Source: Pseudomonas paralcaligenes (GTDB lineage Bacteria; Pseudomonadota; Gammaproteobacteria; Pseudomonadales; Pseudomonadaceae). Taken from it: a stretch of 64,000 bases of DNA. A program made the translations under genes and the position numbers. Shown here in pieces: positions 1 to 64,000 of this stretch. The stretch is from the NCBI RefSeq assembly GCF_019655855.1, contig NZ_BPFX01000014.1:62001-126000 (forward strand), in the 5' to 3' direction. Numbering within the stretch: position 1 is the stretch's first letter; the number at the start of each line of letters is the position of its first letter. The notes under the pieces were generated by a model that ran no database searches, was not told the origin of the DNA, and was given only the letters and a program-made list of their open reading frames with translations.

Positions 1-388
1 AAAGCGCCAGGCCGTTTTCGTAGCGGCGCATCTGCCAGTCCGCGTACAGGGCGTCGAAGTTGTCGCCGGCCAGCTCGCGCAACTCCGCTTCGGCCTGGGC
101 GAGCAGGTCCTCGTCGGCCGGCACCTCCACCGTGCGGCTGCGGGCGAAGGCCTGCAGGTCGGCGTTTTCCCGGGGATGGTGGTCGATCACCTGCTGGGCG
201 AAGGTCTTGACGTCCGCCGACTGGCTCTGGCGCAGCGCCAGCTGGGCGGCCTGGATGTCGGCCACCCGGGCGGCCACGGCCTGCTCGACGAACGTCTGCG
301 GATCGACCTTGGGCGCGGCCAGCAGCGGGGTGGCGAAGAACAGCAGCAGCCACAGCATGGCGCCGCGCGGGGTGAAGTGTCTGGACAT
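1..388 (-). CDS. DUF4142-type exported protein, 3' end cut by window edge
   Basis: The gene reads leftward off the window; about 129 N-terminal codons are present. The start is an ATG at 386-388 preceded by GGAGGATC. The N-terminus has a hydrophobic stretch (WLLLFFATPLLAA), a typical Sec signal peptide. The mature part continues with VDPQTFVEQAVAARVADIQ and QVIDHHPRENADLQAFA, an all-helical pattern typical of DUF4142 proteins, small exported proteins of unknown biochemical role. The family call comes from overall sequence character. The C-terminus lies outside the window. Confidence 0.7.
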   Translation of the reverse strand, partial: MSRHFTPRGAMLWLLLFFATPLLAAPKVDPQTFVEQAVAARVADIQAAQLALRQSQSADVKTFAQQVIDHHPRENADLQAFARSRTVEVPADEDLLAQAEAELRELAGDNFDALYADWQMRRYENGLAL

Positions 389-618
389 GGCAGATCCTCC
401 CGTGCCGTTACGGAGTGTAGGGTTGTGACGGAGTGGGGCGGGCAGGGTTCAGCCTTTCTGTCGCTGGCGGGCGCGTGGCATCCCCGGTTGTGGGTTGAAA
501 ACCGCGCCGCGGCCCACGCGGGTTTCACCCGCCCTACGGACGTAGGATGCGCCGTGCGCACCGGCAGCCCTGGATCGGCTCGTTGCTGCACAGAGGGCAC
601 CCTTTGACAGCCATTCCC

Positions 619-686
619 CGTTACTCCCGCGCAGGCGGGAGCCCAGGTGCGTCGGCCTCTGGATTGCCGCCTGCGCGGCAATGACG
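619..686. repeat. Intergenic inverted-repeat element between two genes
   Basis: The 363-bp gap between the DUF4142 gene and the hydrolase holds no gene. Arms at 619-646 and 659-686 are imperfect inverted copies sharing the core CGCGCAGGCGG. This is the dispersed proteobacterial 'tCCCGCG-aaGGCGGGA' hairpin repeat pattern. Upstream, 541-561 (GTAGGATGCGCCGTGCGCACC-like) and 731-745 (GTAGGGTGCACC) resemble a second common pseudomonad intergenic repeat. It may act as an mRNA-stabilising or terminating hairpin. Confidence 0.6.
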
Positions 687-751
687 ATATTCCCCAACCA
701 TGCGTACAGCCTTGCAGCGTTGAGCTGAGAAGATCGTGTAGGGTGCACCGC

Positions 752-1522
752 TCAGGAATAGATCGCCAGGTGATGCGGGTAGTCGCCCACCCGCGCGCCA
801 ATGACCATCTCGCTGATCCAGCTGGTGAGGATCGAGGTGTAGGCGCGCTGGTCGCTGTCGTTGCGTAGCGAGTGGTCGGCGCCGTCGACGATGCGGTGGG
901 TCAGCGAGTGCGCCTTGACGAAGGCGGCGCGGTAGCTCATCAGGGTGGTGTGCGGCACGTAGTCGTCGTGCTCGGACTCCACCAGCAGCACGTCCCCCTT
1001 GAACTCGGAGCAGGCCGACAGGGCGCGGTTGCCCTGGGGCGGGACGAAGGTGCGGCGGTACTCGGCCAGCTTCTCGCGGTCGAGCATCTGCTTGGGTGAT
1101 TCCCACTCGTCGTCCCAGTACAGCGCCGGCACCCGCAGCGCCAGCCACTTCACCGGCCGCAGGGTGCTGAGGATCGCCGACAGGTAGCCGCCATAGCTGG
1201 TGCCGATCACCGCGATGGCCCCGGTGTCCGTGGCCGGGTGGCTAGCCAGTCGGTCGTAGGCGGCGACCAGGTCGGCCAGGTTCTGCTCGCGGGTCACGCT
1301 CTGCTTGCGCGACTGGGTCAGCTCGTGGCCGCGCATGTCGAAGGTCAGGCACACGCAGCCCAGCCCGGCGATGCCCTTGGCCCGCGCCAGGTCGCGCTGC
1401 TGGCTGCCGCCCCAGCCATGCACGAAGAGCACGCCGGGCACCTTGGTCTGCGGCGAGACCATGGTGCCCGCGATCACATCGTCATCCACCCGGATCTCCA
1501 CTTGTTCGCTAAGGGACGGCAT
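752..1522 (-). CDS. Alpha/beta hydrolase (serine hydrolase, S9/dienelactone-hydrolase like)
   Basis: A 256-aa protein with alpha/beta-hydrolase landmarks: the oxyanion segment LFVHGWGGSQQ, the nucleophile elbow GTSYGG, an acidic residue in ESEHDDYVP and the catalytic His in GADHSLR. It is probably a cytoplasmic esterase or peptidase-like enzyme; the substrate cannot be read from sequence. The ATG at 1520-1522 was chosen because the residues further upstream are a shadow of the preceding gene. Its start overlaps the DUF3182 gene by 14 bp, so the two are probably translationally coupled. Confidence 0.85.
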   Translation of the reverse strand: MPSLSEQVEIRVDDDVIAGTMVSPQTKVPGVLFVHGWGGSQQRDLARAKGIAGLGCVCLTFDMRGHELTQSRKQSVTREQNLADLVAAYDRLASHPATDTGAIAVIGTSYGGYLSAILSTLRPVKWLALRVPALYWDDEWESPKQMLDREKLAEYRRTFVPPQGNRALSACSEFKGDVLLVESEHDDYVPHTTLMSYRAAFVKAHSLTHRIVDGADHSLRNDSDQRAYTSILTSWISEMVIGARVGDYPHHLAIYS

Positions 1523-2618
1523 GGGGTTCCACCTTGACGTACTTGCTGATCCGACCGATTTCCGGCTCGTCGCCCTCGTACAGGGGCAGCGCGTCGTCGG
1601 GCGGCAGGTTCTCGCCGTAGCACTCGTAGGTCGAGGCGCGCACGCAGTCCAGCCGCGGGTCGCCGGCGAAGGCCTCCAGGGCGAGGATTTCCGCCGCACT
1701 GGCGCCGCCGACGCGCCAGGACTGCTCCAGCACGCCGGAGCGCGGGTCGCCCCGGTCGTCGACGCCCTGGGCCACGTCGTAGTTGCGCCGCGAGGCGCTG
1801 AGGCCGAAGGCGGCGAAGGCGGCGCGCTCGTAGACCTGGGCCTGGGACACCGCCAGGCGGATGGCCTCCGGCATGTCCAGGCGCATCAGCTCGGCGTAGT
1901 CGCCGCGCACCACGGTCAGGTCGGAGCCGCCGTAGACCTCCTCGCCGAGGTTGTCGCGGGTCAGCCGCTGGCTGCCGTAGTAGCTGGCGAGCTGGTCGCC
2001 GACCTGCACCTGGCCGACGCTGAAGGTGACCACCTGGTTCAGGTTCTCTTCCTGCACCAGGCCCCACTCGGCGACTTCCTCGGCGTTCTGCGCGGCCAGG
2101 TGCTCCGCCAGCGCCTGGCGGTCGCGGATCACCTGCTGGCCGCGGCCGGCCTTGGCCAGCACCGGCTTGAGGCGGATCGTGCCGCGCTCCAGCAGCCGCT
2201 CGCCGGCCAGTTGGGCGTCGGCCAGATCGAACACGGTGACGCCGCCGAGGATGGCGTTGGCCACTTCCTCGGAGAACGCCTGGGACCAGCCCTCCGGCAC
2301 CCGCCGCGCATGCTCGGGCAGCGGGTGGGTGATGGCCTTGGTCGCCATGAACGGCCGCTCCACCATGCCGCCGAAGAAGTCCTCCGGCCCATGGATGCCG
2401 CGCTGGCGGGCCTCGGCGACGGTCAGCGCTTCGCCGGGGATGAAATAGAAACTGCCCTGGCCGTGGTGGGCCGGGTCGAATTCGCCGAGGAAGCGGGTGC
2501 CGAGCAGGGCGGCGATCTTGCGGCCGAGGATGTGGTGCACCGCCAGCTCGTGCCGGCTCACGCCGCAGTCGCCGGGCAGCAGTACCACGCCCTCCCGGGG
2601 GATCAGCGGTCCTGCCAT
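1509..2618 (-). CDS. DUF3182 family protein
   Basis: A 369-aa protein starting at the ATG at 2616-2618 (MAGPLIPREG). The sequence matches my recollection of the DUF3182 family of pseudomonads, an uncharacterised group sometimes described as ATP-grasp-like. Conserved-looking segments include HHILGRKIAALLG near residue 30, ERPFMATKAITHPLP near 90, and a C-terminal part rich in acidic residues. The gene overlaps the upstream exported-protein gene by 16 bp and the downstream hydrolase by 14 bp, so all three look like one operon. The function is unknown. Confidence 0.75.
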   Translation of the reverse strand: MAGPLIPREGVVLLPGDCGVSRHELAVHHILGRKIAALLGTRFLGEFDPAHHGQGSFYFIPGEALTVAEARQRGIHGPEDFFGGMVERPFMATKAITHPLPEHARRVPEGWSQAFSEEVANAILGGVTVFDLADAQLAGERLLERGTIRLKPVLAKAGRGQQVIRDRQALAEHLAAQNAEEVAEWGLVQEENLNQVVTFSVGQVQVGDQLASYYGSQRLTRDNLGEEVYGGSDLTVVRGDYAELMRLDMPEAIRLAVSQAQVYERAAFAAFGLSASRRNYDVAQGVDDRGDPRSGVLEQSWRVGGASAAEILALEAFAGDPRLDCVRASTYECYGENLPPDDALPLYEGDEPEIGRISKYVKVEPHAVP

Positions 2619-3031
2619 TTGCCGCCGCCCCGTTCGCAGTCGCTGCGGGCCTGGGTGCGATCCTCCAGGCCGTAGAAGTAGGTCACCACCTGGGCCTCGT
2701 CCGGCACGTTCGGCTCGTTGGCCGGCGGGTTGGCGCTGGACGACTTGTGGTTGGCCAGGGTCTCCTGGGTCATGGCGGCAGTGCAGCTGGCGTCGTAGTC
2801 GGCCTCGCAGCGGGCTACCTTCTCTTTCTGGGTGCCCAGGGTTTCCTGGCTCTCGTTGCTGCACGACCAGTTGATCGAGCCGTCGGGCATGCCCTTGAAC
2901 TCGTAGCAGCTCTCGGTTTCCACCGCCTCCACCCCGGGGCTGGCGGAGCGGGTGAGAACGTGGCAACCCTCGGCCATGGCCAGCGAGCCGAACAGGCTGC
3001 CGACCAGCAAGACAGCGATCCTGGCGATCAT
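2603..3031 (-). CDS. Small exported hypothetical protein
   Basis: A 142-aa protein with an N-terminal Sec signal (MIARIAVLLVGSLFGSLAMA, probable cleavage after AMA) and several cysteines in the mature part (GCHVL, SCYEF, WSCSN, RCEAD, SCTAA, DCERG), suggesting a disulfide-bonded periplasmic protein. AGG lies just before the ATG at 3029-3031. It is the first gene of the three-gene overlapping cluster with DUF3182 and the hydrolase. I do not recognise a family. Confidence 0.7.
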   Translation of the reverse strand: MIARIAVLLVGSLFGSLAMAEGCHVLTRSASPGVEAVETESCYEFKGMPDGSINWSCSNESQETLGTQKEKVARCEADYDASCTAAMTQETLANHKSSSANPPANEPNVPDEAQVVTYFYGLEDRTQARSDCERGGGKWQDR

Positions 3032-3222
3032 GAACGGCCTCCAGTGCGTTTTTCGGAACCTATGGTTTCCGAACCGGCCGCGGAGGCGGAAGTTCAGACT
3101 TTCTCCCCGCCCGATACCCGAGCGATACCCGAGTGAGAAAAGGGGAACTAAGCGCGGCCGGGCGCGGCCTGTATCTGAGTTGGAGCCACTACACGCTCGT
3201 AGCCCGCAGGAGGGACGTTGTA

Positions 3223-3552
3223 ATGAAACGAGATTGGGAGCTGATCAAGGCATTGATGCTGGAAATCGAGAGCCGCGAGCAGGGTCGCTACTACATCCCG
3301 GAGGCCTTCGCCGGCCATGACCTGGCGTCGGTCAAGTACCACCTGCACCTGCTCGACCAGGCCGGCCTGGTGGAGTGCGAGCTGGACGAGCCGTGGGACG
3401 GCGAGCCGTGCCTGATCGGCCGCAACCTGACCCTGCTCGGCCACGACCTGCTGGACAGCCTGCGCGAAGGCGTGGCCCGTCCGCTGCAGCCGGTGCCGAT
3501 CCTGACGCAAGTGGCGGAAGTGGCCCGGGAATCGCTGCGCCGCAGTGCCTGA
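3223..3552 (+). CDS. DUF2513 family protein
   Basis: A 109-aa protein beginning MKRDWELIKALMLEIES, the hallmark opening of DUF2513 proteins, which are small winged-helix-like proteins of unknown role (YHLHLLDQAGLVE and LTLLGHDLLDSL fit a wHTH fold). The ATG at 3223 follows AGGAGGG at good spacing. The open frame extends further upstream but that part is not family-like. It ends 11 bp before the glgP ATG, so the two could be co-transcribed; a functional link is not implied. Confidence 0.75.
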   Translation: MKRDWELIKALMLEIESREQGRYYIPEAFAGHDLASVKYHLHLLDQAGLVECELDEPWDGEPCLIGRNLTLLGHDLLDSLREGVARPLQPVPILTQVAEVARESLRRSA

Positions 3553-3562
3553 GGAGGTGGCG

Positions 3563-6016
3563 ATGGCCGAGCAAGAGCGCGCGGCGGAGGCGGATGTCGC
3601 CGGCTTCCGGCAGAGCATCCTGGCCAAGCTCAAGTACGCGGTCGGCAAGGACCCGAGCAACGCCTACGACCATGACTGGTTCGAGGCGGTGGCCCTGGCC
3701 GCGCGCGACCACGTCATCGACCGCTGGGAAGAGGCCTCGGTCGAACTCGACCGGCGCGCCCAGAAGCGCGTCTACTACCTCTCCCTGGAATTCCTGATCG
3801 GGCGCCTGCTGATCGACAACCTGAGCAACCTGGGCCTGCTGGAGACCGCCCGCGAGGCCCTGGCCGAGCTGGGCGTGGATCTGGAGCGCATCCGCCAGGT
3901 CGAGCCTGACGCGGCGCTCGGCAACGGTGGCCTCGGCCGCCTGGCGGCGTGCTTCATGGAGAGCATGGCGACCCTCGGCCTGGCCGCCCACGGCTACGGT
4001 ATCCGCTACGAGCATGGCCTGTTCCGCCAAGTGATCGCCGACGGCTTCCAGTTGGAACAGACCGAGAGCTGGCTGGACTTCGGCAACCCCTGGGAATTCG
4101 AGCGCCCGGAAATCGCCTACAGCGTCGGCTTCGGTGGCAGCGTGCTGAGCCAGACCGACGACGGCGACGTGCCGCGACAGGTCTGGCAGCCGATGGAGAC
4201 CATCCGTGCCATCGCCTACGACACCCCGGTGGTCGGCTGGCGCCGCTCGGCGGTGAACAGCTTGCGCCTGTGGCGTTCCCGTGCCGAGGAAGACCTGCAC
4301 CTGGAGCGCTTCAACGCCGGCGACCATCTCGGCGCCGTCGAGGACGTGGTGCGCGCCGAGAGCATCTCCCGCGTGCTCTACCCGGCGGACAGCACCGAGG
4401 CCGGCCAGGAGCTGCGCCTGCGCCAGGAATACTTCTTCGTCTCCGCCTCGCTGCAGGACCTGCTGCAGCGCCACCTGCGCGAGCAGGGCGAGGTCGCCAG
4501 CCTGCCGCGGCACGCGGCAATCCAGCTCAACGACACCCACCCGGCCATCGCCGTGGCCGAGCTGATGCGCCTGCTGGTCGACGTGCACCAGCTGCCCTGG
4601 TACGACGCCTGGCAGGCCACGGTGGCGACCCTGTCCTACACCAACCACACCCTGTTGCCGGAGGCCCTGGAATCCTGGCCGGTGTCGCTGATGGAGCGCC
4701 TGCTGCCGCGGCACATGCAGATCATCTACCTGATCAACGCCTACCACATCGACTCGCTGCGGGCCCAGGACATCCACGACTTCGCCCTGCTGCGCTCGGT
4801 GTCGCTGATCGAGGAGGACCACGGCCGCCGGGTGCGCATGGGCAACCTAGCGTTCCTCGGCGCGCACAGCGTCAACGGCGTCTCCGCGCTGCACACCGAA
4901 CTGATGCGCAAGACGGTGTTCCGCGACCTGCACGGCCTCTACCCGACACGGATCAACAACAAGACCAACGGCGTGACCTTCCGCCGCTGGCTGTTTCAGG
5001 TGAACCCGGGCCTGACCGGCCTGCTGGTGGAGACCCTGGGCGCCGAGGTGCTCGACTCGCCCGAGCAGGTGCTGCAGGAACTGGAGGCCCACGCCGACAA
5101 GAAGGCCATGCACCGGCGCTTCGCCGAACTGCGCCAGCACAACAAGGCGGCGCTGGCCGCCCTGGTGCAGGAACGCCTGGGCGTGGTGCTCGACACCAGC
5201 GCGCTGTTCGACGTGCAGGTCAAACGCATCCACGAGTACAAGCGCCAGCTGCTCAACCTGCTGCACACGGTGGCCCTGTACCAGGCCATCCGCAACGACC
5301 CGGCCACCGAGTGGACGCCACGGGTGAAGATCTTCGCCGGCAAGGCCGCGGCCAGCTACCACCAGGCCAAGCTGATCATCAAGCTGGCCAACGACATCAG
5401 CCGGGTGGTCAACGACGACCCGACGGTGCGCGGCCGGCTCAAGGTGGTGTTCATCCCCAACTACAACGTCAGCCTGGCCGAGACCATCATCCCGGCGGCC
5501 GACCTGTCGGAGCAGATCTCCACCGCCGGGCTGGAGGCCTCCGGCACCAGCAACATGAAGTTCGGCCTCAACGGCGCGCTCACCATCGGCACCCTGGACG
5601 GCGCCAACGTGGAAATGCGCGAGCGGGTCGGCGGCGAGAATATGTTCATCTTCGGCATGACCGCCCAGCAGGTCGAGGAGCGCAAGCGCGCCGGCGAGCT
5701 GAACATGGCCTCGGTGATCGCCTCGTCGCCACGCCTGGAAGCGGCCCTGGAAGCGATCCGCGCCGGCGTCTTCTCGCCCGACGACCCGGCCCGCTACGTG
5801 GGGCTGGTGGACGCGCTGGTCTACGACGACCGCTTCATGGTCTGCCCGGACTTCGACGACTACTGGCTGGCCCAGCGCCGGGTCGATGAGCTGTGGCGCT
5901 CACCGGCGCGCTGGTGGCGGGCGGCGGTGCTCAATACCGCGCGGATGGGCTGGTTCTCCTCGGACCGCACCATCCGCGAATACGCCCGCGACATCTGGGG
6001 CGCGATGCCGCGCTGA
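3563..6016 (+). CDS. glgP: Glycogen/maltodextrin phosphorylase
   Basis: An 817-aa enzyme that phosphorolyses alpha-1,4-glucan ends to glucose-1-phosphate in the cytoplasm. It covers the whole GT35 family: YYLSLEFLIGRLL near the N-terminus, LGNGGLGRLAACFMES, the IQLNDTHPAIAV segment, and the pyridoxal-phosphate site EASGTSNMKFGLNGALTIGT with the Schiff-base Lys near residue 666. The start is the ATG at 3563 behind GAGGAGG; an upstream GTG in frame has no good ribosome site. No other glycogen gene lies in the window. Confidence 0.95.
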   Translation: MAEQERAAEADVAGFRQSILAKLKYAVGKDPSNAYDHDWFEAVALAARDHVIDRWEEASVELDRRAQKRVYYLSLEFLIGRLLIDNLSNLGLLETAREALAELGVDLERIRQVEPDAALGNGGLGRLAACFMESMATLGLAAHGYGIRYEHGLFRQVIADGFQLEQTESWLDFGNPWEFERPEIAYSVGFGGSVLSQTDDGDVPRQVWQPMETIRAIAYDTPVVGWRRSAVNSLRLWRSRAEEDLHLERFNAGDHLGAVEDVVRAESISRVLYPADSTEAGQELRLRQEYFFVSASLQDLLQRHLREQGEVASLPRHAAIQLNDTHPAIAVAELMRLLVDVHQLPWYDAWQATVATLSYTNHTLLPEALESWPVSLMERLLPRHMQIIYLINAYHIDSLRAQDIHDFALLRSVSLIEEDHGRRVRMGNLAFLGAHSVNGVSALHTELMRKTVFRDLHGLYPTRINNKTNGVTFRRWLFQVNPGLTGLLVETLGAEVLDSPEQVLQELEAHADKKAMHRRFAELRQHNKAALAALVQERLGVVLDTSALFDVQVKRIHEYKRQLLNLLHTVALYQAIRNDPATEWTPRVKIFAGKAAASYHQAKLIIKLANDISRVVNDDPTVRGRLKVVFIPNYNVSLAETIIPAADLSEQISTAGLEASGTSNMKFGLNGALTIGTLDGANVEMRERVGGENMFIFGMTAQQVEERKRAGELNMASVIASSPRLEAALEAIRAGVFSPDDPARYVGLVDALVYDDRFMVCPDFDDYWLAQRRVDELWRSPARWWRAAVLNTARMGWFSSDRTIREYARDIWGAMPR

Positions 6017-6094
6017 GGGATGTTATCCGGGCGATGTTCCCAATGCGGGCGATACGGGCGGGCCGCGTGTTCAACTGGCACCGACATAAAAAAA

Positions 6095-6122
6095 CGCCGT
6101 CTTCTCTCGGGAGAAGACGGCG
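6095..6122 (-). terminator. Intrinsic terminator, strongest for the leftward yggL gene
   Basis: Perfect 12-bp stem CGCCGTCTTCTC / GAGAAGACGGCG with a TCGG loop. On the minus strand it is followed by a run of seven T. It lies between the convergent glgP and yggL genes and may act in both directions. Confidence 0.9.
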
Positions 6123-6148
6123 CTTCGTTCTACCGATCGGTCGAACCA

Positions 6149-6493
6149 TCAGCCCTGCGGGTTGATCGGGTTCTCCGGGTACCACACGTCCAGCAGCGGG
6201 CTGAGGGTGTAGCCGCTCAGCTCCTTGCGATCCTTCAGCCAGGCCTCGAGCTGGGAGCGCTGCTCCTCGCTGACCGAGCCACGGCTGGACAGGCAGACGA
6301 AGCCGTAGTCCTCGCCGCCGACGTAGCCCAGGCCGTTGCCCTCGATGGCGTCGCGCAGGAAGGCATCGAGGAAATCGTCGATCTCGGCCTCGCCAAGGCC
6401 CTCGCGCAGGTCGAGGGTCAACTCGCAGCCCAGCTCCTGGAATTCGTCGACGCACAGCTTCTTGCGCAGGCGGCGGGAACGGTTGGTGGCCAT
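6149..6493 (-). CDS. yggL: YggL family ribosome-associated protein (DUF469)
   Basis: A 114-aa protein opening MATNRSRRLRKKLCVDEFQELG, the basic N-terminus and VDEFQELGC motif of the YggL/DUF469 family, reported to bind the 50S ribosomal subunit. The central ENGLGYVGG-like segment (EGNGLGYVGGEDYGFV) is also present. The ATG at 6491-6493 sits five bases after AGGAG, which fixes the start; a GTG two codons upstream lies inside that site. Monocistronic, with a strong terminator right after the stop. Confidence 0.88.
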   Translation of the reverse strand: MATNRSRRLRKKLCVDEFQELGCELTLDLREGLGEAEIDDFLDAFLRDAIEGNGLGYVGGEDYGFVCLSSRGSVSEEQRSQLEAWLKDRKELSGYTLSPLLDVWYPENPINPQG

Positions 6494-6690
6494 AAACACT
6501 CCTAGATACTCATGATTGCAACGGGCGGCACTCTAGCAGGTTGCCGCGCCAGCTGCCCGCCCGTTCGGAAAAAAGCCCGCGCAGCCGGCTTTCAGGGCCC
6601 CGAGGACGAGATGCATGGGGCATAATGCGCGACAAAATCACTCCAGCTGCACCCTCTTTTCGCCCTTTTTTCTGCCTGGGCCCGTGCCAA

Positions 6691-8124
6691 ATGATCAGAA
6701 CGCTGCGCAACATCGTCATCGCTTCGCTCCTCCTCCCGGTCACCCTTCCTATCTCCGCCGCCCAGGTCAGCAGCACACTGCCGGCCAAGGTGCAGCAGGC
6801 GCTCACGGCCAACAAGCTGAAGGCCGGCAGCCTGTCTCTGGTGGCCCTGCCGCTGGACGGCAGCGGCGGAGGCATCATCCACAACGCCGACGTATCGGTG
6901 AACCCGGCCTCGACCATGAAGCTGGTCACCACCTACGCCGCCCTCGAACTGCTCGGCCCCACTCACCAGTGGCGCACCGAGTTCTACGGCGACGGCCCGC
7001 TTAAGGACGGCGTGCTCAACGGCAACCTCTACCTCAAGGGCGGCGGCGATCCCAAGCTGAATATGGAAAAGCTCTGGCTGATGATGCGCGACCTGCGCGC
7101 CAATGGCGTGCAGCGCATCACCGGCGATCTGGTGCTGGACCGCAACCATTTCAACCACCCGCAGCTGCCGGCCTTCAACGACGACGGTGGCGACCCGAAC
7201 AAGCCGTTCCTGGTCACCCCCGACTCGCTGCTGGTCAACCTCAAGGCCGTGCGCATGGTCACCCGCACCAGTGGCGGCAAGGTCAGCGTGATGATGGAGC
7301 CGCCGCTGACCAACGTGCGCATCGACAATCAGGTCAAGGCCCTCGGCGCCGCCAAGTGTCCCGCCTGGCCGGATGTGCGCTACAACCCGGTCACCCAGTT
7401 CGACGGCACTACCCTGGTGGTGACCGGCAAGCTGAACGAGGGCTGCAGCGCGCAGACTTACCTGGCCCTGCTCGATCACCCGGGCTACGCCGCCGGCGCC
7501 GTGCGCGCCATCTGGCAGGAACTGGGCGGCAGCATCCTCGGCAAGGACCGGGTCGGCGATGTGCCCAAGAAGGCCCAGCTGCTGGCCCGCACCTTCTCGC
7601 CGGACCTGGTCGAAGTCATCCGCGACATCAACAAGTACAGCAACAACACCATGGCCCAGCAGCTGTTCCTCAGCCTGGGCCAGACCTTCCGCGATCGCGC
7701 CGACCCCGACGACGCCAAGGCCGCCCAGCGGGTGATCCGCGGCTGGCTGGCGAAGAAGGGCATCACCGCGCCGCACCTGGTGATCGAGAACGGCTCCGGC
7801 CTGTCCCGCGCCGAACGGGTCAGCGCCCGGGAGATGGCCGGCATGCTGCAGGCGGCCTGGCACAGTCCCTATGCGCCGGAATTCATCGCCTCGATGCCGC
7901 TGGTGGGCATGGACGGCACCATGCGCAAGCGCCTCAAACGCACCGGCATGGAAGGCCAGGCCCATATCAAGACCGGAACCCTGAACAACGTGCGCGCCAT
8001 CGCCGGCTTCACCCGCACGGCCAAGGGCCAGAACTGGGTAGTGGTCGCCATCCTCAACGACCCCCGCCCCTGGGGCGCCTCGGCCATCCTCGACCAGGTG
8101 CTGCTGGACATCTATCGACGCTGA
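6691..8124 (+). CDS. dacB: D-alanyl-D-alanine carboxypeptidase/endopeptidase (PBP4, S13 family)
   Basis: A 477-aa periplasmic penicillin-binding protein that trims peptidoglycan cross-links and stem peptides. An N-terminal Sec signal (ASLLLPVTLPISAA) is followed by the three S13 active-site motifs: STMK with nucleophile Ser near residue 74, SNN near 317, and KTGT near 427. The wide gap between the first two motifs is the extra domain expected of PBP4. The ATG at 6691 begins the signal peptide; the open frame upstream has no such feature. It is convergent with the benE-like gene. Confidence 0.92.
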   Translation: MIRTLRNIVIASLLLPVTLPISAAQVSSTLPAKVQQALTANKLKAGSLSLVALPLDGSGGGIIHNADVSVNPASTMKLVTTYAALELLGPTHQWRTEFYGDGPLKDGVLNGNLYLKGGGDPKLNMEKLWLMMRDLRANGVQRITGDLVLDRNHFNHPQLPAFNDDGGDPNKPFLVTPDSLLVNLKAVRMVTRTSGGKVSVMMEPPLTNVRIDNQVKALGAAKCPAWPDVRYNPVTQFDGTTLVVTGKLNEGCSAQTYLALLDHPGYAAGAVRAIWQELGGSILGKDRVGDVPKKAQLLARTFSPDLVEVIRDINKYSNNTMAQQLFLSLGQTFRDRADPDDAKAAQRVIRGWLAKKGITAPHLVIENGSGLSRAERVSAREMAGMLQAAWHSPYAPEFIASMPLVGMDGTMRKRLKRTGMEGQAHIKTGTLNNVRAIAGFTRTAKGQNWVVVAILNDPRPWGASAILDQVLLDIYRR

Positions 8125-8197
8125 GTCGCGGTTATAGGCTTGCTCATCGTCGCAGATGTGCACGGCACACCCTGGCGGAGGGTCAGTTTCGCTCCGG

Positions 8198-8220
8198 GAG
8201 TGCTGCGCGCACCAGCACTC
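8198..8220. terminator. Hairpin between convergent dacB and benE-like genes
   Basis: Stem GAGTGCTG / CAGCACTC with a 7-nt loop, overlapping the last base pairs of the transporter gene. There is no T-run on either side, so it is a weak or factor-assisted terminator at best. Confidence 0.4.
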
Positions 8221-9424
8221 AGCCCTTGCGCCAGTTGAGTATCAGCAGGGTGACGGCACCGCCGACCAGCCCCCAGAACGCGGAGCCGATGCCCAGCAGC
8301 GTCATCCCCGACGCGGTGATCATGAAGGTGATCAGCGCCGCGTCGCGCTCGGCCGGCACCTGCATGGCCTGGGCCAGGCCGTTGCCGATGGAGCCTAGCA
8401 GGGCCAGCGCGGCGATGGACAGGATCAGGGCGCTCGGCAGGGCGGCGAACAGCGCCGCGAGGGTGGCGGCGAAGATGCCGGCGATGCCGTAGAACAGCCC
8501 GCACCAGAGCGCGGCGGTGTAGCGCTTGCGCTTGTCCTCGTGTGCCTCGGCGCCGGTGCAGATGGCGGCGCTGATGGCGGCCAGGTTGATGCCGTGGGAG
8601 CCGAACGGCGCGAGCAGCAGTGAGGCGAGGCCGGTGCTGGCGATCAGCGGCGAAGGCGGCACCTGGTAGCCGTCGGCGCGCAGCACGGCCAGGCCGGGGA
8701 TGTTCTGCGAGGCCATCGCCACCACGAACAGCGGTATGCCGATGCTGATTGCCGCGCTCAGGGAGAAGCTCGGCGTGGTCCAGACCGGCACCGCCACCTC
8801 CAGCTTGAAGTGGCTGAAGTCGAGCATGCCCTGCGCGCCGGCCAGGACGCCGCCGACCACCAGCGCCACCATCACCGCGTAGCGCGGCACCAGCCGCTTG
8901 CTGATCAGGAAGCTGAAGAACATCGCCAGCACCAGCACGGTGCTGCTCTGCGCGGCGACGAATATCTCGCTGCCGATGCGGAACAGGATGCCGGCCAGCA
9001 ACGCCGCCGCCAGCGAGCCGGGCAGGTGGCGCATGACCCGCTCGAAGGCGCCGGACAGGCCGAGCAGGCTGAGCAGCACGGCGCACACCACGAAGGCGCC
9101 GACCGCCTCGGGGTAGCTCACGCCAGGCAGGCTGGTGATCAGCAGGGCCGCGCCGGGGGTCGACCAGGCCACCACGATGGGCGTGCGGTAGCGCAGCGAC
9201 AGGGCGATGGTGCACACGGCCATGCCGATGGACAGCGCCCACAGCCAGGAGGAAATCTGCGCAGCGCTGAGCCCGGCGGCCTGGCCGGCCTGGAACATCA
9301 GCACCAGCGAGCTGGTGTAGCCGGTGAGCGCCGCGACGAAGCCGGCCACCACGGCGGAGGGCGAGGAGTCGGCGAGCGGGCGAGGGCGGCTGGAGGTGTC
9401 CATGGTTTCCGTGGTGTCGCTCAT
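8219..9424 (-). CDS. BenE-family benzoate/H+ symporter-like transporter
   Basis: A 401-aa inner-membrane protein with about 11-12 hydrophobic helices. The N-terminal half shows the BenE pattern (SAVVAGFVAALTGYTSSLVL, then PIVVAWSTPGAALL); a later helix carries PFGSHGINLAAISAAICTG, also characteristic of the family. The substrate is likely an aromatic or other weak acid; no benzoate catabolic genes are nearby, so the specificity is uncertain. Its ATG overlaps the stop of the LysE-type gene (TGATG), implying an operon and coupled translation. Confidence 0.85.
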   Translation of the reverse strand: MSDTTETMDTSSRPRPLADSSPSAVVAGFVAALTGYTSSLVLMFQAGQAAGLSAAQISSWLWALSIGMAVCTIALSLRYRTPIVVAWSTPGAALLITSLPGVSYPEAVGAFVVCAVLLSLLGLSGAFERVMRHLPGSLAAALLAGILFRIGSEIFVAAQSSTVLVLAMFFSFLISKRLVPRYAVMVALVVGGVLAGAQGMLDFSHFKLEVAVPVWTTPSFSLSAAISIGIPLFVVAMASQNIPGLAVLRADGYQVPPSPLIASTGLASLLLAPFGSHGINLAAISAAICTGAEAHEDKRKRYTAALWCGLFYGIAGIFAATLAALFAALPSALILSIAALALLGSIGNGLAQAMQVPAERDAALITFMITASGMTLLGIGSAFWGLVGGAVTLLILNWRKG

Positions 9425-10038
9425 CAGAGGGTGCCCTTGACGTCGGCCAGGATAGGGTAGAGCGAGGCGACCAGCAGCAGGGCCATGCCGATATTGAACG
9501 CGCGCAGCACCCGCGGCCGGTCCAGCCAGCGGCGCAGCAGGCTGCCGGCCACTGTCCACAGGCCGACGCTGGGGCAGTTGACCAAGGCGAACAGCGCGGC
9601 GATCAGCAGCACGTTGACCAGGAAGCCCTCCTGCGGGGTGTAGGTGGTGATGGCGCCGATGGCCATGATCCATGCCTTGGGGTTGACCCACTGGAAAGCT
9701 GCGGCCTGGAGGAAGGTGAACGGCTTGCCGGTGCTCTTGCCCTCGGCGTCGGGGGCGCCCGAGCCGGCGATCTTCCAGGCCAGGTACAGCAGGTAGGCGG
9801 CGCCGAGGTAGCGCAGCGCGGTGTACAGCGGCGGGAAGCGCTCGAACAGTTGGCCGAGACCGAGGCCCACGGCCGCCACCAGCACCATGAAGCCGAGGCT
9901 GATGCCGAGCATGTGCGGCACGCTGCGACGCACCCCGAAGTTCACCCCCGAGGCGAGCAGCATCATGTTGTTGGGGCCGGGCGTCACCGAGGTGACGAAA
10001 GCGAAGAGGACGAAGGCGATCAACAGTTCCAGGGTCAT
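9424..10038 (-). CDS. LysE/RhtB family amino-acid exporter
   Basis: A 204-aa inner-membrane protein with about six hydrophobic segments. The N-terminal SVTPGPNNMMLLASGVNFG is the LysE/RhtB signature (PGPN), and FQWVNPKAWIMAIGAI in the middle is also typical. It probably exports an amino acid or related metabolite; the substrate is unknown. The stop codon overlaps the start of the BenE-like transporter gene, so the two form a transporter operon. Confidence 0.9.
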   Translation of the reverse strand: MTLELLIAFVLFAFVTSVTPGPNNMMLLASGVNFGVRRSVPHMLGISLGFMVLVAAVGLGLGQLFERFPPLYTALRYLGAAYLLYLAWKIAGSGAPDAEGKSTGKPFTFLQAAAFQWVNPKAWIMAIGAITTYTPQEGFLVNVLLIAALFALVNCPSVGLWTVAGSLLRRWLDRPRVLRAFNIGMALLLVASLYPILADVKGTL

Positions 10039-10176
10039 GGCGGTTCTCCGTGAATGCTGGCAGCCTATGCGCAGCCCGTCCGGGCGTCGCCGTACAGCGG
10101 CACCGACAATCGCCGGTACAGTCGCGCGGGATCGGCGAGGCTCGAATCACTGTTCCCATCACAGCAAGGAAGTGGC

Positions 10177-10800
10177 ATGGACCCGAACAATCCCTACGCG
10201 GCACCCCGGGTGGAGCTGATCGACGCTCGCCGGCCTCAGCAGTTGCCGGGCTGGAGCCCGGAGCAGTTGCAGGTGCTCGGCTGGCTCAACCTCGCCTACC
10301 TGGTCGCCACCGTCGCGGTGATCGGCCTCGCCTTCGCCCCGGAGCTGCAGATGACGGGCGACTGGCTGAGCGTGGCCAGTACGCTGCTGGGCAGCTACCT
10401 GGTGGTGCGCCTCAAGGCCTTCCTGGAGGCGCGCTTCGGTGCCTCCGGCCTGACTTGGCCGGTGTGGCTGAGCGTGGGGTTGAGCCTGGTGCTGGAAGCG
10501 GTCCAGCTGTACTGGGGCGACGACGCGCTGGCGGAGTTCAGCCTGCAATCGGCCCTCTACTTCGGCCTGCTGGCGCTGCTCGGCCTGGTCATCCTGTGGC
10601 TCGGCATCGCGCTGCTCAGGATCACCGATGCCTATCCCGTCGTGCGCGTGCTGGCCTGGCTGAACATCGCCAGCGGCGTGCTGGTGGCCTCGGTGATCCT
10701 GATGCTGGTCGGGGTGCTGCCGATGCTGGCGGCCATGGTCGCCAGCGCCCTGGTGTTCTTCCAGGGTGCCAGGGAGCTGAAGGGCGGCCAGGCGGCCTGA
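10177..10800 (+). CDS. Polytopic membrane protein of unknown function
   Basis: A 207-aa protein starting MDPNNPYAAPRVEL, a short N-terminal motif (NPYAAP) seen in many uncharacterised bacterial membrane proteins. About six hydrophobic helices follow (e.g. VLGWLNLAYLVATVAVIGLA, ALYFGLLALLGLVILWLGIA). The ATG at 10177 follows AAGGAAG. It is divergent from the LysE-type gene and convergent with the MarR gene. No catalytic motif is visible. Confidence 0.75.
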   Translation: MDPNNPYAAPRVELIDARRPQQLPGWSPEQLQVLGWLNLAYLVATVAVIGLAFAPELQMTGDWLSVASTLLGSYLVVRLKAFLEARFGASGLTWPVWLSVGLSLVLEAVQLYWGDDALAEFSLQSALYFGLLALLGLVILWLGIALLRITDAYPVVRVLAWLNIASGVLVASVILMLVGVLPMLAAMVASALVFFQGARELKGGQAA

Positions 10801-10801
10801 G

Positions 10802-11254
10802 TCAGTCCTCGCCGCCCGCCAGGCGGGCCCGGCCCAGCGCCTGGTTGATCGCCAGCCAAGCCTGCACCGCCGGTTCGCCGGCCTCCCGGAACACCCGGGC
10901 GAGCAGCCGCGACTGCTCGCTCCGCAGCGCCTGCTCCAGCCTGGCGCCTTCGGCCGTGAGGCCGAGCTGGCGTTTGCGCTTGTCGTCGCTGGCGGCCACG
11001 CTCTCCACCATGGACATCTCCTGCAACTGGCGCAGCGGCGTGTTCAGCGCCTGCTTGGTCACGCCCAGGTAGCCCAGCAGTTCCTTCACGCTCAGCCCGG
11101 GGTGACGCGCGATGAAGAACAGGATGCGATGGTGCACGCGCGACAGGCCGCGCCTCGCCAGCATCTCGTCGGCCTTGGCGGTGAACGCCTGGTAGCCGAA
11201 GAAGAAGGCTTCCATGGCGATCTGTTGGGAACTTGGCTTTTTCAGGTCAAGCAT
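10802..11254 (-). CDS. MarR family transcriptional regulator
   Basis: A 150-aa protein if started at MLDLKKPSSQQ (ATG 11252-11254); an upstream in-frame ATG at 11309-11311 would add 19 residues but would run through the operator described below. The winged helix is visible: LSRVHHRILFFIARHPGLSV, KELLGYLGVTKQALNTPLRQLQ (recognition helix) and the wing SDDKRKRQLGLTAEG. It is divergent from the aminotransferase gene and probably controls that gene and itself through two GTCAA-N5-TTGAC sites between them. Confidence 0.85.
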   Translation of the reverse strand: MLDLKKPSSQQIAMEAFFFGYQAFTAKADEMLARRGLSRVHHRILFFIARHPGLSVKELLGYLGVTKQALNTPLRQLQEMSMVESVAASDDKRKRQLGLTAEGARLEQALRSEQSRLLARVFREAGEPAVQAWLAINQALGRARLAGGED

Positions 11255-11260
11255 ATTGAC
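11246..11260. promoter_or_regulatory. Putative MarR operator, start-codon-overlapping copy
   Basis: GTCAA-GCATA-TTGAC, an inverted repeat of 5-bp arms that spans the regulator's ATG. It has the same arms and spacing as the site centred at 11295. The centres are 42 bp apart, four helical turns. Confidence 0.6.
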
Positions 11261-11286
11261 GTATCTGTCCTGGCCGTCGTAGTTTC

Positions 11287-11303
11287 GGTCAAACAGTTTG
11301 ACC
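11287..11303. promoter_or_regulatory. Putative MarR operator, intergenic copy
   Basis: GGTCAAACAGTTTGACC is a 17-bp near-perfect palindrome (8-bp arms around one base) in the gap between the divergent regulator and aminotransferase genes. Position, symmetry and the matching second site point to autoregulation and control of the aminotransferase/GST pair. Confidence 0.7.
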
Positions 11304-11336
11304 CAATTCATCCTGCCTGTGCTACCGGTGACTCCC

Positions 11337-12497
11337 ATGGCCTTCTCCGAACGCGTTGCCCGCCTGAAAAGCTCCCTGATCCGTGAAATCCTCGCCGCGG
11401 CACAACGTCCGGAAGTGATGTCCTTCGCCGGCGGGCTGCCGGCCGAGCCGATGCTGCCGAAGGTGGACTGGAGCGAGATGCCGGCCTCCATCGGCCAGTA
11501 CGGCATGAGCGAGGGCGAACCGGCGCTGCGCGAGGCCATCGCCGCCGAGGCCAGCAAGCTGGGCGTGCAGTGCGACGCCAGCCAGGTGCTGATCACCTGC
11601 GGCTCGCAACAGACCCTGGACCTGGCCAGCAAGCTGTTCATCGATCCGGGCACCGAAATCCTCGTCGAGGGGCCGACCTACCTGGCCGCGCTGCAGTCCT
11701 TCCAGCTGTTCGGCGCCGATTGCCTCACCGTGCCCCAGGAAGCAGACGGCCCGCAGTTGGAGGCCCTGCACGAGCGCCTGCAGAAGCACAAGCCGGCCTT
11801 CGCCTACCTGATCCCGACCTTCCAGAATCCCTCCGCCGTGCGCTACAGCGAGGCCAAGCGCGACGCGGTGGCGGCGCTGCTCGACGAATTCAACGTCACC
11901 CTGATCGAGGACGAGCCCTACCGCGAACTGGTGTTCGACGCCGGCAGCGCCACGCCCATCGTCAGCCGCCTCAAGCGCGCCAGCTGGATCTACACCGGCA
12001 CCGTGTCCAAGACCCTGCTGCCGGGGCTGCGCGTCGGCTTCCTGATCGCCACCCCGGACCTGTTCCCGCACCTGCTGCGCCTGAAGCAGGCCGCCGACCT
12101 GCACACCAACCGCATCGGCCAGTGGCAGGCGCTGCAGTGGTTCGGCACCGAGAAATACCGGGCCCACCTGGCCGAGCTGCGCGACTTCTACCGGGTACGC
12201 CGCGACGCCATGCAGGTGGCGCTGGAGGAGCATTTCGGCGACCTGGCGACCTGGCAGGTACCGCAAGGCGGCCTGTTCTTCTGGCTGACCCTGAAGAACA
12301 CGCTGGACACCCGCACCCTGCTGCAGCCGGCCATGGCGCAGAACGTCGCGTTCATGCCGGGCGAGCCGTTCTTCAGCGAACCGGACGACAACCTCGGCCA
12401 TCTGCGGCTGAACTTCAGCCACGTGCCGCCGGAGCGCCTGGGCGAAGGCCTGCGCCGCCTGGCCGCCGTGATCCGCGAAGCGCAGGAGGGCCGCTAG
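11337..12497 (+). CDS. PLP-dependent aminotransferase, class I/II fold (2-aminoadipate/MocR-domain type)
   Basis: A 386-aa fold-type I aminotransferase. Landmarks: SFAGGLPAEPMLP substrate loop, ITCGSQQTLDLASKLFIDPG, IPTFQNPSAVRY (Asn-Pro), LIEDEPYREL (PLP ring Asp), and the Schiff-base Lys in YTGTVSKTLLPGLRVGF. The domain resembles LysN-type and MocR-linked aminotransferases that use branched or aromatic amino acids or 2-aminoadipate; the exact substrate is not known. The ATG at 11337 was chosen; an upstream TTG in frame overlaps the operator. Followed 2 bp later by a GST gene, likely in one operon. Confidence 0.88.
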   Translation: MAFSERVARLKSSLIREILAAAQRPEVMSFAGGLPAEPMLPKVDWSEMPASIGQYGMSEGEPALREAIAAEASKLGVQCDASQVLITCGSQQTLDLASKLFIDPGTEILVEGPTYLAALQSFQLFGADCLTVPQEADGPQLEALHERLQKHKPAFAYLIPTFQNPSAVRYSEAKRDAVAALLDEFNVTLIEDEPYRELVFDAGSATPIVSRLKRASWIYTGTVSKTLLPGLRVGFLIATPDLFPHLLRLKQAADLHTNRIGQWQALQWFGTEKYRAHLAELRDFYRVRRDAMQVALEEHFGDLATWQVPQGGLFFWLTLKNTLDTRTLLQPAMAQNVAFMPGEPFFSEPDDNLGHLRLNFSHVPPERLGEGLRRLAAVIREAQEGR

Positions 12498-12499
12498 TC

Positions 12500-13102
12500 A
12501 TGTTCAGGGTCTACGGCGACTACCGTTCCGGCAACTGCTACAAGGTCAAGCTGATGCTGCATCTGCTCGGCCACGAATATCAGTGGCTGCCGATCGACAT
12601 CCTCAAGGGCGAGACCCAGACCGCCGAGTTCCTGGCCAAGAACCCCAACGGCAAGATTCCGGTGCTGGAGCTGGAAGACGGCACCTTCCTGTGGGAGTCC
12701 AACGCCATCCTCAACTTCCTGGCCGACGGCAGCGAATTCATCCCGAGCGAGCCGCGCCTGCGCACCCAGATGCTGCAATGGCAGTTCTTCGAGCAGTACA
12801 GCCACGAGCCCTACGTGGCGGTGGCCCGCTTCATCCAGCTCTACCAGGGCCTGCCGGAAGCGCGCCGGGCCGAGTACGAGGAATGCCACGTGCGCGGCTA
12901 CAAGGCGTTCAAGGTGATGGAGCAGCAGTTGCAGCGCACGCCGTACCTGGTGGGCGAGCACTACACCCTCGCCGACATCGCCCTGTACGCCTACACCCAC
13001 GTGGCCCACGAGGGCGGCTTCGATCTCTCCGGCTTCCCGGCGATCAACGCCTGGCTCGAGCGCGTCGCCAGCCACCCACGGCACGTGGCGATGCTCGACT
13101 GA
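12500..13102 (+). CDS. Glutathione S-transferase family protein
   Basis: A 200-aa cytosolic GST. The N-terminal thioredoxin-like domain has YRSGNCYKVKLMLHLLG (candidate catalytic Ser/Cys region), NPNGKIPVLEL (cis-Pro) and WESNAILNFLA (the ES motif that binds the glutathione gamma-glutamyl group). The C-terminal helical domain has LVGEHYTLADIALYAYTHVA, the N-capping-box motif. It begins 2 bp after the aminotransferase stop, with GGAGGG shortly upstream, so it is co-transcribed and probably under the MarR regulator. Confidence 0.9.
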   Translation: MFRVYGDYRSGNCYKVKLMLHLLGHEYQWLPIDILKGETQTAEFLAKNPNGKIPVLELEDGTFLWESNAILNFLADGSEFIPSEPRLRTQMLQWQFFEQYSHEPYVAVARFIQLYQGLPEARRAEYEECHVRGYKAFKVMEQQLQRTPYLVGEHYTLADIALYAYTHVAHEGGFDLSGFPAINAWLERVASHPRHVAMLD

Positions 13103-13134
13103 CAAAAAACCGGCCTAGGCCTTGCGCGATCGAC

Positions 13135-13281
13135 TTAGCGAGGCCACTTCTCCGTCATCGGTTCCCCGTCGGCAAGCCAACCCAACGCCTCTATCGAACG
13201 GAAGGCCTGGGCCGCGGAACGCTCGACCTCGGACAGAAGGTTGGCGTCGTCGAGGGTGGAGGGGTGGATGATAAAGGGCAT
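13135..13281 (-). pseudogene. N-terminal remnant of a GNAT acetyltransferase gene
   Basis: A 48-codon frame starting MPFIIHPSTLDDANLLSEVE and continuing AAQAFRSIEALGWLADGEPM. This is the recognisable N-terminus of small GNAT N-acetyltransferases, whose normal length is about 160-180 aa. It stops at TAA and the conserved acetyl-CoA-binding motif is absent. What follows downstream is the end of the GST gene, so the 3' two-thirds has been deleted. The fragment lies at the edge of the RHS island. Confidence 0.6.
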
Positions 13282-13394
13282 GGGGGACTAAAGCGGTATG
13301 ACAGAGCAACCTGAACGCCGTGTCGGTCGAACCTGGCACCCTGAACCGAAAAGATCTGAACGGCTGCTGGGAGTTTGATAGGCGGTAGAGTCGG

Positions 13395-13429
13395 TAGAGC
13401 GCTATCGCAAGATCTGCAATAGCGCTCTA
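13395..13429. terminator. Hairpin downstream of the putative immunity gene
   Basis: Perfect 11-bp stem TAGAGCGCTAT / ATAGCGCTCTA around a 13-nt loop that can itself pair GCA/TGC. It lies about 11 bp beyond the stop of the immunity gene. No T-run follows on the minus strand, so it may be a terminator without a U-tract or an mRNA-stabilising hairpin. Confidence 0.45.
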
Positions 13430-13439
13430 TTCAGTAAGC

Positions 13440-13838
13440 TTATAGTGGCTTCCGCAATAGATCATCCAGAATGCTGATGGTGCTATTGCAGCTATCCCAT
13501 TGCTTTGCCTTGATCAAAGAGATGAATTCGCGAGCCGCCCTACTTATCTCTGTAGAAAATTCAGATAGCTCTCCAGAGACGAGCGCATTGGCATGGAAAA
13601 AGTATATTTTGCCATTTCTTACTTCTACGGAGATTGGCTCTAGCTCTTCTAGAATTGAGATATTTGCCGAGCCCTCTTTGGTGGGCAGCGATGAAAATTG
13701 CAGTAGAGACAATAGCCATGAATCAATGTATGTATTCTCTATGCGAATCTCGCCTTGATCGTCACAAATTTTCAGGTCTCCAAGTGGCTCCGAATCTGTT
13801 GGGCTTGATGGGTCCAGCAGGTACTCAATCTTGAACAT
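13440..13838 (-). CDS. Putative immunity protein for the adjacent RHS toxin
   Basis: A 132-aa soluble, acidic protein (MFKIEYLLDPSSPTDSEPLG at the N-terminus) with no recognised family. It starts 3 bp after the stop of the RHS gene on the same strand, the standard place for a cognate immunity gene. Its DNA is clearly AT-richer than the host genes on either side, as are the toxin end and the gap beyond it. The function is inferred from position only. Confidence 0.6.
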   Translation of the reverse strand: MFKIEYLLDPSSPTDSEPLGDLKICDDQGEIRIENTYIDSWLLSLLQFSSLPTKEGSANISILEELEPISVEVRNGKIYFFHANALVSGELSEFSTEISRAAREFISLIKAKQWDSCNSTISILDDLLRKPL

Positions 13839-13841
13839 GGA

Positions 13842-16800
13842 TTAGTCCACTATGTAAACAGTTCTAATATTATTCGATGAGTTGACCACAACTCTTACTG
13901 GAACGGACTTCCCTCCGATTGTAGCATTTGTTTGATAAGCGGATCGGCCGCCAGAGGCACCAACAAAATTACTCGGATTACTTGCTATTCTTTGCCCTAG
14001 ATTGACTTGGTTCTGCAAGGTAAAGGCTGGATCCAGCTGCTGGAACTGTGGCAGATGCTTTCCAGTGTGTTTCAAATTTTTGTTGCTGATTCCTGGGCAT
14101 TGATCTGGGTTGAAATCTTGTTTGCATATAGGATCGTTAGGGTAGAGCAAGCAGTAGTCTCCATTCCCTCCACCGGCAGACGCAGTGCTACTCCCACCTG
14201 TGGGTGTGGACCCAGTCATTAGCATTGATGACCCGACAAGAGCTGTCCCTGTAAGAGCTGTTCCTGTCAGTAAAACGCCTGTGCCGGTGGAGGCTGTCGT
14301 CCCTGTGCCTGCGAAAAGGAACCCTAAGAACCAAACTGCCCGACCGTCTGGGTCGAAGTTGTTGATCGGATTCTGATAGGTATACCCGTAAGTATTTAGC
14401 CCACCCTCAAGCCCAATCGGATCACTCTCGACATACCGCCCAGTCTGCGGGTCGTAATCCCTGAAGTAGTTGTAGTGCAGCCCACTCTCGCTGTCGTAGT
14501 ACTGCCCCGGGAAGCGCAGGTTGACGATGGTCGCCAGGCCGTTGCCATCCGGGTCTTGAGAGGGTGAGGTTTCGCCAAACGGCGTGCTGTCCCAGCGCCA
14601 CACCACCTCACCGCTTGCATTGGAAGCACGACGAGGCGTTGCCAGGTGATCGGTGTGGAGGAAGAGAGTGTCCCCTCCTGCCTCCACTTGCGCCAACGGC
14701 TGTCCGTCGAGCCAGATGTAATCGCGCAGCCTGGCGCTTGCGTTGGTTTCAGCAACCAGCTCGCCGTCCAGGCCATAGTGGTAGAGGGTGGTACCGCTGT
14801 TGGTAATCTTCTGCACGCGCTGACCGAGTCCGTTGTAGACATAGGTCGCCACAACGAGCCCTTGCTCCAGCACCTGATACAGGCGATTTGCCGAGTTGTA
14901 GGTGAGTGTCCGCAAACCATGGCTGGTTCGGTTGCCGACTTCATCATGGCTGACCGGTGACCCTGCTCGACTGAGCAGGCGGTTGGAGGCATTGAAGTAG
15001 TCATGCTGATACGTCGCCCCGTTGAGGGTTTCGCTCAGGCGGTTGCCGTTCTTGTCGTATGTGTACGAGGCGGGCGACAGGTTGCCGATAGTGAAACCAT
15101 CCAGGCGGTCAAGCTCGTCGTATTCGAACTGATCGGTGCCTGCTGGAGACTGGCGAAGCGTCAGGTTGCTGTTCCAGTCGTATTCGTGGTTCCAGACCTC
15201 GCCCGCGAGATTGATCTGCTTGAGCCGGCCCGACAGGTCATAGCTGCGCGACTCCACCAGACCATTGCCAAAGAACTGCGCAGTGGGCAGCCCATCGGCC
15301 CGGTAGTTACGGCCACTGATCAGGGCCTTCTGCTGCCCATCGACGGTGGCCCTGACACCGATGACCCTGCCCAGGTCATCCCGGGTATAGGTCGCCTGTG
15401 TCCCGGAGGAGGCCGTGACCTGACTTACCCGACTGCCTGCGTCATAGGTGTACTCGGTGACAAAGCTTCCCCACGTCCCGCTGCGGGTGTGCTTGAGGAC
15501 ATTGCCGAAGCCATCATGCTCGAACACCTGGGTGCCGCTGCTATCGATGACCTGGCAGCGACGCCCGATTGAGGCCGGGCAGTCGTAGCCGAATTGCACA
15601 TCCTCTTCCGATCCGGGGTAGTCGACGGCGGTGACGCGATTGAGTGCGTCATAGCTGAAGAGTGCCGTGACACCACGTGCATTCTGACGGCTGATCAGAT
15701 TGCCAGCGGCGTCATAGGCGTAATGCGTGAGACCACGATCCGGTGAGTCTTCGGAGAGTCGGTTACCGAGGTCATCGTAGGCGTAGGTAGTCACTGCATT
15801 GTTGGGCGCTGCGACGGCAATGACCTGGTCATTCACGTCGTAGTCATAGCTGGTGACGCCGAACTTCACGTCAGTAGTGCGGAACAGCCGATTGAGGCTG
15901 TCGTACTCGTGATGGGTGGCAAGGGTGCCACCCGCTGCGTTGGTATTGGGATCCTTCTCGGAAAGCAGATTGCCCACCGCATCGGAGACCAATGTCGTGA
16001 TGCTGGTCCGGGTCGCATCGATGTCATTGTTGAGGCTCTGGACGCGGTTACGCAGGTCGTATGCGTAGCTGCGGCTGTTCACCTGAGTGCCGTCGGGGTT
16101 GAAGAGATCTTCCTTCGTGCGATTGCCCCGAGCGTCGTAGTCGTACTCAACCTTGTTGCCGTGCGAGTCGGTGACGCTACGCAGCTTGCGAGCGGAATCG
16201 TAGGTGTAGGTCAGTTGCACGCCATCCGGTTGAGTGACGGTGGCGATGTCTCCGGCGGGGGTATAGGTAAGCGCCGTGGTGCGCGAAGCCCCGCCGCTGG
16301 AGGCCACGGTCTGGCTTACCCGGCCAACAGGATCGTAGGTGTAGCTGGTGGTGAGTCCATTGGGCGCAACGATGCGGCCGACGCGGCCAGCCGCATCGTA
16401 GTCTTCGTATCGGGTGATCTGGCCGAGGGCATTGGTAACGGTACGCAGCTGACCGCAGTTGCCGCCGGTGTTGCAGAGGTAGTAGTCGTACCGGGTGATA
16501 TCGGCCACATCGGTACGGGGACCATCGATTTCGGATACCTGACCGTTCAGGTTGTAGGTCACACCTACCGTGCGAGAAACCGGCGCACCTGCCGGCGTAT
16601 AACCGGACTGCGTGATGCTGGTCGGCAGGCTTGGGAAGCGGATGTCCTGATAGCTGATGGCTGTACGCGATTTCTGCCCGGTATACACGCTGGGCTTCTC
16701 AACCAGGGTAGGGAGATCGCTCAGGTCATTCAGGTACTGGTAGGTCGTGGTGCGGGCCTGAGGCGTGCCGTCCGCCTCGGTCATGCTGGTGCGGTGATAG

Positions 16801-18515
16801 GTGTCGTAGGTGTACGAGGTTTTGTTGCCGCGTTCATCCGTTACCGAGGTTAGCTGTCGGCTGGAGAGGTCATAAGCGAGTGCTCGCGTGCCATAAGGGC
16901 CGACTTCTCGAGATACAAAGCGTTGGCCCGTTTGGGGTTGTACGAAGTGGTAAGTAGTGGCAGTTCCGTTTGCATCTGTAACTGTAGTGGTGGCGTTAGC
17001 ATTGTAGGCAAGCCTATGGCGCTCCATACCGCCAGCATGCTCGGTCAGTACGGCACGACCGAGATCGTCATAGCTAAACGTACTGTATCGAATGCCGTTG
17101 AACGAGATACCTGTCAGGTGGCTTTGGAAGGTGGGATTTTCGTAGTGATAACTACGGACATTGCCATCTGGTTGGGTGACGCTCACTAGGTAGTTATCGG
17201 CATAAGCAAATTGTACGTGGCGACCGGTGTTGTCAGTGACAGCTGCCAGCTTTGCATCCGGATGGTAAGTAAATGTGAGCTTATGCCCATGGGCCTGTTA
17301 CCTGTTGGAGGTGTCCAGCAGGATCATAAGTAAGACTGACAGTCTCTCCAGTTGCCGATTCCCTTCGAAGCCAACGGCCGTCGCTACCAAAGCTGTCGGT
17401 TACACCATCAGGATGAGTAACAAACCAATTACTACCAGTTCGGCGCGCTTGTCTACCAGTGCCCCAATCAGAAACATAGACTCCAGGCTGAAGAAATCGG
17501 AACGTCTCGAACTGCCCGCTTGCCCAGCTAATGCCATAGAGGTTATTCGTGCTTGCTGCGATAAGTCGTGCTGAATATGAATGGGTCCAACCAATGCCTA
17601 ATGAGCTCTCATGCTGGGAGACATGGAGAGAGTTAGAAGAGCGGGTAAAGTCTAGCCCCGTACGCGGCCCCAAATCACTAAAGTCGCGTTCTGTTTCGTT
17701 TTTATTGCCGTTAGCGGGGTTGCAGGGGTTGCCAATCTGCGGGTTCCGATGCTGATCACATGGGGAGGCTATTGCCTTGCTTGTAATTGTTCCCTTGGTA
17801 GGATTTTGACAGCCTTCAGACAGAAGTATGTATTGCTGACCGGAGGGCTTTTGAAGTACCTCTGTATATTCGACATGTTCAAGCTTGTGGTTGGCTGGGC
17901 AGCTTAAGTCTTTGTTGCATATGAGAAAGGTGCTGGCCTTGGACGGCTTCGATTGATTAGGGCAGCTAACCTCGATGATGTAATCTATGCGTTCCTCGGC
18001 GCTCCCTCCCAGTACAAGACATACTCTGGCCCAGCGGGGATATTGGGGTATATGGGGTACCAGTCACTTGATGGGTACACATCGACAATACAATTAGCGT
18101 TGGTACCGTTTTTTGTAGTCCATTCATACAACTTCTGGGCTGCTTGCTGCTCGCTGCCGTACCACTCGCTAGTTGTCTGAAGCTGGGCACGATATTGCCA
18201 TGCGCTAAGGGACGCTGGGACAGGAGGGACCCGATATCGTCGACTGCTTCTATTGGCGAGGTGCGAAAACTGCAGCTTTTCATACATCGAGACTTGGCCC
18301 CCAACAGTCGTGATAGGTTGCCCTCGCATAGCCTCTTCTGCCGCCTCTAGCGACTTGAATGTTCCCCCTAGACTAGCAACCGTAAACTCTACTGCTTCGG
18401 GAGTAGCCGCGATAGCAAGGGAAGGAGTGATTGCAATGCAGAGACTCGATACAAGCCCGATAGGTATAAGCAGTAGAAGAAGACGAGATAGTAAAAGCTT
18501 CATTATCAGAAACAT
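13842..18515 (-). pseudogene. Secreted RHS/YD-repeat polymorphic toxin gene, split by two frameshifts
   Basis: One long gene now readable only in three frames. Piece 1 (18515 to about 17985) starts MFLIMKLLLSRLLLLLIPIG, a Sec signal peptide, and would be joined in frame by one extra base in the G-rich stretch near 17990-18000. Piece 2 (to 17281) carries GNPCNPANGNKNETERDF, typical of YD-repeat proteins. A second shift near 17284-17295 (GGCCCATGGGC) separates it from piece 3 (13842-17280), about 25 YD repeats, the RHS core end (YVESDPIGLEGG, FDPDGRA) and a C-terminal toxin domain of about 140 aa. That domain (HTGKHLPQFQQL, VRVVVNSSNNIRTVYIVD) resembles BECR-fold ribonucleases. A sequencing error at both G-rich sites is possible. 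Confidence 0.75.
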
Positions 18516-18840
18516 CCCTGTAGAAATTGGATGGGAGAGATTGCATGTGCAGAAGTCTCTCTGACTAGCACTTCCTTGGTGTGCTCAGTGAGGCTGGGCA
18601 TAAGCTTGGTGAGACGGAATATTCAACGTTTCTTAGGGATGGGTACCTTCTCGGCAAGCGTACTAATCAGCTGCCAGTGCATAAACAGTTTAGAATAGTG
18701 GAGTCAGCTGAAATTTTGGGCCAGTCAAAACTCAAAACCTGCGGGCGGAGCGGGCATCCTTGCCGACACAGCCGTGCTCACGTGGGCGCGGTCAATGTTG
18801 CTTGCACAATGACTGCCGAAGCCGGCTTTCTTTACCATGT
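18516..18840. other. Intergenic region, no gene seen
   Basis: This 325-bp gap between the RHS gene and folE is AT-richer near the RHS side. An open frame crosses it rightward but has no ribosome site and no recognisable sequence, and it runs antisense into folE. It presumably holds the RHS promoter. No convincing -35/-10 pair or hairpin was identified. Confidence 0.4.
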
Positions 18841-19404
18841 TCAGTCTTTGATCAGGCTGAGGAATTCGCTGCGGGTGGCGGCGTTCTCGCGGAATTCACC
18901 GAGCATCACCGAGGTGACCATGGAGGAGTTCTGCTTCTCCACACCGCGCATCATCATGCACATGTGCTGGGCCTCGATGACCACGGCCACGCCCTGGGCG
19001 CCGGTGACCTGCTGAATGGCCTCGGCGATCTGCCGGCTGAGGTTCTCCTGGATCTGCAGGCGGCGGGCGTACATGTCGACGATGCGCGCCACCTTGGACA
19101 GGCCGAGCACCTTGCCCTTGGGCAGGTAGGCCACGTGGGCCTTGCCGATGAAGGGCAGCAGGTGGTGCTCGCACAAGGAATACAGCTCGATGTTCTTGAC
19201 CAGCACCATCTCGCTGTTGTCGGAGCTGAACAGCGCGCCGTTGGTGACTTCCTCGATCGTCTGCTGGTAGCCGCGGCAGAGGTACTGCATGGCCTTGGCG
19301 GCGCGTTGCGGAGTGTCGAGCAGACCCTCGCGGGAAACGTCCTCGCCGAGTTGGCCGAGGATCGCGGTGTACTGCTGAGCCAGTTTCTGAGTGCTAGATT
19401 CCAT
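18841..19404 (-). CDS. folE: GTP cyclohydrolase I
   Basis: A 187-aa enzyme of the type I family, converting GTP to 7,8-dihydroneopterin triphosphate for folate and pterin synthesis. Signature segments: [20 protein letters not shown] (zinc-binding Cys/His and catalytic His), [20 protein letters not shown], and [20 protein letters not shown] with the second zinc Cys. The ATG at 19402-19404 gives the normal family length. It is divergent from the MAPEG-like gene across about 280 bp. Confidence 0.95.
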
Positions 19405-19683
19405 GAGGTTTCCAGGGCTGTTGAAAGAGTTCCGTATCGTCCGTCCGCGCGGCCGGCGCGCTGCGGGCGACGGCCCGGTGCGGATGACCACGCAGGCAAT
19501 GAAGCTCCGCATCATACCCGCCCGCGGACGCGGAGTCGCGCAGGCCGCACGCGTATCGTGCATCCGGCCGCGACCGCAGCCATGATTCAGTTGCAACAAG
19601 TGGCAAGCCAGGCGGCTCGAAAGGCTACCGGCATGTCGCCATCGGATCACGCGGCCCAGCGCCGAATAACAAGGAGAAAGGCA

Positions 19684-20094
19684 ATGAGCATTCCGTTCTG
19701 GTGTGTGTTTATCGCGGCCCTGCTGATCTATGCCGCCAAGCTGCCCGTGGCGCGGGCGATGAACGCCGAGTCAGGCGGCTACGACAACCACAACCCGCGC
19801 GCCCAGCAGGCCCGGCTCACCGGCCTCGGCGCCAGGGCCCACGCGGCGCATCTGAACAGCATCGAGATGTTCCCGCTGTTCGCTGCCGGCGTGCTGATGG
19901 CCCACACCACCAACGTGTTCGGCTGGTGGGTGGACCTGTTGGCGATCCTGTTCATCGTCGCGCGGGTGCTCTACCTGCTGTTCTACTGGCGCGACCTGGC
20001 CTGGCAGCGCTCGCTGGTGTGGACGGTCGGTCTGGTCTGCTGCCTGCTGCTGATGCTCAGCCCGGCGCTGCGCTGGCTGCTCGTGACGGTCTGA
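19684..20094 (+). CDS. MAPEG family membrane protein
   Basis: A 136-aa integral membrane protein with four hydrophobic helices. The segment [24 protein letters not shown] matches the MAPEG-family RAxxAHxNxxE pattern in the second helix. Bacterial MAPEG proteins are related to microsomal glutathione transferases, but many have no known activity. The ATG at 19684 follows AAGGAGAAAGGCA. Monocistronic, with a bidirectional hairpin after the stop. Confidence 0.85.
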
Positions 20095-20100
20095 AACGAC

Positions 20101-20124
20101 GAAGCCCGCCGGATGGCGGGCTTC
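20101..20124. terminator. Bidirectional hairpin between MAPEG and lipoprotein genes
   Basis: Perfect 10-bp stem GAAGCCCGCC / GGCGGGCTTC with a GGAT loop. It lies 6 bp after the MAPEG stop and 15 bp after the convergent lipoprotein stop. The U-tract is short in both directions. Confidence 0.75.
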
Positions 20125-20138
20125 GGTGGTGCGATGTC

Positions 20139-20429
20139 TCAGCGGCCCTGGACGGCGTCGCCGATCTCGTCGGCGGCGCCTTTCGCGGCATCGGACGTGT
20201 CTTCGGCCGCCTCATCCAGGCGCTCGCCGAGGGTGGGTTCGTGGCCCGTGGCCTGGTCGACCTTCTTCTCGATGGCCTCGCCGGTGTCCTCGGCGGCATT
20301 GCCGAGCGACTCCATGGCTTCGGAAACGTTTTCCTTGGCCGATTCCATCTTGTCTTCCGGGGTTTTCTCGCAGGCGGCCAGACCCAGGGTCATGGCGAGG
20401 AGGAGGGCGTAGGTAAGCGGCTTGTGCAC
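20139..20429 (-). CDS. Small lipoprotein, promoter separated by the prophage
   Basis: A 96-aa lipoprotein: signal peptide LTYALLLAMTLGLAAC with lipobox LAAC, then a long acidic amphipathic helix (KMESAKENVSEAMESLGNAA). The start is GTG at 20427-20429 preceded by GGAG. The prophage begins only 22 bp upstream of the start codon, keeping the ribosome site but cutting the gene off from its upstream region. A paralogue with the same MHKP-type N-terminus lies on the other side of the prophage at 59348-59620. The open frame that continues into the phage end is artificial. Localisation in the envelope is inferred from the lipobox. Confidence 0.85.
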   Translation of the reverse strand: MHKPLTYALLLAMTLGLAACEKTPEDKMESAKENVSEAMESLGNAAEDTGEAIEKKVDQATGHEPTLGERLDEAAEDTSDAAKGAADEIGDAVQGR

Positions 20430-20445
20430 GATTCGATCTCCTGTT

Positions 20446-20451
20446 CGATGC
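20446..20451. other. Target-site duplication, left copy
   Basis: CGATGC immediately before the TGT that begins the prophage; the same six bases follow the ACA at the other end (59237-59242). The bases beyond the six differ on the two sides. Confidence 0.9.
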
Positions 20452-20494
20452 TGTAGCGGCGCGCGATAAATGACGCGGTGACGCGCGATAAATG
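20452..20494. repeat. Left phage end with tandem transposase-binding repeats
   Basis: GCGCGATAAATG occurs at 20461-20472 and 20483-20494, start-to-start spacing 22 bp, which is the repeat size of transposase sites in Mu-type ends. The terminal bases are TGTAGCGGC. Related GCGCGATAA and GCGATA cores occur inverted at the right end. Confidence 0.8.
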
Positions 20495-20535
20495 TCGCCG
20501 CCACCGTGTTACTCCCACGGCAATGAAATTACCAA

Positions 20536-23406
20536 TTACGGCATCTGCGCTGCCGCCCAGCTCTGCAACTGGTTACGCTCACCCGCTGATAGCGCCCGCC
20601 CAACGATCGCCAGTGCGTACAGCCGCCCGTTGAACAGCTCGCCAACGCTGGAGTTCGCGAACAGCCGGGCTTGCACGGCGTTGGAGTATGCCAGCGTGAC
20701 CGGCGTGAAAGTCACGCTCTGCGCGCCGGCCCGCAGCGTGCCGCTCGGGGAGTCGATCATCAGCACAGCATCGTCCGTTCCCCAGCCTCCGGGGGTTACG
20801 ACGGCGTTCCCGTTGATGCGGCACTCCAGCGATATACCGTTGCGCCACATGGACCAGCGATAGTACGGCGCCGAATGGGTGGTGGCGTGGGGCTTCGCGA
20901 GAAGCACCGTGTTCGCTGAGGCGGAGTTGGCACGTTGAGCAGCGACGGCGACCATGCCGGACAGGTCGGTCATGGCGGGGGTTGCCCCGACGAACATCCA
21001 GGCCGAGGCGTTCCCGTCGATATAGCGCTTACCACCCCCGGCGTCACGCAGGTATGGCCTACGGCTCAAGTCGGGTTGATAGGCATGGCACCCATTGCCG
21101 GACAGGTCATCGATCCGCGCGACGCGAGCGCCCACCGTCGCAGGAATAGTCCCTGCCTCGTCCTGCCACAACGACGTGGGCTCATTGATGTTGAACAGCG
21201 CGCCCAGCACACCACCCTGGAACAACGCCACTGGATCAAACGGCGTCATCTCGACATGGAACTGAGCGCGCACCGCCTGGAAGCTACGCAGGCCATTGCG
21301 CCTGGACCACAACCTAAGCTCGGCGTCCTCGACGAGCAGGCCGTTTGCGATCGTCACGGGGCTACTGGTAATGCCCGTCACGGAATGGACGAGAGTATTC
21401 GTTGCGCGGTTGTAGATCTCGACCTCGTAGGTAGTACCAGGCTCAGGGCCGATATCGCCGGCCGTGGTGTCAACGAGCTGGTCTGCCTGCTGCACCCTGT
21501 GACGGTGAGCGAACGAGATAACCAGGTTGCCCAGGATCTCGGCTGGATAGGCCGAGCCATTGATCAACACACGGCCCGGCGGGTAGGGCCGCGCCTGCCG
21601 CTGAGCCGTTGTATGACTGTCGGTTGCAGCGAGAGCCGGATCGAGCAGCCCAGTCGTGGTACGGGTCTGTACCTTCGCCTGGACAACGACGCCGGGTGCG
21701 TAGTCGGCGGGGTCAGCGGCAGTGTCGTTGCCATAGAACCAGATCCTTGCGCCCTTGGTGTGCCGCGCAGGCACGGTATCGGCACAGCCTCGGGCGATCA
21801 CCAGGTCGCCCGTGTTGACGTTGAAGCTCACGACTCTGACGATCTCGTCGTCGATCATCGCCACGTCACCGGCGATAACGGTGGACATATCCGTGCTGTA
21901 AGTGACCCTGGCTGTCGTCGTCAGATAGTCGAGGTCGGTGGCGATCTGTGCAGTCGGGCACCAGTCTCCAGTGTCCACGCCGCCCCACGGGGCAGACCCG
22001 ACGCGCGTCAGCAGCGCGTAGTTGATCGCCGCAGCGCTGGGGCGTCGGGCGATGATCCCAACCCCACATGACAACGGGGTCACCTGGGCGAGCTGGTCGG
22101 CGGTCAGGAACCTGGCGAACTCCCGATACGGGATCTCGAACATCCGCCGAACGGTGGCAGGCAGCGGGTCGGCCGTGGGCGGCTTGACGGTCGGCTCCTG
22201 CACCTGGACGTATGAGGTCGCCGGCAGCCCGAACACATCCACCATCGCCGACATTGTCAGCGTACCGGCCTGCAGGGTGCCGTAGTCACATTGCCCGGCC
22301 CGCAGCACCAACTGGTCATAGCCCCGTTTCAGCGAGCGCACCCGGAACACCGATCCCGGCAGGATGCCCGCACCTCGGCGATCGAGGCGCACCTTGAACC
22401 GCCGCACTTCTGACCCCCTCGCCCGCAGCTCCCGTTGAGCGAGGCGCAGCGCCAGCGAGGCGGTAGGGATCATCGGATAGTCGAGAGTCTCTGAATGCAC
22501 GGCGCCGACGGACTGGATCGCCGCATTGTTCTGTATCCGCACCTGGTCGTCGGCGTTACCCTTCAGCACATTCTTAAACTTGACGATGATCTCGTTCGTC
22601 GCGGCGGCGCCATCCGCGACTTGATCGTCATCGATGCCGAGTAGCCCCGTTTCGTCATCGAACAGGGGCAGGCTGTCGACGACATAGCCGCCGCGAATGA
22701 GCCTGAGCGAGATCTGGCCCGTAGCGAGATCGTCGACCAGCACCGCGCCGATATGGTCGATGATCGCCTTGACTAGGGCTCCGACCCCGTCCTGGCGACG
22801 CCAGCAGAGTGCCAGGCCAAACCCCTCGGCAAACAACTGATCGGCTGCAGCCCGGAACGATGCGTCATTGATACGAGACCTCGGCCGACCTCTGGCCCAA
22901 TCCCTGTTCGTGATTGCCTCGTAGATCATGTGCGCAGGGTTCATGGCGCTGATCTTGTTGTCCGCCAGCCAGATCACCGACTTCTCGGGATACCAGACAT
23001 TGTCGTCGTCCCACCCCGCTGTCACCCGCCGCGCCCTAAACCGCCACGGCTTCGGGTACGGGTTCATTGAGCAGATCAGACCGTCGTAGAACATGGTGGT
23101 CACGCCACGGAACGCCGGAACCAAGGCCGATCCGAGCATCTTCTGAAGGCGCGGGTTGACCGGCTGAGTCTCAGTGCCGAGCATCAGGTCGATCGTGCCG
23201 TAGATACCCCCTTCGCCCTGGTCGCCCCCGAACAGGCTGCTTGCCTGGATCGGCCAACGAGCCTGGCCCACTGCAGAACCCTTCCACGCGGTGCGGCCAC
23301 CGACCTCGATCTCGCATAGCTCGTTGATGGGACCCCGGCACAGGCCTACATGAAGGCCCATGAAATAGCGGTGGCCGATGGTCTGTGGTTTGTTACTGCT
23401 GCCCAT
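20536..23406 (-). CDS. Tail tip / central tail protein with C-terminal receptor-type domain
   Basis: A 956-aa protein, last gene of the late operon. The N-terminal two-thirds (RYFMGLHVGLCRGPINELCE, then EIPYREFARFLTADQLAQ) resembles the large tail-tip proteins of B3-type siphophages. The last 250 residues (LSGNGCHAYQPDLSRRPYLR, then RLYALAIVGRALSAGERNQL) look like a concanavalin/LamG-type jelly-roll, as in receptor-binding domains. The ATG at 23404-23406 lies six bases after AGGAGG; an ATG one codon earlier is too close. The gene overlaps its upstream neighbour by 14 bp. It probably contacts the host surface. Confidence 0.75.
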   Translation of the reverse strand: MGSSNKPQTIGHRYFMGLHVGLCRGPINELCEIEVGGRTAWKGSAVGQARWPIQASSLFGGDQGEGGIYGTIDLMLGTETQPVNPRLQKMLGSALVPAFRGVTTMFYDGLICSMNPYPKPWRFRARRVTAGWDDDNVWYPEKSVIWLADNKISAMNPAHMIYEAITNRDWARGRPRSRINDASFRAAADQLFAEGFGLALCWRRQDGVGALVKAIIDHIGAVLVDDLATGQISLRLIRGGYVVDSLPLFDDETGLLGIDDDQVADGAAATNEIIVKFKNVLKGNADDQVRIQNNAAIQSVGAVHSETLDYPMIPTASLALRLAQRELRARGSEVRRFKVRLDRRGAGILPGSVFRVRSLKRGYDQLVLRAGQCDYGTLQAGTLTMSAMVDVFGLPATSYVQVQEPTVKPPTADPLPATVRRMFEIPYREFARFLTADQLAQVTPLSCGVGIIARRPSAAAINYALLTRVGSAPWGGVDTGDWCPTAQIATDLDYLTTTARVTYSTDMSTVIAGDVAMIDDEIVRVVSFNVNTGDLVIARGCADTVPARHTKGARIWFYGNDTAADPADYAPGVVVQAKVQTRTTTGLLDPALAATDSHTTAQRQARPYPPGRVLINGSAYPAEILGNLVISFAHRHRVQQADQLVDTTAGDIGPEPGTTYEVEIYNRATNTLVHSVTGITSSPVTIANGLLVEDAELRLWSRRNGLRSFQAVRAQFHVEMTPFDPVALFQGGVLGALFNINEPTSLWQDEAGTIPATVGARVARIDDLSGNGCHAYQPDLSRRPYLRDAGGGKRYIDGNASAWMFVGATPAMTDLSGMVAVAAQRANSASANTVLLAKPHATTHSAPYYRWSMWRNGISLECRINGNAVVTPGGWGTDDAVLMIDSPSGTLRAGAQSVTFTPVTLAYSNAVQARLFANSSVGELFNGRLYALAIVGRALSAGERNQLQSWAAAQMP

Positions 23407-23638
23407 CATTGGCCTCCTGTTCCAAGACCTGGGCGGCCGCTTCGGCCTCGGCGTGATCTGCGAGCGCGGCCGCGAAGGCGTTGCCGGTTGCCCGTAGCTC
23501 GTCCACTGGCATCCCATGGAAAACGAACTGGCTGTAGTCCAGGCCGAGCTGCGCTGCGATCTGGCGTGCGCCGCTGGCACAGTTGCCCAGCTCATACAGA
23601 TGCCTCGGCCACGCGCGTACCACTACTGCGGAATCCAT
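23393..23638 (-). CDS. Small tail-region protein, unknown
   Basis: An 81-aa protein (MDSAVVVRAWPRHLYELGNC at the start) with an Ala/Glu-rich C-terminal helix. Its start overlaps the preceding gene by 16 bp and its end overlaps the tail-tip gene by 14 bp, so it belongs to the tail operon. No family recognised. Confidence 0.65.
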   Translation of the reverse strand: MDSAVVVRAWPRHLYELGNCASGARQIAAQLGLDYSQFVFHGMPVDELRATGNAFAAALADHAEAEAAAQVLEQEANDGQQ

Positions 23639-24042
23639 GTGTCACCTCCCACACTGCCGCTACCCAATCCGTCGTCGTCCGGTTCTTCCGGCTGGGTTGG
23701 GTCCCACTCCATCAGCTTGTCGCCCACGGGGTCCCAGGGTGCGCGGAACTTGGCCTCGATCGGGTTGGTGGTGCCGGGCGCGAGTCCCGGCGTCCAGCCG
23801 CCAATAGACTTTTTCCCGCCCTCGGTCTTGATTTTCGTGGTCCGATAGTTCCCGTAGGTCAGAACCATCCAGTCCGAGATCCAGGTGTCACCGAAGATCA
23901 CGTACTGAGGCGTGCCGACCTCGGCCATCGGGAAATCGAACTCCTCGAATGCAACCGGCCTGGGCGTGGCCGTCTTCGGGCGGTTGAGATAGCTGATCGC
24001 GAAACTGGCAGCGATCATGATGATTTGTGGCCATGGCACCAT
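23623..24042 (-). CDS. Tail-region protein with N-terminal hydrophobic helix
   Basis: A 139-aa protein starting MVPWPQIIMIAASFAISYLN, one hydrophobic helix, followed by RPVAFEEFDFPMAEVGTPQY, a pattern seen next to tail-tip genes in B3-type phages (the segment also occurs near the N-terminus of some large tail-tip proteins). The C-terminus is Gly/Asp-rich. The start at 24042 gives 2 bp between it and the upstream stop; a longer frame upstream is an overlap with the DUF2163-like gene. It likely acts in tail-tip assembly. Confidence 0.65.
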   Translation of the reverse strand: MVPWPQIIMIAASFAISYLNRPKTATPRPVAFEEFDFPMAEVGTPQYVIFGDTWISDWMVLTYGNYRTTKIKTEGGKKSIGGWTPGLAPGTTNPIEAKFRAPWDPVGDKLMEWDPTQPEEPDDDGLGSGSVGGDTWIPQ

Positions 24043-24044
24043 GA

Positions 24045-24860
24045 TCAGAACACCGGGTCGCCGTCGAATGGATTTGTGCCCATCAGGTTCGGGTCGCACC
24101 TGAGATTGAGCAGATTGTTGAACTTGTCCTTGCAGACCTGTGCAGTACGGGCGCAGCCCGGATAGGCCCGCACCGAGTTGGGGATGCCCGACGTGCCCCC
24201 GAGGATCTGCAGCGTGCTGCCCTGGTGGTGCTCGATCGCACGGCGATCATACTCACCCGCGCCGACGGGCCACTCGACGAAACCGCCCGAGAACCAGCCA
24301 TCGCCATACGCCACTGCACCGCCGCTGCTCAGAGCCTCGCCGGTACGTGACTGGATCGCCAGTTCTACCCGCCATAGGTCCCGGTTGACTTTGCAGTGAC
24401 GGTCAAACAGAGCAGCACCGCAATTGCGTTCCCATGTGAGCCTTAACCCTGGAACATCCAAGGTTGCGAGGAGGGTCAGCCCGCTGATCTCGCAGCGATC
24501 AAGCGCCGGCCACCGCACGGACTCGATTGAGCCCCACCATGCGACCTCCGCCTGCGCCTCACCGAAGTGGGCGTCGTAGATGATCAGCTCGATCTCCGCG
24601 CTGGGCGGCACGCCTCGATACAGCTGAGCAACGTCCAGCCCGGCCGGCGCGGTGACTTTGAGCCGGTCGGCCGACAGCTCGCCGGTCCGGCGGATGCCGT
24701 CGTCTGTGATGCCGCCGCGCACCGTTCGATAAATCTCGCTGCCAATCGGGATATCGAAAGCCGCGCTTGTGTACAACCACACCAGCACCCCACGCCGGAA
24801 CTTGTATAGACGGATCGGCTCGCCGGCCGCGATCGACGACTCGCGCGCGCTATGACTCAT
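24045..24860 (-). CDS. DUF2163/phage BR0599-type tail assembly protein
   Basis: A 271-aa protein. The N-terminus (SIAAGEPIRLYKFRRGVLVW) and C-terminus (NCGAALFDRHCKVNRDLWRV; YPGCARTAQVCKDKF with paired Cys) match the DUF2163/BR0599 type of tail protein found just upstream of tail-tip genes in many siphophages and gene transfer agents. Four spaced cysteines suggest a metal site. The start at 24860 overlaps the preceding tail gene by 11 bp. Confidence 0.75.
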   Translation of the reverse strand: MSHSARESSIAAGEPIRLYKFRRGVLVWLYTSAAFDIPIGSEIYRTVRGGITDDGIRRTGELSADRLKVTAPAGLDVAQLYRGVPPSAEIELIIYDAHFGEAQAEVAWWGSIESVRWPALDRCEISGLTLLATLDVPGLRLTWERNCGAALFDRHCKVNRDLWRVELAIQSRTGEALSSGGAVAYGDGWFSGGFVEWPVGAGEYDRRAIEHHQGSTLQILGGTSGIPNSVRAYPGCARTAQVCKDKFNNLLNLRCDPNLMGTNPFDGDPVF

Positions 24861-26562
24861 CGCGCACCTCACGCCAGACGGTCGACCACGTAGCAACGCC
24901 CTCGGAGTCAGTGATGTGCTCCAGCTTCTGCACATCGCTGTCCAAGCGCATGAGGTTCATCCAGCAGATGCGGGCGACGTCGCTCGGCGCGACCTGGCGC
25001 CCGAGCGCGGTATCGATGTTCACGACCTCGATCTCAGGTGTCAGCTCTGCGCTGCCTGTGATCCGTCGATGCAGTACCGTGCCGTCGTACAGCTCGATCC
25101 GAATATCGCGCCGCCCCGGCGCCCCATTTGAGAACCGGGTGTAGCCGCACGCAGCAATATTCATTGAGGTGGCGACGCTGGTCACAACGTCGACCAGCGT
25201 CAGATCGTCCGCATGAGTGGGTATCCACACTGCCGACCAACGCCCGCGCAGCGCGTACAGGAACGACCTGAGCACAGCCCGAGCGGCGCGCCCTCGGTCG
25301 ATCCAGCGGTGGCCACGCACGACCAGCCCACGGTTCGCAGTGTCCGTGTAGAGCGGCGTCGACGTGCCGTTATCCAGGGTGAGCAGCAGGCGCGCCAGGG
25401 TATGTGTCAGATCCTCGGATTCATCCGGGCGCTGATCGTAGACAGGCCAGCCCCGATAGGTGGCCATGGGCATTGCTGCGGGCCAGTGCGATTGCTCGAC
25501 GATCAAAAACCGCACATCTGCGCTGATCAGCGTGTCGGTCAGCCGAGTCAGCTGCGGTTCCTCCTGTAGCTGCGCGCTACGGGCTGGATAGAGTCGAGTC
25601 CCAGGCCCCCATGCCTGCTGGGTGCCTCGCTTCAATAACAGCCCGTCCGATCGGATCTCGGCAACCTCTACGGTCTCGGAGCTAAATGCAGACTCTCCGC
25701 GCAGCATCGCCAGCCCCGGCTCGGTGAAGTCGAGTGCGACCGTGGCGCACGGGATGAACATAGCCCCGCTGGGAATACCGATATGCAATAGCTGGATCTC
25801 GTGCCACAACGGCAGCGCCCAGGTGCGAGCGCTCCAGCCGTGGAGGGCCAGGTCGAGCAGCTGGCGCTCTCGCCCCTCTACGTACATGGGGGCTTCAAAT
25901 TCTCGCCGGGGGGTCTGTCGCAGCGACCGGCGCTGCTCTTTAGCGGTTTCGCTCTGCAGAATGTCCGTCGACCATGACAGAAGCTCCAGCACCCCATTGC
26001 CCCAGTCCGGGACAAAGGTCCAACCGATGATGCGGTTGGCAGTGACCCGGACGCCCGCCGTGCTGCCGTTGTCGAACTCCCACGCGACGATGGTATCCAG
26101 CACCGGCGCGCCGTTTGGAGTGACGGTCAGTTGCCACAGCAGCTCCTGTAGCGGATTGAACAGTAGAGGCGGATCAGGCTGCCCTGTGACGATGATTCCT
26201 TCGTCCAGGCCGTCAACATCGAGCAGCGTGCGCGGCACGAACCAGGCATTCCAAACATAGATCGGGGTCGATTGCGCTGAAACAATGTTGCCGAGATCGA
26301 GTTGCTGCGGGTTGATGTGGACGCGGTAGTACCAGTCGTCAACAAACGCCCGCATGCGTTGCCCTGTGATCGCTCGGCCGTTGGCTTCGACCGGCCAGTG
26401 CGTCTCCAGCGTGCTTTGGCCTGGGCGCTGGGTGTCGCAGCCGAACGGCACCGGGTCGAACTGACTGACCCAGTCGAAGTGCCAGTGGTCGCCTGTTAAC
26501 AGAGGGTTTGCAAGTACACCACCTGCACACGACTGAACGAGCTGCCCGAGCAGGACCGCCAT
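24850..26562 (-). CDS. Large tail protein of B3-type phages
   Basis: A 570-aa protein starting MAVLLGQLVQSCAGGVLANP (ATG at 26560-26562); the open frame upstream belongs to the neighbouring gene's strand shadow. Beta-rich sequence with no enzyme motif. Segments such as WNAWFVPRTLLDVDGLDEGI and VPDWGNGVLELLSWSTDILQ match my impression of a conserved tail or baseplate protein of Pseudomonas transposable siphophages. Position between the two host-range-like tail proteins and the DUF2163-type gene supports a distal-tail role. Confidence 0.65.
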   Translation of the reverse strand: MAVLLGQLVQSCAGGVLANPLLTGDHWHFDWVSQFDPVPFGCDTQRPGQSTLETHWPVEANGRAITGQRMRAFVDDWYYRVHINPQQLDLGNIVSAQSTPIYVWNAWFVPRTLLDVDGLDEGIIVTGQPDPPLLFNPLQELLWQLTVTPNGAPVLDTIVAWEFDNGSTAGVRVTANRIIGWTFVPDWGNGVLELLSWSTDILQSETAKEQRRSLRQTPRREFEAPMYVEGRERQLLDLALHGWSARTWALPLWHEIQLLHIGIPSGAMFIPCATVALDFTEPGLAMLRGESAFSSETVEVAEIRSDGLLLKRGTQQAWGPGTRLYPARSAQLQEEPQLTRLTDTLISADVRFLIVEQSHWPAAMPMATYRGWPVYDQRPDESEDLTHTLARLLLTLDNGTSTPLYTDTANRGLVVRGHRWIDRGRAARAVLRSFLYALRGRWSAVWIPTHADDLTLVDVVTSVATSMNIAACGYTRFSNGAPGRRDIRIELYDGTVLHRRITGSAELTPEIEVVNIDTALGRQVAPSDVARICWMNLMRLDSDVQKLEHITDSEGVATWSTVWREVRDES

Positions 26563-26563
26563 C

Positions 26564-27472
26564 TCAGGGACCTTCGTACTTGATGGCCCAGCCGAACGTG
26601 CCGGTGTGTGTAAGGGCAGACCCTCCAGCGCGCGCAGCAGAGTTCTTCTGGAACCACGGGTAGATCTTCCAGCGAGTGCCTCCGATGTCGATAACCTGCC
26701 CTGGTGCGTAGTTGTCGACGCGCGTGGCCCGCGCATGTTCGCAGTCTGCGATCAGCGATATCTTGCCTGACGGGCGAGCAACGAACGTGCGGAGCGGCAG
26801 CAGGACCGCCTCCGAATTCCAGGTGTTCGGCAACAGGCCCAACAGCGGCAGCGCGGTATCACACATGCCCACCGGGTTAGCAGCTTCGCCATTGCTCCCC
26901 CAGTGCCACCCCAGCCCATCCAGGTTGTGGTGGACCCAGCACATCCTGCTCAGCGCGCCCGACCCTGAATTGCCATGGAAAAGCGCCGGGCACACTGGGT
27001 ACGACGTGTTGGGACCATAGTTGGCAGCCATTGCTATCGGGACTGATGTAGATGTGGCGCCGGAGCCAACACTGGCACCCACCCAAGTTCCAGAGCCTGC
27101 CAGGCCATCGATCGTCGACTTTCCGAACGCGCCCCACAGGTGCTTGTCGACGTCGTACACGGCCACGATGTACACCTCGGCCGGGAAAACGTGGACGTGG
27201 TACGTCATCGGCCAGGACAGCGACCAGGCCGCGTTAATCGAGAATCGCCCGAGGCGTACCACAGGCGACTCGCCTACCGTTGATCCCGAGGTGGCCCGCC
27301 CGATGAACTGCAGATGTTCGCCGCCGGCCAGTGCCTCGACCTTGACGATGACTGTGCCCTTGATCAGCTCTTGCGTGGAGGCGTTCCACGTCCACCCCTC
27401 GGAAGTGCATGCGTCGATCAACGCGGAGCGCAGCGCGCTCATTGAGAGCGCAGATCCGGTGTAGTACGCCAT
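26564..27472 (-). CDS. Distal tail protein, possibly receptor-binding (paralogue 2)
   Basis: A 302-aa protein. The N-terminal LRSALIDACTSEGWTWNAST resembles the start of its upstream neighbour (IRAFASANGWQVLRYD), so the two may be diverged paralogues. The body is Gly/Ser/Trp-rich and beta-like, ending TGTFGWAIKYEGP. It begins 1 bp after the preceding stop and ends 1 bp before the next start. The exact role is unknown; tail tip or receptor binding is inferred from position. Confidence 0.6.
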   Translation of the reverse strand: MAYYTGSALSMSALRSALIDACTSEGWTWNASTQELIKGTVIVKVEALAGGEHLQFIGRATSGSTVGESPVVRLGRFSINAAWSLSWPMTYHVHVFPAEVYIVAVYDVDKHLWGAFGKSTIDGLAGSGTWVGASVGSGATSTSVPIAMAANYGPNTSYPVCPALFHGNSGSGALSRMCWVHHNLDGLGWHWGSNGEAANPVGMCDTALPLLGLLPNTWNSEAVLLPLRTFVARPSGKISLIADCEHARATRVDNYAPGQVIDIGGTRWKIYPWFQKNSAARAGGSALTHTGTFGWAIKYEGP

Positions 27473-27473
27473 A

Positions 27474-28337
27474 TCAGTTGTCGAGCCTCATTGCGATGTA
27501 GTCGATGTGTCCGACTCGAAACGAATCTTGGATAACCACGTAGTTCTCGCCCCCGAAACTCAAGGTGTTTTCGACGGCGTTGTTGAAGCCGCTGATGTAG
27601 TAAATGCCGTCGAGGGTCCCCCACACGTTGTTGACGTTGTCGTGCAGCTCGATCGGCAGCAGCGGATATCGGTTGCCGGTATCGCGCAGATTCGGATTCG
27701 CGGACGAGCTACCAGGGCCGGCGATGGTCAGGTTGTTCCAGGGGTAGCCGTAGACGTTCCGGTACTGGTCGTTTGTGCGCAGCGCCATGCGGACGCTGTT
27801 TCCCTTGAAGCCCATGCTGTGATTCACGGACGTGTCGCTGAATCGCAGATTGGCCGCCCCGTTCAGCATGCCGCTGCACACGATCGGATAGGGGTATTGG
27901 CTCGGCCGCGCATACGGCAAGCACTTGCCGACGTAGCAGGTCTCGTAGACCGGCGTTCCCACTTTCATGGCGAGGGCGATGCGCTGCGGATTCAGCGACA
28001 GCCAGTAGTCGATTCGGTTGTTATGCGCCGGGACGCCTGAGACGTATATGCCGGGTTGGGTATCGAACGTGTTGCCTGCAACGTAGCCGGTCATCGTGGC
28101 CGCGAGCAGGTTGTAAAAATCGGCGGTCGCTTCCTGGTAGGTCCTGAAGCCCACGAAGATCTCTTCGGTACCGCTCCAGCCGACACCTTTCAGGATCAGC
28201 TCGCGATTGGCCGGCGCTGTGTCGTAGCGCAGCACCTGCCAGCCGTTCGCCGAGGCGAAGGCCCGGATGGTGTCGAGCATCTTGTAGTGGGCGAGTACTC
28301 CGCCCGAGTTATCCACGAAGCCGATGGCGTGGGGCAT
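27474..28337 (-). CDS. Distal tail protein, possibly receptor-binding (paralogue 1)
   Basis: A 287-aa protein starting MPHAIGFVDNSGGVLAHYKM (ATG 28335-28337), one base after the tape-measure stop. The N-terminal motif for 'anneal a first-time value per slot' style globular domain (GWQVLRYDTAPANRELILKG) is followed by Tyr/Asn/Gly-rich beta sequence (NVYGYPWNNLTIAGPGSSSA). It shares the opening pattern of the next gene. No catalytic motif; a structural tail-tip role is inferred. Confidence 0.6.
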   Translation of the reverse strand: MPHAIGFVDNSGGVLAHYKMLDTIRAFASANGWQVLRYDTAPANRELILKGVGWSGTEEIFVGFRTYQEATADFYNLLAATMTGYVAGNTFDTQPGIYVSGVPAHNNRIDYWLSLNPQRIALAMKVGTPVYETCYVGKCLPYARPSQYPYPIVCSGMLNGAANLRFSDTSVNHSMGFKGNSVRMALRTNDQYRNVYGYPWNNLTIAGPGSSSANPNLRDTGNRYPLLPIELHDNVNNVWGTLDGIYYISGFNNAVENTLSFGGENYVVIQDSFRVGHIDYIAMRLDN

Positions 28338-28338
28338 A

Positions 28339-31293
28339 TCAGTTTCCGTTGATGTTGAGGATGGAGCGGAACTTCGCGGGGTCGCGCGACATGGCGATGA
28401 CGATCGCGTCCTGCCCGATCGGCCCGGACATGACGTTGCCGATTCGGGCCGGGTCGTCGACCAGGTAGAAGTTCTGGCTGTTCTTGAGGGTGGCGCCCAT
28501 GCTCGTAGCCGGCTCGGCCAGCCGGCCGGAGGAAGGCATCGTCGGAGCCGGCAGCGCGGGGGCTGGGACGCCTGCCAGCCCGCCGGTGCTGTGATAAACC
28601 GAGCGCCTGGCCGCCCACTCATCCAGGGCGGCCATGCCCCGCGCATTGAAGTCGTGCAGGAACGGAAGCGCGCCCTGTTGGGTGACGACCGCCGCCCGAG
28701 TCACGAACTCATTGTTCGATAGCCAGGCCTGGATGCTGTCGGACGTGCCGGTGCCTGGCCCGGTGATATGGCCACCTGTTGCCGCTGCGACAGCAGCGAC
28801 TTGCGCAACGGTACCGAGCGTGTCGGCAGTCGAGCCTGCGGCCTGCGCCGTGGCAATCGCCGTTGCCATCGCCGATGCCGCAGCTGTACCCGCCGAAGTG
28901 ATACTTGTGGCCATGGCGGTCGCAGCAGCACTACCGGCCGAAGTGATGCCAGTCCCCATGGCAGTGGCACCAGTGGTCGTTGCGGTAGTGATGGCTGTGG
29001 CTGTTGCTGTGGCGGCTGCGCTTCCTGCAGCACCATCGAACAGCGCTCCCGAAGCCATCTCGGCGAGCTGTTGCGATGCAAGGCTGGCCAACGAGCTGGA
29101 GATGCTGTTCACGAACGACAGCGCCGCCTCCTGCAGGTCCATCGTGCCCGTGGCCAAGCCCTGCAGGGCGTTCTGCAGGCCGGTCTCGAATCCAGACTTG
29201 AGGGCGTTGGCGAACTCGTTGGCGACTGTGCGCAGCCCCTGCAGGCGCACCTCAAGGTCGCGGAGCCGTTCCAGGGCCGCGGGGTCGCCGGTGGCGGCCG
29301 CCAGCTCGCGCATCTTCGGCAGCAGCTGCTCGATCTGGTCTGCGGTGAGCTTATTGAGGTCCAGGATCTGCTGGCGGGCGCCAATCTCGCTCAGCAGGCC
29401 GGCCTGCTGCTGCGACTGGATGCTGCTCTCGCGCCGGGACTGCTCCGAAAATATGCGGTCGACCTGGGCATTCAGCTCGTCCAGCTGCGCCGACGCCTGC
29501 TCGACGTTGATCAGCCGATTGATCAGGTCCAGCCCGGCCTGGTCGCCGCGCTCCTGCAGACGCTTGATCAGCTCGCCATACTGCTGCTCGATCTGCAGGG
29601 CCGCCGCGGCTGCCTGCTGACCCTGAGCCGCCAGCAGCTGCGCCTGGATCGTGGCGAGCTGTTTACCATCGGCATCCGCCTGGCGCTTGCGCTCACCCTG
29701 ATCGATCAGCACCAGCGCGGCCGCGGCCCGCTCATGCAGAGTGCCGGTCAGGTTCTTCTCGGCGAGGTCGTACTGGCGCACCTCGGCGGCGTTCATGCCG
29801 ATGGTGGCGGCCTGGCGCTCCAGCTGGGCGACAAACTGCTGTTGGTTCTTCAGCTCCCTGTCCGTGGGGGTCCGCTTCTTACGCTCCGCGTAACGTGCCT
29901 CGATCCGCGCGATGTCCTGCTCGATCTTGTCGGAAGCAATCAGGGCGGAGTTAGGGTCGGTAGCGCGGATTTTCTCGACGTTGGCCCGGTACTCGGCGAT
30001 CGCCTTTTCCTTCTGTTCGGCCTTGGTGAGGCCCTGCTCGCGCACCTTGGCGATAGCCTGCTGGGCCTCGATGGACTCTTGGTTGAGACGTGCCATCTCG
30101 CCCTGCCACGCGGCTTCCTGGTCACGCTGCTGAATCCTGAGGCGCAGGCTGTGGCGGTCCTGCTCCAGCTGCTTGGCACCTTCTTCGGTCGCGCCCTGGA
30201 TCTGCGGGAAAATCTGGTCCCACAACTCCTTCACCGCCCCCAAGGGGCCAAGCATCACGCCGCTGGCGGCCACCGCCCCGTTGTCGAGCCCCTTGCGGTC
30301 GAGGGCGGCGAGCTGCTCTTCCAGGGTCTGCTCGCGGCCGACCGACAGCATCTCGTCCCAGGCTTCGGCCGCCGCCGTCTTGATTCCCTGCCAGGCCTTC
30401 TCGATCAGCCCGAGATGGCCGGTGATCTCCGTCGCGCGCTCACGCATCGCCGAGTTGAGCTGCTCGAAGGCGAGCTGGGCGGCGGCCGCTTCATCCCCCT
30501 GATCCTCCAGGGCCTTGATCTGCTCGTACACGCTGGCGGTCAGGTAGTTGTACTGCTCGTTCAGCTTCGCCGACGCGGCGGCCGGCTCGTCTGCCAGGCG
30601 CTTAAACTCCTCGACGGTGTCCCCGACCGCCTTGCCTACCGCGTTCTCCATGACCACGGCGGTGGTGGCGATCTCGCGGATCTGCGCCGCGGTGAACTTC
30701 CCAGCGCGGGTCACTTCGGCCAGCGCGGCGGCGGCCTGACCCTGGGTGCCCGAGATGCCGTCGATCTCGCTGGCCATGTTCATCAGCTGGTCGGCGCTGG
30801 TACCGGCTGCGTTGCCGGTCAGGATGATCGACTTGTTGAGCTCGAAGCCTTCCTGGGAGCCCTGACGGTAGGCGATCGCCAGTGCCCCGGCAGAAGCCAC
30901 CGTGGCGCCGATCGCAAGTGTTAGCGGATTGAGGATGCTGAGCAGCGCTCGGCCGGCATTGCCGACGCCGTTGAAGGAGTCCCGCAGCTGGCCACCCTGT
31001 TGGATGGCGACCATCCAGATCGGCATTCCGCTCGCCACAGAGGTGACCACGTCGGTGATCTGCATCGGCAGCTGTCGCATCGCCTGCTGGTACTGCCCGA
31101 CGGTCATGCCGGCGGCGTGCATCACCTTGGCCTGGGAGTTCATCGAGCTGCTGAACCTTCCAACGGCAACCGATGAGGTCTGCACGTTGCGCTCAACCGC
31201 CTGGATGTCACCGGACAGCCCCTGCAGCTCGCGCCGGCCTTCTTCAAGGTCAGCCTTCAGGCGCAGTGCGAGGTCTAGGTTGCGGGTGGCCAT
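28339..31293 (-). CDS. Tail tape measure protein
   Basis: A 984-aa protein setting tail length. The N-terminal MATRNLDLALRLKADLEEGR with coiled-coil, two hydrophobic central segments (PLTLAIGATVASAGALAIAY and neighbours), then a long helical region rich in Gln/Ala/Glu is typical. Near residues 770-880 there is a low-complexity Ala/Thr/Ser/Gly stretch with repeated ATAMATSITSAG-like units. This is normal length for a siphophage tail of roughly 150 nm. It begins 60 bp after one copy of the late motif (31353-31374) and starts the tail operon. Confidence 0.9.
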   Translation of the reverse strand: MATRNLDLALRLKADLEEGRRELQGLSGDIQAVERNVQTSSVAVGRFSSSMNSQAKVMHAAGMTVGQYQQAMRQLPMQITDVVTSVASGMPIWMVAIQQGGQLRDSFNGVGNAGRALLSILNPLTLAIGATVASAGALAIAYRQGSQEGFELNKSIILTGNAAGTSADQLMNMASEIDGISGTQGQAAAALAEVTRAGKFTAAQIREIATTAVVMENAVGKAVGDTVEEFKRLADEPAAASAKLNEQYNYLTASVYEQIKALEDQGDEAAAAQLAFEQLNSAMRERATEITGHLGLIEKAWQGIKTAAAEAWDEMLSVGREQTLEEQLAALDRKGLDNGAVAASGVMLGPLGAVKELWDQIFPQIQGATEEGAKQLEQDRHSLRLRIQQRDQEAAWQGEMARLNQESIEAQQAIAKVREQGLTKAEQKEKAIAEYRANVEKIRATDPNSALIASDKIEQDIARIEARYAERKKRTPTDRELKNQQQFVAQLERQAATIGMNAAEVRQYDLAEKNLTGTLHERAAAALVLIDQGERKRQADADGKQLATIQAQLLAAQGQQAAAAALQIEQQYGELIKRLQERGDQAGLDLINRLINVEQASAQLDELNAQVDRIFSEQSRRESSIQSQQQAGLLSEIGARQQILDLNKLTADQIEQLLPKMRELAAATGDPAALERLRDLEVRLQGLRTVANEFANALKSGFETGLQNALQGLATGTMDLQEAALSFVNSISSSLASLASQQLAEMASGALFDGAAGSAAATATATAITTATTTGATAMGTGITSAGSAAATAMATSITSAGTAAASAMATAIATAQAAGSTADTLGTVAQVAAVAAATGGHITGPGTGTSDSIQAWLSNNEFVTRAAVVTQQGALPFLHDFNARGMAALDEWAARRSVYHSTGGLAGVPAPALPAPTMPSSGRLAEPATSMGATLKNSQNFYLVDDPARIGNVMSGPIGQDAIVIAMSRDPAKFRSILNINGN

Positions 31294-31352
31294 GGGCGAG
31301 AATCAGCAGCTGGGGGAGTTGCTGCTGATCCTCGCGCGCGCGGGAGGTCGGG

Positions 31353-31374
31353 TCTTTTTGGCTAGCGAAAAATC
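31353..31374 (-). promoter_or_regulatory. Late-promoter-like motif before tape measure gene (copy 1)
   Basis: The 22-bp motif reads TCTTTTTGGC then TAGCGAAAAATC on the plus strand and is identical to the copy at 38799-38820. T-run and A-run flank a GCTAGC centre, a dyad suited to a dimeric activator. It overlaps the stop codon of the methyltransferase gene and lies just upstream of the tape measure gene, where Mu has its third late promoter. Confidence 0.65.
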
Positions 31375-32242
31375 AGTAAGTGGGCGCGCCCCGGTCCGCA
31401 GATATCAACTTGTGGGCGATCCACTCCGCGACTTGCGTAACGACGGCGTTTCCTGCAGCGAAAGCCTCTGCAAGGTTGGCCTCATCCAGCCCGAGGCAAA
31501 GCCCATCATCCGCAGCCTCTCGCTGCCGCTCAACCATCTGATCCCATGCGTCCGGGTGAGCGACGAAAGTGGTGCAGCCCATAGTGATCTGTGATCCGGC
31601 TTTATTCGCCAGGAGAGTATTGGCAGCCCAGGCATCCGCTGCGCATGGCCAGGCGATCTTGCTAGACGCTGGAGGTATTGCGTCCACTGGCGCGGCGTCA
31701 CCCAGCAGCTCCATGGGGGGCATTCGTCGATAACCTGCGACCAGGAAAATCCGGCGACGCTGCTGGGGGACTCCGAAATACTGAGCATTAAGCACTCGCC
31801 AGCATCCCACATACCCGCAGTCCGCAAGGGCCCGGATGACGATCTCAAAGTCTTCGCAATCGTTGACAGAGAGCAGGTTAACGACATTCTCAAGCACCAC
31901 CCACCGGGGTTGAATTTCCTTGATGATTCGTATGACTTCCCAGAAAAGGCTGCTTCGTTCGCCGCGGAGCCCGCGCTTATCCTTGTTGCCGTACCGGGCA
32001 CCGGCGAGACTGATGTCCTGGCAGGGAAAGCCTCCTGTGACGACATCGACTCGGGCCAGGTTGTGCTGGCCGCATTGGCGGACATCTTCAAGTTGGGTTG
32101 CGTGAGGAAATCTATCGGCAAGGACAGCCCGGTTGACCGGATTGAGTTCAACTTGCCAGGTGGTACGGAAACCGGCGTTTTCAAAGCCGACATCAAAGCC
32201 TCCAATGCCTGCGAACAGGCTGCCAATCGTTAGCTGTTGCAT
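31373..32242 (-). CDS. DNA (cytosine-5-)-methyltransferase
   Basis: A 289-aa C5 methyltransferase with all core motifs in order: I (FAGIGGFDVGFENAGF), IV (GGFPCQDIS with catalytic Cys), VI (VVLENV), VIII (PQQRRRIFLVAGYR) and X (AAGNAVVTQVAEWI). The target recognition region is short. It makes 5-methylcytosine in phage DNA; the recognition sequence cannot be deduced. Its ATG overlaps the end of the com-like gene by 13 bp, an arrangement parallel to com-mom of Mu. No restriction enzyme partner is near, so it is an anti-restriction or self-marking gene. Confidence 0.92.
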   Translation of the reverse strand: MQQLTIGSLFAGIGGFDVGFENAGFRTTWQVELNPVNRAVLADRFPHATQLEDVRQCGQHNLARVDVVTGGFPCQDISLAGARYGNKDKRGLRGERSSLFWEVIRIIKEIQPRWVVLENVVNLLSVNDCEDFEIVIRALADCGYVGCWRVLNAQYFGVPQQRRRIFLVAGYRRMPPMELLGDAAPVDAIPPASSKIAWPCAADAWAANTLLANKAGSQITMGCTTFVAHPDAWDQMVERQREAADDGLCLGLDEANLAEAFAAGNAVVTQVAEWIAHKLISADRGAPTY

Positions 32243-32403
32243 TTCTGCGGTCTCAGCAGCAGATGCTCAGGGCATTCGGCGGGGAGGCTCTCGGCCTTCA
32301 GGTGATTGAGTGTCCGGCAGCGCGGACACTTGATTTCCAGTGCATCGAACTGGCCCACACGGGCCAGCAGGCGGTGACAACCGCCACAACGAACATCTTT
32401 CAC
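32230..32403 (-). CDS. com: Com-family translational activator (zinc finger)
   Basis: A 57-aa protein if started at the GTG at 32401-32403 (reads M-KDVRCGGCHRLLARVGQF). Two Cys pairs, RCGGC and KCPRC, form the four-Cys zinc site of Mu Com, which binds the mom mRNA and opens its ribosome site. The length (Mu Com is about 62 aa) and the KDVRC opening decide the start over longer versions. It overlaps the methyltransferase start by 13 bp, so it probably controls translation of that gene. Confidence 0.8.
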   Translation of the reverse strand: MKDVRCGGCHRLLARVGQFDALEIKCPRCRTLNHLKAESLPAECPEHLLLRPQKCNS

Positions 32404-32540
32404 TCTCGGCAACACTCTTACCAAAATGCTAGGCTCGCCGCGCTCACGCGTGAGCGGAGGGCCTTGGCTGGGCTGGCACTGGTGTTGCCTGTTCGGCGCC
32501 CGGTCCTGGTGCTCCAACACCAGGGCCGGGAGCCCTCTTT
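32404..32540 (-). promoter_or_regulatory. Structured leader upstream of com
   Basis: A 137-bp gap in an otherwise packed operon. Read on the minus strand it has a long hairpin with arms CCTGGTG and CACCAGG extended by CCCGG/CCGGG, then the perfect 14-bp palindrome GCTCACGCGTGAGC. No gene is present. It may hold a separate promoter or terminator that uncouples com and the methyltransferase from the structural genes. Confidence 0.5.
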
Positions 32541-32837
32541 CTAATTCGGCGCTGGCCGGTCGAGGCCACAGGCCTGGAGATCGGACAGCGCGTCACGAAC
32601 GGCCTGCACCAAGGTGTACAGGTGTTTGCCTCCAGGGTCGTCGTAGCCGAATTCGTTGACGAAGGTCGAGAAGCTGCTGCCGCGCCCTTGCTTCTGCAAC
32701 CAGGTCTCATAGCGCAGTGCCAACTCCAGCACGCGCAAGCGCAGCATGCGCTGTTCCCGCGCCTGCTCCTTCTGCTGGCGGTGGGCGTAGATGAGCGCGC
32801 GCTCCTCTTCGTCCAGGTCAAACAGTTTCTCGGTCAC
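32541..32837 (-). CDS. Tail-region protein, unknown
   Basis: A 98-aa helical, charged protein (MTEKLFDLDEEERALIYAHR at the start; KHLYTLVQAVRDALSDLQAC near the end). The start overlaps the previous stop (ATGA), so it is translationally coupled to the chaperone genes. Lies between tail-tube/chaperone genes and the com module; a tail-assembly role is inferred from position only. Confidence 0.65.
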   Translation of the reverse strand: MTEKLFDLDEEERALIYAHRQQKEQAREQRMLRLRVLELALRYETWLQKQGRGSSFSTFVNEFGYDDPGGKHLYTLVQAVRDALSDLQACGLDRPAPN

Positions 32838-32977
32838 TTCTGCAGTTCCTTCAGGTGGGCGGTGGCGGCATCGCCACCGGCGAAGGCCAGGTTCACGTCC
32901 ATCAGCGCTTCGGCCCGCTCACGGCGCCGCCGGCGCAGTTCCGCCTCATATAGAAGGAGGAGTTGGCGCTCGGTCAT
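32834..32977 (-). CDS. Second frame of the tail assembly chaperone pair (T-like)
   Basis: A 47-aa frame from ATG 32975-32977 (MTERQLLLLYEAELRRRRRE). The frame is open and protein-like much further upstream, to about 33100 (APRWSDVYATLISAGYGAPA), inside the preceding gene in another frame. This suggests it is either coupled through the ATGA overlap or, more likely, the C-terminal part of a G-T type frameshift fusion as in many long-tailed phages. No canonical slippery heptamer is evident; GGAAAGGGGC near 33064-33074 (minus strand) is the best candidate. Confidence 0.6.
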   Translation of the reverse strand: MTERQLLLLYEAELRRRRRERAEALMDVNLAFAGGDAATAHLKELQK

Positions 32978-33489
32978 GCGCCCGAGGGCAGCGGGGGCTC
33001 CGTATCCGGCGGAGATGAGGGTGGCGTAGACGTCTGACCAGCGCGGCGCCTTGCCTCGGCTGCGCCCCTTTCCGCGTGCGCCCTGTTGACCAGAGCGCGC
33101 AGATAGAAAGGGCCATTGACGGACCACCACGCCATCAGGAGGTCCTGGCCATCCTGCTGGTTCAGCGTGCGCATCCACTCGACGTCGACGTCGGCCGAGA
33201 TCGCCACCAGCTCGACGACCAGGTCCACATGCTGGCCGAGCACGACGATGATCTGCTCCAGCTCCAGGCCGCCGCCAGTAATGAGCTTGTACAGGTCATC
33301 GAGCAACGGCTGCACTCGCGGGCGCAGCTGCAGCCCCTCGATGAAGCCGTATTCGCGCACGACCAGGTCGCGCCCGGCGATCTGCAGCGCGCCCTCGGGG
33401 TGCAGCACCTGCAGGTCGTTGTCGCCCGCAGAAGCCGCCGGCGGGGCGACATCTTTTTTCGGCTTGGGCTTCGCTACCGTGCGCGCCAT
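32974..33489 (-). CDS. Tail assembly chaperone (G-like), B3 type
   Basis: A 171-aa protein with a Lys/Pro-rich N-terminus (MARTVAKPKPKKDVAPPAAS) and a helical core (RDLVVREYGFIEGLQLRPRV; LMAWWSVNGPFYLRALVNRA). The last 30 residues are low-complexity Ser/Pro/Thr and overlap a better-looking protein in the -1-type frame. It lies directly between the tail tube gene and downstream tail genes, the usual place of chaperones needed for tape-measure assembly. Confidence 0.6.
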   Translation of the reverse strand: MARTVAKPKPKKDVAPPAASAGDNDLQVLHPEGALQIAGRDLVVREYGFIEGLQLRPRVQPLLDDLYKLITGGGLELEQIIVVLGQHVDLVVELVAISADVDVEWMRTLNQQDGQDLLMAWWSVNGPFYLRALVNRAHAERGAAEARRRAGQTSTPPSSPPDTEPPLPSGA

Positions 33490-33490
33490 G

Positions 33491-34240
33491 TCACGCGGCC
33501 TTCTGGTCGATGCGGCCGAAGCCGCCGAAGTTGGCGTCGCGGGCGTTCACGACGTCGTACAGCACGCTGCCGGTCAGCGAGAAGTTGCCGTACTCGTCAT
33601 TGATCAGCGCAAGATCGGTGACCGGGTCGAACGAGCAGCGGTAGAGGGTGACGATCACCGGCTCGTCGGTCTCGGTGTTGATTCCGTCCAGCAGGATGTA
33701 GCGCTCGGGCGGGGCGGCGGTGAACATCGTGAAGGACTCGCGCTCGGCGTAGGTGTACGCGGCCTTGAACGGCTGGATGAATGCCCCCGGATCGAGGATC
33801 TCGATCAAGCCGGCATTGGCCGACTCCAGACGATAGTTGGCGGTCGGCAAGGGCGCCGGCGTACCGGCGCTGTCGGTAATGGCCAGGGCCGAAATGAACG
33901 GATGGTCCAAACGAACATAGTCGCCCTCGAGCACACCATCCGGGAAGGGTTCACCCGTTACAGTGCTACCTGGCACGTTCAACTGGCTGGCCCAGATCGC
34001 GAGCGCGATGTTCTGAGGCAACCATTCATCGAACACCATGTTGAGGGTCGCGGCCTTACCGCGGCGAAGGCGGCCGTATTGCATCCGCAGCCCCGAGAAG
34101 CTCTCGGTTTTGTTCGAGCTTTCAGTGGCCAACTGCAGCGTCATCGTCGGCACGTTCCCGGCCCATTGAGGCTTCAGCAGCTTGCCTGCCGCCGTGCGCT
34201 CGCCGGCCCACACTTTTCCCTGGAAAGAAAACAGGCTCAT
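33491..34240 (-). CDS. Major tail tube protein
   Basis: A 249-aa protein starting MSLFSFQGKVWAGERTAAGK. Beta-rich, no catalytic motif; segments such as LRRGKAATLNMVFDEWLPQN and FGGFGRIDQKAA resemble tail-tube proteins of B3-type phages. Position between the gp37/gp38-like head-tail genes and the chaperone pair supports the call. One base separates it from the chaperone gene. Confidence 0.7.
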   Translation of the reverse strand: MSLFSFQGKVWAGERTAAGKLLKPQWAGNVPTMTLQLATESSNKTESFSGLRMQYGRLRRGKAATLNMVFDEWLPQNIALAIWASQLNVPGSTVTGEPFPDGVLEGDYVRLDHPFISALAITDSAGTPAPLPTANYRLESANAGLIEILDPGAFIQPFKAAYTYAERESFTMFTAAPPERYILLDGINTETDEPVIVTLYRCSFDPVTDLALINDEYGNFSLTGSVLYDVVNARDANFGGFGRIDQKAA

Positions 34241-34250
34241 CGGTAGCTCC

Positions 34251-34433
34251 TCAGTTCGCGGCCGGCTTGTCGCCAGCGATGATCTTGTTCGCGATCAACC
34301 ATGCCTTGTCGGCGATGTTGACCTCGATCTCGTCCTTCTCCTGGTACTCACGCCCTGCATGGGTATGCGGCTTCAAGAGGGTGACTTTTTCGAGCTTCTG
34401 CTCTTCGGCCTTGGCCGGGGTCTTGATGCTCAT
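34251..34433 (-). CDS. Short protein at the head-tail junction (gp38-like position)
   Basis: A 60-aa protein (MSIKTPAKAEEQKLEKVTLL) starting at ATG 34431-34433, overlapping the previous stop by ATGA. Its position just after the gp37-like gene is that of Mu gp38. The sequence resembles small DUF7210-type phage proteins with a Thr-His-Ala-Gly-x-Glu segment (KPHTHAGREYQEKDEI). Role unknown. Confidence 0.65.
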   Translation of the reverse strand: MSIKTPAKAEEQKLEKVTLLKPHTHAGREYQEKDEIEVNIADKAWLIANKIIAGDKPAAN

Positions 34434-34879
34434 TGGGTTCTCCCGATGGCGTGTTGGGTTTGATAGATGTCGGCCCACACAAGGACGTTGGTGTCGTAGT
34501 CGATCACTTTGCCCTGGACGAGCTGGCAGTCGCGGGACATCGCCAGGGGCGGTCTCCAGCCGATCAGCGCATTGCGTACAAGCGGCAGCAGGGCCTTCAG
34601 GTCGTCGGCGGCAGCGGCTCCGCGGTTGTCCCGGTAGTTGGTCACAGCCAGCGTCACGCCGAAATGCACCGCCGCGACCTGCCGTCGCCCGGCGCCGGCA
34701 TTGCCCTGATCGCGCGGTTCGGCGGTTTCCTGGGCGAGCACGACGAACACCTGCGGCGGCCGGAAGTCGCGCAGCGCCGTGACCGCTGCCAGATCCGCGG
34801 CGGTGCCCAGGGTGAAGGTCCTGGGCAGCTCCGCGCGTAGCCGCTCGATGACGAGCTGGTGATCGAACGGCGCGCTCAT
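34430..34879 (-). CDS. Mu gp37-like protein (DUF1834)
   Basis: A 149-aa protein (MSAPFDHQLVIERLRAELPR). The pattern of an N-terminal helix, FRPPQVFVVLAQETAEPRD in the middle and a hydrophobic-rich end (NALIGWRPPLAMSRDCQLVQ) matches DUF1834/gp37 of Mu-like prophages, a head-tail completion or tail-terminator-like protein. Overlaps DUF1320 gene upstream and the 60-aa gene downstream. Confidence 0.75.
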   Translation of the reverse strand: MSAPFDHQLVIERLRAELPRTFTLGTAADLAAVTALRDFRPPQVFVVLAQETAEPRDQGNAGAGRRQVAAVHFGVTLAVTNYRDNRGAAAADDLKALLPLVRNALIGWRPPLAMSRDCQLVQGKVIDYDTNVLVWADIYQTQHAIGRTQ

Positions 34880-35388
34880 CCAAAATCCTTCAGGGTGTGC
34901 CGGTCGAACACCCGGGGCGGCGCGGAGAATTCCGGCGTACCGCCGCTGACCGGCGCGATAGGGTCGTCCGGCCCGAGGCTGAATTTGCCATCCGCAACCA
35001 GCTGCAGAAACTTCAGGGCGTCGCGGTAATCGCGGAGGATCGGGTCGGTTGCCTCGGCGGAAAGCCGGTCCTTGTGGATCAGGTACCGGGCAATCGCCCT
35101 GGCCCAGGCCGTGACAATGCTGAAGCGAGTAGCCAGCGGCAGCGGGTAGCCGCGCCGGCGCAGATATCCGTCGATGATCGCCTGGGCGTCATTGATCGCC
35201 GAGACGATCACGTCCAGCGTCTCGGTGCCGATCTGCACCTCCTCGGCCGGCCAACTGCCCACCGGCTCGCCGCGCAGCAGCGCATCGAGCAGGTCCGGCG
35301 CAACGGATGGGTAGCGCAGCGGAGTCGCCGCCTGCGCGAGTTCCGTAGCACCAGGACGGTCGGCCAGCTCGGGGAGGGTCACGTACAT
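34876..35388 (-). CDS. Mu gp36-like protein (DUF1320)
   Basis: A 170-aa helical protein. MYVTLPELADRPGATELAQA, then INDAQAIIDGYLRRRGYPLP, is the DUF1320/gp36 signature, a head-tail connector adaptor of Mu-like phages. The ATG at 35386-35388 lies 2 bp after the acb2 stop; a TTG start that would overlap is less likely. Overlaps the gp37-like gene by 4 bp. Confidence 0.85.
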   Translation of the reverse strand: MYVTLPELADRPGATELAQAATPLRYPSVAPDLLDALLRGEPVGSWPAEEVQIGTETLDVIVSAINDAQAIIDGYLRRRGYPLPLATRFSIVTAWARAIARYLIHKDRLSAEATDPILRDYRDALKFLQLVADGKFSLGPDDPIAPVSGGTPEFSAPPRVFDRHTLKDFG

Positions 35389-35390
35389 GC

Positions 35391-35720
35391 TCAGCAACCC
35401 TCCGGCTGCGCTACCGCGCGCACCAGGGCCATGATGCCGGTCTGAATGTCGGTCTTGCCCAGGGAGGCCCAGCGCTGCGGCTCAGCGGCCAGGAAACGGC
35501 GAAGCTCCACGCACTCGGCGGTGGCCTCATCCTGCGGCGAGCGCTTGGATGCTACGGCTGCTGCTTGCTTCACCTCCAGGTCGGTCCCGAGACGCCCTGC
35601 GAGTTCCGCCTGCAGGGCCAGTAGCTCGGCCCCCTTGGCCTTGATGCGGTTCATCAGGTCGACCTCGGCCTGACTCAGCTCGCGGTATCCCTTGATCTTG
35701 CGGTGCTGGTTTTCCATCAC
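35391..35720 (-). CDS. acb2: Acb2 anti-CBASS cyclic-nucleotide sponge
   Basis: A 109-aa protein beginning MENQHRKIKGYRELSQAEVD and ending LGKTDIQTGIMALVRAVAQP, the two-helix pattern of the Acb2/Tad1 hairpin family (Vs.4 in T4). Acb2 was described from Pseudomonas transposable phages such as PaMx33 as a sponge binding 3',3'-cGAMP and related messengers, blocking CBASS. Tyr11 and Lys26, reported as needed for ligand binding, are at the same positions here. A linker of about 30 residues between the helices (GTDLEVKQAAAVASKRSPQD) may be longer than usual. The ATG overlaps the preceding stop (ATGA) within the structural operon, so it would be made late. Confidence 0.82.
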   Translation of the reverse strand: MMENQHRKIKGYRELSQAEVDLMNRIKAKGAELLALQAELAGRLGTDLEVKQAAAVASKRSPQDEATAECVELRRFLAAEPQRWASLGKTDIQTGIMALVRAVAQPEGC

Positions 35721-36145
35721 TCGCTCCCTCGCTGGATCGCGCCGAGGGTGACCAGCACACCGGCCGCCTTCTCGTCCTCGATCACCACCTGGTCGCCGAA
35801 GGTGTACAGCTCGCCGTCGTGCTCGAGGCGTTCCCGATTGACGACGTAGCTGTCGTCGAACTCGCCCAGGTCCTGGTGGCCGGTAACAAGGAGGGCATCC
35901 TGCCCGGTGGTACCCGCGCCTTCATCCCCGGCGCTGTTCGCCGGGGCTTCGCCGCCGGATTCGTTGGCTTGCCCAGCCGTCCCGCCTGGGGCGGCCGGCT
36001 GCTGGTTGCTCAGGCGCAAGGCCTCGGCTTGAGCCTCTTCCTTGTTGCCGGTCCACTCGGCAACCCGCTCGCCGGCGGCGTTCTTCACGCCCCAGCGGCC
36101 GCCGCCCAGGTGATAGGCGACGAAGGCATTCGGTTTATCGGTCAT
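35717..36145 (-). CDS. Structural-region protein, unknown
   Basis: A 142-aa protein: N-terminal domain MTDKPNAFVAYHLGGGRWGV with a WT-x-NKEEA helix, a Gly/Ala/Asn-rich linker (residues 50-85), and an acidic beta-like C-terminal part (EHDGELYTFGDQVVIEDEKA). Lies between the major capsid and acb2 genes. No family recognised; the C-terminal part could be a small decoration domain. Confidence 0.6.
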   Translation of the reverse strand: MTDKPNAFVAYHLGGGRWGVKNAAGERVAEWTGNKEEAQAEALRLSNQQPAAPGGTAGQANESGGEAPANSAGDEGAGTTGQDALLVTGHQDLGEFDDSYVVNRERLEHDGELYTFGDQVVIEDEKAAGVLVTLGAIQRGSE

Positions 36146-36196
36146 CGCTGCGATCTCCGCGGGCGGCCAGATCGGCCGCCCTGGTCAGGTGGTCGA

Positions 36197-37126
36197 TCAA
36201 GCCGCTACGGCGTTCTCGAAGAAGAAGCCGAGGTCCGGCGCGCAGATCACTTCCCGGACGGACTCGCCGACGCGGACGCGCTGGCCACCACGCATGCCGA
36301 TGTCCTTGTCCTCGATCGAGCCGGAGATTCTGCTACCCCACTGAGCGGTGAAGCCGAAGGTGGTGCCGCCGCTGGCATCGGCCAGGCGGTCGCGGTACAG
36401 GAAGGACGCATGCGGCCCCCAGGCGCGGACCAGGTTCGGGTTCTGGCCCGGGCGGGCGATGTTCAGGCGGGCCTCGCCGACGTAGATCGCCTCCAGCTCC
36501 AGCAGGTCCTGCAGGAAGCCCATCGGCACCATGCCTTCGTCGCCGGCCGTGCCGTTGTACGCCTTCACGACCTTCGGATGGCGGCGCAGGTTGGTGGCAG
36601 TGCGGCGACCGAGAACACTGATGTTCGGACGCATGACCATCGAATCCAGGGCGTCGGTGATAGCAACGACCGGATCGCTGTCGGGATGGCTCCACTGGCT
36701 GGTACCGGACAAGGTGGTCTTGTTGCCAGCTGCATAGCTGCTGTTGTTGAAGACGGCCGACGACACCCGGGCTTCACGATCGAGCAGGATCAGATCGAGG
36801 GTCCGCTCGGCCGCATGACCGATAGGGTCATAGTTGGCCGGGGCGTTGTCGATGTCCGCCTGCGGCACCGGCGCATCCAGGCCGTGGTCATGGGTGCTCG
36901 AGGTCTGCTCGGTCGCGCTGAACTCCACCTGGTTCACTCGGCCCTTACGGCCGACCAGGGTTTCCGGCACGGTGAAGCCTTCGGCCAGGTTGTACAGCCA
37001 CCACTTGAACTCCTGTTTGCCGACCGGCACGCGCGGCAGCACATCGTCAGCGATCAGGCGGCCGTTGCGGTAGGCGATGGCGATCGCCGTCAGGTGCGGA
37101 TCAATGGGAAACGGGGCGTTGCTCAT
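36197..37126 (-). CDS. Major capsid protein
   Basis: A 309-aa HK97-fold-type capsid protein. MSNAPFPIDPHLTAIAIAYR at the N-terminus, the P-domain-like helix with DALDSMVMRPNISVLGRRTA, and RISGSIEDKDIGMRGGQRVR near the end match capsid proteins of B3-type phages. No N-terminal delta domain is seen, consistent with the separate scaffold/protease gene upstream. A decoration-like gene lies 15 bp upstream. Confidence 0.85.
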   Translation of the reverse strand: MSNAPFPIDPHLTAIAIAYRNGRLIADDVLPRVPVGKQEFKWWLYNLAEGFTVPETLVGRKGRVNQVEFSATEQTSSTHDHGLDAPVPQADIDNAPANYDPIGHAAERTLDLILLDREARVSSAVFNNSSYAAGNKTTLSGTSQWSHPDSDPVVAITDALDSMVMRPNISVLGRRTATNLRRHPKVVKAYNGTAGDEGMVPMGFLQDLLELEAIYVGEARLNIARPGQNPNLVRAWGPHASFLYRDRLADASGGTTFGFTAQWGSRISGSIEDKDIGMRGGQRVRVGESVREVICAPDLGFFFENAVAA

Positions 37127-37141
37127 GAGGTCGTGCTCCTA

Positions 37142-37516
37142 TCAGGCCGTCAGGACGGCCGGCGCAATGAAGGTGGAACCGATATCGCCGACCACGCCAG
37201 CGACTTCGGCGTAACCGATGATGTAGGTGGTGCCCGCCACCGGCAGAGTGACCGCGACGGCGCGGCCCTGGCTGTCGGCAGTCAGCGGCGCACCGCGGGT
37301 GACGGTGCCGCCGTACTCGACCGGAGCCAGGCCGGCGCGGATCAAATCAACGGGCTGTCCGTTGGCGGCGGGAATGTCGGTGCTGACACCGATCAGCAGG
37401 GCAGTGGCGGCGGCGGCCTGGACGGCCAGGCCGTCCGACGCGCCATGCACCGCGAGGCGGCGAGCGGCGATCGCGCCGCCGGCGAGCTTGGTGGTAGTGA
37501 GGCCGGGAATGTTCAC
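37142..37516 (-). CDS. Capsid decoration-like protein
   Basis: A 124-aa Ala/Gly/Val-rich beta protein (MNIPGLTTTKLAGGAIAARR) between the protease/scaffold and the major capsid genes. The sequence (AVQAAAATALLIGVSTDIPA; TYIIGYAEVAGVVGDIGSTF) resembles DUF2190-type decoration proteins that stabilise capsids. Inferred mainly from location and composition. Confidence 0.65.
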   Translation of the reverse strand: MNIPGLTTTKLAGGAIAARRLAVHGASDGLAVQAAAATALLIGVSTDIPAANGQPVDLIRAGLAPVEYGGTVTRGAPLTADSQGRAVAVTLPVAGTTYIIGYAEVAGVVGDIGSTFIAPAVLTA

Positions 37517-37519
37517 GGG

Positions 37520-37981
37520 TCATGCTCCCTTGGTGACATGCCGCACCGCGGCACGGGTGGAAACGGTGTTGCCGAGTTTCGCTTGCTCGGCCTGGTAGGC
37601 CCGGGCAGCGTCGGCAACGGCCTGAGCATCGTCGACGTCCAGGTCACGGCCGCGGCCGGCGCTCTTCTCGGCGAAGTCGACCTGCGCGGGCAGAGCGCTG
37701 AGCAGCTCGCGCAGCACGTCCTCGCCCGGCTTGCTCACCTGCTGGTCGCCCTCGGCGAACTCCAGCGGCGCGGCCGGCAGGTTGAGCATCAGCTCCACCA
37801 CCGGCTGTTTCTGGCGCGGCAGCAGCTTGCCGGCAGCGACCAGGCCCTCGGCGAACTCGGCTACCTCGCGGCGTTTCTCGTCAGCCGCCTGCGCAGCGTG
37901 CTGCGCCTCGCTGGCGGCCACCTTCTGCTCGCGCTCGGCGAGCTGGCGTTCGCGCTCGTCGAGCGCAGCCTTGTCGGTCAT
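37520..37981 (-). CDS. Nested scaffold protein (internal start, Mu gpZ-like)
   Basis: ATG at 37979-37981, in frame within the protease gene, preceded at about 10 bases by CAGGA. The product would be 153 aa, MTDKAALDERERQLAEREQK onward, containing only the coiled-coil scaffold part. In Mu the scaffold gpZ is made from an internal start of gene I. The ribosome site is modest, so this is inference from family organisation. Confidence 0.5.
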   Translation of the reverse strand: MTDKAALDERERQLAEREQKVAASEAQHAAQAADEKRREVAEFAEGLVAAGKLLPRQKQPVVELMLNLPAAPLEFAEGDQQVSKPGEDVLRELLSALPAQVDFAEKSAGRGRDLDVDDAQAVADAARAYQAEQAKLGNTVSTRAAVRHVTKGA

Positions 37982-38767
37982 GTTGGGTTCCTGCTGTTGG
38001 GAGTCGGAGGGGGTTGCAGCGGCATCCGCCGCCGCTGCAGCCGTGCCGCCATCATTCTCGATGGCAGCCTGATCGGGCTCGGCCGGCGAGGCGGCGGATG
38101 CCTCGACGGGTTCAGCGCCCTGCTCATGGGTGGGTTGTTCGGAGAAGGAGATCATCGGCCGGCCCCGATCGGCCTCGCGCCGGGCGCTCTCATCGATTGA
38201 GAGGATCTGCCACATCGGAATCAGCTGCTCGGCACGCTCGGCGCCCTCGCGCTCGATGAAGAAGTCGCGCACGCGGCGCAGGATGTCGAGCACGCCGGTG
38301 ACGGCATACGGCGGTTCGGCGAACTCGACCACCGCGGAGCCGTCGCTCTCGGCGAAGCTGACCGCGGCATCGGGGATGCCCTTGATGGCCGGCGGCATGG
38401 CGCCCAGGAAGCCGATGTGGCGCAGGTAGTGCTTGCCCGGGGTCGGGTTGCCGGGAGAGTCCGGCAGGTACACCGAGGCCGACCGCTTCTTGTACATCTT
38501 GCGGTTGGCCGCCTCGGCGAACTCCGGCACCACCTGGTGCGGTTCGGCGAACAGCATGCCGTCGCGCACTTCCAGGCCCTTGGCCCAGCCGTAGGCCGGT
38601 GCATTGAGCTTGGGGTGACCGATGACGAGCGGGGCCTCATGCAGGGTCGGATCGTAGGTCTCGACGATCTCTCGCAGGATGGCCTCGGTGAACTCCACCG
38701 GGCGGCCGTCGAGGGCGACGTGCTGGCCGGCGGGAAGGATGGGCAGAGTGGCGGTCGGTGTGTTCAT
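37520..38767 (-). CDS. Head maturation protease fused to scaffold (Mu gpI-like)
   Basis: A 415-aa protein. The first 200 residues form the protease domain (APLVIGHPKLNAPAYGWAKG, then KKRSASVYLPDSPGNPTPGK), as in Mu gpI. The rest is an Ala/Glu/Gln-rich coiled coil (DERERQLAEREQKVAASEAQ) typical of scaffolds. Start ATG 38765-38767, 32 bp after the late motif at 38799-38820. An internal in-frame start (see 37520-37981) would make free scaffold, as with Mu gpI/gpZ. Confidence 0.85.
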   Translation of the reverse strand: MNTPTATLPILPAGQHVALDGRPVEFTEAILREIVETYDPTLHEAPLVIGHPKLNAPAYGWAKGLEVRDGMLFAEPHQVVPEFAEAANRKMYKKRSASVYLPDSPGNPTPGKHYLRHIGFLGAMPPAIKGIPDAAVSFAESDGSAVVEFAEPPYAVTGVLDILRRVRDFFIEREGAERAEQLIPMWQILSIDESARREADRGRPMISFSEQPTHEQGAEPVEASAASPAEPDQAAIENDGGTAAAAADAAATPSDSQQQEPNMTDKAALDERERQLAEREQKVAASEAQHAAQAADEKRREVAEFAEGLVAAGKLLPRQKQPVVELMLNLPAAPLEFAEGDQQVSKPGEDVLRELLSALPAQVDFAEKSAGRGRDLDVDDAQAVADAARAYQAEQAKLGNTVSTRAAVRHVTKGA

Positions 38768-38798
38768 GCCGCCAGAGTGCGGCGGCTTCGCGCGGGAA

Positions 38799-38820
38799 TC
38801 TTTTTGGCTAGCGAAAAATC
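38799..38820 (-). promoter_or_regulatory. Late-promoter-like motif before protease/scaffold gene (copy 2)
   Basis: TCTTTTTGGC followed by TAGCGAAAAATC, identical in all 22 positions to the copy at 31353-31374. It lies 32 bp upstream of the protease start, corresponding in place to the Mu PI late promoter. On the minus strand both copies are followed by CCCGCGCG-type sequence. Confidence 0.65.
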
Positions 38821-38847
38821 GCTACAGGGGCGGGATGAACTGCCTTT

Positions 38848-38990
38848 TTACGAAACCACGTCTACCGCTTCGCTGGCAATGACCTGATTCGGGTTTATAA
38901 ACGCCCAACGCGGCGCTGCAAGCGCTGGACGGTCACAAACGAATACATCGGCCGCACCCAGCAGGCCAAACGGCCCGTTTGGGCCCTTTT
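38848..38990 (-). other. Open frame without a standard start between gpG-like and protease genes
   Basis: The 223-bp gap 38768-38990 holds the late motif and, on the minus strand, a 48-codon open frame ending TAA at 38848-38850. It reads LKKGPNGPFGLLGAADVFVC and later WAFINPNQVIASEAVDVVS. Its only entry would be a CTG that overlaps the gpG-like stop (CTGA), mimicking the ATGA couplings nearby. A hairpin (AAACG/CGTTT with GGCC/GGCC arms) lies inside. I do not call it a gene. Confidence 0.3.
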
Positions 38991-39560
38991 TCAGCGTCGC
39001 GCTGAAAATGCGCCTTCGAGGAAGGCCTGCACCCGATCCAGCAGACGAGGTTCGTCCTGCTCGCCCACACCGAGCCAGGGGCGCGCCGGCATGCTGATCG
39101 TGTACGGGCCGATCTTCACGTCCTGGGCGAAGTTGCTCCGATCCCGCCGCACGAACTCCCGGCCAACATCGCCGGACTTCGACTGCCGGAAGTACACCGT
39201 CGACTGCCTGGCCGGCATCTGGATCTGGCCGCCGAACTGATGGATGGCACCGTAGGGCCTGTCGGTACCGAACAACAGGTCGTCACCAACGACCTGGTAA
39301 CGCAGCGTGTTGCGCAGGGTGCCGCTCAGGGTCAGCACCTTGTCCCGGTTCCGCGGCTTGCGCCGCAGGTAGCGCGGCGACAATGCCTGCCACGGCTGCC
39401 CATCCGGCGACACCTGGGCGCGGAAGCGCGCCTGGTGGATGATCAGCAGCAGCTCGCCCAGGTCTCGCTGCAGCGGCGTCGGATCGGCCAGCGCCGCCGC
39501 GCCGGCCGCCAGCGCCTCCAGAGCCTCGCGCCCGACGAACTCCAGCGTTACACCTGTCAT
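38991..39560 (-). CDS. Phage virion morphogenesis protein (Mu gpG-like)
   Basis: A 189-aa protein. QRDLGELLLIIHQARFRAQV followed by SPDGQPWQALSPRYLRRKPR is the signature of the gpG/phage virion morphogenesis family, which acts in tail completion or head-tail joining. RPYGAIHQFGGQIQMPAR and PARPWLGVGEQDE are conserved C-terminal segments. A 116-bp non-coding gap (39561-39676) separates it from the gp30-like gene. Confidence 0.88.
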   Translation of the reverse strand: MTGVTLEFVGREALEALAAGAAALADPTPLQRDLGELLLIIHQARFRAQVSPDGQPWQALSPRYLRRKPRNRDKVLTLSGTLRNTLRYQVVGDDLLFGTDRPYGAIHQFGGQIQMPARQSTVYFRQSKSGDVGREFVRRDRSNFAQDVKIGPYTISMPARPWLGVGEQDEPRLLDRVQAFLEGAFSARR

Positions 39561-39676
39561 CGATTGCCCCTATACTGAATGCACGTTGTGAGTGCCGTGG
39601 CGGCCGGGAAACCGCCTGTTCCGGCTCGGGGGCCGCGAGGCGCCTGTACGGTGGATGTGGCGACCACCCTCGGCAT

Positions 39677-40948
39677 TCACAGCGCACCCTCCAGCAGTAC
39701 CAGCTTCCCTGAATCCATGTCCTTCTGAACGTCCACCAGGTCGATCAGCGACGCCGTGCGCACGTTGTTGACCAGCAGGGTCTCGCGGGCCGGCCCCTTG
39801 GTCGGGAAGCCCACCCGTACCACCACCTTGCCGGCCTCCCGCCGCGCGGCCGCGAACACATAAATTAATGTGCTCGCCGGCGCATCGAGCAGCACCGCCT
39901 GCGGCTGGGCGAGGATCTGTGGCAGCGTGGCAAGCTCGGCCAGCGTCAGCGCCTTCGGCTTGCCCGCGGCGGTGGCGGCCGCCGCCTTGGCATCCCGCAG
40001 GGCATGCAGCAGGTCGCCATCGCCCATGCTGATGGCGGCGGTTTGCGGTGCCAGGCCGTGCTGGTCGAGCCCGCGCACAGTCGCCGGCGACAAGCTGCCG
40101 ACGGTCACCTGCCGGCCGCGCCGGACAGGATCGGCGGCGATCTCATCCAGCCAGCTCGTCCAGCTGGTGCGCAGCGCCTGGCTCACCGCACCATTGGCCA
40201 GCAGCTGCTCATTCATCTCCGCGGCCGGCCGGGCCGGCAGGCGCACCGTCTTGTCCAGGGCGCCCTGGACGAGGTGCTCGAACACCGACCGGCCTGGCGT
40301 GTAGTTCCAGCCCGGGTCAATGCCCTCGGGCACCTGGACCACGTCGCCCTTGTAGACGATCTGCCGCATGCGGCCCTCCGGCGCATCGTCCGGGCCGCTC
40401 TTGCCCAGGTAGCGCTGCAGCTCGTCCAGGCTGTACGCAGTGACGAAGCAACAGCAGCCCCAGCCGTTCGGCGGGAAGTGCGTCTGCCACCAGGGGTTGT
40501 CGGCGTGGATCGCCAGGCCATCCCACAGCAGGTGCAGCTCGCGCGGGTGCTGTACGGCGTCGCTGTGGTTGTAGACCCAGAAGGGGCGCGAGGCCTTCAC
40601 CTGCTGCAGCTGGGCGAAGCGCCCAGCGGCGTAGCTGCTGCGCAGGTTCTCCTCGTAGATCACACGTGCGCGCCACTGGCGGCCACCGGCCGGCTCCCAG
40701 CCGTAGTTGTCCAGCACCGCGTCGTAGTCCTGGCGGAACTCGGCCAAGGTCATGCCCTCGGCGATCGCACGGGTGACGATGGCATGCAGGTCCGCCACCA
40801 GGTCGGTGCGGTTGGCGCCGGCCGACACGAACGCACGGTCATGCGCGGCGCCGCGGACCTGCCAGTAGTCGGCTCTGGGCAGCTTGGCGCGCATGAAGGC
40901 GATCTGCTCGGCGAACGGCAGTGAGCCGTAGGTGGCGGCCATGGCCAT
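39677..40948 (-). CDS. Head morphogenesis protein (Mu gp30/F-like) with C-terminal BECR-type domain
   Basis: A 423-aa minor head protein. Residues 1-190 carry the F-like fold (MAATYGSLPFAEQIAFMRAK; RVIYEENLRSSYAAGRFAQL; HPPNGWGC-type Cys-rich CCCF segment). The last 100 residues (PQAVLLDAPASTLIYVFAAA; KVVVRVGFPTKGPARETLLV) resemble PBECR domains, a phage-borne relative of the Barnase-EndoU-ColicinE5/D-RelE fold. Such tails on head proteins are thought to be ejected with DNA. Start overlaps the portal stop by 1 bp. Confidence 0.85.
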   Translation of the reverse strand: MAMAATYGSLPFAEQIAFMRAKLPRADYWQVRGAAHDRAFVSAGANRTDLVADLHAIVTRAIAEGMTLAEFRQDYDAVLDNYGWEPAGGRQWRARVIYEENLRSSYAAGRFAQLQQVKASRPFWVYNHSDAVQHPRELHLLWDGLAIHADNPWWQTHFPPNGWGCCCFVTAYSLDELQRYLGKSGPDDAPEGRMRQIVYKGDVVQVPEGIDPGWNYTPGRSVFEHLVQGALDKTVRLPARPAAEMNEQLLANGAVSQALRTSWTSWLDEIAADPVRRGRQVTVGSLSPATVRGLDQHGLAPQTAAISMGDGDLLHALRDAKAAAATAAGKPKALTLAELATLPQILAQPQAVLLDAPASTLIYVFAAARREAGKVVVRVGFPTKGPARETLLVNNVRTASLIDLVDVQKDMDSGKLVLLEGAL

Positions 40949-42414
40949 CAGGCGTTACCCCGGGCGGCCAGTTCGTCCTGGACGTCGTTACGGCCGGCCA
41001 GCTCGGCGCTGGCCAGGGCGGTGGTCATCGCCTCGGTGTACTGATCCAGCGACAGCTGCGGCGCCAGCTCGACCAGGCGCTCGCGCAGATCCTCCAGGCT
41101 GTTGGCTTCGTCCAGCAGCTGGCGCAGCTGCTGCTGCCAGTCGCGTACCGCGGGCGTCATATCGGCGGCCAGGCGCGGCGCCATGGCGGCGGCCGGGTCG
41201 CGCGGCGCGGTGCCCTCGGCGAACTCGGCCGGCGGCGTGATGGGCTGCGCCGGCGCGGCCGCCTCCTCCAGCTCGACGTCGTAGGTCCGCTGGATGTAGC
41301 CACGGGTCGGCTTGAAGCCCGACATGTCGAAGACCGTTTTGTCCCGTTCGGCCCTGGACTTCATGTCCTCGGGCTCCTCGACCTGGCGGAACACACGGGG
41401 CAGTTCAGCGTCGGGGAAGTTCCAACGGGTGAGCCACGTAGCCGGCCCCAGGTTGAAGGTTTCGCACACCAGGTCCGCGTCGGCCTTGACCAGGTCCTGG
41501 CGCACCTCGCCCTGCAGGTCATCACCGCCCAGGCGCCCCGGGGTGCCTTGGGTGCTGGCGGTCTGGCCCACGGTAACCTTGGCGATCGCCGCGTCCATTG
41601 TGTCGTGCAGAGCCTTGTAGTCGGCTGTGCCGGAGCGCCCGGCTTCGAGCAGGCTGACCAGCATGCCCTTGGGCATGATGATGCCGGAGTCCGTCTGGAT
41701 CGCATGCACTGCCGCCAGCAGCTTGGCCTTGTCTTCCGGGGTAGCGGTGTTCGGGTCGAACTCGCCCACCGCCGTCGGCATGCCGAACTTCTCCAGGAAG
41801 GTGAGCCAGAACTTGATGCCGTTGCGCTTGAAAAACACCGGCCAGTAGAGCCAGTGGGCCAGACCGAGGCCGTAGGGCTCGTCGTCGTTGTCGGCCCCGG
41901 TGCTGAAGTTCCAGAAGTACGGCGCCGGGCACGGCTCACCCTCGAACATACTGCCCGGCGTGAGCAGGCGGAGCATGCCGTCCTGGTCGAACCGGAAGCG
42001 CCGGCGGTTGCGCACCTTGATCGCCTGCAGGGTGATGTAGCGGTCGTCGCGGCCGTAGATCGCCTCGGCCACGGCATAGCCGTAATACACGCCGAACAGC
42101 ATCAGCTGAGTGACGCGGTCCCAGCCGATTCGGCGCAGCTGCTGCTCCAGATGCGCGGCCGCGGCCTTGTCGATCCGCCGCTCGCCGCCGGGCTCCACCA
42201 CCCACTCCTTGGCGATGACCGCCCGCTGCCGATCGCCCCAGCAGCTCTTCACCTGCCAGTCGCTGAGCACCTGCTCGTAGATCTTCAGGTCCAGGTGGCC
42301 ACGGCTGCGCAGGATCGAGTCGCTGGGCTGTTGCAGCCCGCGCAGAAAGCCCTTGGTGATATCGCGGCCGTCGCCGGTGGTGGCGATCTCGCGGTTGAGT
42401 TGGGGCAGTTGCAT
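40948..42414 (-). CDS. Portal protein (Mu gp29-like, DUF935)
   Basis: A 488-aa protein. ITKGFLRGLQQPSDSILRSR near the N-terminus, KIYEQVLSDWQVKSCWGDRQ, then FGVYYGYAVAEAIYGRDDRY and YWPVFFKRNGIKFWLTFLEK are hallmark DUF935 segments. It forms the vertex ring through which DNA is packaged. The gene overlaps the terminase stop by one base, keeping the packaging genes translationally linked. Confidence 0.93.
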   Translation of the reverse strand: MQLPQLNREIATTGDGRDITKGFLRGLQQPSDSILRSRGHLDLKIYEQVLSDWQVKSCWGDRQRAVIAKEWVVEPGGERRIDKAAAAHLEQQLRRIGWDRVTQLMLFGVYYGYAVAEAIYGRDDRYITLQAIKVRNRRRFRFDQDGMLRLLTPGSMFEGEPCPAPYFWNFSTGADNDDEPYGLGLAHWLYWPVFFKRNGIKFWLTFLEKFGMPTAVGEFDPNTATPEDKAKLLAAVHAIQTDSGIIMPKGMLVSLLEAGRSGTADYKALHDTMDAAIAKVTVGQTASTQGTPGRLGGDDLQGEVRQDLVKADADLVCETFNLGPATWLTRWNFPDAELPRVFRQVEEPEDMKSRAERDKTVFDMSGFKPTRGYIQRTYDVELEEAAAPAQPITPPAEFAEGTAPRDPAAAMAPRLAADMTPAVRDWQQQLRQLLDEANSLEDLRERLVELAPQLSLDQYTEAMTTALASAELAGRNDVQDELAARGNA

Positions 42415-43874
42415 CAGAAGCCTCCGAAGTCGTTGCCGCCGGAAACGCTGCCCCAGCCGCGCGGCAGGATGATCCCGCCCGGACTGGTGACGAAGCCGGT
42501 GGAGTGCTGGCGCGGGCCGGCAGACTGGTAGTCGATGGGGATGTTCACCAGCTGGGACGCGGCATGCATGGCCAGGCCGATCGCCCAGAACTCGTCCGCG
42601 TGGCCATCGGGAGTGCGCTCTGCGGTGAAACGGATGTTGCCGGCGGCTGTGGTCTGCTTTGTGACCAAGCGCAGCGCGGCGCGGGTCTGCTTGTCGAAGG
42701 GGATGCGGATCTTTCGATCCTCCATCGCCCCGCGGATCGGGTAGGCCAGCGCCTCCTTCACGTGCGGGGTGAAGGTCACCGCCTCGACGCGGTGCTCGCC
42801 GAACTCGTCCTGGGCGTCATCGGCCCAGCCGATGCCCAGGCCGGTGGCGTCAATGCAGATTCGCTCGCAACGGCGGAACCACGGCCACAGGATCGCTTCC
42901 TGGGCCGACTTGCGCATGTTCTGCAGGCGTTCGACGTGGCGGGTGTACAGCACGTCGCCGAGCAACTCGACAACCCACAGCACGGTCAGGTCCTTCTTGC
43001 GGCCGATATCGACGCCGCAGAACAGCCGGCCGCCCTCGATCTGCTGCCAGTTGGAGTCGCCCGGGTATTCGGCCGAGGCGATCAGGTCGTATTCCAGGAA
43101 TGCGACATCATCGTCAGCCGGGTTGCACATGTACTCCTGCTGGAACGACTCCTCGTCGGCGCAGCCAGCGCGCACCAGGTCGAAGTACTGCGCCTCGTCC
43201 ATGGCCTGGCGCTCGTCGTCGGCCGGCAGCATCTGCTGCAGCTTGAACAGGAAGCCGTCCTCGAGCGCGTCCTGCAGGGTGACCGTGTGCAGGCTGATGT
43301 TCTTGGGGTTGCCCCCCTCGACGATCTCGCGCACCAGCTGGTTGAAGAAGTTGTGGCTGCCGCGATGGGTGCTGATCACCTCCAGGGCGCCGCCCCAGGT
43401 AATGCCCGGGTAAGCGATCGCCCACAGCTTGCGCGGGTCCGGGTGCAGGGCGAACTCATCCAGGATGCGGCCGCCACGCTTGCCCGCCTGGGCATCTGGA
43501 TTGCTGGACATGCTGTGGATGCGGCGCTTGTTGGCGAACTCCAGCACGTAGGCGGAAATGCGATTGTCGGGGTCGATCACGACCTCGCCCAGGTCCTTGG
43601 CGGCCTGGTTCATCACGCCCGCCCACATCTTGCAGTCTTCCAGGAACAAGCGCGCCTGCAGGTCGTCGCGACTGCTCACCCACTGGTCCACGCGAGCCCC
43701 AGCGGCAGCGGTGCGCTCGTCGGCCGCGTAGGCGGTCGACCAGGACAGGCCAATCTGCCGGCCCTTCTCCATCAGCTTCAGGCGGCTCTCGTCAGTGATC
43801 CAGCGGTTCTGGTACCGCAGAAAGATCGCATCCGGGTCGGCCGGGATGATCTTGGCGTTGCCCTTGCGTTTCAT
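42414..43874 (-). CDS. Terminase large subunit (Mu gp28-like)
   Basis: A 486-aa packaging motor. ATPase part: adenine/Walker A region MEKGRQIGLSWSTAYAADER, Walker B-like RGGRILDEFALHPD. Nuclease part: FCGVDIGRKKDLTVLWVVEL, ERICIDATGLGIGWADDAQD and GHADEFWAIGLAMHAA give the acidic metal ligands. It packages from the integrated ends by the headful route expected of Mu-type phages. Starts on the ATGA-type overlap with the small terminase gene. Confidence 0.93.
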   Translation of the reverse strand: MKRKGNAKIIPADPDAIFLRYQNRWITDESRLKLMEKGRQIGLSWSTAYAADERTAAAGARVDQWVSSRDDLQARLFLEDCKMWAGVMNQAAKDLGEVVIDPDNRISAYVLEFANKRRIHSMSSNPDAQAGKRGGRILDEFALHPDPRKLWAIAYPGITWGGALEVISTHRGSHNFFNQLVREIVEGGNPKNISLHTVTLQDALEDGFLFKLQQMLPADDERQAMDEAQYFDLVRAGCADEESFQQEYMCNPADDDVAFLEYDLIASAEYPGDSNWQQIEGGRLFCGVDIGRKKDLTVLWVVELLGDVLYTRHVERLQNMRKSAQEAILWPWFRRCERICIDATGLGIGWADDAQDEFGEHRVEAVTFTPHVKEALAYPIRGAMEDRKIRIPFDKQTRAALRLVTKQTTAAGNIRFTAERTPDGHADEFWAIGLAMHAASQLVNIPIDYQSAGPRQHSTGFVTSPGGIILPRGWGSVSGGNDFGGF

Positions 43875-44422
43875 CAGCTGATCCCCAGCGCCGCCCGGAT
43901 CGCCTGCTTGGTCTCTTCGGTGACGCCGCCTTTCACTGGCATCGCCGCCAGCGCGGCTTTCTGCTCCTCGAGCAGCCGCTCGCGGGCCTCCTTCGCCACC
44001 GCCTGGCGCTCCTTGAAGGACAGGCTGCGGGTTTCCTGGGCGTACTTCGCCGCCCGCGCCAGATCGAGCACGTCGCCGATGTCGGTTTCCTCATTGCCCA
44101 GGGCATCCTGGGCGGCGCGGGTGGCCAGGGTTGTGATCGACTGCGCCAGGAAGGCACCCGTCTTGTCGTCGAAGCTCTCGCCCAGCTCGGCCACCAGGGC
44201 CTGGCTGGCCACCTGGATCTCGCGTTGGCTGCGCATGATCTCCGTGACGCCCTTGCGGTACCGACCGAGCGCCTGCCGGCTGGGCAGTTCATCGTCATGT
44301 GGGAACTCGGTCTCCAGCAGCTCCCTCATCTCATCGAGCGTGAGGCGGTTCTCACGCATCAGGCGATCGATGAAGCTGCGGACCTCCGGGCGGGCCTTCT
44401 CGATGCTGGACTTGCGGCCCAT
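43874..44422 (-). CDS. Terminase small subunit (Mu gp27-like, DUF3486)
   Basis: A 182-aa helical protein, MGRKSSIEKARPEVRSFIDR with LTLDEMRELLETEFP, the DUF3486 opening. An N-terminal HTH is likely (LPSRQALGRYRKGVTEIMRS). ATG 44420-44422, 2 bp after the upstream stop. A TTG start would overlap but is less likely. Overlaps the large subunit by one base. Confidence 0.88.
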   Translation of the reverse strand: MGRKSSIEKARPEVRSFIDRLMRENRLTLDEMRELLETEFPHDDELPSRQALGRYRKGVTEIMRSQREIQVASQALVAELGESFDDKTGAFLAQSITTLATRAAQDALGNEETDIGDVLDLARAAKYAQETRSLSFKERQAVAKEARERLLEEQKAALAAMPVKGGVTEETKQAIRAALGIS

Positions 44423-44424
44423 GG

Positions 44425-44721
44425 TCAAGGCCTCGGCTTGCTGACGCCGGGCACCGACGCTCGGCCGGCGGCAACTTCGCCGCCGCGCTCGGTGAGCGTG
44501 ACGACCAGGACCGAACCGATGTCGTCCACACTGACCAGGCCCTGCTCGGCCAGCCAGGTCAGTTCGCCCTTCACCTGGTCGCGGCTCGGGTGGTGACCGA
44601 ATTCGCCGAGCAGGCCGTGGATCACCGAGCTATTGGAGCGGAACTGCGGCAGCTCGGAGAGGATGCGCAGCATCACCAGGCGCTGGTCCGCGCGCAGGTA
44701 GTCAGCGTAAGGAATGTTCAT
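44425..44721 (-). CDS. Mu gp26-like protein (VpaChn25_0724 type)
   Basis: A 98-aa protein, MNIPYADYLRADQRLVMLRI, with a winged-helix-like middle (NSSVIHGLLGEFGHHPSRDQ, LTWLAEQGLVSVDD). The family is found between gp25 and the small terminase in Mu-like phages. It may be a packaging accessory or DNA-binding protein. 7 bp separate it from the gp25-like gene. Confidence 0.75.
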   Translation of the reverse strand: MNIPYADYLRADQRLVMLRILSELPQFRSNSSVIHGLLGEFGHHPSRDQVKGELTWLAEQGLVSVDDIGSVLVVTLTERGGEVAAGRASVPGVSKPRP

Positions 44722-44728
44722 CGCAGCC

Positions 44729-45043
44729 TCACTTGTGCGTCATCAGGTAGTCGTTCATGCGCTCGACCGATCTGGCCAAAGGGCCGATCTGATTTCCTAA
44801 TCCTTCCAGGCGAGCGTTCATCGCCTTGATATCTCCGGCCAGCTCGGAGAGTTGCTGCCCATCCGGGAGGTGATCCATTCGCTGCTCGAGCACCAGGATG
44901 CGGTTGTCTTGGTCGGCCAGCCTGCGGACCAACTGCTCGGCCTCGGCCTTCGAGCTGGCTCGCCGGGCGGCCAGCAGGGAATACAGGCCTACCAGGGCGG
45001 TGAAGGCGAACTGGCCAGCCTTCAGGGCGGAGTCGAAATCCAT
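44729..45043 (-). CDS. Mu gp25-like protein (DUF2730)
   Basis: A 104-aa protein with an N-terminal hydrophobic helix (AFTALVGLYSLLAARR) and a coiled coil (AEQLVRRLADQDNRILVLEQ), the DUF2730 layout. The start overlaps the preceding stop (TGATG at 45041-45045). The role in Mu is not established; it may be membrane associated at lysis or packaging. Confidence 0.78.
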   Translation of the reverse strand: MDFDSALKAGQFAFTALVGLYSLLAARRASSKAEAEQLVRRLADQDNRILVLEQRMDHLPDGQQLSELAGDIKAMNARLEGLGNQIGPLARSVERMNDYLMTHK

Positions 45044-45210
45044 CAAGGCGCCCACCCAATGCTGATGTGGCTGAATAACCAGATCAGGCCCTCGATCAGG
45101 ACCCAGCCCAGCAGGGCGAGCGCGGTAACGAGGCCGACGAGCTGACGGCCGGATGGGTAGATGAAGCCGCGCTGATGGCGGCGGCCCTTGAGCCCTTGTG
45201 GTCGCTTCAT
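45043..45210 (-). CDS. Small single-helix membrane protein in lysis block
   Basis: A 55-aa protein with a basic N-terminus (MKRPQGLKGRRHQRGFIYPS) and one long hydrophobic helix (LVGLVTALALLGWVLIEGLI). It starts on the stop of the Rz1-like gene (ATGA). Could be an accessory holin or antiholin, but this is positional inference. Confidence 0.6.
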   Translation of the reverse strand: MKRPQGLKGRRHQRGFIYPSGRQLVGLVTALALLGWVLIEGLIWLFSHISIGWAP

Positions 45211-45467
45211 CAGCGTTTCTCCTGCAGGTAATTCACCAGGTCGACGAGGCGGCCAGCGCACTCGCCGTATTGGTCGTAAAGCTCCTTCAGCGCCACCACG
45301 GCGGCATCTGCGCTGTTGTCCGTTGGCTCAACGGGCGTCGGGCACTGTCGCGCGTATTCCGCTGGCAGCGGCCTCGGCGGCTCGACGGTGCGCGTCGGCG
45401 AGCTGCTGCATGACGCCAACATCAAACACGCAGCCAGCGCGCTGAGGCGCGGTAGTGGCGAGCGCAT
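45210..45467 (-). CDS. Outer-membrane spanin (Rz1-like lipoprotein)
   Basis: An 85-aa lipoprotein with signal LSALAACLMLASC (lipobox LASC) and a Pro-rich region (TVEPPRPLPAEYARQCPTPV). The ATG at 45465-45467 follows AAGGAG. Its first 140 bp lie in another frame within the Rz-like gene, the classic embedded Rz/Rz1 arrangement. It works with the inner-membrane spanin to fuse the membranes at lysis. Confidence 0.85.
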   Translation of the reverse strand: MRSPLPRLSALAACLMLASCSSSPTRTVEPPRPLPAEYARQCPTPVEPTDNSADAAVVALKELYDQYGECAGRLVDLVNYLQEKR

Positions 45468-45750
45468 GACGGATCTCCTTCGTGGTCTGTGCGTCCGCCA
45501 TGCGGCGGGCGCTAATGGTCTTGCCCAGCTGCTGGCTGGCGGCGTTCGCGTCGGCAATCAGGCCCCTGGTGCTGTCGATCACGCCTTCCAGGGCATCGAG
45601 CTGGGCCTGCTGGCATTGGTTTGCCGCGGCGGCGGTGCCCTCGGCATACCCAAGGTCGTAGGCCGTGCTGGAGCCCAGCAGCCAGCTCAGGGCCGAGGAG
45701 CCGACCAGCGCCAGCAGGGTGAACACGGCAATGGCGATCCGCTGCATCAT
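45328..45750 (-). CDS. Inner-membrane spanin (Rz-like)
   Basis: A 140-aa protein with an N-terminal signal anchor (MMQRIAIAVFTLLALVGSSA) and a helical periplasmic part (LDALEGVIDSTRGLIADANA). Its last 140 bp overlap the Rz1-like lipoprotein gene in another frame. Follows the transglycosylase gene by 9 bp, forming a holin-enzyme-Rz-Rz1 lysis cassette. Confidence 0.82.
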   Translation of the reverse strand: MMQRIAIAVFTLLALVGSSALSWLLGSSTAYDLGYAEGTAAAANQCQQAQLDALEGVIDSTRGLIADANAASQQLGKTISARRMADAQTTKEIRHALATTAPQRAGCVFDVGVMQQLADAHRRAAEAAASGIRATVPDAR

Positions 45751-45759
45751 CGCCGCCCC

Positions 45760-46593
45760 TTACGCCTGAACCGGCGCGGCCGGGTCGGCAGCGGCTCGCG
45801 GGGCGCCGGCGATGCGTACAGCTCGCCGGCAGCTAGCCAGTTCCGGGAACATGCGGCAGGTGATGCGCCAGCGGTGAGCGCTGTCAGCAAGCACAGGAGC
45901 GGGAGTTTCATGGCGGCTATACCTCTCGGCACACACGCCCCGACCCCAGCCTGCGGCCGCATAGAGCGGCTCCCAGCGCTGCAGGATGGCGCGCGGGTAA
46001 TGGCGGTTCTCGCGGAAGTTGGCGGCCGAGCGGCCAGCGTTGTGCCGCTCGACGGAATCGAACCAGGCCAGCTTGTCGGCGCCTTTAGCCGAGGCCAGCT
46101 TGCGGTCACGATTCACCCAGCCCTGGCCGCCGTTGTAGGCAGAGAGGACAAACGCCCAGCGATGGCAGTCGCTGGTGGCCTGGTTCCGTTCGTAAAGCCA
46201 GCGGTCGTACATGACCATCGCGCGCAACGCCCAGCCCGGGTTGTACGGCTGCGGCTCCGGGCCGAGGCTGGCCGGGTAGATCTCGGACATCCAGTCGGCT
46301 GTGGTCGGCATGAACTGCGCCAAGCCCTGGGCGCCGGCTGGCGAGTGCGCGGTGGTGCTCCACCTGCTTTCCTGGTGAACCTGCGCGGCCATCGTCGCGA
46401 TCGGCGCACCCAGGCCCCACTCAGCGTGCGCGGCTCGAACCAGGACGCGGCGATGCTGCTCGGCGGCGAAGGGAATGCCTTCGGCAGAAGCGGGCTGGCA
46501 CCCGAAGAACAGGGCGAGGACCAGCGCGATGAACAACCACCCCAGGCAGGTGCCAGCCACGGCGCTGATGGCAATCCAAACTACGGCGCGCAC
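45760..46593 (-). CDS. Phage lytic transglycosylase (SLT-type endolysin)
   Basis: A 277-aa protein with an N-terminal hydrophobic signal (VVWIAISAVAGTCLGWLFIA). The lysozyme-like domain has the catalytic Glu in MAAQVHQESRWSTTAHSPAG, followed by AQGLAQFMPTTADWMSEIYP, typical of SLT/GEWL enzymes, and YNPGWALRAMVMYDRWLYER. It cleaves peptidoglycan at lysis. The start is a GTG at 46591-46593, two bases after the holin stop; the open frame upstream is the holin shadow. Confidence 0.82.
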   Translation of the reverse strand: MRAVVWIAISAVAGTCLGWLFIALVLALFFGCQPASAEGIPFAAEQHRRVLVRAAHAEWGLGAPIATMAAQVHQESRWSTTAHSPAGAQGLAQFMPTTADWMSEIYPASLGPEPQPYNPGWALRAMVMYDRWLYERNQATSDCHRWAFVLSAYNGGQGWVNRDRKLASAKGADKLAWFDSVERHNAGRSAANFRENRHYPRAILQRWEPLYAAAGWGRGVCAERYSRHETPAPVLADSAHRWRITCRMFPELASCRRAVRIAGAPRAAADPAAPVQA

Positions 46594-46595
46594 GG

Positions 46596-46889
46596 CTACA
46601 GACCAAGGGTCAGGCCGAGGATGCACGCCAGCGTGATCAACGCGCGGCGCACCCAGGCTCCGATCACCTGAGGGCCGTCGAGGCACTCATGCGGCCGGGC
46701 GCAGGGGAACAGGTTGCGGTCGATCCAGTAGGCGACCACGGCGCCGAGGGTGACCAGGCCGGTTTTATAGAGCACCACCTGCAGCTGCTCGGGGCGAATC
46801 GCCGCGAGGGCCAGCAGCAGGCAAAGCGTGATGATCGTCATCACCGTCATGCGCGGGGCGCGCAGGCGGCGGGAGGGGGAGCGAGGCAT
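46596..46889 (-). CDS. Putative holin
   Basis: A 97-aa protein with a basic N-terminus (MPRSPSRRLRAPRMTVM) and three hydrophobic segments (IITLCLLLALAAIRPEQL; LVTLGAVVAYWIDRNLFP; ALITLACILGLTLGL). This matches the putative holin family that precedes the endolysin in B3-type phages. ATG 46887-46889 follows GGAGAG. It is the first gene after the late motif at 46986-47007. Confidence 0.8.
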   Translation of the reverse strand: MPRSPSRRLRAPRMTVMTIITLCLLLALAAIRPEQLQVVLYKTGLVTLGAVVAYWIDRNLFPCARPHECLDGPQVIGAWVRRALITLACILGLTLGL

Positions 46890-46985
46890 GGGACTCTCCG
46901 CGTGGGTGGCCATCCATGGCCTGTGGCTGTTCGTATCCCGTTCCAACGGGATGCACAGCCATGATCAACACGCGCGCGCGGAAAG

Positions 46986-47007
46986 TATTTTTGGGCACCG
47001 AAAAATC
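46986..47007 (-). promoter_or_regulatory. Late-promoter-like motif before lysis operon (copy 3)
   Basis: TATTTTTGGG then CACCGAAAAATC, matching 18 of 22 positions of the two identical copies at 31353 and 38799; the T-run, GG, CGAAAAATC core are kept. On the minus strand it is followed by CCGCGCGCGCG, as with the others by GC-rich DNA. It lies about 97 bp before the holin and directly after a terminator, the place of Mu Plys. Confidence 0.6.
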
Positions 47008-47009
47008 AG

Positions 47010-47029
47010 AAGGCGCCCGGAGGCGCCTT
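47010..47029 (-). terminator. Terminator after the zinc-finger gene
   Basis: Perfect 8-bp stem AAGGCGCC / GGCGCCTT with a CGGA loop, 4 bp after the stop of the zinc-finger gene. On the minus strand TTCTGATTTTT follows. It separates the repressor operon from the lysis operon. Confidence 0.8.
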
Positions 47030-47033
47030 TGTT

Positions 47034-47444
47034 CTAAATCTGACCTCCATAGTGAGCACCACATCCTGGGCAGCTCATTTTCCCTGCGAATTGGTAGTCC
47101 GCCGGAACAGTTCTGAGCCTTACCTTTCGCTGGTGTATATCCCAGCAGCCAGTGCAGTAATGGCCTGTTTCTCCCAAAAAGGCATATGCCTCTATATCAG
47201 TAATCGAGGGCCTATCCTGATCCTTGCTCTGAATCTGTTGCTGTAGAGCCAGCAGCTGCTCCTGGGCAGTCGCCAACTTGATCTTGAGATCCACTGACTC
47301 CAACTTCGCATCAGCCAGCGCCATTTGCAGGTCTGCAAGTAGCATCCTGAACTCAACATCCTCGACTTTTTTCGATAACTCCCTGAGCTTGGATGAAGCA
47401 TCAAGGGCCTGCTGAAGCAACGCAACTATATCCACTGGGGTCAC
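47034..47444 (-). CDS. Coiled-coil/zinc-ribbon protein in repressor operon
   Basis: A 136-aa protein (starting GTG at 47442-47444, or a second GTG at 47433-47435 with better spacing to AAGG). An N-terminal helix and long coiled coil (LADAKLESVDLKIKLATAQE) lead to a C-terminal Cys-rich domain: HYCTGCW and KMSCPGCGAHYG, a likely CxxC-CxxC zinc ribbon. AT-richer than neighbours. It lies downstream of the repressor with its own terminator, so it is probably expressed from the prophage. A cargo (moron) gene is likely. Confidence 0.65.
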   Translation of the reverse strand: MTPVDIVALLQQALDASSKLRELSKKVEDVEFRMLLADLQMALADAKLESVDLKIKLATAQEQLLALQQQIQSKDQDRPSITDIEAYAFLGETGHYCTGCWDIHQRKVRLRTVPADYQFAGKMSCPGCGAHYGGQI

Positions 47445-47447
47445 CCT

Positions 47448-47975
47448 TCAGTGTTCCATGATCGCCTTGTACCGACGCATGTACTCCTCGTAACCCAGCC
47501 CTGGCGTACTCTGCAGCTCCTGCAACTGCTGTTCTTGGGAACGTGCTGGCTGGGACTGGGTCTGAGGCGCGACTGCAGTTGAGGCATTCGTTGCAGGTAA
47601 CACCATCAACCGATGTCGATCCGCCTGAGACAGGTCAATGTTCTGCAACTGCAAAATCCGCAGGAATGTACCGTCTGGTGTAAATACCAGCCCTGCCTCT
47701 CTAATACTCGTATTACCTGAGAATCCATTGGCACGAATGAAACGCCAATAGCTGACGCTGTTGCCACTAGGAGCTAACACCGTCTGTACCGGTGGTGCGC
47801 CCAACAGGGTGCGCGCCTGATCGAATGATGTTCGTCCAGGTTCGAGTTTAACTAGGTTATGAGAGTTGAAGTTCCGGCCACTGGAGGCACAAGCGGTCAA
47901 ACTAGCAACCAGAGCCACCAACAAGAGTCGTTTCATACTACTTGTCATCCCATGTCCATTACGCTGTGTCGTCAT
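47448..47975 (-). CDS. Prophage-encoded lipoprotein in repressor operon
   Basis: A protein of up to 175 aa whose likely mature start is after LLLVALVASLTAC (lipobox LTAC). The ATG at 47973-47975 overlaps the repressor stop (ATGA); ATGs at 47948 and 47936 would give a more normal short signal peptide. A conserved-looking core (HNLVKLEPGRTSFDQARTLL) resembles the SmpA/OmlA-type fold. Coupled to the repressor, it should be made in the lysogen. Envelope cargo such as a superinfection-exclusion protein is a plausible role, not shown. Confidence 0.7.
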   Translation of the reverse strand: MTTQRNGHGMTSSMKRLLLVALVASLTACASSGRNFNSHNLVKLEPGRTSFDQARTLLGAPPVQTVLAPSGNSVSYWRFIRANGFSGNTSIREAGLVFTPDGTFLRILQLQNIDLSQADRHRLMVLPATNASTAVAPQTQSQPARSQEQQLQELQSTPGLGYEEYMRRYKAIMEH

Positions 47976-48457
47976 TCGCCGTCTTGGCTGCTCTTCTTTG
48001 CACTGTCCCTGTGCGCCAAAGCACTCGCTGTTGCTTCCATCGCTCGTCGTCCCTCTTCGTCAGAGCCACGGTAGTTGGCCAGTAGGTGCTGCTCTCGCCG
48101 AGTCAGTTTAGGCGTGCTGGGTACTTGTCCTGCAGTGACCGCCTGATCGATCAAGGGAGGCCCATCGTCACCGCGTTCATCTGTGACCAAGGTAGAGGCT
48201 TCGGTCAAATTCGCCGACGTCGGCGAATTTGACCGCTGACCAGTCAGTACGTACAGCACATCCACTCCGGCTACCGCAATGGCCGCCAGATACCCCGCAT
48301 CAGGCATTCGCTTGCCCTTCTCATAAAGGGATTGCGATTGACGTGTCGCGCCAGCAACGCCAGCCCTATCCGCTATTGCCGCAAATTCGGTCTGCGAAAG
48401 CCCAGTGCGCTCTCGCTCCTGACGCAAGCGCGCGCCTATGGATTCAAATAGTTCCAT
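47972..48457 (-). CDS. Phage repressor, XRE-type HTH
   Basis: A 161-aa regulator with an N-terminal Cro/CI-type HTH (IGARLRQERERTGLSQTEFA, SQSLYEKGKRMPDAGYLAAI), a linker and a C-terminal part (LTRREQHLLANYRGSDEEGR). The linker DNA contains a 34-bp perfect palindrome (48202-48235). No LexA-type Ser/Lys protease is visible, so it is not a self-cleaving CI. ATG 48455-48457 lies inside one operator. It should maintain lysogeny by blocking the rightward early promoter. Confidence 0.82.
   Translation of the reverse strand: MELFESIGARLRQERERTGLSQTEFAAIADRAGVAGATRQSQSLYEKGKRMPDAGYLAAIAVAGVDVLYVLTGQRSNSPTSANLTEASTLVTDERGDDGPPLIDQAVTAGQVPSTPKLTRREQHLLANYRGSDEEGRRAMEATASALAHRDSAKKSSQDGE
48202..48235. 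repeat. Perfect 34-bp palindrome within the repressor gene
   Basis: The left arm CGGTCAAATTCGCCGAC (48202-48218) is followed without spacer by its exact reverse complement (48219-48235). It encodes the linker after the HTH (RSNSPTSANLT). A perfect palindrome of this length in coding DNA is unlikely by chance; it may be a protein-binding site or a transcript hairpin. Confidence 0.9.
48438..48457. promoter_or_regulatory. Putative repressor operator, start-codon copy
   Basis: ATGGATTCAAATAGTTCCAT: arms ATGGA and TCCAT at the same spacing as the neighbouring 20-bp palindrome (48472-48491), centres 34 bp apart. It covers the repressor's start codon, suggesting autoregulation. Confidence 0.6.
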
Positions 48458-48465
48458 TTTGAGCC

Positions 48466-48494
48466 TTGACTATGGAATCATTCGATTCCATCAT
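48466..48494 (+). promoter_or_regulatory. Rightward early promoter with embedded operator
   Basis: TTGACT (48466-48471) and CATCAT (48489-48494) are 17 bp apart, a plausible sigma-70 pair reading into the early genes. The spacer is the palindrome ATGGAATCATTCGATTCCAT (48472-48491; perfect 8-bp arms), the best operator in the window. Bound repressor would block RNA polymerase. Confidence 0.6.
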
Positions 48495-48544
48495 TCACCA
48501 CACACCACAGCGCTTAACCTCGCTTCGCCACGAAGGGAAACGCC

Positions 48545-49084
48545 ATGACTCCCAAACCAAACACGTACAGCCTACATATCGAATTCTCCAGCGATCGGCC
48601 TTTGGCCTTTGTCGTCGGCGCTTTCAAGGCCGTGCTCGACCACGTACGCCTGCGGTTCCCGACAGCCCGCATCAGCATCTCCCAGGTCGGTGCTGGCCAA
48701 GCCTTTGCCGAGCAGCTCGGGTTGGAAGCCTCGGCGCCATTCACCGCCCACTTTCCCAAAGGCTTTGAAGAGCAAATGGCCGAAACCGTCGAGCAGGAGC
48801 TTGCCGACTTTCGTCGCCGATCTCAGGAAGCCCAACAGCACACCCGTGAGGCTACGGCTCTGTTGAGTCTTCTTCATGGTCTGCTTGAGGCGGGCTGGAC
48901 GGTGACCCCCCCTCAATCACCTGCGGCCGCCAGCGAGGCTCCTCTAGCCCCTTCAACACCTGCTCGAACACCGACAGTTGATCCGGGTACTGCTCATGTA
49001 TCAGGGCAATCGCCTGCAGAGAGAGTTTCAGCTGCTCTACGTCAATTGCTCCAGCCTGGCGCAGGGTGTGGATCAGAGCGTTGA
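48545..49084 (+). CDS. First early gene, unknown regulator-like protein
   Basis: Up to 179 aa. Residues 1-125 look like a real domain (NTYSLHIEFSSDRPLAFVVG; EQMAETVEQELADFRRRSQE; LLSLLHGLLEAGWTVTPPQS). The last 55 residues are low-complexity Pro/Ser/Ala/Thr and overlap, antisense, a better-looking gene at 48852-49142. It is the first gene behind the early promoter. No family recognised; Ner-like function is possible by position only. Confidence 0.6.
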   Translation: MTPKPNTYSLHIEFSSDRPLAFVVGAFKAVLDHVRLRFPTARISISQVGAGQAFAEQLGLEASAPFTAHFPKGFEEQMAETVEQELADFRRRSQEAQQHTREATALLSLLHGLLEAGWTVTPPQSPAAASEAPLAPSTPARTPTVDPGTAHVSGQSPAERVSAALRQLLQPGAGCGSER

Positions 49085-49142
49085 CCACGCCGACAACTCC
49101 GAAATGCAGGTCCAGCAGATACCGCTCTTGATCTGACATCAC
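48852..49142 (-). CDS. Small antisense-oriented protein in early region
   Basis: A 96-aa protein starting MMSDQERYLLDLHFGVVGVV with alternating helix pattern (LKLSLQAIALIHEQYPDQLS, VFEQVLKGLEEPRW) and an acidic tail. It looks more protein-like than the C-terminus of the rightward gene it overlaps by 233 bp. Which of the two is translated there cannot be settled from sequence. Confidence 0.5.
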   Translation of the reverse strand: MMSDQERYLLDLHFGVVGVVNALIHTLRQAGAIDVEQLKLSLQAIALIHEQYPDQLSVFEQVLKGLEEPRWRPQVIEGGSPSSPPQADHEEDSTEP

Positions 49143-49187
49143 CCATCCCCCTTGGCAATTCGCCGCAATTTACCACAGAGGCACGCC

Positions 49188-49445
49188 ATGAAAGGCAAAC
49201 GATCCACCCCCAGCGCGGCCCCGCTGCCGTACCCGCAAACCACGGAAAGCGCCAACACCTGGTTCGTGCGCAATGGCGTCAACAAGAGCCAATGGGCAAG
49301 GGAAATGGGGTTCGACCGCATGGTGGTGGTTGACCTGCTGCGCGGCCGCCTCAAGGGGCTGCGCGGCGATGCGCACCACGCTGCCATCGCACTGGGACTC
49401 AAGGCCGCCCCTGAATCCTCCGCGCCCACCCGCCAGGTCGCCTGA
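49188..49445 (+). CDS. Small DNA-binding protein (BcepMu gp16 / Ner-like)
   Basis: An 85-aa protein starting MKGKRSTPSAAPLPYPQTTE. The segment NTWFVRNGVNKSQWAREMGF and MVVVDLLRGRLKGLRGDAHH reads as an HTH of the BcepMu gp16 type, small early regulators of transposable phages. ATG at 49188 follows an AGAGG site; an upstream TTG in frame is unlikely. It probably represses the repressor promoter in the lytic cycle, as Ner does. Confidence 0.65.
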   Translation: MKGKRSTPSAAPLPYPQTTESANTWFVRNGVNKSQWAREMGFDRMVVVDLLRGRLKGLRGDAHHAAIALGLKAAPESSAPTRQVA

Positions 49446-49463
49446 GGGCCATTGCCATGTCCA

Positions 49464-49715
49464 TCACTCGCGGCCCTGAGATTCGGTTTCACGGAAGGCT
49501 CGATCCATTCGCTCCCATTCTGCCGCCAGCCCCTGCATCGCCTGATGAGCCTGCTCGGCCAGGGGATGTTCACCCCAGGAAAACGTCCGCAGGTCCTGCA
49601 TCAATGCCTTGGTGTCCAGCCCCTGACGCGCCAGCTGCCGAACCAGCAGCGCCCATGCGTAAGTCGTGGCCGCCAGGCGCACCTGAAGCTCATCGGAATT
49701 CAGACGATCACGCAT
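49464..49715 (-). CDS. Leftward small gene within early region
   Basis: An 83-aa helical protein (MRDRLNSDELQVRLAATTYA; ALLVRQLARQGLDTKALMQD; RMDRAFRETESQGRE). It lies antisense in a gap between rightward early genes and its frame is the only protein-like one there. It is the second leftward gene in this block. Function unknown; may be expressed in the lysogen. Confidence 0.55.
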   Translation of the reverse strand: MRDRLNSDELQVRLAATTYAWALLVRQLARQGLDTKALMQDLRTFSWGEHPLAEQAHQAMQGLAAEWERMDRAFRETESQGRE

Positions 49716-49834
49716 AACCCACTCCGCTCATGAAAGACGGAGAACAGATTGGCCGACGGGTAATGGCGCTGCCAACGGTGAGAACCGGAATTTGTTTGGA
49801 CGCCACGCCGCAAGACCAACAGGAGCCACATCCA

Positions 49835-50323
49835 ATGACACGCCGCAATTGGAAACACTGGGTACCGCGCTCGCCAGCCGAAGCGATGGACGGCTGCGCA
49901 CAGCTCGCCCTGGAGCGGCGCAACCGCAGCATCGAGCGGCTGGCCTGCGACCACCTCGGCCAGAACAACGCGAGCACGCTTTACAAGTGGATGGGCAATG
50001 GCCGCCTGCCCTTGAGCCTGATCCTGCCGCTGGAGCATGCCTGTGGCCAGCCGTTGATCACCCGATACCTGGCCGCTGCCCACGGCCTGATGCTGGTGGC
50101 TGTCCCTTCCGGCCGCAAGGCCACTCCCTCTGACGTGCAGCAGCTGCAGCGCCTGCTCAACGACGCGGTCGGCGCCGTGCTGGCCTTCACCGACGGGCAG
50201 CACTCGGTACCCGAAACCCTGGACGCGATCCGCGCCGGCCTGGAGTCGCTGGCCTGGCACCACGGCAACGTCCAGCAGCACGACCGCCCACAACTCGACT
50301 TCGGAGGTCCTGACGATGAGTAA
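49835..50323 (+). CDS. Early regulator-like protein, CII-type position
   Basis: A 162-aa protein starting MTRRNWKHWVPRSPAEAMDG behind AGGAG. The N-terminal helix pattern (CAQLALERRNRSIERLACDH; NNASTLYKWMGNGRLPLSLI) reads as a HTH, consistent with a phage DNA-binding regulator. The C-terminal part has VQQLQRLLNDAVGAVLAFTD. The open frame to 49730 upstream overlaps the leftward gene and is not used. Ends overlapping the next gene by 8 bp. Confidence 0.65.
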   Translation: MTRRNWKHWVPRSPAEAMDGCAQLALERRNRSIERLACDHLGQNNASTLYKWMGNGRLPLSLILPLEHACGQPLITRYLAAAHGLMLVAVPSGRKATPSDVQQLQRLLNDAVGAVLAFTDGQHSVPETLDAIRAGLESLAWHHGNVQQHDRPQLDFGGPDDE

Positions 50324-50537
50324 GGCTCAGCAACTTGTTACCCAGCGCTTCGACTACGGCGTTCCGCGTAGCGCTGAATACCAGGCCGGATGCCTGTACA
50401 TCTTGCAGCGCAAGCTGGAGGACGGCGAAGCCATCTTCTGCCCATACGGAATTCCGAGTGCCCAGGCAGACGCCTGGTTCGCCGGGTGCGATGAAGGTCA
50501 CCGCATGTTCGCTGCCTATCTGGAGGCGCACGCATGA
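50316..50537 (+). CDS. Small early protein, unknown
   Basis: A 73-aa protein (MSKAQQLVTQRFDYGVPRSA; DEGHRMFAAYLEAHA) overlapping the previous gene by 8 bp and the next by 4 bp. Compact, Tyr/Cys-containing; no family recognised. Early-expressed small proteins of this kind are candidates for host-takeover or anti-defence roles. Confidence 0.6.
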   Translation: MSKAQQLVTQRFDYGVPRSAEYQAGCLYILQRKLEDGEAIFCPYGIPSAQADAWFAGCDEGHRMFAAYLEAHA

Positions 50538-50839
50538 CCATCAAACGCACCCATGACAGCGTCCGCCGCGCCCTGCGGCTGATGAAGGCCCTGCGCGGGC
50601 ATGCCCTGCGCGGCCTCTCCAACGCCGAGCTTGCGAAGGCGCTGGGCGAGAGCCCCGTCAACGTCACCCGCTACGTGGACACCCTGGTAGAGGAAGGCTG
50701 GGCCACGCGCCTGGAAGACGGCCGCATCACGCCGGGCATCGCCTTCCTGCAGTTCGCGATGGCCACCACCGAAGAACTCGACCGGGCAGGCGCACGCCTG
50801 ACCGAGATGCGCGCCCGCATCAGCACCAACCACCACTAG
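50534..50839 (+). CDS. Winged-helix (IclR/MarR-like) early regulator
   Basis: A 101-aa protein with a winged-helix core: SVRRALRLMKALRGHALRGL, SNAELAKALGESPVNVTRYV (recognition helix) and DTLVEEGWATRLEDGRITPG (wing). Start ATGA-overlaps the previous gene. It probably binds DNA to tune early transcription. The short C-terminal helix has no ligand domain. Confidence 0.7.
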   Translation: MTIKRTHDSVRRALRLMKALRGHALRGLSNAELAKALGESPVNVTRYVDTLVEEGWATRLEDGRITPGIAFLQFAMATTEELDRAGARLTEMRARISTNHH

Positions 50840-50848
50840 GAGCAACCG

Positions 50849-51127
50849 ATGGACTACCTGAAGTTGAGCAAAAAGCTGCTCGAACATGAGCCCGCACACA
50901 GCATCCCCTTCATCGAAGGCATGGCGGCCATCCTGCACAACCGCGTTGATCGCACCCCGGTGACCAGCCCCTATGCCGCCGGCACCGCGGAGGACGATGC
51001 CTTCTTCGCAGGCCGCATGCGCGCCCACAACGAGTTCCGCAACCTGCTGGAGGAGTGCAACGGGGATCACGACGCCGCCGTCGACCGTCTGCGTGCCCTT
51101 GCCGGTACTGCTCAGGAGGTGGCGTGA
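50849..51127 (+). CDS. Early protein, unknown
   Basis: A 92-aa protein (MDYLKLSKKLLEHEPAHSIP; NEFRNLLEECNGDHDAAVDR) ending on the next gene's start (TGATG). Mostly helical, no recognised motif. Lies between a winged-helix regulator and the DUF3102 protein. Confidence 0.6.
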   Translation: MDYLKLSKKLLEHEPAHSIPFIEGMAAILHNRVDRTPVTSPYAAGTAEDDAFFAGRMRAHNEFRNLLEECNGDHDAAVDRLRALAGTAQEVA

Positions 51128-52101
51128 TGGCTCGCAAGGAAAAGTCGGATGAGCAACTGGCTGAGATGCTCCAACGCGGCCGCAAGCCATCCGCGCCGGC
51201 GGCGCTGGTGGAAGATGTGCCGCTGGACGCCGGAGCGCTGATCAGCACGCAGAACCAGCTGGCGACGCTGGCCACCGAGCAGGACGTTCAGGTGCGTGCC
51301 GTGGCCGAGCAGCTCGGCTACCAGCTGCCGGCCGACAGCACCAACCCCGACCTGATCCAGCGCGATATCGCCGCAAATATGCGGCGCAGCGTGGAGGCCT
51401 GCCTGGAGGTGGGACGTGGCCTACAGGTGTTGAAGGTCGCCTGTGGACACGGACAGTTTCTGCCGCGGCTAGATGTCTTGGGTATCGATGTGAATGTCGC
51501 CGGACGCTTCATGAAATCCGCTGCCAAGTTCGCCTCGCTCGGCAGCAATGCCGCCTTGACCAAGGCCATCGGCAACCAGTCGAAGCTGTTCGAAATGCTC
51601 GTCCTGGACGACGAAGAGATCCAGGAGCTGGAACTCACCGGCCAGACCGGCGAGCTGACCCTTGACGACGTCGCCACCATGTCGGTGAAGGAGCTGCGCA
51701 AGGCACTGCGCGCCGCCCGCGAGACCGTCAGTGCCAAGGAACGGGTGATGGCAGACATCACCGCCAAGAACAACCAGCTGGCCACCGAGCTGGCCAGGAA
51801 GCCCAAGGTCATCGTGGTGCAGCCAGTCGAGGAGGCCAGGCAGTTGCGCCAGGAGGTGGTGGCCACCGCCTACGAGGTGGAAGGCACCCTGCAGGGCACC
51901 CTGCGCAAGGCCTTCGCCGATCTGGAGCAATTGGCCCGCCAGACCGGCGAGGATCACCGCAGCTTCACCGCCGCCCTGGTGCGCAACCTGGAGGTGACGC
52001 TGATGGCCATCCGCAGTGAGTTCCACCTGCCCGAACTGCACCCGGATCAGCTGCCCGGCTGGCAGAACCTGCTCGGCCTCGATGACCTGGCCGAGGGCTG
52101 A
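51127..52101 (+). CDS. DUF3102 family protein (phage DNA-associated)
   Basis: A 324-aa protein. Near residues 75-130 the sequence ACLEVGRGLQVLKVACGHGQ, then FLPRLDVLGIDVNVAGRFMK matches DUF3102, a helical domain next to HTH-like parts found in phages and conjugative elements. A coiled coil follows (KELRKALRAARETVSAKERV). It directly precedes the transposase gene, separated by 2 bp. It may organise DNA or regulate transposition. Confidence 0.78.
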   Translation: MARKEKSDEQLAEMLQRGRKPSAPAALVEDVPLDAGALISTQNQLATLATEQDVQVRAVAEQLGYQLPADSTNPDLIQRDIAANMRRSVEACLEVGRGLQVLKVACGHGQFLPRLDVLGIDVNVAGRFMKSAAKFASLGSNAALTKAIGNQSKLFEMLVLDDEEIQELELTGQTGELTLDDVATMSVKELRKALRAARETVSAKERVMADITAKNNQLATELARKPKVIVVQPVEEARQLRQEVVATAYEVEGTLQGTLRKAFADLEQLARQTGEDHRSFTAALVRNLEVTLMAIRSEFHLPELHPDQLPGWQNLLGLDDLAEG

Positions 52102-52103
52102 CC

Positions 52104-53879
52104 GTGAACCCCATCCATGCCCAGGAGATTCTGGCGGCCTACGGCCAGGCCCAGCAGCCCGGCGCCAACCGCACCGCGCTGTACGCGGCTACGGCAGCAC
52201 GACTGGGCATGTCGCTGGCCACCCTGTACCGCAAACTGGAGGTACTGACCGTGAAGGACAAACCGCGCAAGCAGCGCCGTGATGCCGGCAATACCAGCAT
52301 CGCACTGCGCGAGCTGCAGCTGCTTTCGGCCCTGCTGGTTGAGAGTATCCGCAAGAACGACAAGCAGTTGTCATCCATCAAGCTGGCCGTGGCGCGTCTG
52401 CGCGCCAACGGCCTGATCCGCGCCGAGTCGGTGAACAAGAACACTGGCGAGTGCAAGCCGATGAGCGAGAGCGCCATCAGCCGCGCGCTGTACCAGCACA
52501 ACCTGCACCCCTCGCAGTTGCTGGCACCGGCGCCAGCCGTCCCGCTGTCGAGCAAGCACCCGAACCACGTCTGGCAGATCGACGCCTCGATCTCCACCCA
52601 GTTCTACCTCGACGACGACGGCGCCCGCACCATGAACCCGGCCGAGTACTACGACGGCAAGCCGGCCAACCTGAAGAAGATCGAGCGTAAGCGCCTGTGG
52701 CGCTACGTGATCACCGACCACACCAGCGGCACCATCTATGTGCAGTATGTGCTCGGCGCCGAGAGCGCGGAGAACCTCTGCCATGTGCTGATCTGCGCCA
52801 TGCAGAAGCGCGGCGAGAGCGACCCGTTCCACGGCGTTCCCTTCACCATCATGACCGACCCCGGCGCGGCCATGACCTCGGCCATGTTCCGCAACCTGTG
52901 CCAGGCCCTGGGCATCGAGCTGATCATCAACGAAGTGGGCAACGCCCGCGCCAAGGGCCAGGTCGAGCAGGCGCACAACATCGTCGAGTGCGATTTCGAG
53001 TCCGGCCTGAAGCTGGAGAAGGCCGAGACCCTGGCGCACATCAACGCCCGCGTCGGCGAGTGGATGCGCGCCTTCAATGCCACCGCCATCCACACTCGCC
53101 ACCGCCGCACGCGCTACGGCGTGTGGATGCTGATCAAGCCCGAGCAACTGCGCATCGCACCGCCGGCCGAGGTATGCCGGGAGATGGCCACCTGCGCGCC
53201 GGAGCTGCGCAAGGTCAACACCATGCTGCAGGTTTCCTACCGTGGCGCGCTGTACGAGGTCAGCAGCGTGCCGGGCGTGATGGTCAATGAAAAGCTGCTG
53301 ATCACCCGCAACCCCTGGCGCGACGCGGAAAGTGCCCAGGCCGTGCTGCGCGATGAGAACGGCCACCAGACCCTGTACGTGATCGAGCGTCTGGATCGCA
53401 ACGAGTTCGGCTTCGTCGAAGGCTCCGCGGTGATCGGCGAGCAGCACAAGAGCCACGCCGAAACCCCGGCCCAGGTGGCGCGCAAGGTGCTGGAGCAGCT
53501 GGCCACCGAAACCGACAGCGAGGAAGCCGCGGAGCAGGCACGCAAGGCCAAGGCGGTGCCGTTCGGCGGCGCCATCGACCCGCACAAGCACCTCACCGAT
53601 ACCAGCCTGCCGGCCTACCTGCCCAAGCGCGGCACCGAGCTGGAAACCCGCGTCACCCTGGCCGGCCTGGCCTCGGTGGAGCTGCAGCCGCTCAACCGCA
53701 TCGAGCTGGCCAAGGCGCTGCGCGCTCGCCTCGGCAGTGCCTGGACGCCCGAGTCCATGGAATGGCTCAAGGCCAACTACCCGGACGGCGCCATGGAGGA
53801 GCAGCTCGACACCGTCGTGCAGCAGCTGCAGGCACCTTCAGCACGCCCAGGCCTGCGCCTGGTAGGCGGCGGCGAATGA
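52104..53879 (+). CDS. Transposase A (Mu-type DDE recombinase)
   Basis: A 591-aa transposase starting at GTG 52104. N-terminal HTH-like segments (RLGMSLATLYRKLEVLTVKD) precede the catalytic domain. Its acidic residues are in HVWQIDASISTQFYL (Asp near 159), IMTDPGAAMTSAMFR (Asp near 251) and RAKGQVEQAHNIVE (Glu near 288), a DDE triad. The C-terminal domain continues as a beta-barrel and tail. It cuts and joins phage ends, giving replicative transposition. ATGA overlap with gene B. Confidence 0.93.
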   Translation: MNPIHAQEILAAYGQAQQPGANRTALYAATAARLGMSLATLYRKLEVLTVKDKPRKQRRDAGNTSIALRELQLLSALLVESIRKNDKQLSSIKLAVARLRANGLIRAESVNKNTGECKPMSESAISRALYQHNLHPSQLLAPAPAVPLSSKHPNHVWQIDASISTQFYLDDDGARTMNPAEYYDGKPANLKKIERKRLWRYVITDHTSGTIYVQYVLGAESAENLCHVLICAMQKRGESDPFHGVPFTIMTDPGAAMTSAMFRNLCQALGIELIINEVGNARAKGQVEQAHNIVECDFESGLKLEKAETLAHINARVGEWMRAFNATAIHTRHRRTRYGVWMLIKPEQLRIAPPAEVCREMATCAPELRKVNTMLQVSYRGALYEVSSVPGVMVNEKLLITRNPWRDAESAQAVLRDENGHQTLYVIERLDRNEFGFVEGSAVIGEQHKSHAETPAQVARKVLEQLATETDSEEAAEQARKAKAVPFGGAIDPHKHLTDTSLPAYLPKRGTELETRVTLAGLASVELQPLNRIELAKALRARLGSAWTPESMEWLKANYPDGAMEEQLDTVVQQLQAPSARPGLRLVGGGE

Positions 53880-55063
53880 CCCTGCGCCTGAAACGGATTC
53901 TCGCCTCGCTGAAGCCGGCAACGACGCAGGCCGACCTGGCCCGAGAGCTGAATCTTAGCCGGGCGACGATTGCTCAGCTGATCAATCACGGCCAGTGGCC
54001 GAAGTCGCTCAACCAGCAGGCCCTGGCCTGGACCATCGTCGAGTTTCTGATGGTGCGCGGTGCGCTGTTTGAAGACGTCCGCAATGCATTTTTTGAAGAA
54101 GTGGAGCCCCCGCGCGCCAACGCGGAGGCCCCCGCAACCCCGACCGAAAACGATCAAGAAAACGACCAGGAGTGCCCCGACATGCTAATGGCAAAACAAA
54201 CCCCTAGGCCAGACACCAAGCGTGCCTTCGGCCTGACATTCGACCCGTTCGGCGATCTGCGTAGCGCCGAGGACATGTATTTCAGCGGCGATATCCGCTA
54301 CATCCGCGAGGCCATGTACCAGACCGCACGCCACGATGGCTTCCTGGCCGTGGTGGGCGAATCCGGCGCCGGAAAGAGCACCCTGCGCCGCGATCTGTCG
54401 TACCGCCTGCGTAATGAGCCGGTGATCACCATCGATCCCTTCGTGGTCGGCATGGAGGCCAACGACGTCAAGGGCAAGACCCTCAAGGCGACCCACATCG
54501 CCGAGGCCATCATGTACGCCGTGGCGCCGCTGGAGACGCCCAAGTCCAGTCCCGAGGCTCGGTTCCGCCAGGTACACACCTGCCTCAAGAACTCCTTCGC
54601 CGCAGGCAACCGGCACGTCGTGATCATCGAAGAGGCGCATTCGATCCCGACGCAGACCCTGAACCACCTCAAGCGCATGCGCGACCAGTTCGAGGACGGC
54701 TTCGACAAGCTGCTCAGCATCATTCTGATCGGCCAGCCCGAGCTGCTGAAGAAGCTGAGCCCGCGCAATGCCGATGTACGTGAAGTCGCCCAGCGCGTCG
54801 AGATCGCCATCCTGCAGCCCATCCCCAAGGGCGACGTCGAGCAGCACCTGGCGTTCCGCGTCGGCCGCGCCAACAAGAAGCTGGACGAGCTGATCGACCA
54901 GGGCGGCATCCACGCCATCGTCGAGCGCCTCGGCACCTCTGGCAAAGATGGCACCAGCCAACTCTACCCGCTGGCCATCGGCAACCTGTTCAACGCCGCG
55001 CTCAACCTTGCCGCCGAAATCGGCGAAAGCCGCGTGACGGCTGATGTTGTGAAGGGGGTGTAG
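53876..55063 (+). CDS. Transposition target protein B (AAA+ ATPase)
   Basis: A 395-aa protein. N-terminal Cro-like HTH (TQADLARELNLSRATIAQLI), a linker, then an AAA+ domain with Walker A GESGAGKSTLRRDL near residue 161 and Walker B RHVVIIEEAHSIPTQT. It binds target DNA and activates transposase A, and gives target immunity in Mu. The start is the ATG overlapping the transposase stop; the long frame upstream is a shadow. Confidence 0.93.
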   Translation: MTLRLKRILASLKPATTQADLARELNLSRATIAQLINHGQWPKSLNQQALAWTIVEFLMVRGALFEDVRNAFFEEVEPPRANAEAPATPTENDQENDQECPDMLMAKQTPRPDTKRAFGLTFDPFGDLRSAEDMYFSGDIRYIREAMYQTARHDGFLAVVGESGAGKSTLRRDLSYRLRNEPVITIDPFVVGMEANDVKGKTLKATHIAEAIMYAVAPLETPKSSPEARFRQVHTCLKNSFAAGNRHVVIIEEAHSIPTQTLNHLKRMRDQFEDGFDKLLSIILIGQPELLKKLSPRNADVREVAQRVEIAILQPIPKGDVEQHLAFRVGRANKKLDELIDQGGIHAIVERLGTSGKDGTSQLYPLAIGNLFNAALNLAAEIGESRVTADVVKGV

Positions 55064-55064
55064 C

Positions 55065-55439
55065 GTGAATGTCCGTCCCTTCCCCCGACCGAGCCTCCTG
55101 AAGGAGGTCCCGACCACCACTGCGGCCGACTCGATCCCACGTCACGCGCTGCCGGTCTGCAGCGTGCTGACACCCGAGCTGGCCGAGAGCCTCAAGGTGG
55201 TGAACGCCGTCAGCCGTTCGCTGCGCGCCGCCGGCGTGCTGATCGACAGCACCGTCGTGCTCGATCGCACCATCTTCATCAAGCCCGAAACCGCCGGCCG
55301 CCTGGCCAGCGCCTTCAGCGATCAATGGCGCGGGGCCAGCTGGACCACGCGCGGCCAATTCAACAAGAACATGGTCACGATCGACGGCGTCCGCGTCGCC
55401 TGGTTGACCCCTGCGAATGCGAAGGAGCAAGGCCAATGA
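55065..55439 (+). CDS. Early protein, unknown
   Basis: A 124-aa protein from GTG 55065 (MNVRPFPRPSLLKEVPTTTA; SLRAAGVLIDSTVVLDRTIF). It starts 1 bp after gene B and ends overlapping the next gene (ATGA). Conserved-looking middle with an alternating beta pattern; no recognised family. In the transposition block of B3-type phages. Confidence 0.6.
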   Translation: MNVRPFPRPSLLKEVPTTTAADSIPRHALPVCSVLTPELAESLKVVNAVSRSLRAAGVLIDSTVVLDRTIFIKPETAGRLASAFSDQWRGASWTTRGQFNKNMVTIDGVRVAWLTPANAKEQGQ

Positions 55440-55729
55440 GCACTCCCGGCGTTTCGTGCCACATGGCCATCACTCTGATGAACCCGGAGTCACTCACCCG
55501 CGAACAGCTCAACACCGAGTTCACCCGCCTGCAGAACGAGGCGTTTAGCAAGGACATTGAGCTCGCGTCCCTGAAGGGCGTCCTGGCGAAGTACGACCAG
55601 ATGCTCTGCGGCCTGCTGGAAATGCGCATCGCCAATCGCTGGGCGGACCTACACGCCGAGCTTGATCGCATGACCGAGCACTACCAGGAGCAGAAAGCCC
55701 GCCAGCCGGCGGAAAGGAAGGTGCATTGA
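55436..55729 (+). CDS. Early helical protein, unknown
   Basis: A 97-aa protein (MSTPGVSCHMAITLMNPESL; LTREQLNTEFTRLQNEAFSK) with a likely coiled coil. A second ATG (MAITLMNPESL, 9 codons in) is possible. Overlaps the previous gene by ATGA and the next by one base (TGATG). Confidence 0.6.
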   Translation: MSTPGVSCHMAITLMNPESLTREQLNTEFTRLQNEAFSKDIELASLKGVLAKYDQMLCGLLEMRIANRWADLHAELDRMTEHYQEQKARQPAERKVH

Positions 55730-56376
55730 TGGACAACCAACAGAACACCGAACAACAAGCACCGGCTGTGCAGCTCCCGGCCGGCTATCGTAAGGACGCC
55801 CTCGGGCGCCTCGTGCCGGAGGCAGCGATCAAGCCCAGCGACTTGCTGCGCGACAGGGTGGTCCTGGAGGCCGTAGCGAAGGCGAAGGTGCTCAGCGAGC
55901 AACTGGCCAAGTTCAAGCTGGAAACCTTCGGCGAAATCGAGGCCCTGGAGCAGATCAGCGCCGAGCAATTCGGCGTCAAGTTCCGGGGCCAGAAAGGCAA
56001 CCTCACGCTGACCAGCTACGACGGTCGCTACAAGCTGCTGCGGGCCAACCAGGACCTGATCGAGTTCAACGAGCACCTTCAGACCGCCAAGGCCCTACTG
56101 GACGAGTGCATGCGCGAATGGACTGAGCATGCCCACCCTGGCCTGCAGGTCATGATCAATGACGCATTCCGGGTCGACAAAGGCAAGCAGCTGCGCACCT
56201 CGGCGATCCTCGCCCTTCGCCGCCATGACATCGACGATCCGCGCTGGAAGCGGGCCATGGACGCCATCGGCGAAGCGATCCAGATCGCCGGCAGCCGTAG
56301 CTACATCCGCCTGTATGAGCGGGTCGGCGACACCGACAAGTACGAAGCGATCAACCTTGATCTGGCGGGGGTGTGA
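55729..56376 (+). CDS. DUF3164 family protein
   Basis: A 215-aa protein, MDNQQNTEQQAPAVQLPAGY, then YRKDALGRLVPEAAIKPSDL and LTSYDGRYKLLRANQDLIEF, the hallmark of DUF3164, found next to transposase genes in Mu-like phages. Helical and charged; the role is unknown, with sulfate/host-nuclease protection sometimes suggested for neighbouring Gam-like genes. No separate Gam gene was seen in this phage. Confidence 0.85.
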   Translation: MDNQQNTEQQAPAVQLPAGYRKDALGRLVPEAAIKPSDLLRDRVVLEAVAKAKVLSEQLAKFKLETFGEIEALEQISAEQFGVKFRGQKGNLTLTSYDGRYKLLRANQDLIEFNEHLQTAKALLDECMREWTEHAHPGLQVMINDAFRVDKGKQLRTSAILALRRHDIDDPRWKRAMDAIGEAIQIAGSRSYIRLYERVGDTDKYEAINLDLAGV

Positions 56377-56377
56377 C

Positions 56378-57067
56378 ATGGACCAAGACCGCATCCTCGA
56401 CAAGATCAGAAAGTGCCTGGAGATTGCGAAGTCCAAGACCGCCAACGCCAACGAAGCCGCAATAGCGCTGCGTCAGGCGCAAAAACTGATGGACGCTCAC
56501 CGTCTGGAGATGGGCGACGTGCTGGCCAGCCTGGCCTGCGAAGCCAAGGTGCCGGCAGGGTCTGACGGCAAGCCGCCGGCATGGCGTGTTCGCCTCGCTG
56601 ACGTCTGCTGCCGCGCATTTGGCACCCACCTGATCATCTGCACCTCCTGGCTGGAAAGTGCAGCCTTCACCTTTGTTGGCTGCGGCGCTGCGCCGGAGCT
56701 GACCGGCTATGCCTACCAGGTGCTGGAGCGCCAGCTACAAAAGGCCCGCAAGGAGTACCTGGCTACTCAGAAGCGCTGTAAGCCGAAGACCAAGCGCGAG
56801 CGCGGAGACGCCTTCGCGCATGGCTGGATCTCGGCCGTCTTGGCGAAGGTCGACGAGTTCGCGGGTGTCGAGGACAACATCGCCGAGGCCATCCAGGCGT
56901 ACATGGCCAAGCACCACCCCGACCTAGGCAAGTTCGAGGTGAAGCGCCGTAAGGTCAAGGCCCGCGACGAGGTAGCCCGAGACGCTGGGTATCACGCTGG
57001 CAAGGCCGCGCAACTTCACAACGCGGTAGGGCACCAGCCCACCGCCAGACTGACGCACGGGGTGTAG
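56378..57067 (+). CDS. DUF2786 domain protein
   Basis: A 229-aa protein with MDQDRILDKIRKCLEIAKSK followed by ANEAAIALRQAQKLMDAHRL, the N-terminal DUF2786 helical pattern. A second domain of about 130 residues follows (ACEAKVPAGSDGKPPAWRVR; RKVKARDEVARDAGYHAGKA). Common in phages and plasmids; no activity known. 10 bp after the DUF3164 stop-start pair, one base gap. Confidence 0.82.
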   Translation: MDQDRILDKIRKCLEIAKSKTANANEAAIALRQAQKLMDAHRLEMGDVLASLACEAKVPAGSDGKPPAWRVRLADVCCRAFGTHLIICTSWLESAAFTFVGCGAAPELTGYAYQVLERQLQKARKEYLATQKRCKPKTKRERGDAFAHGWISAVLAKVDEFAGVEDNIAEAIQAYMAKHHPDLGKFEVKRRKVKARDEVARDAGYHAGKAAQLHNAVGHQPTARLTHGV

Positions 57068-57069
57068 CC

Positions 57070-57285
57070 ATGAGCCTGATAAGCCAATGCGACTTCGAGC
57101 AAACCACCCTGGCCCAGGTGATCCAGAAGGCGGAAGACGAAGCCGCCGACGCCTTCGATCTTGTACACCTGAGTCTGGACTCCGGGCGTGAGCTGATCTT
57201 GGTAGCAATCTCGGGAGACGATCTGGACTCGGTCGGCATGATCCTGGAAGGCGTCCGCTGCCTCATGCCGAAGGGGGCGCACTGA
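57070..57285 (+). CDS. Small acidic early protein
   Basis: A 71-aa acidic protein (MSLISQCDFEQTTLAQVIQK; AEDEAADAFDLVHLSLDSGR) two bases after the DUF2786 gene. No recognised domain. Highly acidic small phage proteins sometimes mimic DNA, but no evidence beyond composition is available here. Confidence 0.55.
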   Translation: MSLISQCDFEQTTLAQVIQKAEDEAADAFDLVHLSLDSGRELILVAISGDDLDSVGMILEGVRCLMPKGAH

Positions 57286-57287
57286 CC

Positions 57288-57737
57288 ATGGCCAGAACAC
57301 TGATCGAGTTCCAGGACCACGGCCAGGACTTCCTCTGGTGGATCACTGACGAGGCCGGCAAGGTTATCGACTGCGGTCCGTACCAGGCTGATCTCTGGTG
57401 CCGTATGACCGTCACCAATCTGGCCGCGCTGAAGGCCGGCGCTGCAGTTGAGTACGGTGGGGATGGCTCGGGCAGCATCAAGTACCCGGTCGCCCATGTT
57501 ATCCAGCTGGCGCCTATCGACATCGTCGTGCGCAGGCCGGGCGACGCCTACATGACCGCCACGGTAAAAGGCAAACGCGCCTCTTGTACGTCGAGCGACA
57601 GAGAGGCGGTGCTCTACCTCGGTCGTAAGCTGTTCCTCGGCCAGTTCGAGGATGCCGAGCGGCTGCCGGGCCAACCAGGGGATCACGAGTCGGGGGTATA
57701 CAGCCGCTGGCGGATCATACCCACGGAGGTGGCCTGA
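57288..57737 (+). CDS. Early protein, unknown
   Basis: A 149-aa beta-rich protein (MARTLIEFQDHGQDFLWWIT; VIDCGPYQADLWCRMTVTNL). Internal segment YPVAHVIQLAPIDIVVRRPG. It starts 2 bp after its upstream neighbour and overlaps the next by one base. No family recognised. Confidence 0.6.
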   Translation: MARTLIEFQDHGQDFLWWITDEAGKVIDCGPYQADLWCRMTVTNLAALKAGAAVEYGGDGSGSIKYPVAHVIQLAPIDIVVRRPGDAYMTATVKGKRASCTSSDREAVLYLGRKLFLGQFEDAERLPGQPGDHESGVYSRWRIIPTEVA

Positions 57738-58147
57738 TGGAGCGCTACCACAGCACCGCCGGTGACCCGCCACGGCGTGACATGGGGGCCAAGGCCAGCG
57801 AGCGGGCCGAGCTGGAACAGCAGATCGCCGAGTTTCTGGCCCGTGGCGGCCAGGTGCAAACGGTCGGCCACCAGATGCGCGAAGCGCCCGAGCCATTCGT
57901 AATCAACGCCAGGACCACGCCGGTATACAACTCGGCGATGGCGCCCACGGCCGCGCCAGCCAGCCAGCCAGCATCGAAGCCGGTTCGGCGATATCGCGCA
58001 AGGCCCGACGACGAGCGGCTCGCCGTGAAGATCATCGTTGAGGCCGCCCTCGGCGGAACGCCCGAGCAGATCGCCCGAACGCTGGGCATCCCTCGCAGTC
58101 GCTGCTCGGCAATCGCCGAGCAGTACCACGTTCAATTCCACAGGTGA
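57737..58147 (+). CDS. Early protein with C-terminal HTH
   Basis: A 136-aa protein: N-terminal helix, Ala/Pro-rich linker (SAMAPTAAPASQPASKPVRR), then IIVEAALGGTPEQIARTLGI-PRSRCSAIAEQYHVQ, which reads as a HTH with recognition helix near RSRCSAIAE. Possibly a DNA-binding early regulator. It lies directly before GemA. Confidence 0.6.
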   Translation: MERYHSTAGDPPRRDMGAKASERAELEQQIAEFLARGGQVQTVGHQMREAPEPFVINARTTPVYNSAMAPTAAPASQPASKPVRRYRARPDDERLAVKIIVEAALGGTPEQIARTLGIPRSRCSAIAEQYHVQFHR

Positions 58148-58151
58148 CGTC

Positions 58152-58730
58152 ATGACGATCCTGAAGTCCCTCATCACGAAGATACACGTCGCCAAGAGCC
58201 AGATGGGCGTGGACGACGACAGCTATCGCGCCATGCTGTCTCGCATCAGCGGTGGCAAAACCAACTCGGCCAAGTGCCTGACCGTTCACATGGCCGAGAA
58301 GGTGCTGGAGGAGTTCAAGGCGAAGGGCTGGAAGCCGAAGCCCAGCGTCAAGGCCAAAGGGCGGCCACACAACATGGGCCAACTGGCGGACGAGGTCCTG
58401 GTCATCGAGGCGCAGCTCACCGACATGAAGCTGCCCTGGTCCTACGCAGACAAGATCGCCAAGCAGATGTTCGGGATTGCCCGAGTGGCCTGGCTGAAGA
58501 AGCCTGACCAGGTGAAGGCAGTGCTGGCGGCACTGCATGTCGAGCAAGAGAAGCGCGGCCTGCTCGCGAGCGTGGAAGGCCTCTGCAAGGAGCTGGGCAT
58601 CGAGCATCCAGAACAGGTAGCCGGTTTGGAACAGCTGCCGAAAGACTGGCGCCGCCAGCGTCCAATCCTGAAGGCGCTGGTGGACGCCCTCAATGCAGCT
58701 GCGGTGGCGAAGCAGCTGCTGCCTGAGTGA
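58152..58730 (+). CDS. gemA: GemA family protein (Mu gp16-like, DUF1018)
   Basis: A 192-aa protein. TKIHVAKSQMGVDDDSYRAM followed by LSRISGGKTNSAKCLTVHMA is the characteristic N-terminus of GemA/DUF1018. The C-terminus carries RQRPILKALVDALNAAAVAK. In Mu, GemA alters host DNA supercoiling and gene expression. ATG 58152. It lies directly before mor, as in Mu. Confidence 0.9.
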   Translation: MTILKSLITKIHVAKSQMGVDDDSYRAMLSRISGGKTNSAKCLTVHMAEKVLEEFKAKGWKPKPSVKAKGRPHNMGQLADEVLVIEAQLTDMKLPWSYADKIAKQMFGIARVAWLKKPDQVKAVLAALHVEQEKRGLLASVEGLCKELGIEHPEQVAGLEQLPKDWRRQRPILKALVDALNAAAVAKQLLPE

Positions 58731-58739
58731 GGTAGGACT

Positions 58740-59111
58740 ATGGCAAAAATCCGCCCACAACAGATCCGCCGCCGCAATAATATGCTGAGCGAGCTGGCGG
58801 AGATGTTGGCCGAGTGTCTACAGAGGTTCGGTGCTACGCCTGAGGCGGCGGCCAACGAGGCCGCCGAGCTGGCGTTCCGGCTACACCAGCGGTGGAAAGG
58901 AATCACCTTCACGTTTCCGGTGAACGACGAGCTGGCCATGGCGCGGCTCGAACTGCACATCATGACGGAGTACGATGGCTCCAACGCCGACCACCTGACA
59001 CGCAAGTATGGGGTGACCGAGGGCTGGATCTACGGTGTGGTCAGGAAGCACCAGAAGCGTCGAACGGATAAGAACCAGCACACCCTGGACCTGGGGGACG
59101 GCCTGAACTGA
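58740..59111 (+). CDS. mor: Mor-family transcription activator
   Basis: A 123-aa protein with N-terminal dimerisation-type helices (NNMLSELAEMLAECLQRFGA, ANEAAELAFRLHQRWKGITF) and a C-terminal HTH (HLTRKYGVTEGWIYGVVRKH), the Mor/C layout. It should activate middle or late transcription and is a candidate partner of the 22-bp late motif; no separate C gene was found. GAGGTAGGACT precedes the ATG at 58740. The last protein gene before the right end. Confidence 0.88.
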   Translation: MAKIRPQQIRRRNNMLSELAEMLAECLQRFGATPEAAANEAAELAFRLHQRWKGITFTFPVNDELAMARLELHIMTEYDGSNADHLTRKYGVTEGWIYGVVRKHQKRRTDKNQHTLDLGDGLN

Positions 59112-59135
59112 TCGGGCCGCCTCCGTTTCACCCTT

Positions 59136-59150
59136 GGTAACATCGTTACC
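59136..59150. terminator. Palindrome after mor near the right end
   Basis: GGTAAC-ATC-GTTACC, a perfect inverted repeat with 6-bp arms, followed by TTTCCCG. It may terminate the early transcript or serve as a binding site near the right end. Stem is short for a terminator. Confidence 0.4.
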
Positions 59151-59159
59151 TTTCCCGTC

Positions 59160-59236
59160 CCGATATCGCCCGCTATCGATCGCTATATCCCGGAATTATC
59201 GCGCTTCCCCCCTCGGATCTTTCTCACCCCTGCACA
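59160..59236. repeat. Right phage end with transposase-binding repeats
   Basis: On the minus strand from the end: TGTGCAGGGGTGAG, then GCGCGATAA (plus positions 59196-59204), GCGATC and GGCGATATC further in. These cores match the GCGCGATAAATG repeats at the left end but are spaced less regularly. The last phage base is A at 59236. Confidence 0.75.
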
Positions 59237-59242
59237 CGATGC
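59237..59242. other. Target-site duplication, right copy
   Basis: CGATGC directly after the terminal ACA, identical to 20446-20451. Confidence 0.9.
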
Positions 59243-59270
59243 GGATGCGCGTGTACGGCACCCGTCTCGC

Positions 59271-59298
59271 TTGGAGCGAAGCGGCGCAAGTGAAGTTC
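59271..59298 (-). promoter_or_regulatory. AlgU/sigma-E-like promoter pointing into the prophage
   Basis: On the minus strand GAACTT (plus 59293-59298) and TCCAA (59271-59275) are separated by 17 bp, a match to the AlgU/RpoE consensus GAACTT-N16/17-TCnAA. Without the phage it would lie about 40-50 bp upstream of the lipoprotein gene now at 20139-20429. Transcription would now run into the phage right end. Confidence 0.7.
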
Positions 59299-59312
59299 CT
59301 GAGGGGAGGGGA

Positions 59313-59341
59313 CCGATGCCCGCGGTGGGCGCGGGCATCGG
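59313..59341 (-). terminator. Hairpin after the second lipoprotein gene
   Basis: 12-bp perfect stem CCGATGCCCGCG / CGCGGGCATCGG with a GTGGG loop, 7 bp beyond the lipoprotein stop. GC-rich without a U-tract on the minus strand. It separates the two lipoprotein transcription units. Confidence 0.55.
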
Positions 59342-59347
59342 CGGGAA

Positions 59348-59620
59348 TCACTGCTGTTGCTGGCCAGCGGGAGGCGGCGGGGCGGGGATGGTCGGGTTGG
59401 CCGGCGGCACCGCCTCGTTGTTCTCCTTGGCGCGCTCACGGGCCGCTTCGTCCGCCGCGCGGGCGGCGTCGTTGCTGTGCTCGGCGGCGTCCTTCAGCGA
59501 CTCGCGGGCTTCCTCTTGCGCTTCACGCGCCTCTTCCGCCTTGTCTTCGGACGGTTTGTCGCAGGCGGCGAGGCCAAGCGTGGCAGCGAGCATGAACGCA
59601 TAGGCGATTGGTTTGTGCAT
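59348..59620 (-). CDS. Small lipoprotein, paralogue of the phage-separated one
   Basis: A 90-aa lipoprotein: MHKPIAYAFMLAATLGLAAC with lipobox LAAC, an acidic/Ala-rich helix (EEAREAQEEARESLKDAAEH), and a Pro/Gln-rich tail. The N-terminus matches that of the 20139-20429 lipoprotein (MHKP-[LI]-[TA]-YA), so they are tandem duplicates split by the phage. ATG 59618-59620 follows AAGGAG. Preceded by an AlgU-like promoter (59655-59682). Confidence 0.85.
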   Translation of the reverse strand: MHKPIAYAFMLAATLGLAACDKPSEDKAEEAREAQEEARESLKDAAEHSNDAARAADEAARERAKENNEAVPPANPTIPAPPPPAGQQQQ

Positions 59621-59654
59621 GGGCTGTTTCTCCTTGTGGTAAGGCCATCACTCT

Positions 59655-59682
59655 TTCGAGACAGCCCCCGCGGGGAAGGTTC
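59655..59682 (-). promoter_or_regulatory. AlgU-like promoter of the second lipoprotein gene
   Basis: Minus strand GAACCT (plus 59677-59682), 17-bp spacer, TCGAA (59655-59659). One mismatch to the AlgU -35. About 35 bp from the start codon. The parallel with the promoter at 59271-59298 supports both. Confidence 0.55.
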
Positions 59683-59765
59683 AGACTGTTTTGCCCACGG
59701 CTATGTGCGCAGCGGCCGCGCCGCTATCATGGGCGGATTTTCCGCATCGCCACGAGGTATCGACG

Positions 59766-60227
59766 ATGAGCGACAACGCCGTTCTGCAGAGGGCCCAGCG
59801 CTTCCTATCCGCCCTGCGCCACTGCCAGGTCCTGGGCCTGAGCGTGCATGAGGCTGGGCCGGAGGGGCTGACCCTGCGCCTTCCCTACAGCACCCAGATC
59901 ATCGGCAACCCCGAGAGCGGGGTGATCCACGGGGGCGCCATCACCACCCTGATGGACACCACCTGCGGCATCTCGACCGTCTGCGTACTGCCGGAATTCG
60001 AGATCTGCCCGACCCTGGACCTGCGCATCGACTACATGCGCCCAGCCCAGCCACACATGGATGTCTACGGGTTCGCCGAATGCTACCGGGTGACCGAGAA
60101 CGTCATCTTCACCCGTGGCTATGCCTACCAGGACAACCCGGCCGAGCCGATCGCCCACGTGGTCGGGGCCTTCATGCGCATGGGCAAGCCGGGCGGCCCG
60201 AAGACGCCCGCCCAGGGAGCCGCGTGA
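59766..60227 (+). CDS. PaaI-type hotdog thioesterase (first of pair)
   Basis: A 153-aa hotdog-fold protein. NPESGVIHGGAITTLMDTTC is the PaaI-type active-site loop (HGG, Asp), and LDLRIDYMRPAQPHMDVYGF the central sheet. Likely an acyl-CoA thioesterase. ATG 59766 follows a GACG-rich leader without a strong ribosome site. Overlaps the next gene (TGATGA), which encodes another hotdog protein. Confidence 0.85.
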   Translation: MSDNAVLQRAQRFLSALRHCQVLGLSVHEAGPEGLTLRLPYSTQIIGNPESGVIHGGAITTLMDTTCGISTVCVLPEFEICPTLDLRIDYMRPAQPHMDVYGFAECYRVTENVIFTRGYAYQDNPAEPIAHVVGAFMRMGKPGGPKTPAQGAA

Positions 60228-60673
60228 TGACCTCGCTGAACTTCAACGCGCTGGTGCGCGAAGCCCACGAAAAGAACGAGTACGACGCGCTGATCAGCCT
60301 GATCCCCTATGCGCGGATGATCGGCATCGAGTGCCTGCGCCTGGGCGACGACATGGTCTTCCGCCTGCCGGCGAACAAGGACAACATCGGCAACCCGACC
60401 CTGCCCGCGCTGCACGGCGGGGTGATCGCCGGCTTCATGGAGCATGCCGCGATGCTCCACCTGCTGATGTTCATGGGTATCCCACATTTGCCGAAAATCA
60501 TCGACTTCTCGATAGATTACCTGCGCGCCGGTCATTATCGTGACACCTACGCCCAGTGCCAGGTCTGGCGCCAGGGACGCCGGGTGGCCAACGTCGCCAT
60601 CACGGCCTGGCAGACCAGCCAGAGCGAACCCATCGCCACCGCCCGTGCCCACTTCAAGGTCGACGAACCCTGA
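60227..60673 (+). CDS. PaaI-type hotdog thioesterase (second of pair)
   Basis: A 148-aa hotdog-fold protein with the loop LPALHGGVIAGFMEHAAMLH (HGG present, Glu-His rather than the Asp of its partner) and FSIDYLRAGHYRDTYAQCQV. The tandem overlap suggests co-translation and possibly a heteromeric enzyme. Substrate unknown. Confidence 0.82.
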   Translation: MTSLNFNALVREAHEKNEYDALISLIPYARMIGIECLRLGDDMVFRLPANKDNIGNPTLPALHGGVIAGFMEHAAMLHLLMFMGIPHLPKIIDFSIDYLRAGHYRDTYAQCQVWRQGRRVANVAITAWQTSQSEPIATARAHFKVDEP

Positions 60674-60705
60674 TCGGAGCGGGCACATAACAACAAGGAA
60701 CTCGA

Positions 60706-61959
60706 ATGGATGCGTTGCTGATCCTCGGCGGCCTGCTGCTGATCCTCGCCGGCCTGGTCTGGCTGGTGATGCGGGCCTTCTCCACCAGCCTGCTGTGGGG
60801 CTGGGGCAGCCTGATTCCTCCCATCACCCTGATCTACGTGCTGCGCCACTGGCGCAGCGCCAGGCAGGCCGTGATGCTGGCCGCCCTGGGTATCATCCCG
60901 CTGGTGGTGGGCATGGTACTGATGGCCAGCCAGGATGCCGCCCGCCTCGAGGCGATTCTCAGCCTGCGCTGGCTGAAAGAGCCGCCCAAGGAGCCGGCGG
61001 AGCTGGAAATCCGCCTGTACGGGGAACTCAACGGCGAACCCTTCGCCCCGCAGTACGCCGAGCTGATCGACGGCGTGCTCAGCCTGCGTGAAGGCGAGGA
61101 CTTCTTCGCCCGCCGCGAGGTGGCGATCCGCCTGCCGAGGACGCAGAAGACCCCGGTGCAGCTGGACGTGCTGCCGGAAGACACCGGCGGGCCTGAAGTG
61201 GAGATCAGCTGGCTGCTGCCCGACCAGGACCTGCCCGAGGCCCGGCGCCTGAGCCGGGGCTACACCCTGCACCTGAACCTGCAGCCGCTGCCGCCGAACA
61301 AGCTGCAGGGCGATTTCCACCTGGTCCTGCCGCCTTCCTTCAAGACCAGCCTGAGCGGCCGCCTGGAGCTGTTCGCCGACCGTCTGCGCTACCAGGACGG
61401 GCGCCTCGATGCCCGCTTCGACTCGCGGGAAACCCTGGCCAAGGTCATCGACGACTACCTGCAGCGCCGTTTCGCCACCCGCCTGGTGCAACTGGCCGAG
61501 CTGCCGGAGGTAAGCTTCCCGGCCACCCGCCTGCCGATCGCCGTCCAGGCGCGGATCAACGGCAAGGAACAGAGCCTGGACCTGGTGCTGGAAAAGACCG
61601 CGCTGGGCTGGCATGTGCAGGGCGACAACCATCCGCCGCTGGACGAGACGCGCATCGCGGAGCCGAGCAAGGTGCCCGAGCCGGCGGCGGCCGAGGTCGT
61701 GGCGGCGCAGAACCCCCGTCCTGCGCTGGATCGCCGCCAGCGCTTCTCCCTGCCGCGCCTGCAGCGCAACCCGGAGCAGTACCGCAACCTCGCGATGCGC
61801 GTGAGCAAGGCGGGCGGCGGCACGGTGGAGGGGCGCTTCGTCGGCCTGGAGGCCGATGGCAGCCTGCGCCTCACCCAGCAGATCGGCAACGGCGGTGGCC
61901 AGGCCAGCTTCAGCTTCAAGCCGGAAGACATCGGTGGCATCGAACTGCTGGAGCCCTGA
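60706..61959 (+). CDS. Membrane-anchored protein of unknown function
   Basis: A 417-aa protein with three N-terminal hydrophobic helices (LLILGGLLLILAGLVWLVMR; LIPPITLIYVLRHW; AALGIIPLVVGMVLMA) and a large soluble part of mixed beta structure (LSGRLELFADRLRYQDGRLD; TVEGRFVGLEADGSLRLTQQ). A family confined to pseudomonads by my impression; sometimes loosely annotated as a transporter, which the single helical bundle does not support. ATG 60706 follows AACAAGGAAC. Confidence 0.7.
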   Translation: MDALLILGGLLLILAGLVWLVMRAFSTSLLWGWGSLIPPITLIYVLRHWRSARQAVMLAALGIIPLVVGMVLMASQDAARLEAILSLRWLKEPPKEPAELEIRLYGELNGEPFAPQYAELIDGVLSLREGEDFFARREVAIRLPRTQKTPVQLDVLPEDTGGPEVEISWLLPDQDLPEARRLSRGYTLHLNLQPLPPNKLQGDFHLVLPPSFKTSLSGRLELFADRLRYQDGRLDARFDSRETLAKVIDDYLQRRFATRLVQLAELPEVSFPATRLPIAVQARINGKEQSLDLVLEKTALGWHVQGDNHPPLDETRIAEPSKVPEPAAAEVVAAQNPRPALDRRQRFSLPRLQRNPEQYRNLAMRVSKAGGGTVEGRFVGLEADGSLRLTQQIGNGGGQASFSFKPEDIGGIELLEP

Positions 61960-61971
61960 TTTTCGCAAGGC

Positions 61972-61999
61972 CTTGAAATCCCTCCCGAACACCCCATCT
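61972..61999 (+). promoter_or_regulatory. Sigma-32 heat-shock promoter of htpG
   Basis: CTTGAAA (61972-61978), a 13-bp spacer and CCCCATCT (61992-61999), a near-perfect RpoH consensus, 54 bp before the htpG start. Confidence 0.88.
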
Positions 62000-62053
62000 G
62001 TATGACACCCGCCGCCATCGCGCGGCCTGTCATGCATGTGGAGTTCGACGACC

Positions 62054-63973
<1,920 letters not shown>

Positions 63974-64000
63974 CTTGTGGCCGCTCATGAGAAAGCCCGC

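Follow-up and report, generated by a model that had tools for sequence, protein, structure and literature searches.

A late-operon acb2 gene in a B3-like prophage probably encodes a sponge for CBASS cyclic nucleotides

We found an acb2 gene in a B3-like (Mu-like) prophage within the window, that is, the whole 64,000-nucleotide stretch of DNA analysed here. Its product is very probably (roughly 93%) a protein built of one helix plus a two-helix hairpin, which would act as a hexameric sponge for CBASS cyclic di- and trinucleotides and be expressed from the late operon. The gene belongs to the Acb2 family, retains the family's contact residues, is under purifying selection at both ends, lies in the structural operon and occupies a slot in which its presence is optional. 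By analogy with its relatives, the product would most likely fold as a short N-terminal helix followed by the two-helix hairpin, its protomers would assemble into a hexamer, and this hexamer would sequester, without degrading them, the cyclic di- and trinucleotide products of CBASS cyclases, with CBASS effectors staying off while the phage completes its lytic cycle. As in those relatives, Acb2 would probably be made after induction or infection, from the late operon and coupled to the translation of the upstream gene. With this gene, a prophage in a host with type II CBASS gains a clear candidate for an anti-CBASS protein; otherwise the finding confirms known biology, and its interest is low because an equally long relative occupying this slot in phage JBD67 has already been studied.

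The acb2 gene and its family membership

The acb2 ORF is real and runs on the minus strand (Table 1) from an ATG at 35717, encoding 108 aa, with the stop codon included in its span. An extra GTG directly before this ATG accounts for the listed ORF end at 35720 and for a 109-aa form; the 108-aa product from the ATG is the likelier protein, and a Shine-Dalgarno-like GAGGGAG is found just 5' of the ATG. At the junction with the upstream gene, GAGGGAGCGAGTGATGG, the upstream TGA overlaps the acb2 ATG (TGATG), which suggests translational coupling of acb2 to the upstream ORF, while only two bases separate the acb2 stop from the ATG of the downstream gp36 homologue. The copy looks intact.

The original prediction had called the protein Acb2-type and had pointed to its start, its end and the residues Tyr11 and Lys26, all of which held up. 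The profile search matched PF24729, the Pfam Acb2/Tad1 hairpin, along its entire length (positions 1-58 of 58), scoring 66 bits where 27 is the cut-off (E 3.6e-18). Using phmmer, near full-length homology was detected to the solved Acb2 of phage PaP2 (p26; PDB 8h2j, E 3.1e-22, residues 2-107 of the 109-aa form) as well as to a second solved PaP2 Acb2 chain (PDB 8ixz, E 1.3e-21). In the protein search, 1718 of the 1770 candidate proteins were relatives at E ≤ 1e-3, and the best 120 of these were listed. The protein start MENQHRKIKGYR and end KTDIQTGIMALVRAVAQP agree with Acb2. Numbered from the ATG, residue 11 is Tyr and residue 26 is Lys, which we take to be the cGAMP-pocket residues of Acb2; both were present in 214 of the 221 distinct sequences, some of the seven exceptions looking mis-trimmed by our script, and in a 76-row alignment Tyr11 was invariant and Lys26 at least 90% conserved. 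Arg82, likewise at least 90% conserved, aligns with PaP2 Arg67, presumably a cyclic-trinucleotide contact.

The conserved ends are under purifying selection when compared with JBD67 acb2, showing dN 0.145 and dS 1.10 for residues 1-42 and dN 0.081 and dS 0.895 for residues 71-108 (simple Nei-Gojobori counts by segment, in which several dS values were saturated). No further Pfam domain was found at E ≤ 1 in the 109-aa form, whose hairpin match starts at residue 11. Neither NCBIfam nor PADLOC returned a family for the prophage protein; these blanks were not counted against Acb2 because the models in PADLOC-DB are described as being for defence systems.

Of the solved proteins, PaP2 Acb2 shares with the prophage protein the conserved ends, Tyr11, Lys26 and the RW and KTDIQTG motifs, whereas the identity is ~44-48%. 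T4 Acb2 (Vs.4, 7uq2) is very distant: a 72-row profile reached it weakly (E 0.0064), neither of the matching stretches being significant alone. On this weak profile alignment, in which the T4 residue mapping assumes a one-residue offset of PDB chain 7uq2, the Tyr, Lys and Thr positions line up, with T4 Tyr8 on Tyr11 and T4 Thr68 on Thr89, whereas T4 Phe82 falls on Ala103. In passages of PMC12657218 and PMC12657230, the T4 variants Y8A, F82C and T68M are said to impair Acb2, Y8A and T68M in nucleotide binding, and the impairment by Y8A (PMC12657218, in part) backs a role of the tyrosine in nucleotide binding. The gene is an ordinary member of the already-known Acb2 family, and this annotation is sound.

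The inter-helix linker

The prophage Acb2 has 108 aa and PaP2 Acb2 93 aa, with the 15-aa surplus located in the linker (residues 43-70, limits chosen by us). An extended linker had been predicted, together with a possible change of bound ligand or oligomer state. The first part stands relative to PaP2 Acb2; the idea of a special extension found no support, as the length is the commonest one sampled, equals that of JBD67 and varies within the slot. The spacing between the GYR and PxRW motifs was 70 in the prophage Acb2, in JBD67 and in 122 of the 189 measurable sequences, the remaining 32 of 221 distinct sequences being unmeasurable. This sample comprised the 120 best-listed proteins and the acb2 ORFs of 128 loci, and it leans to the protein's own kind, since most of these loci were retrieved with the prophage Acb2 as the query (in the viral scan, the best 80 of 224). 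The linker was rejected as a special feature on the basis of this spacing; it is extended relative to the solved structure and ordinary within its group.

Several other lengths occur in the same slot, namely 95, 100, 102, 104 and 108 aa in contigs anchored on gp36, and 117 aa in loci L007 and L050. Linker dN reached at least 0.49 in 13 of the 15 pairs among six genes; the linker is not uniformly fast, however, because dN was just 0.19 between the prophage acb2 and JBD67 and 0.17 between L050 and L007. This sequence comparison of linker lengths and dN gave no sign of altered ligand or assembly. An Acb2 whose ligand range or assembly has been shifted by the linker, for instance adapted to what one particular cyclase makes, would fit the strong variation in linker length and sequence between same-slot alleles with conserved ends. 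We consider it quite improbable, given that the contact positions checked fall in these conserved ends, that the linker has the ordinary length shared with JBD67, and that a loop at a hairpin tip is expected to vary even where ligand choice is not under selection. A wider proposal starts from the acb2 alleles in the one optional capsid-side slot of B3-like phages, which keep their ends while the linker changes in length and sequence; that the linker would be a diversifying module tuning the captured nucleotides or the assembly is speculative and seems unlikely. The slot alleles (acb2 absent, or present with several linker lengths) provide a natural series for asking what role the linker plays.

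The late operon and the acb2 slot

The predicted location in the capsid operon was confirmed: head maturation protease, cement, major capsid, upstream ORF, acb2, Mu gp36 homologue and tail terminator follow one another, all on the minus strand (Table 1). Portal, tape measure and transposase genes are also present in the prophage, and its head genes are similar to B3 head genes (77.6% identity in three pieces that cover 37% of a 20-kb query). The upstream ORF has a variable front and a last stretch of ~45 residues that is conserved with or without acb2 beside it.

Table 1 Features of the acb2 region and of the host CBASS operon (window positions unless stated otherwise)
Feature	Position	Strand	Evidence and remarks
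Head maturation protease	37520..38767	-	phrog_976 E 6.7e-115
Phage cement / head scaffolding-type protein	37142..37516	-	PF09956 just over cut-off; phrog_673
Major capsid protein	36197..37126	-	phrog_1005 major head protein E 9.6e-107
Upstream ORF, 142 aa	35717..36145	-	PHROG matches to C-terminal part; homologues adjoin slot
acb2, Acb2/Tad1 hairpin domain protein, 108 aa	35391..35717	-	PF24729 66 bits; PDB 8h2j E 3.1e-22; 77-78% identity to JBD67-group phages
Codons of inter-helix linker, residues 43-70	35508..35591	-	Segment codon comparison, linker lengths; length and sequence variable among relatives
Mu gp36-type head-tail adaptor	34876..35388	-	PF07030 E 5.5e-25; phrog_195
Tail terminator protein	34430..34879	-	PF23840 E 5.8e-43
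Type II CBASS operon	own assembly C14:140219-144903 (L130:14219-18903)		Same contig as acb2, ~43 kb away

Elsewhere in the window, a DNA methyltransferase gene (31373-32242, late strand; phrog_116, E 6e-66) adjoins the tape measure gene, and genes for a CII-like regulator and for a Mu-type transposase (49730-53879, plus strand) are divergent from the minus-strand late operon. A 172-aa database protein (P0028) contains, in a single reading frame, an upstream-ORF relative together with acb2 and is possibly a frameshift fusion.

The closest annotated phage relatives of the prophage Acb2 are JBD67 (AFR52294.1) and its kin; these and other Beetrevirus Acb2 proteins also have 108 aa and the same linker length. 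The slot arrangement is the same in JBD67 and AV002, and in JBD67 acb2 is likewise flanked by a short ORF on the capsid side and by the gp36 homologue, whereas 22-23% of the Acb2 residues differ and the upstream ORF is annotated as 195 bp in JBD67 compared with 142 aa here. Huiting et al. 2023 tested a JBD67 ∆acb2 phage, according to a passage of PMC13083879; the same passage, again citing that study, states that Acb2 induction rescues JBD67 ∆acb2 and JBD18 only partly. The rescue speaks for the sponge reading, its incompleteness against it. Paper searches on Acb2, with most subscription journals and preprint servers outside their coverage, found none on this prophage.

To describe the slot across phages, records were collected by capsid protein and by gp36. 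The capsid protein is at least 79% identical in 26 phage records (some of them GenBank/RefSeq pairs), of which 22 bear acb2; B3 and JBD18, with two records apiece, make up the other four. In these two Beetrevirus phages (one record each inspected), the slot lacks acb2 and the upstream ORF runs straight into gp36. Among the gp36-anchored viral contigs (36 found, 2 dropped for too little upstream sequence), acb2 stood directly before gp36 in 20 of 34 and was absent in 14, although several contigs were identical or near-identical and do not represent independent events; half of the 14 had the same kind of upstream ORF up to gp36, and the other 7 were more diverged. In addition, 128 loci were examined for a gp36 neighbour, B3 being the one without an acb2 match. 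A gp36 homologue adjoined acb2 in 8 of the 127 others, i.e., L001 (the window itself), L002, L004, L007, L016, L050, L052 and L122, and none was detected by profiles in the remaining 119, where short flanks are frequent and diverged homologues would escape detection. The slot is an optional cargo position holding several acb2 alleles.

The tight packing between the capsid genes and gp36, next to an upstream gene with no assigned function, would also suit a repurposed relative serving in head-tail assembly or as a structural accessory, with no sponge function. We judge this very improbable: the ends are conserved with dN low relative to dS, the contact residues are conserved as well, and acb2 is dispensable for assembly in those relatives, because the 14 contigs (half of which have the same upstream ORF), B3 and JBD18 have no acb2 at the slot. 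A Tad1-type protein chiefly sequestering Thoeris gcADPR is equally hard to credit, for although a single Pfam family covers the hairpins of Acb2 and Tad1, the prophage protein begins directly at the Acb2 N-terminus, its 108 aa leave no room for the extra N-terminal beta-sheet that part of PMC12043709 describes in Tad1 and that is absent here, and the PDB matches naming the family are Acb2 chains (p26 and Vs.4).

Timing of expression

From the position of the gene, protection had been proposed to be timed to capsid synthesis. This was borne out in part: the late structural operon is indeed its location here, but this is not general: PaP2 acb2 has genes for DNA polymerase, primase and MazG close by instead of capsid genes, and VP882 acb2 adjoins a methyltransferase and a tail gene. 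The late position was therefore rejected as a family-wide rule; late placement is a trait of the B3-like lineage, because these family members sit elsewhere. Between 33400 and 39600, no sigma-70-like site was found on the acb2 strand and one was found on the other strand, with 0.5 expected by chance; the lack of such a site on the acb2 strand agrees with transcription from the late operon but is no proof of it. Terminator-like hairpins numbered 8 on both strands of the stretch searched against 3.0 expected. Two weak ones lie upstream of acb2 on the same strand (36239-36227 and 35905-35893) and, if real, would reduce read-through into acb2, which weighs slightly against unhindered transcription through to the gene, again without proof. 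A review describes Acb2 as active in induction and not in lysogeny maintenance (PMC12043709, in part). According to a passage of PMC10419184, phages without acb2 escaped CBASS via a missense mutation affecting the major capsid protein; this renders the position of acb2 beside capsid genes suggestive, without showing a link.

Host CBASS and co-occurrence with acb2

The prophage's own assembly contains one acb2 (the same search matched 0 of 14 control genomes) and one SMODS cyclase (3 of 14 controls matched, 2 of them over the cut-off). A type II CBASS operon of four genes (HNH-SAVED effector, cyclase, E1-E2 and JAB) is located outside the window. The nearest matches are SmCdnG (8hsb, E 2e-52) for its cyclase and, for its effector, 8fm1, which we take to be P. 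syringae Cap5, and 9dif; the resident system thus looks like a CdnG/Cap5-like CBASS. PMC8568899 names 3',2'-cGAMP as the messenger of the CdnG-Cap5 systems studied, and part of PMC13253105 reports its use by PsCap5. The prophage Acb2 may or may not silence the host's own CBASS: a review reports that Acb2 binds 3',2'-cGAMP (PMC12043709, in part), yet Acb2 alone failed in T4 to overcome one CdnG system (PMC11722364, in part). With such a CdnG/Cap5-like system resident, that failure counts against the sponge reading. The prophage Acb2 and the host type II CdnG/Cap5-type CBASS form a natural pair for asking whether a late-operon sponge blocks the cyclase of its own host. Panoptes was rejected as a counter-selecting host system, as mCpol had no match at E ≤ 1e-3 in the own assembly (1 of 14 controls matched, none over the cut-off).

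We also compared 398 same-genus genomes, drawn evenly from a larger group. At E ≤ 1e-3, acb2 matched in 28 and SMODS in 41 (25 and 35 over the cut-off), the SMODS profile not necessarily capturing every CBASS cyclase. SMODS was present in 2 of the 25 genomes with acb2 (the own genome and G055) versus 33 of the 373 without (Fisher p = 1.0; 0.71 minus the own genome). The pairing of acb2 and SMODS in the genus is no more than chance, which counts against the sponge reading; the idea that host CBASS specially explains acb2 was accordingly rejected as support.

Next to the CBASS operon lie a homologue of PD-Lambda-4_B (L130:12689-13585, E 4e-79) and an exonuclease listed by PADLOC as an effector (L130:13674-14222, E 2.7e-89), which suggests a defence island. 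In three same-genus genomes (G015, G126 and G229), the acb2 match contains a single in-frame TAG, which recalls the premature stop reported for PaMx41 in a passage of PMC12657218.
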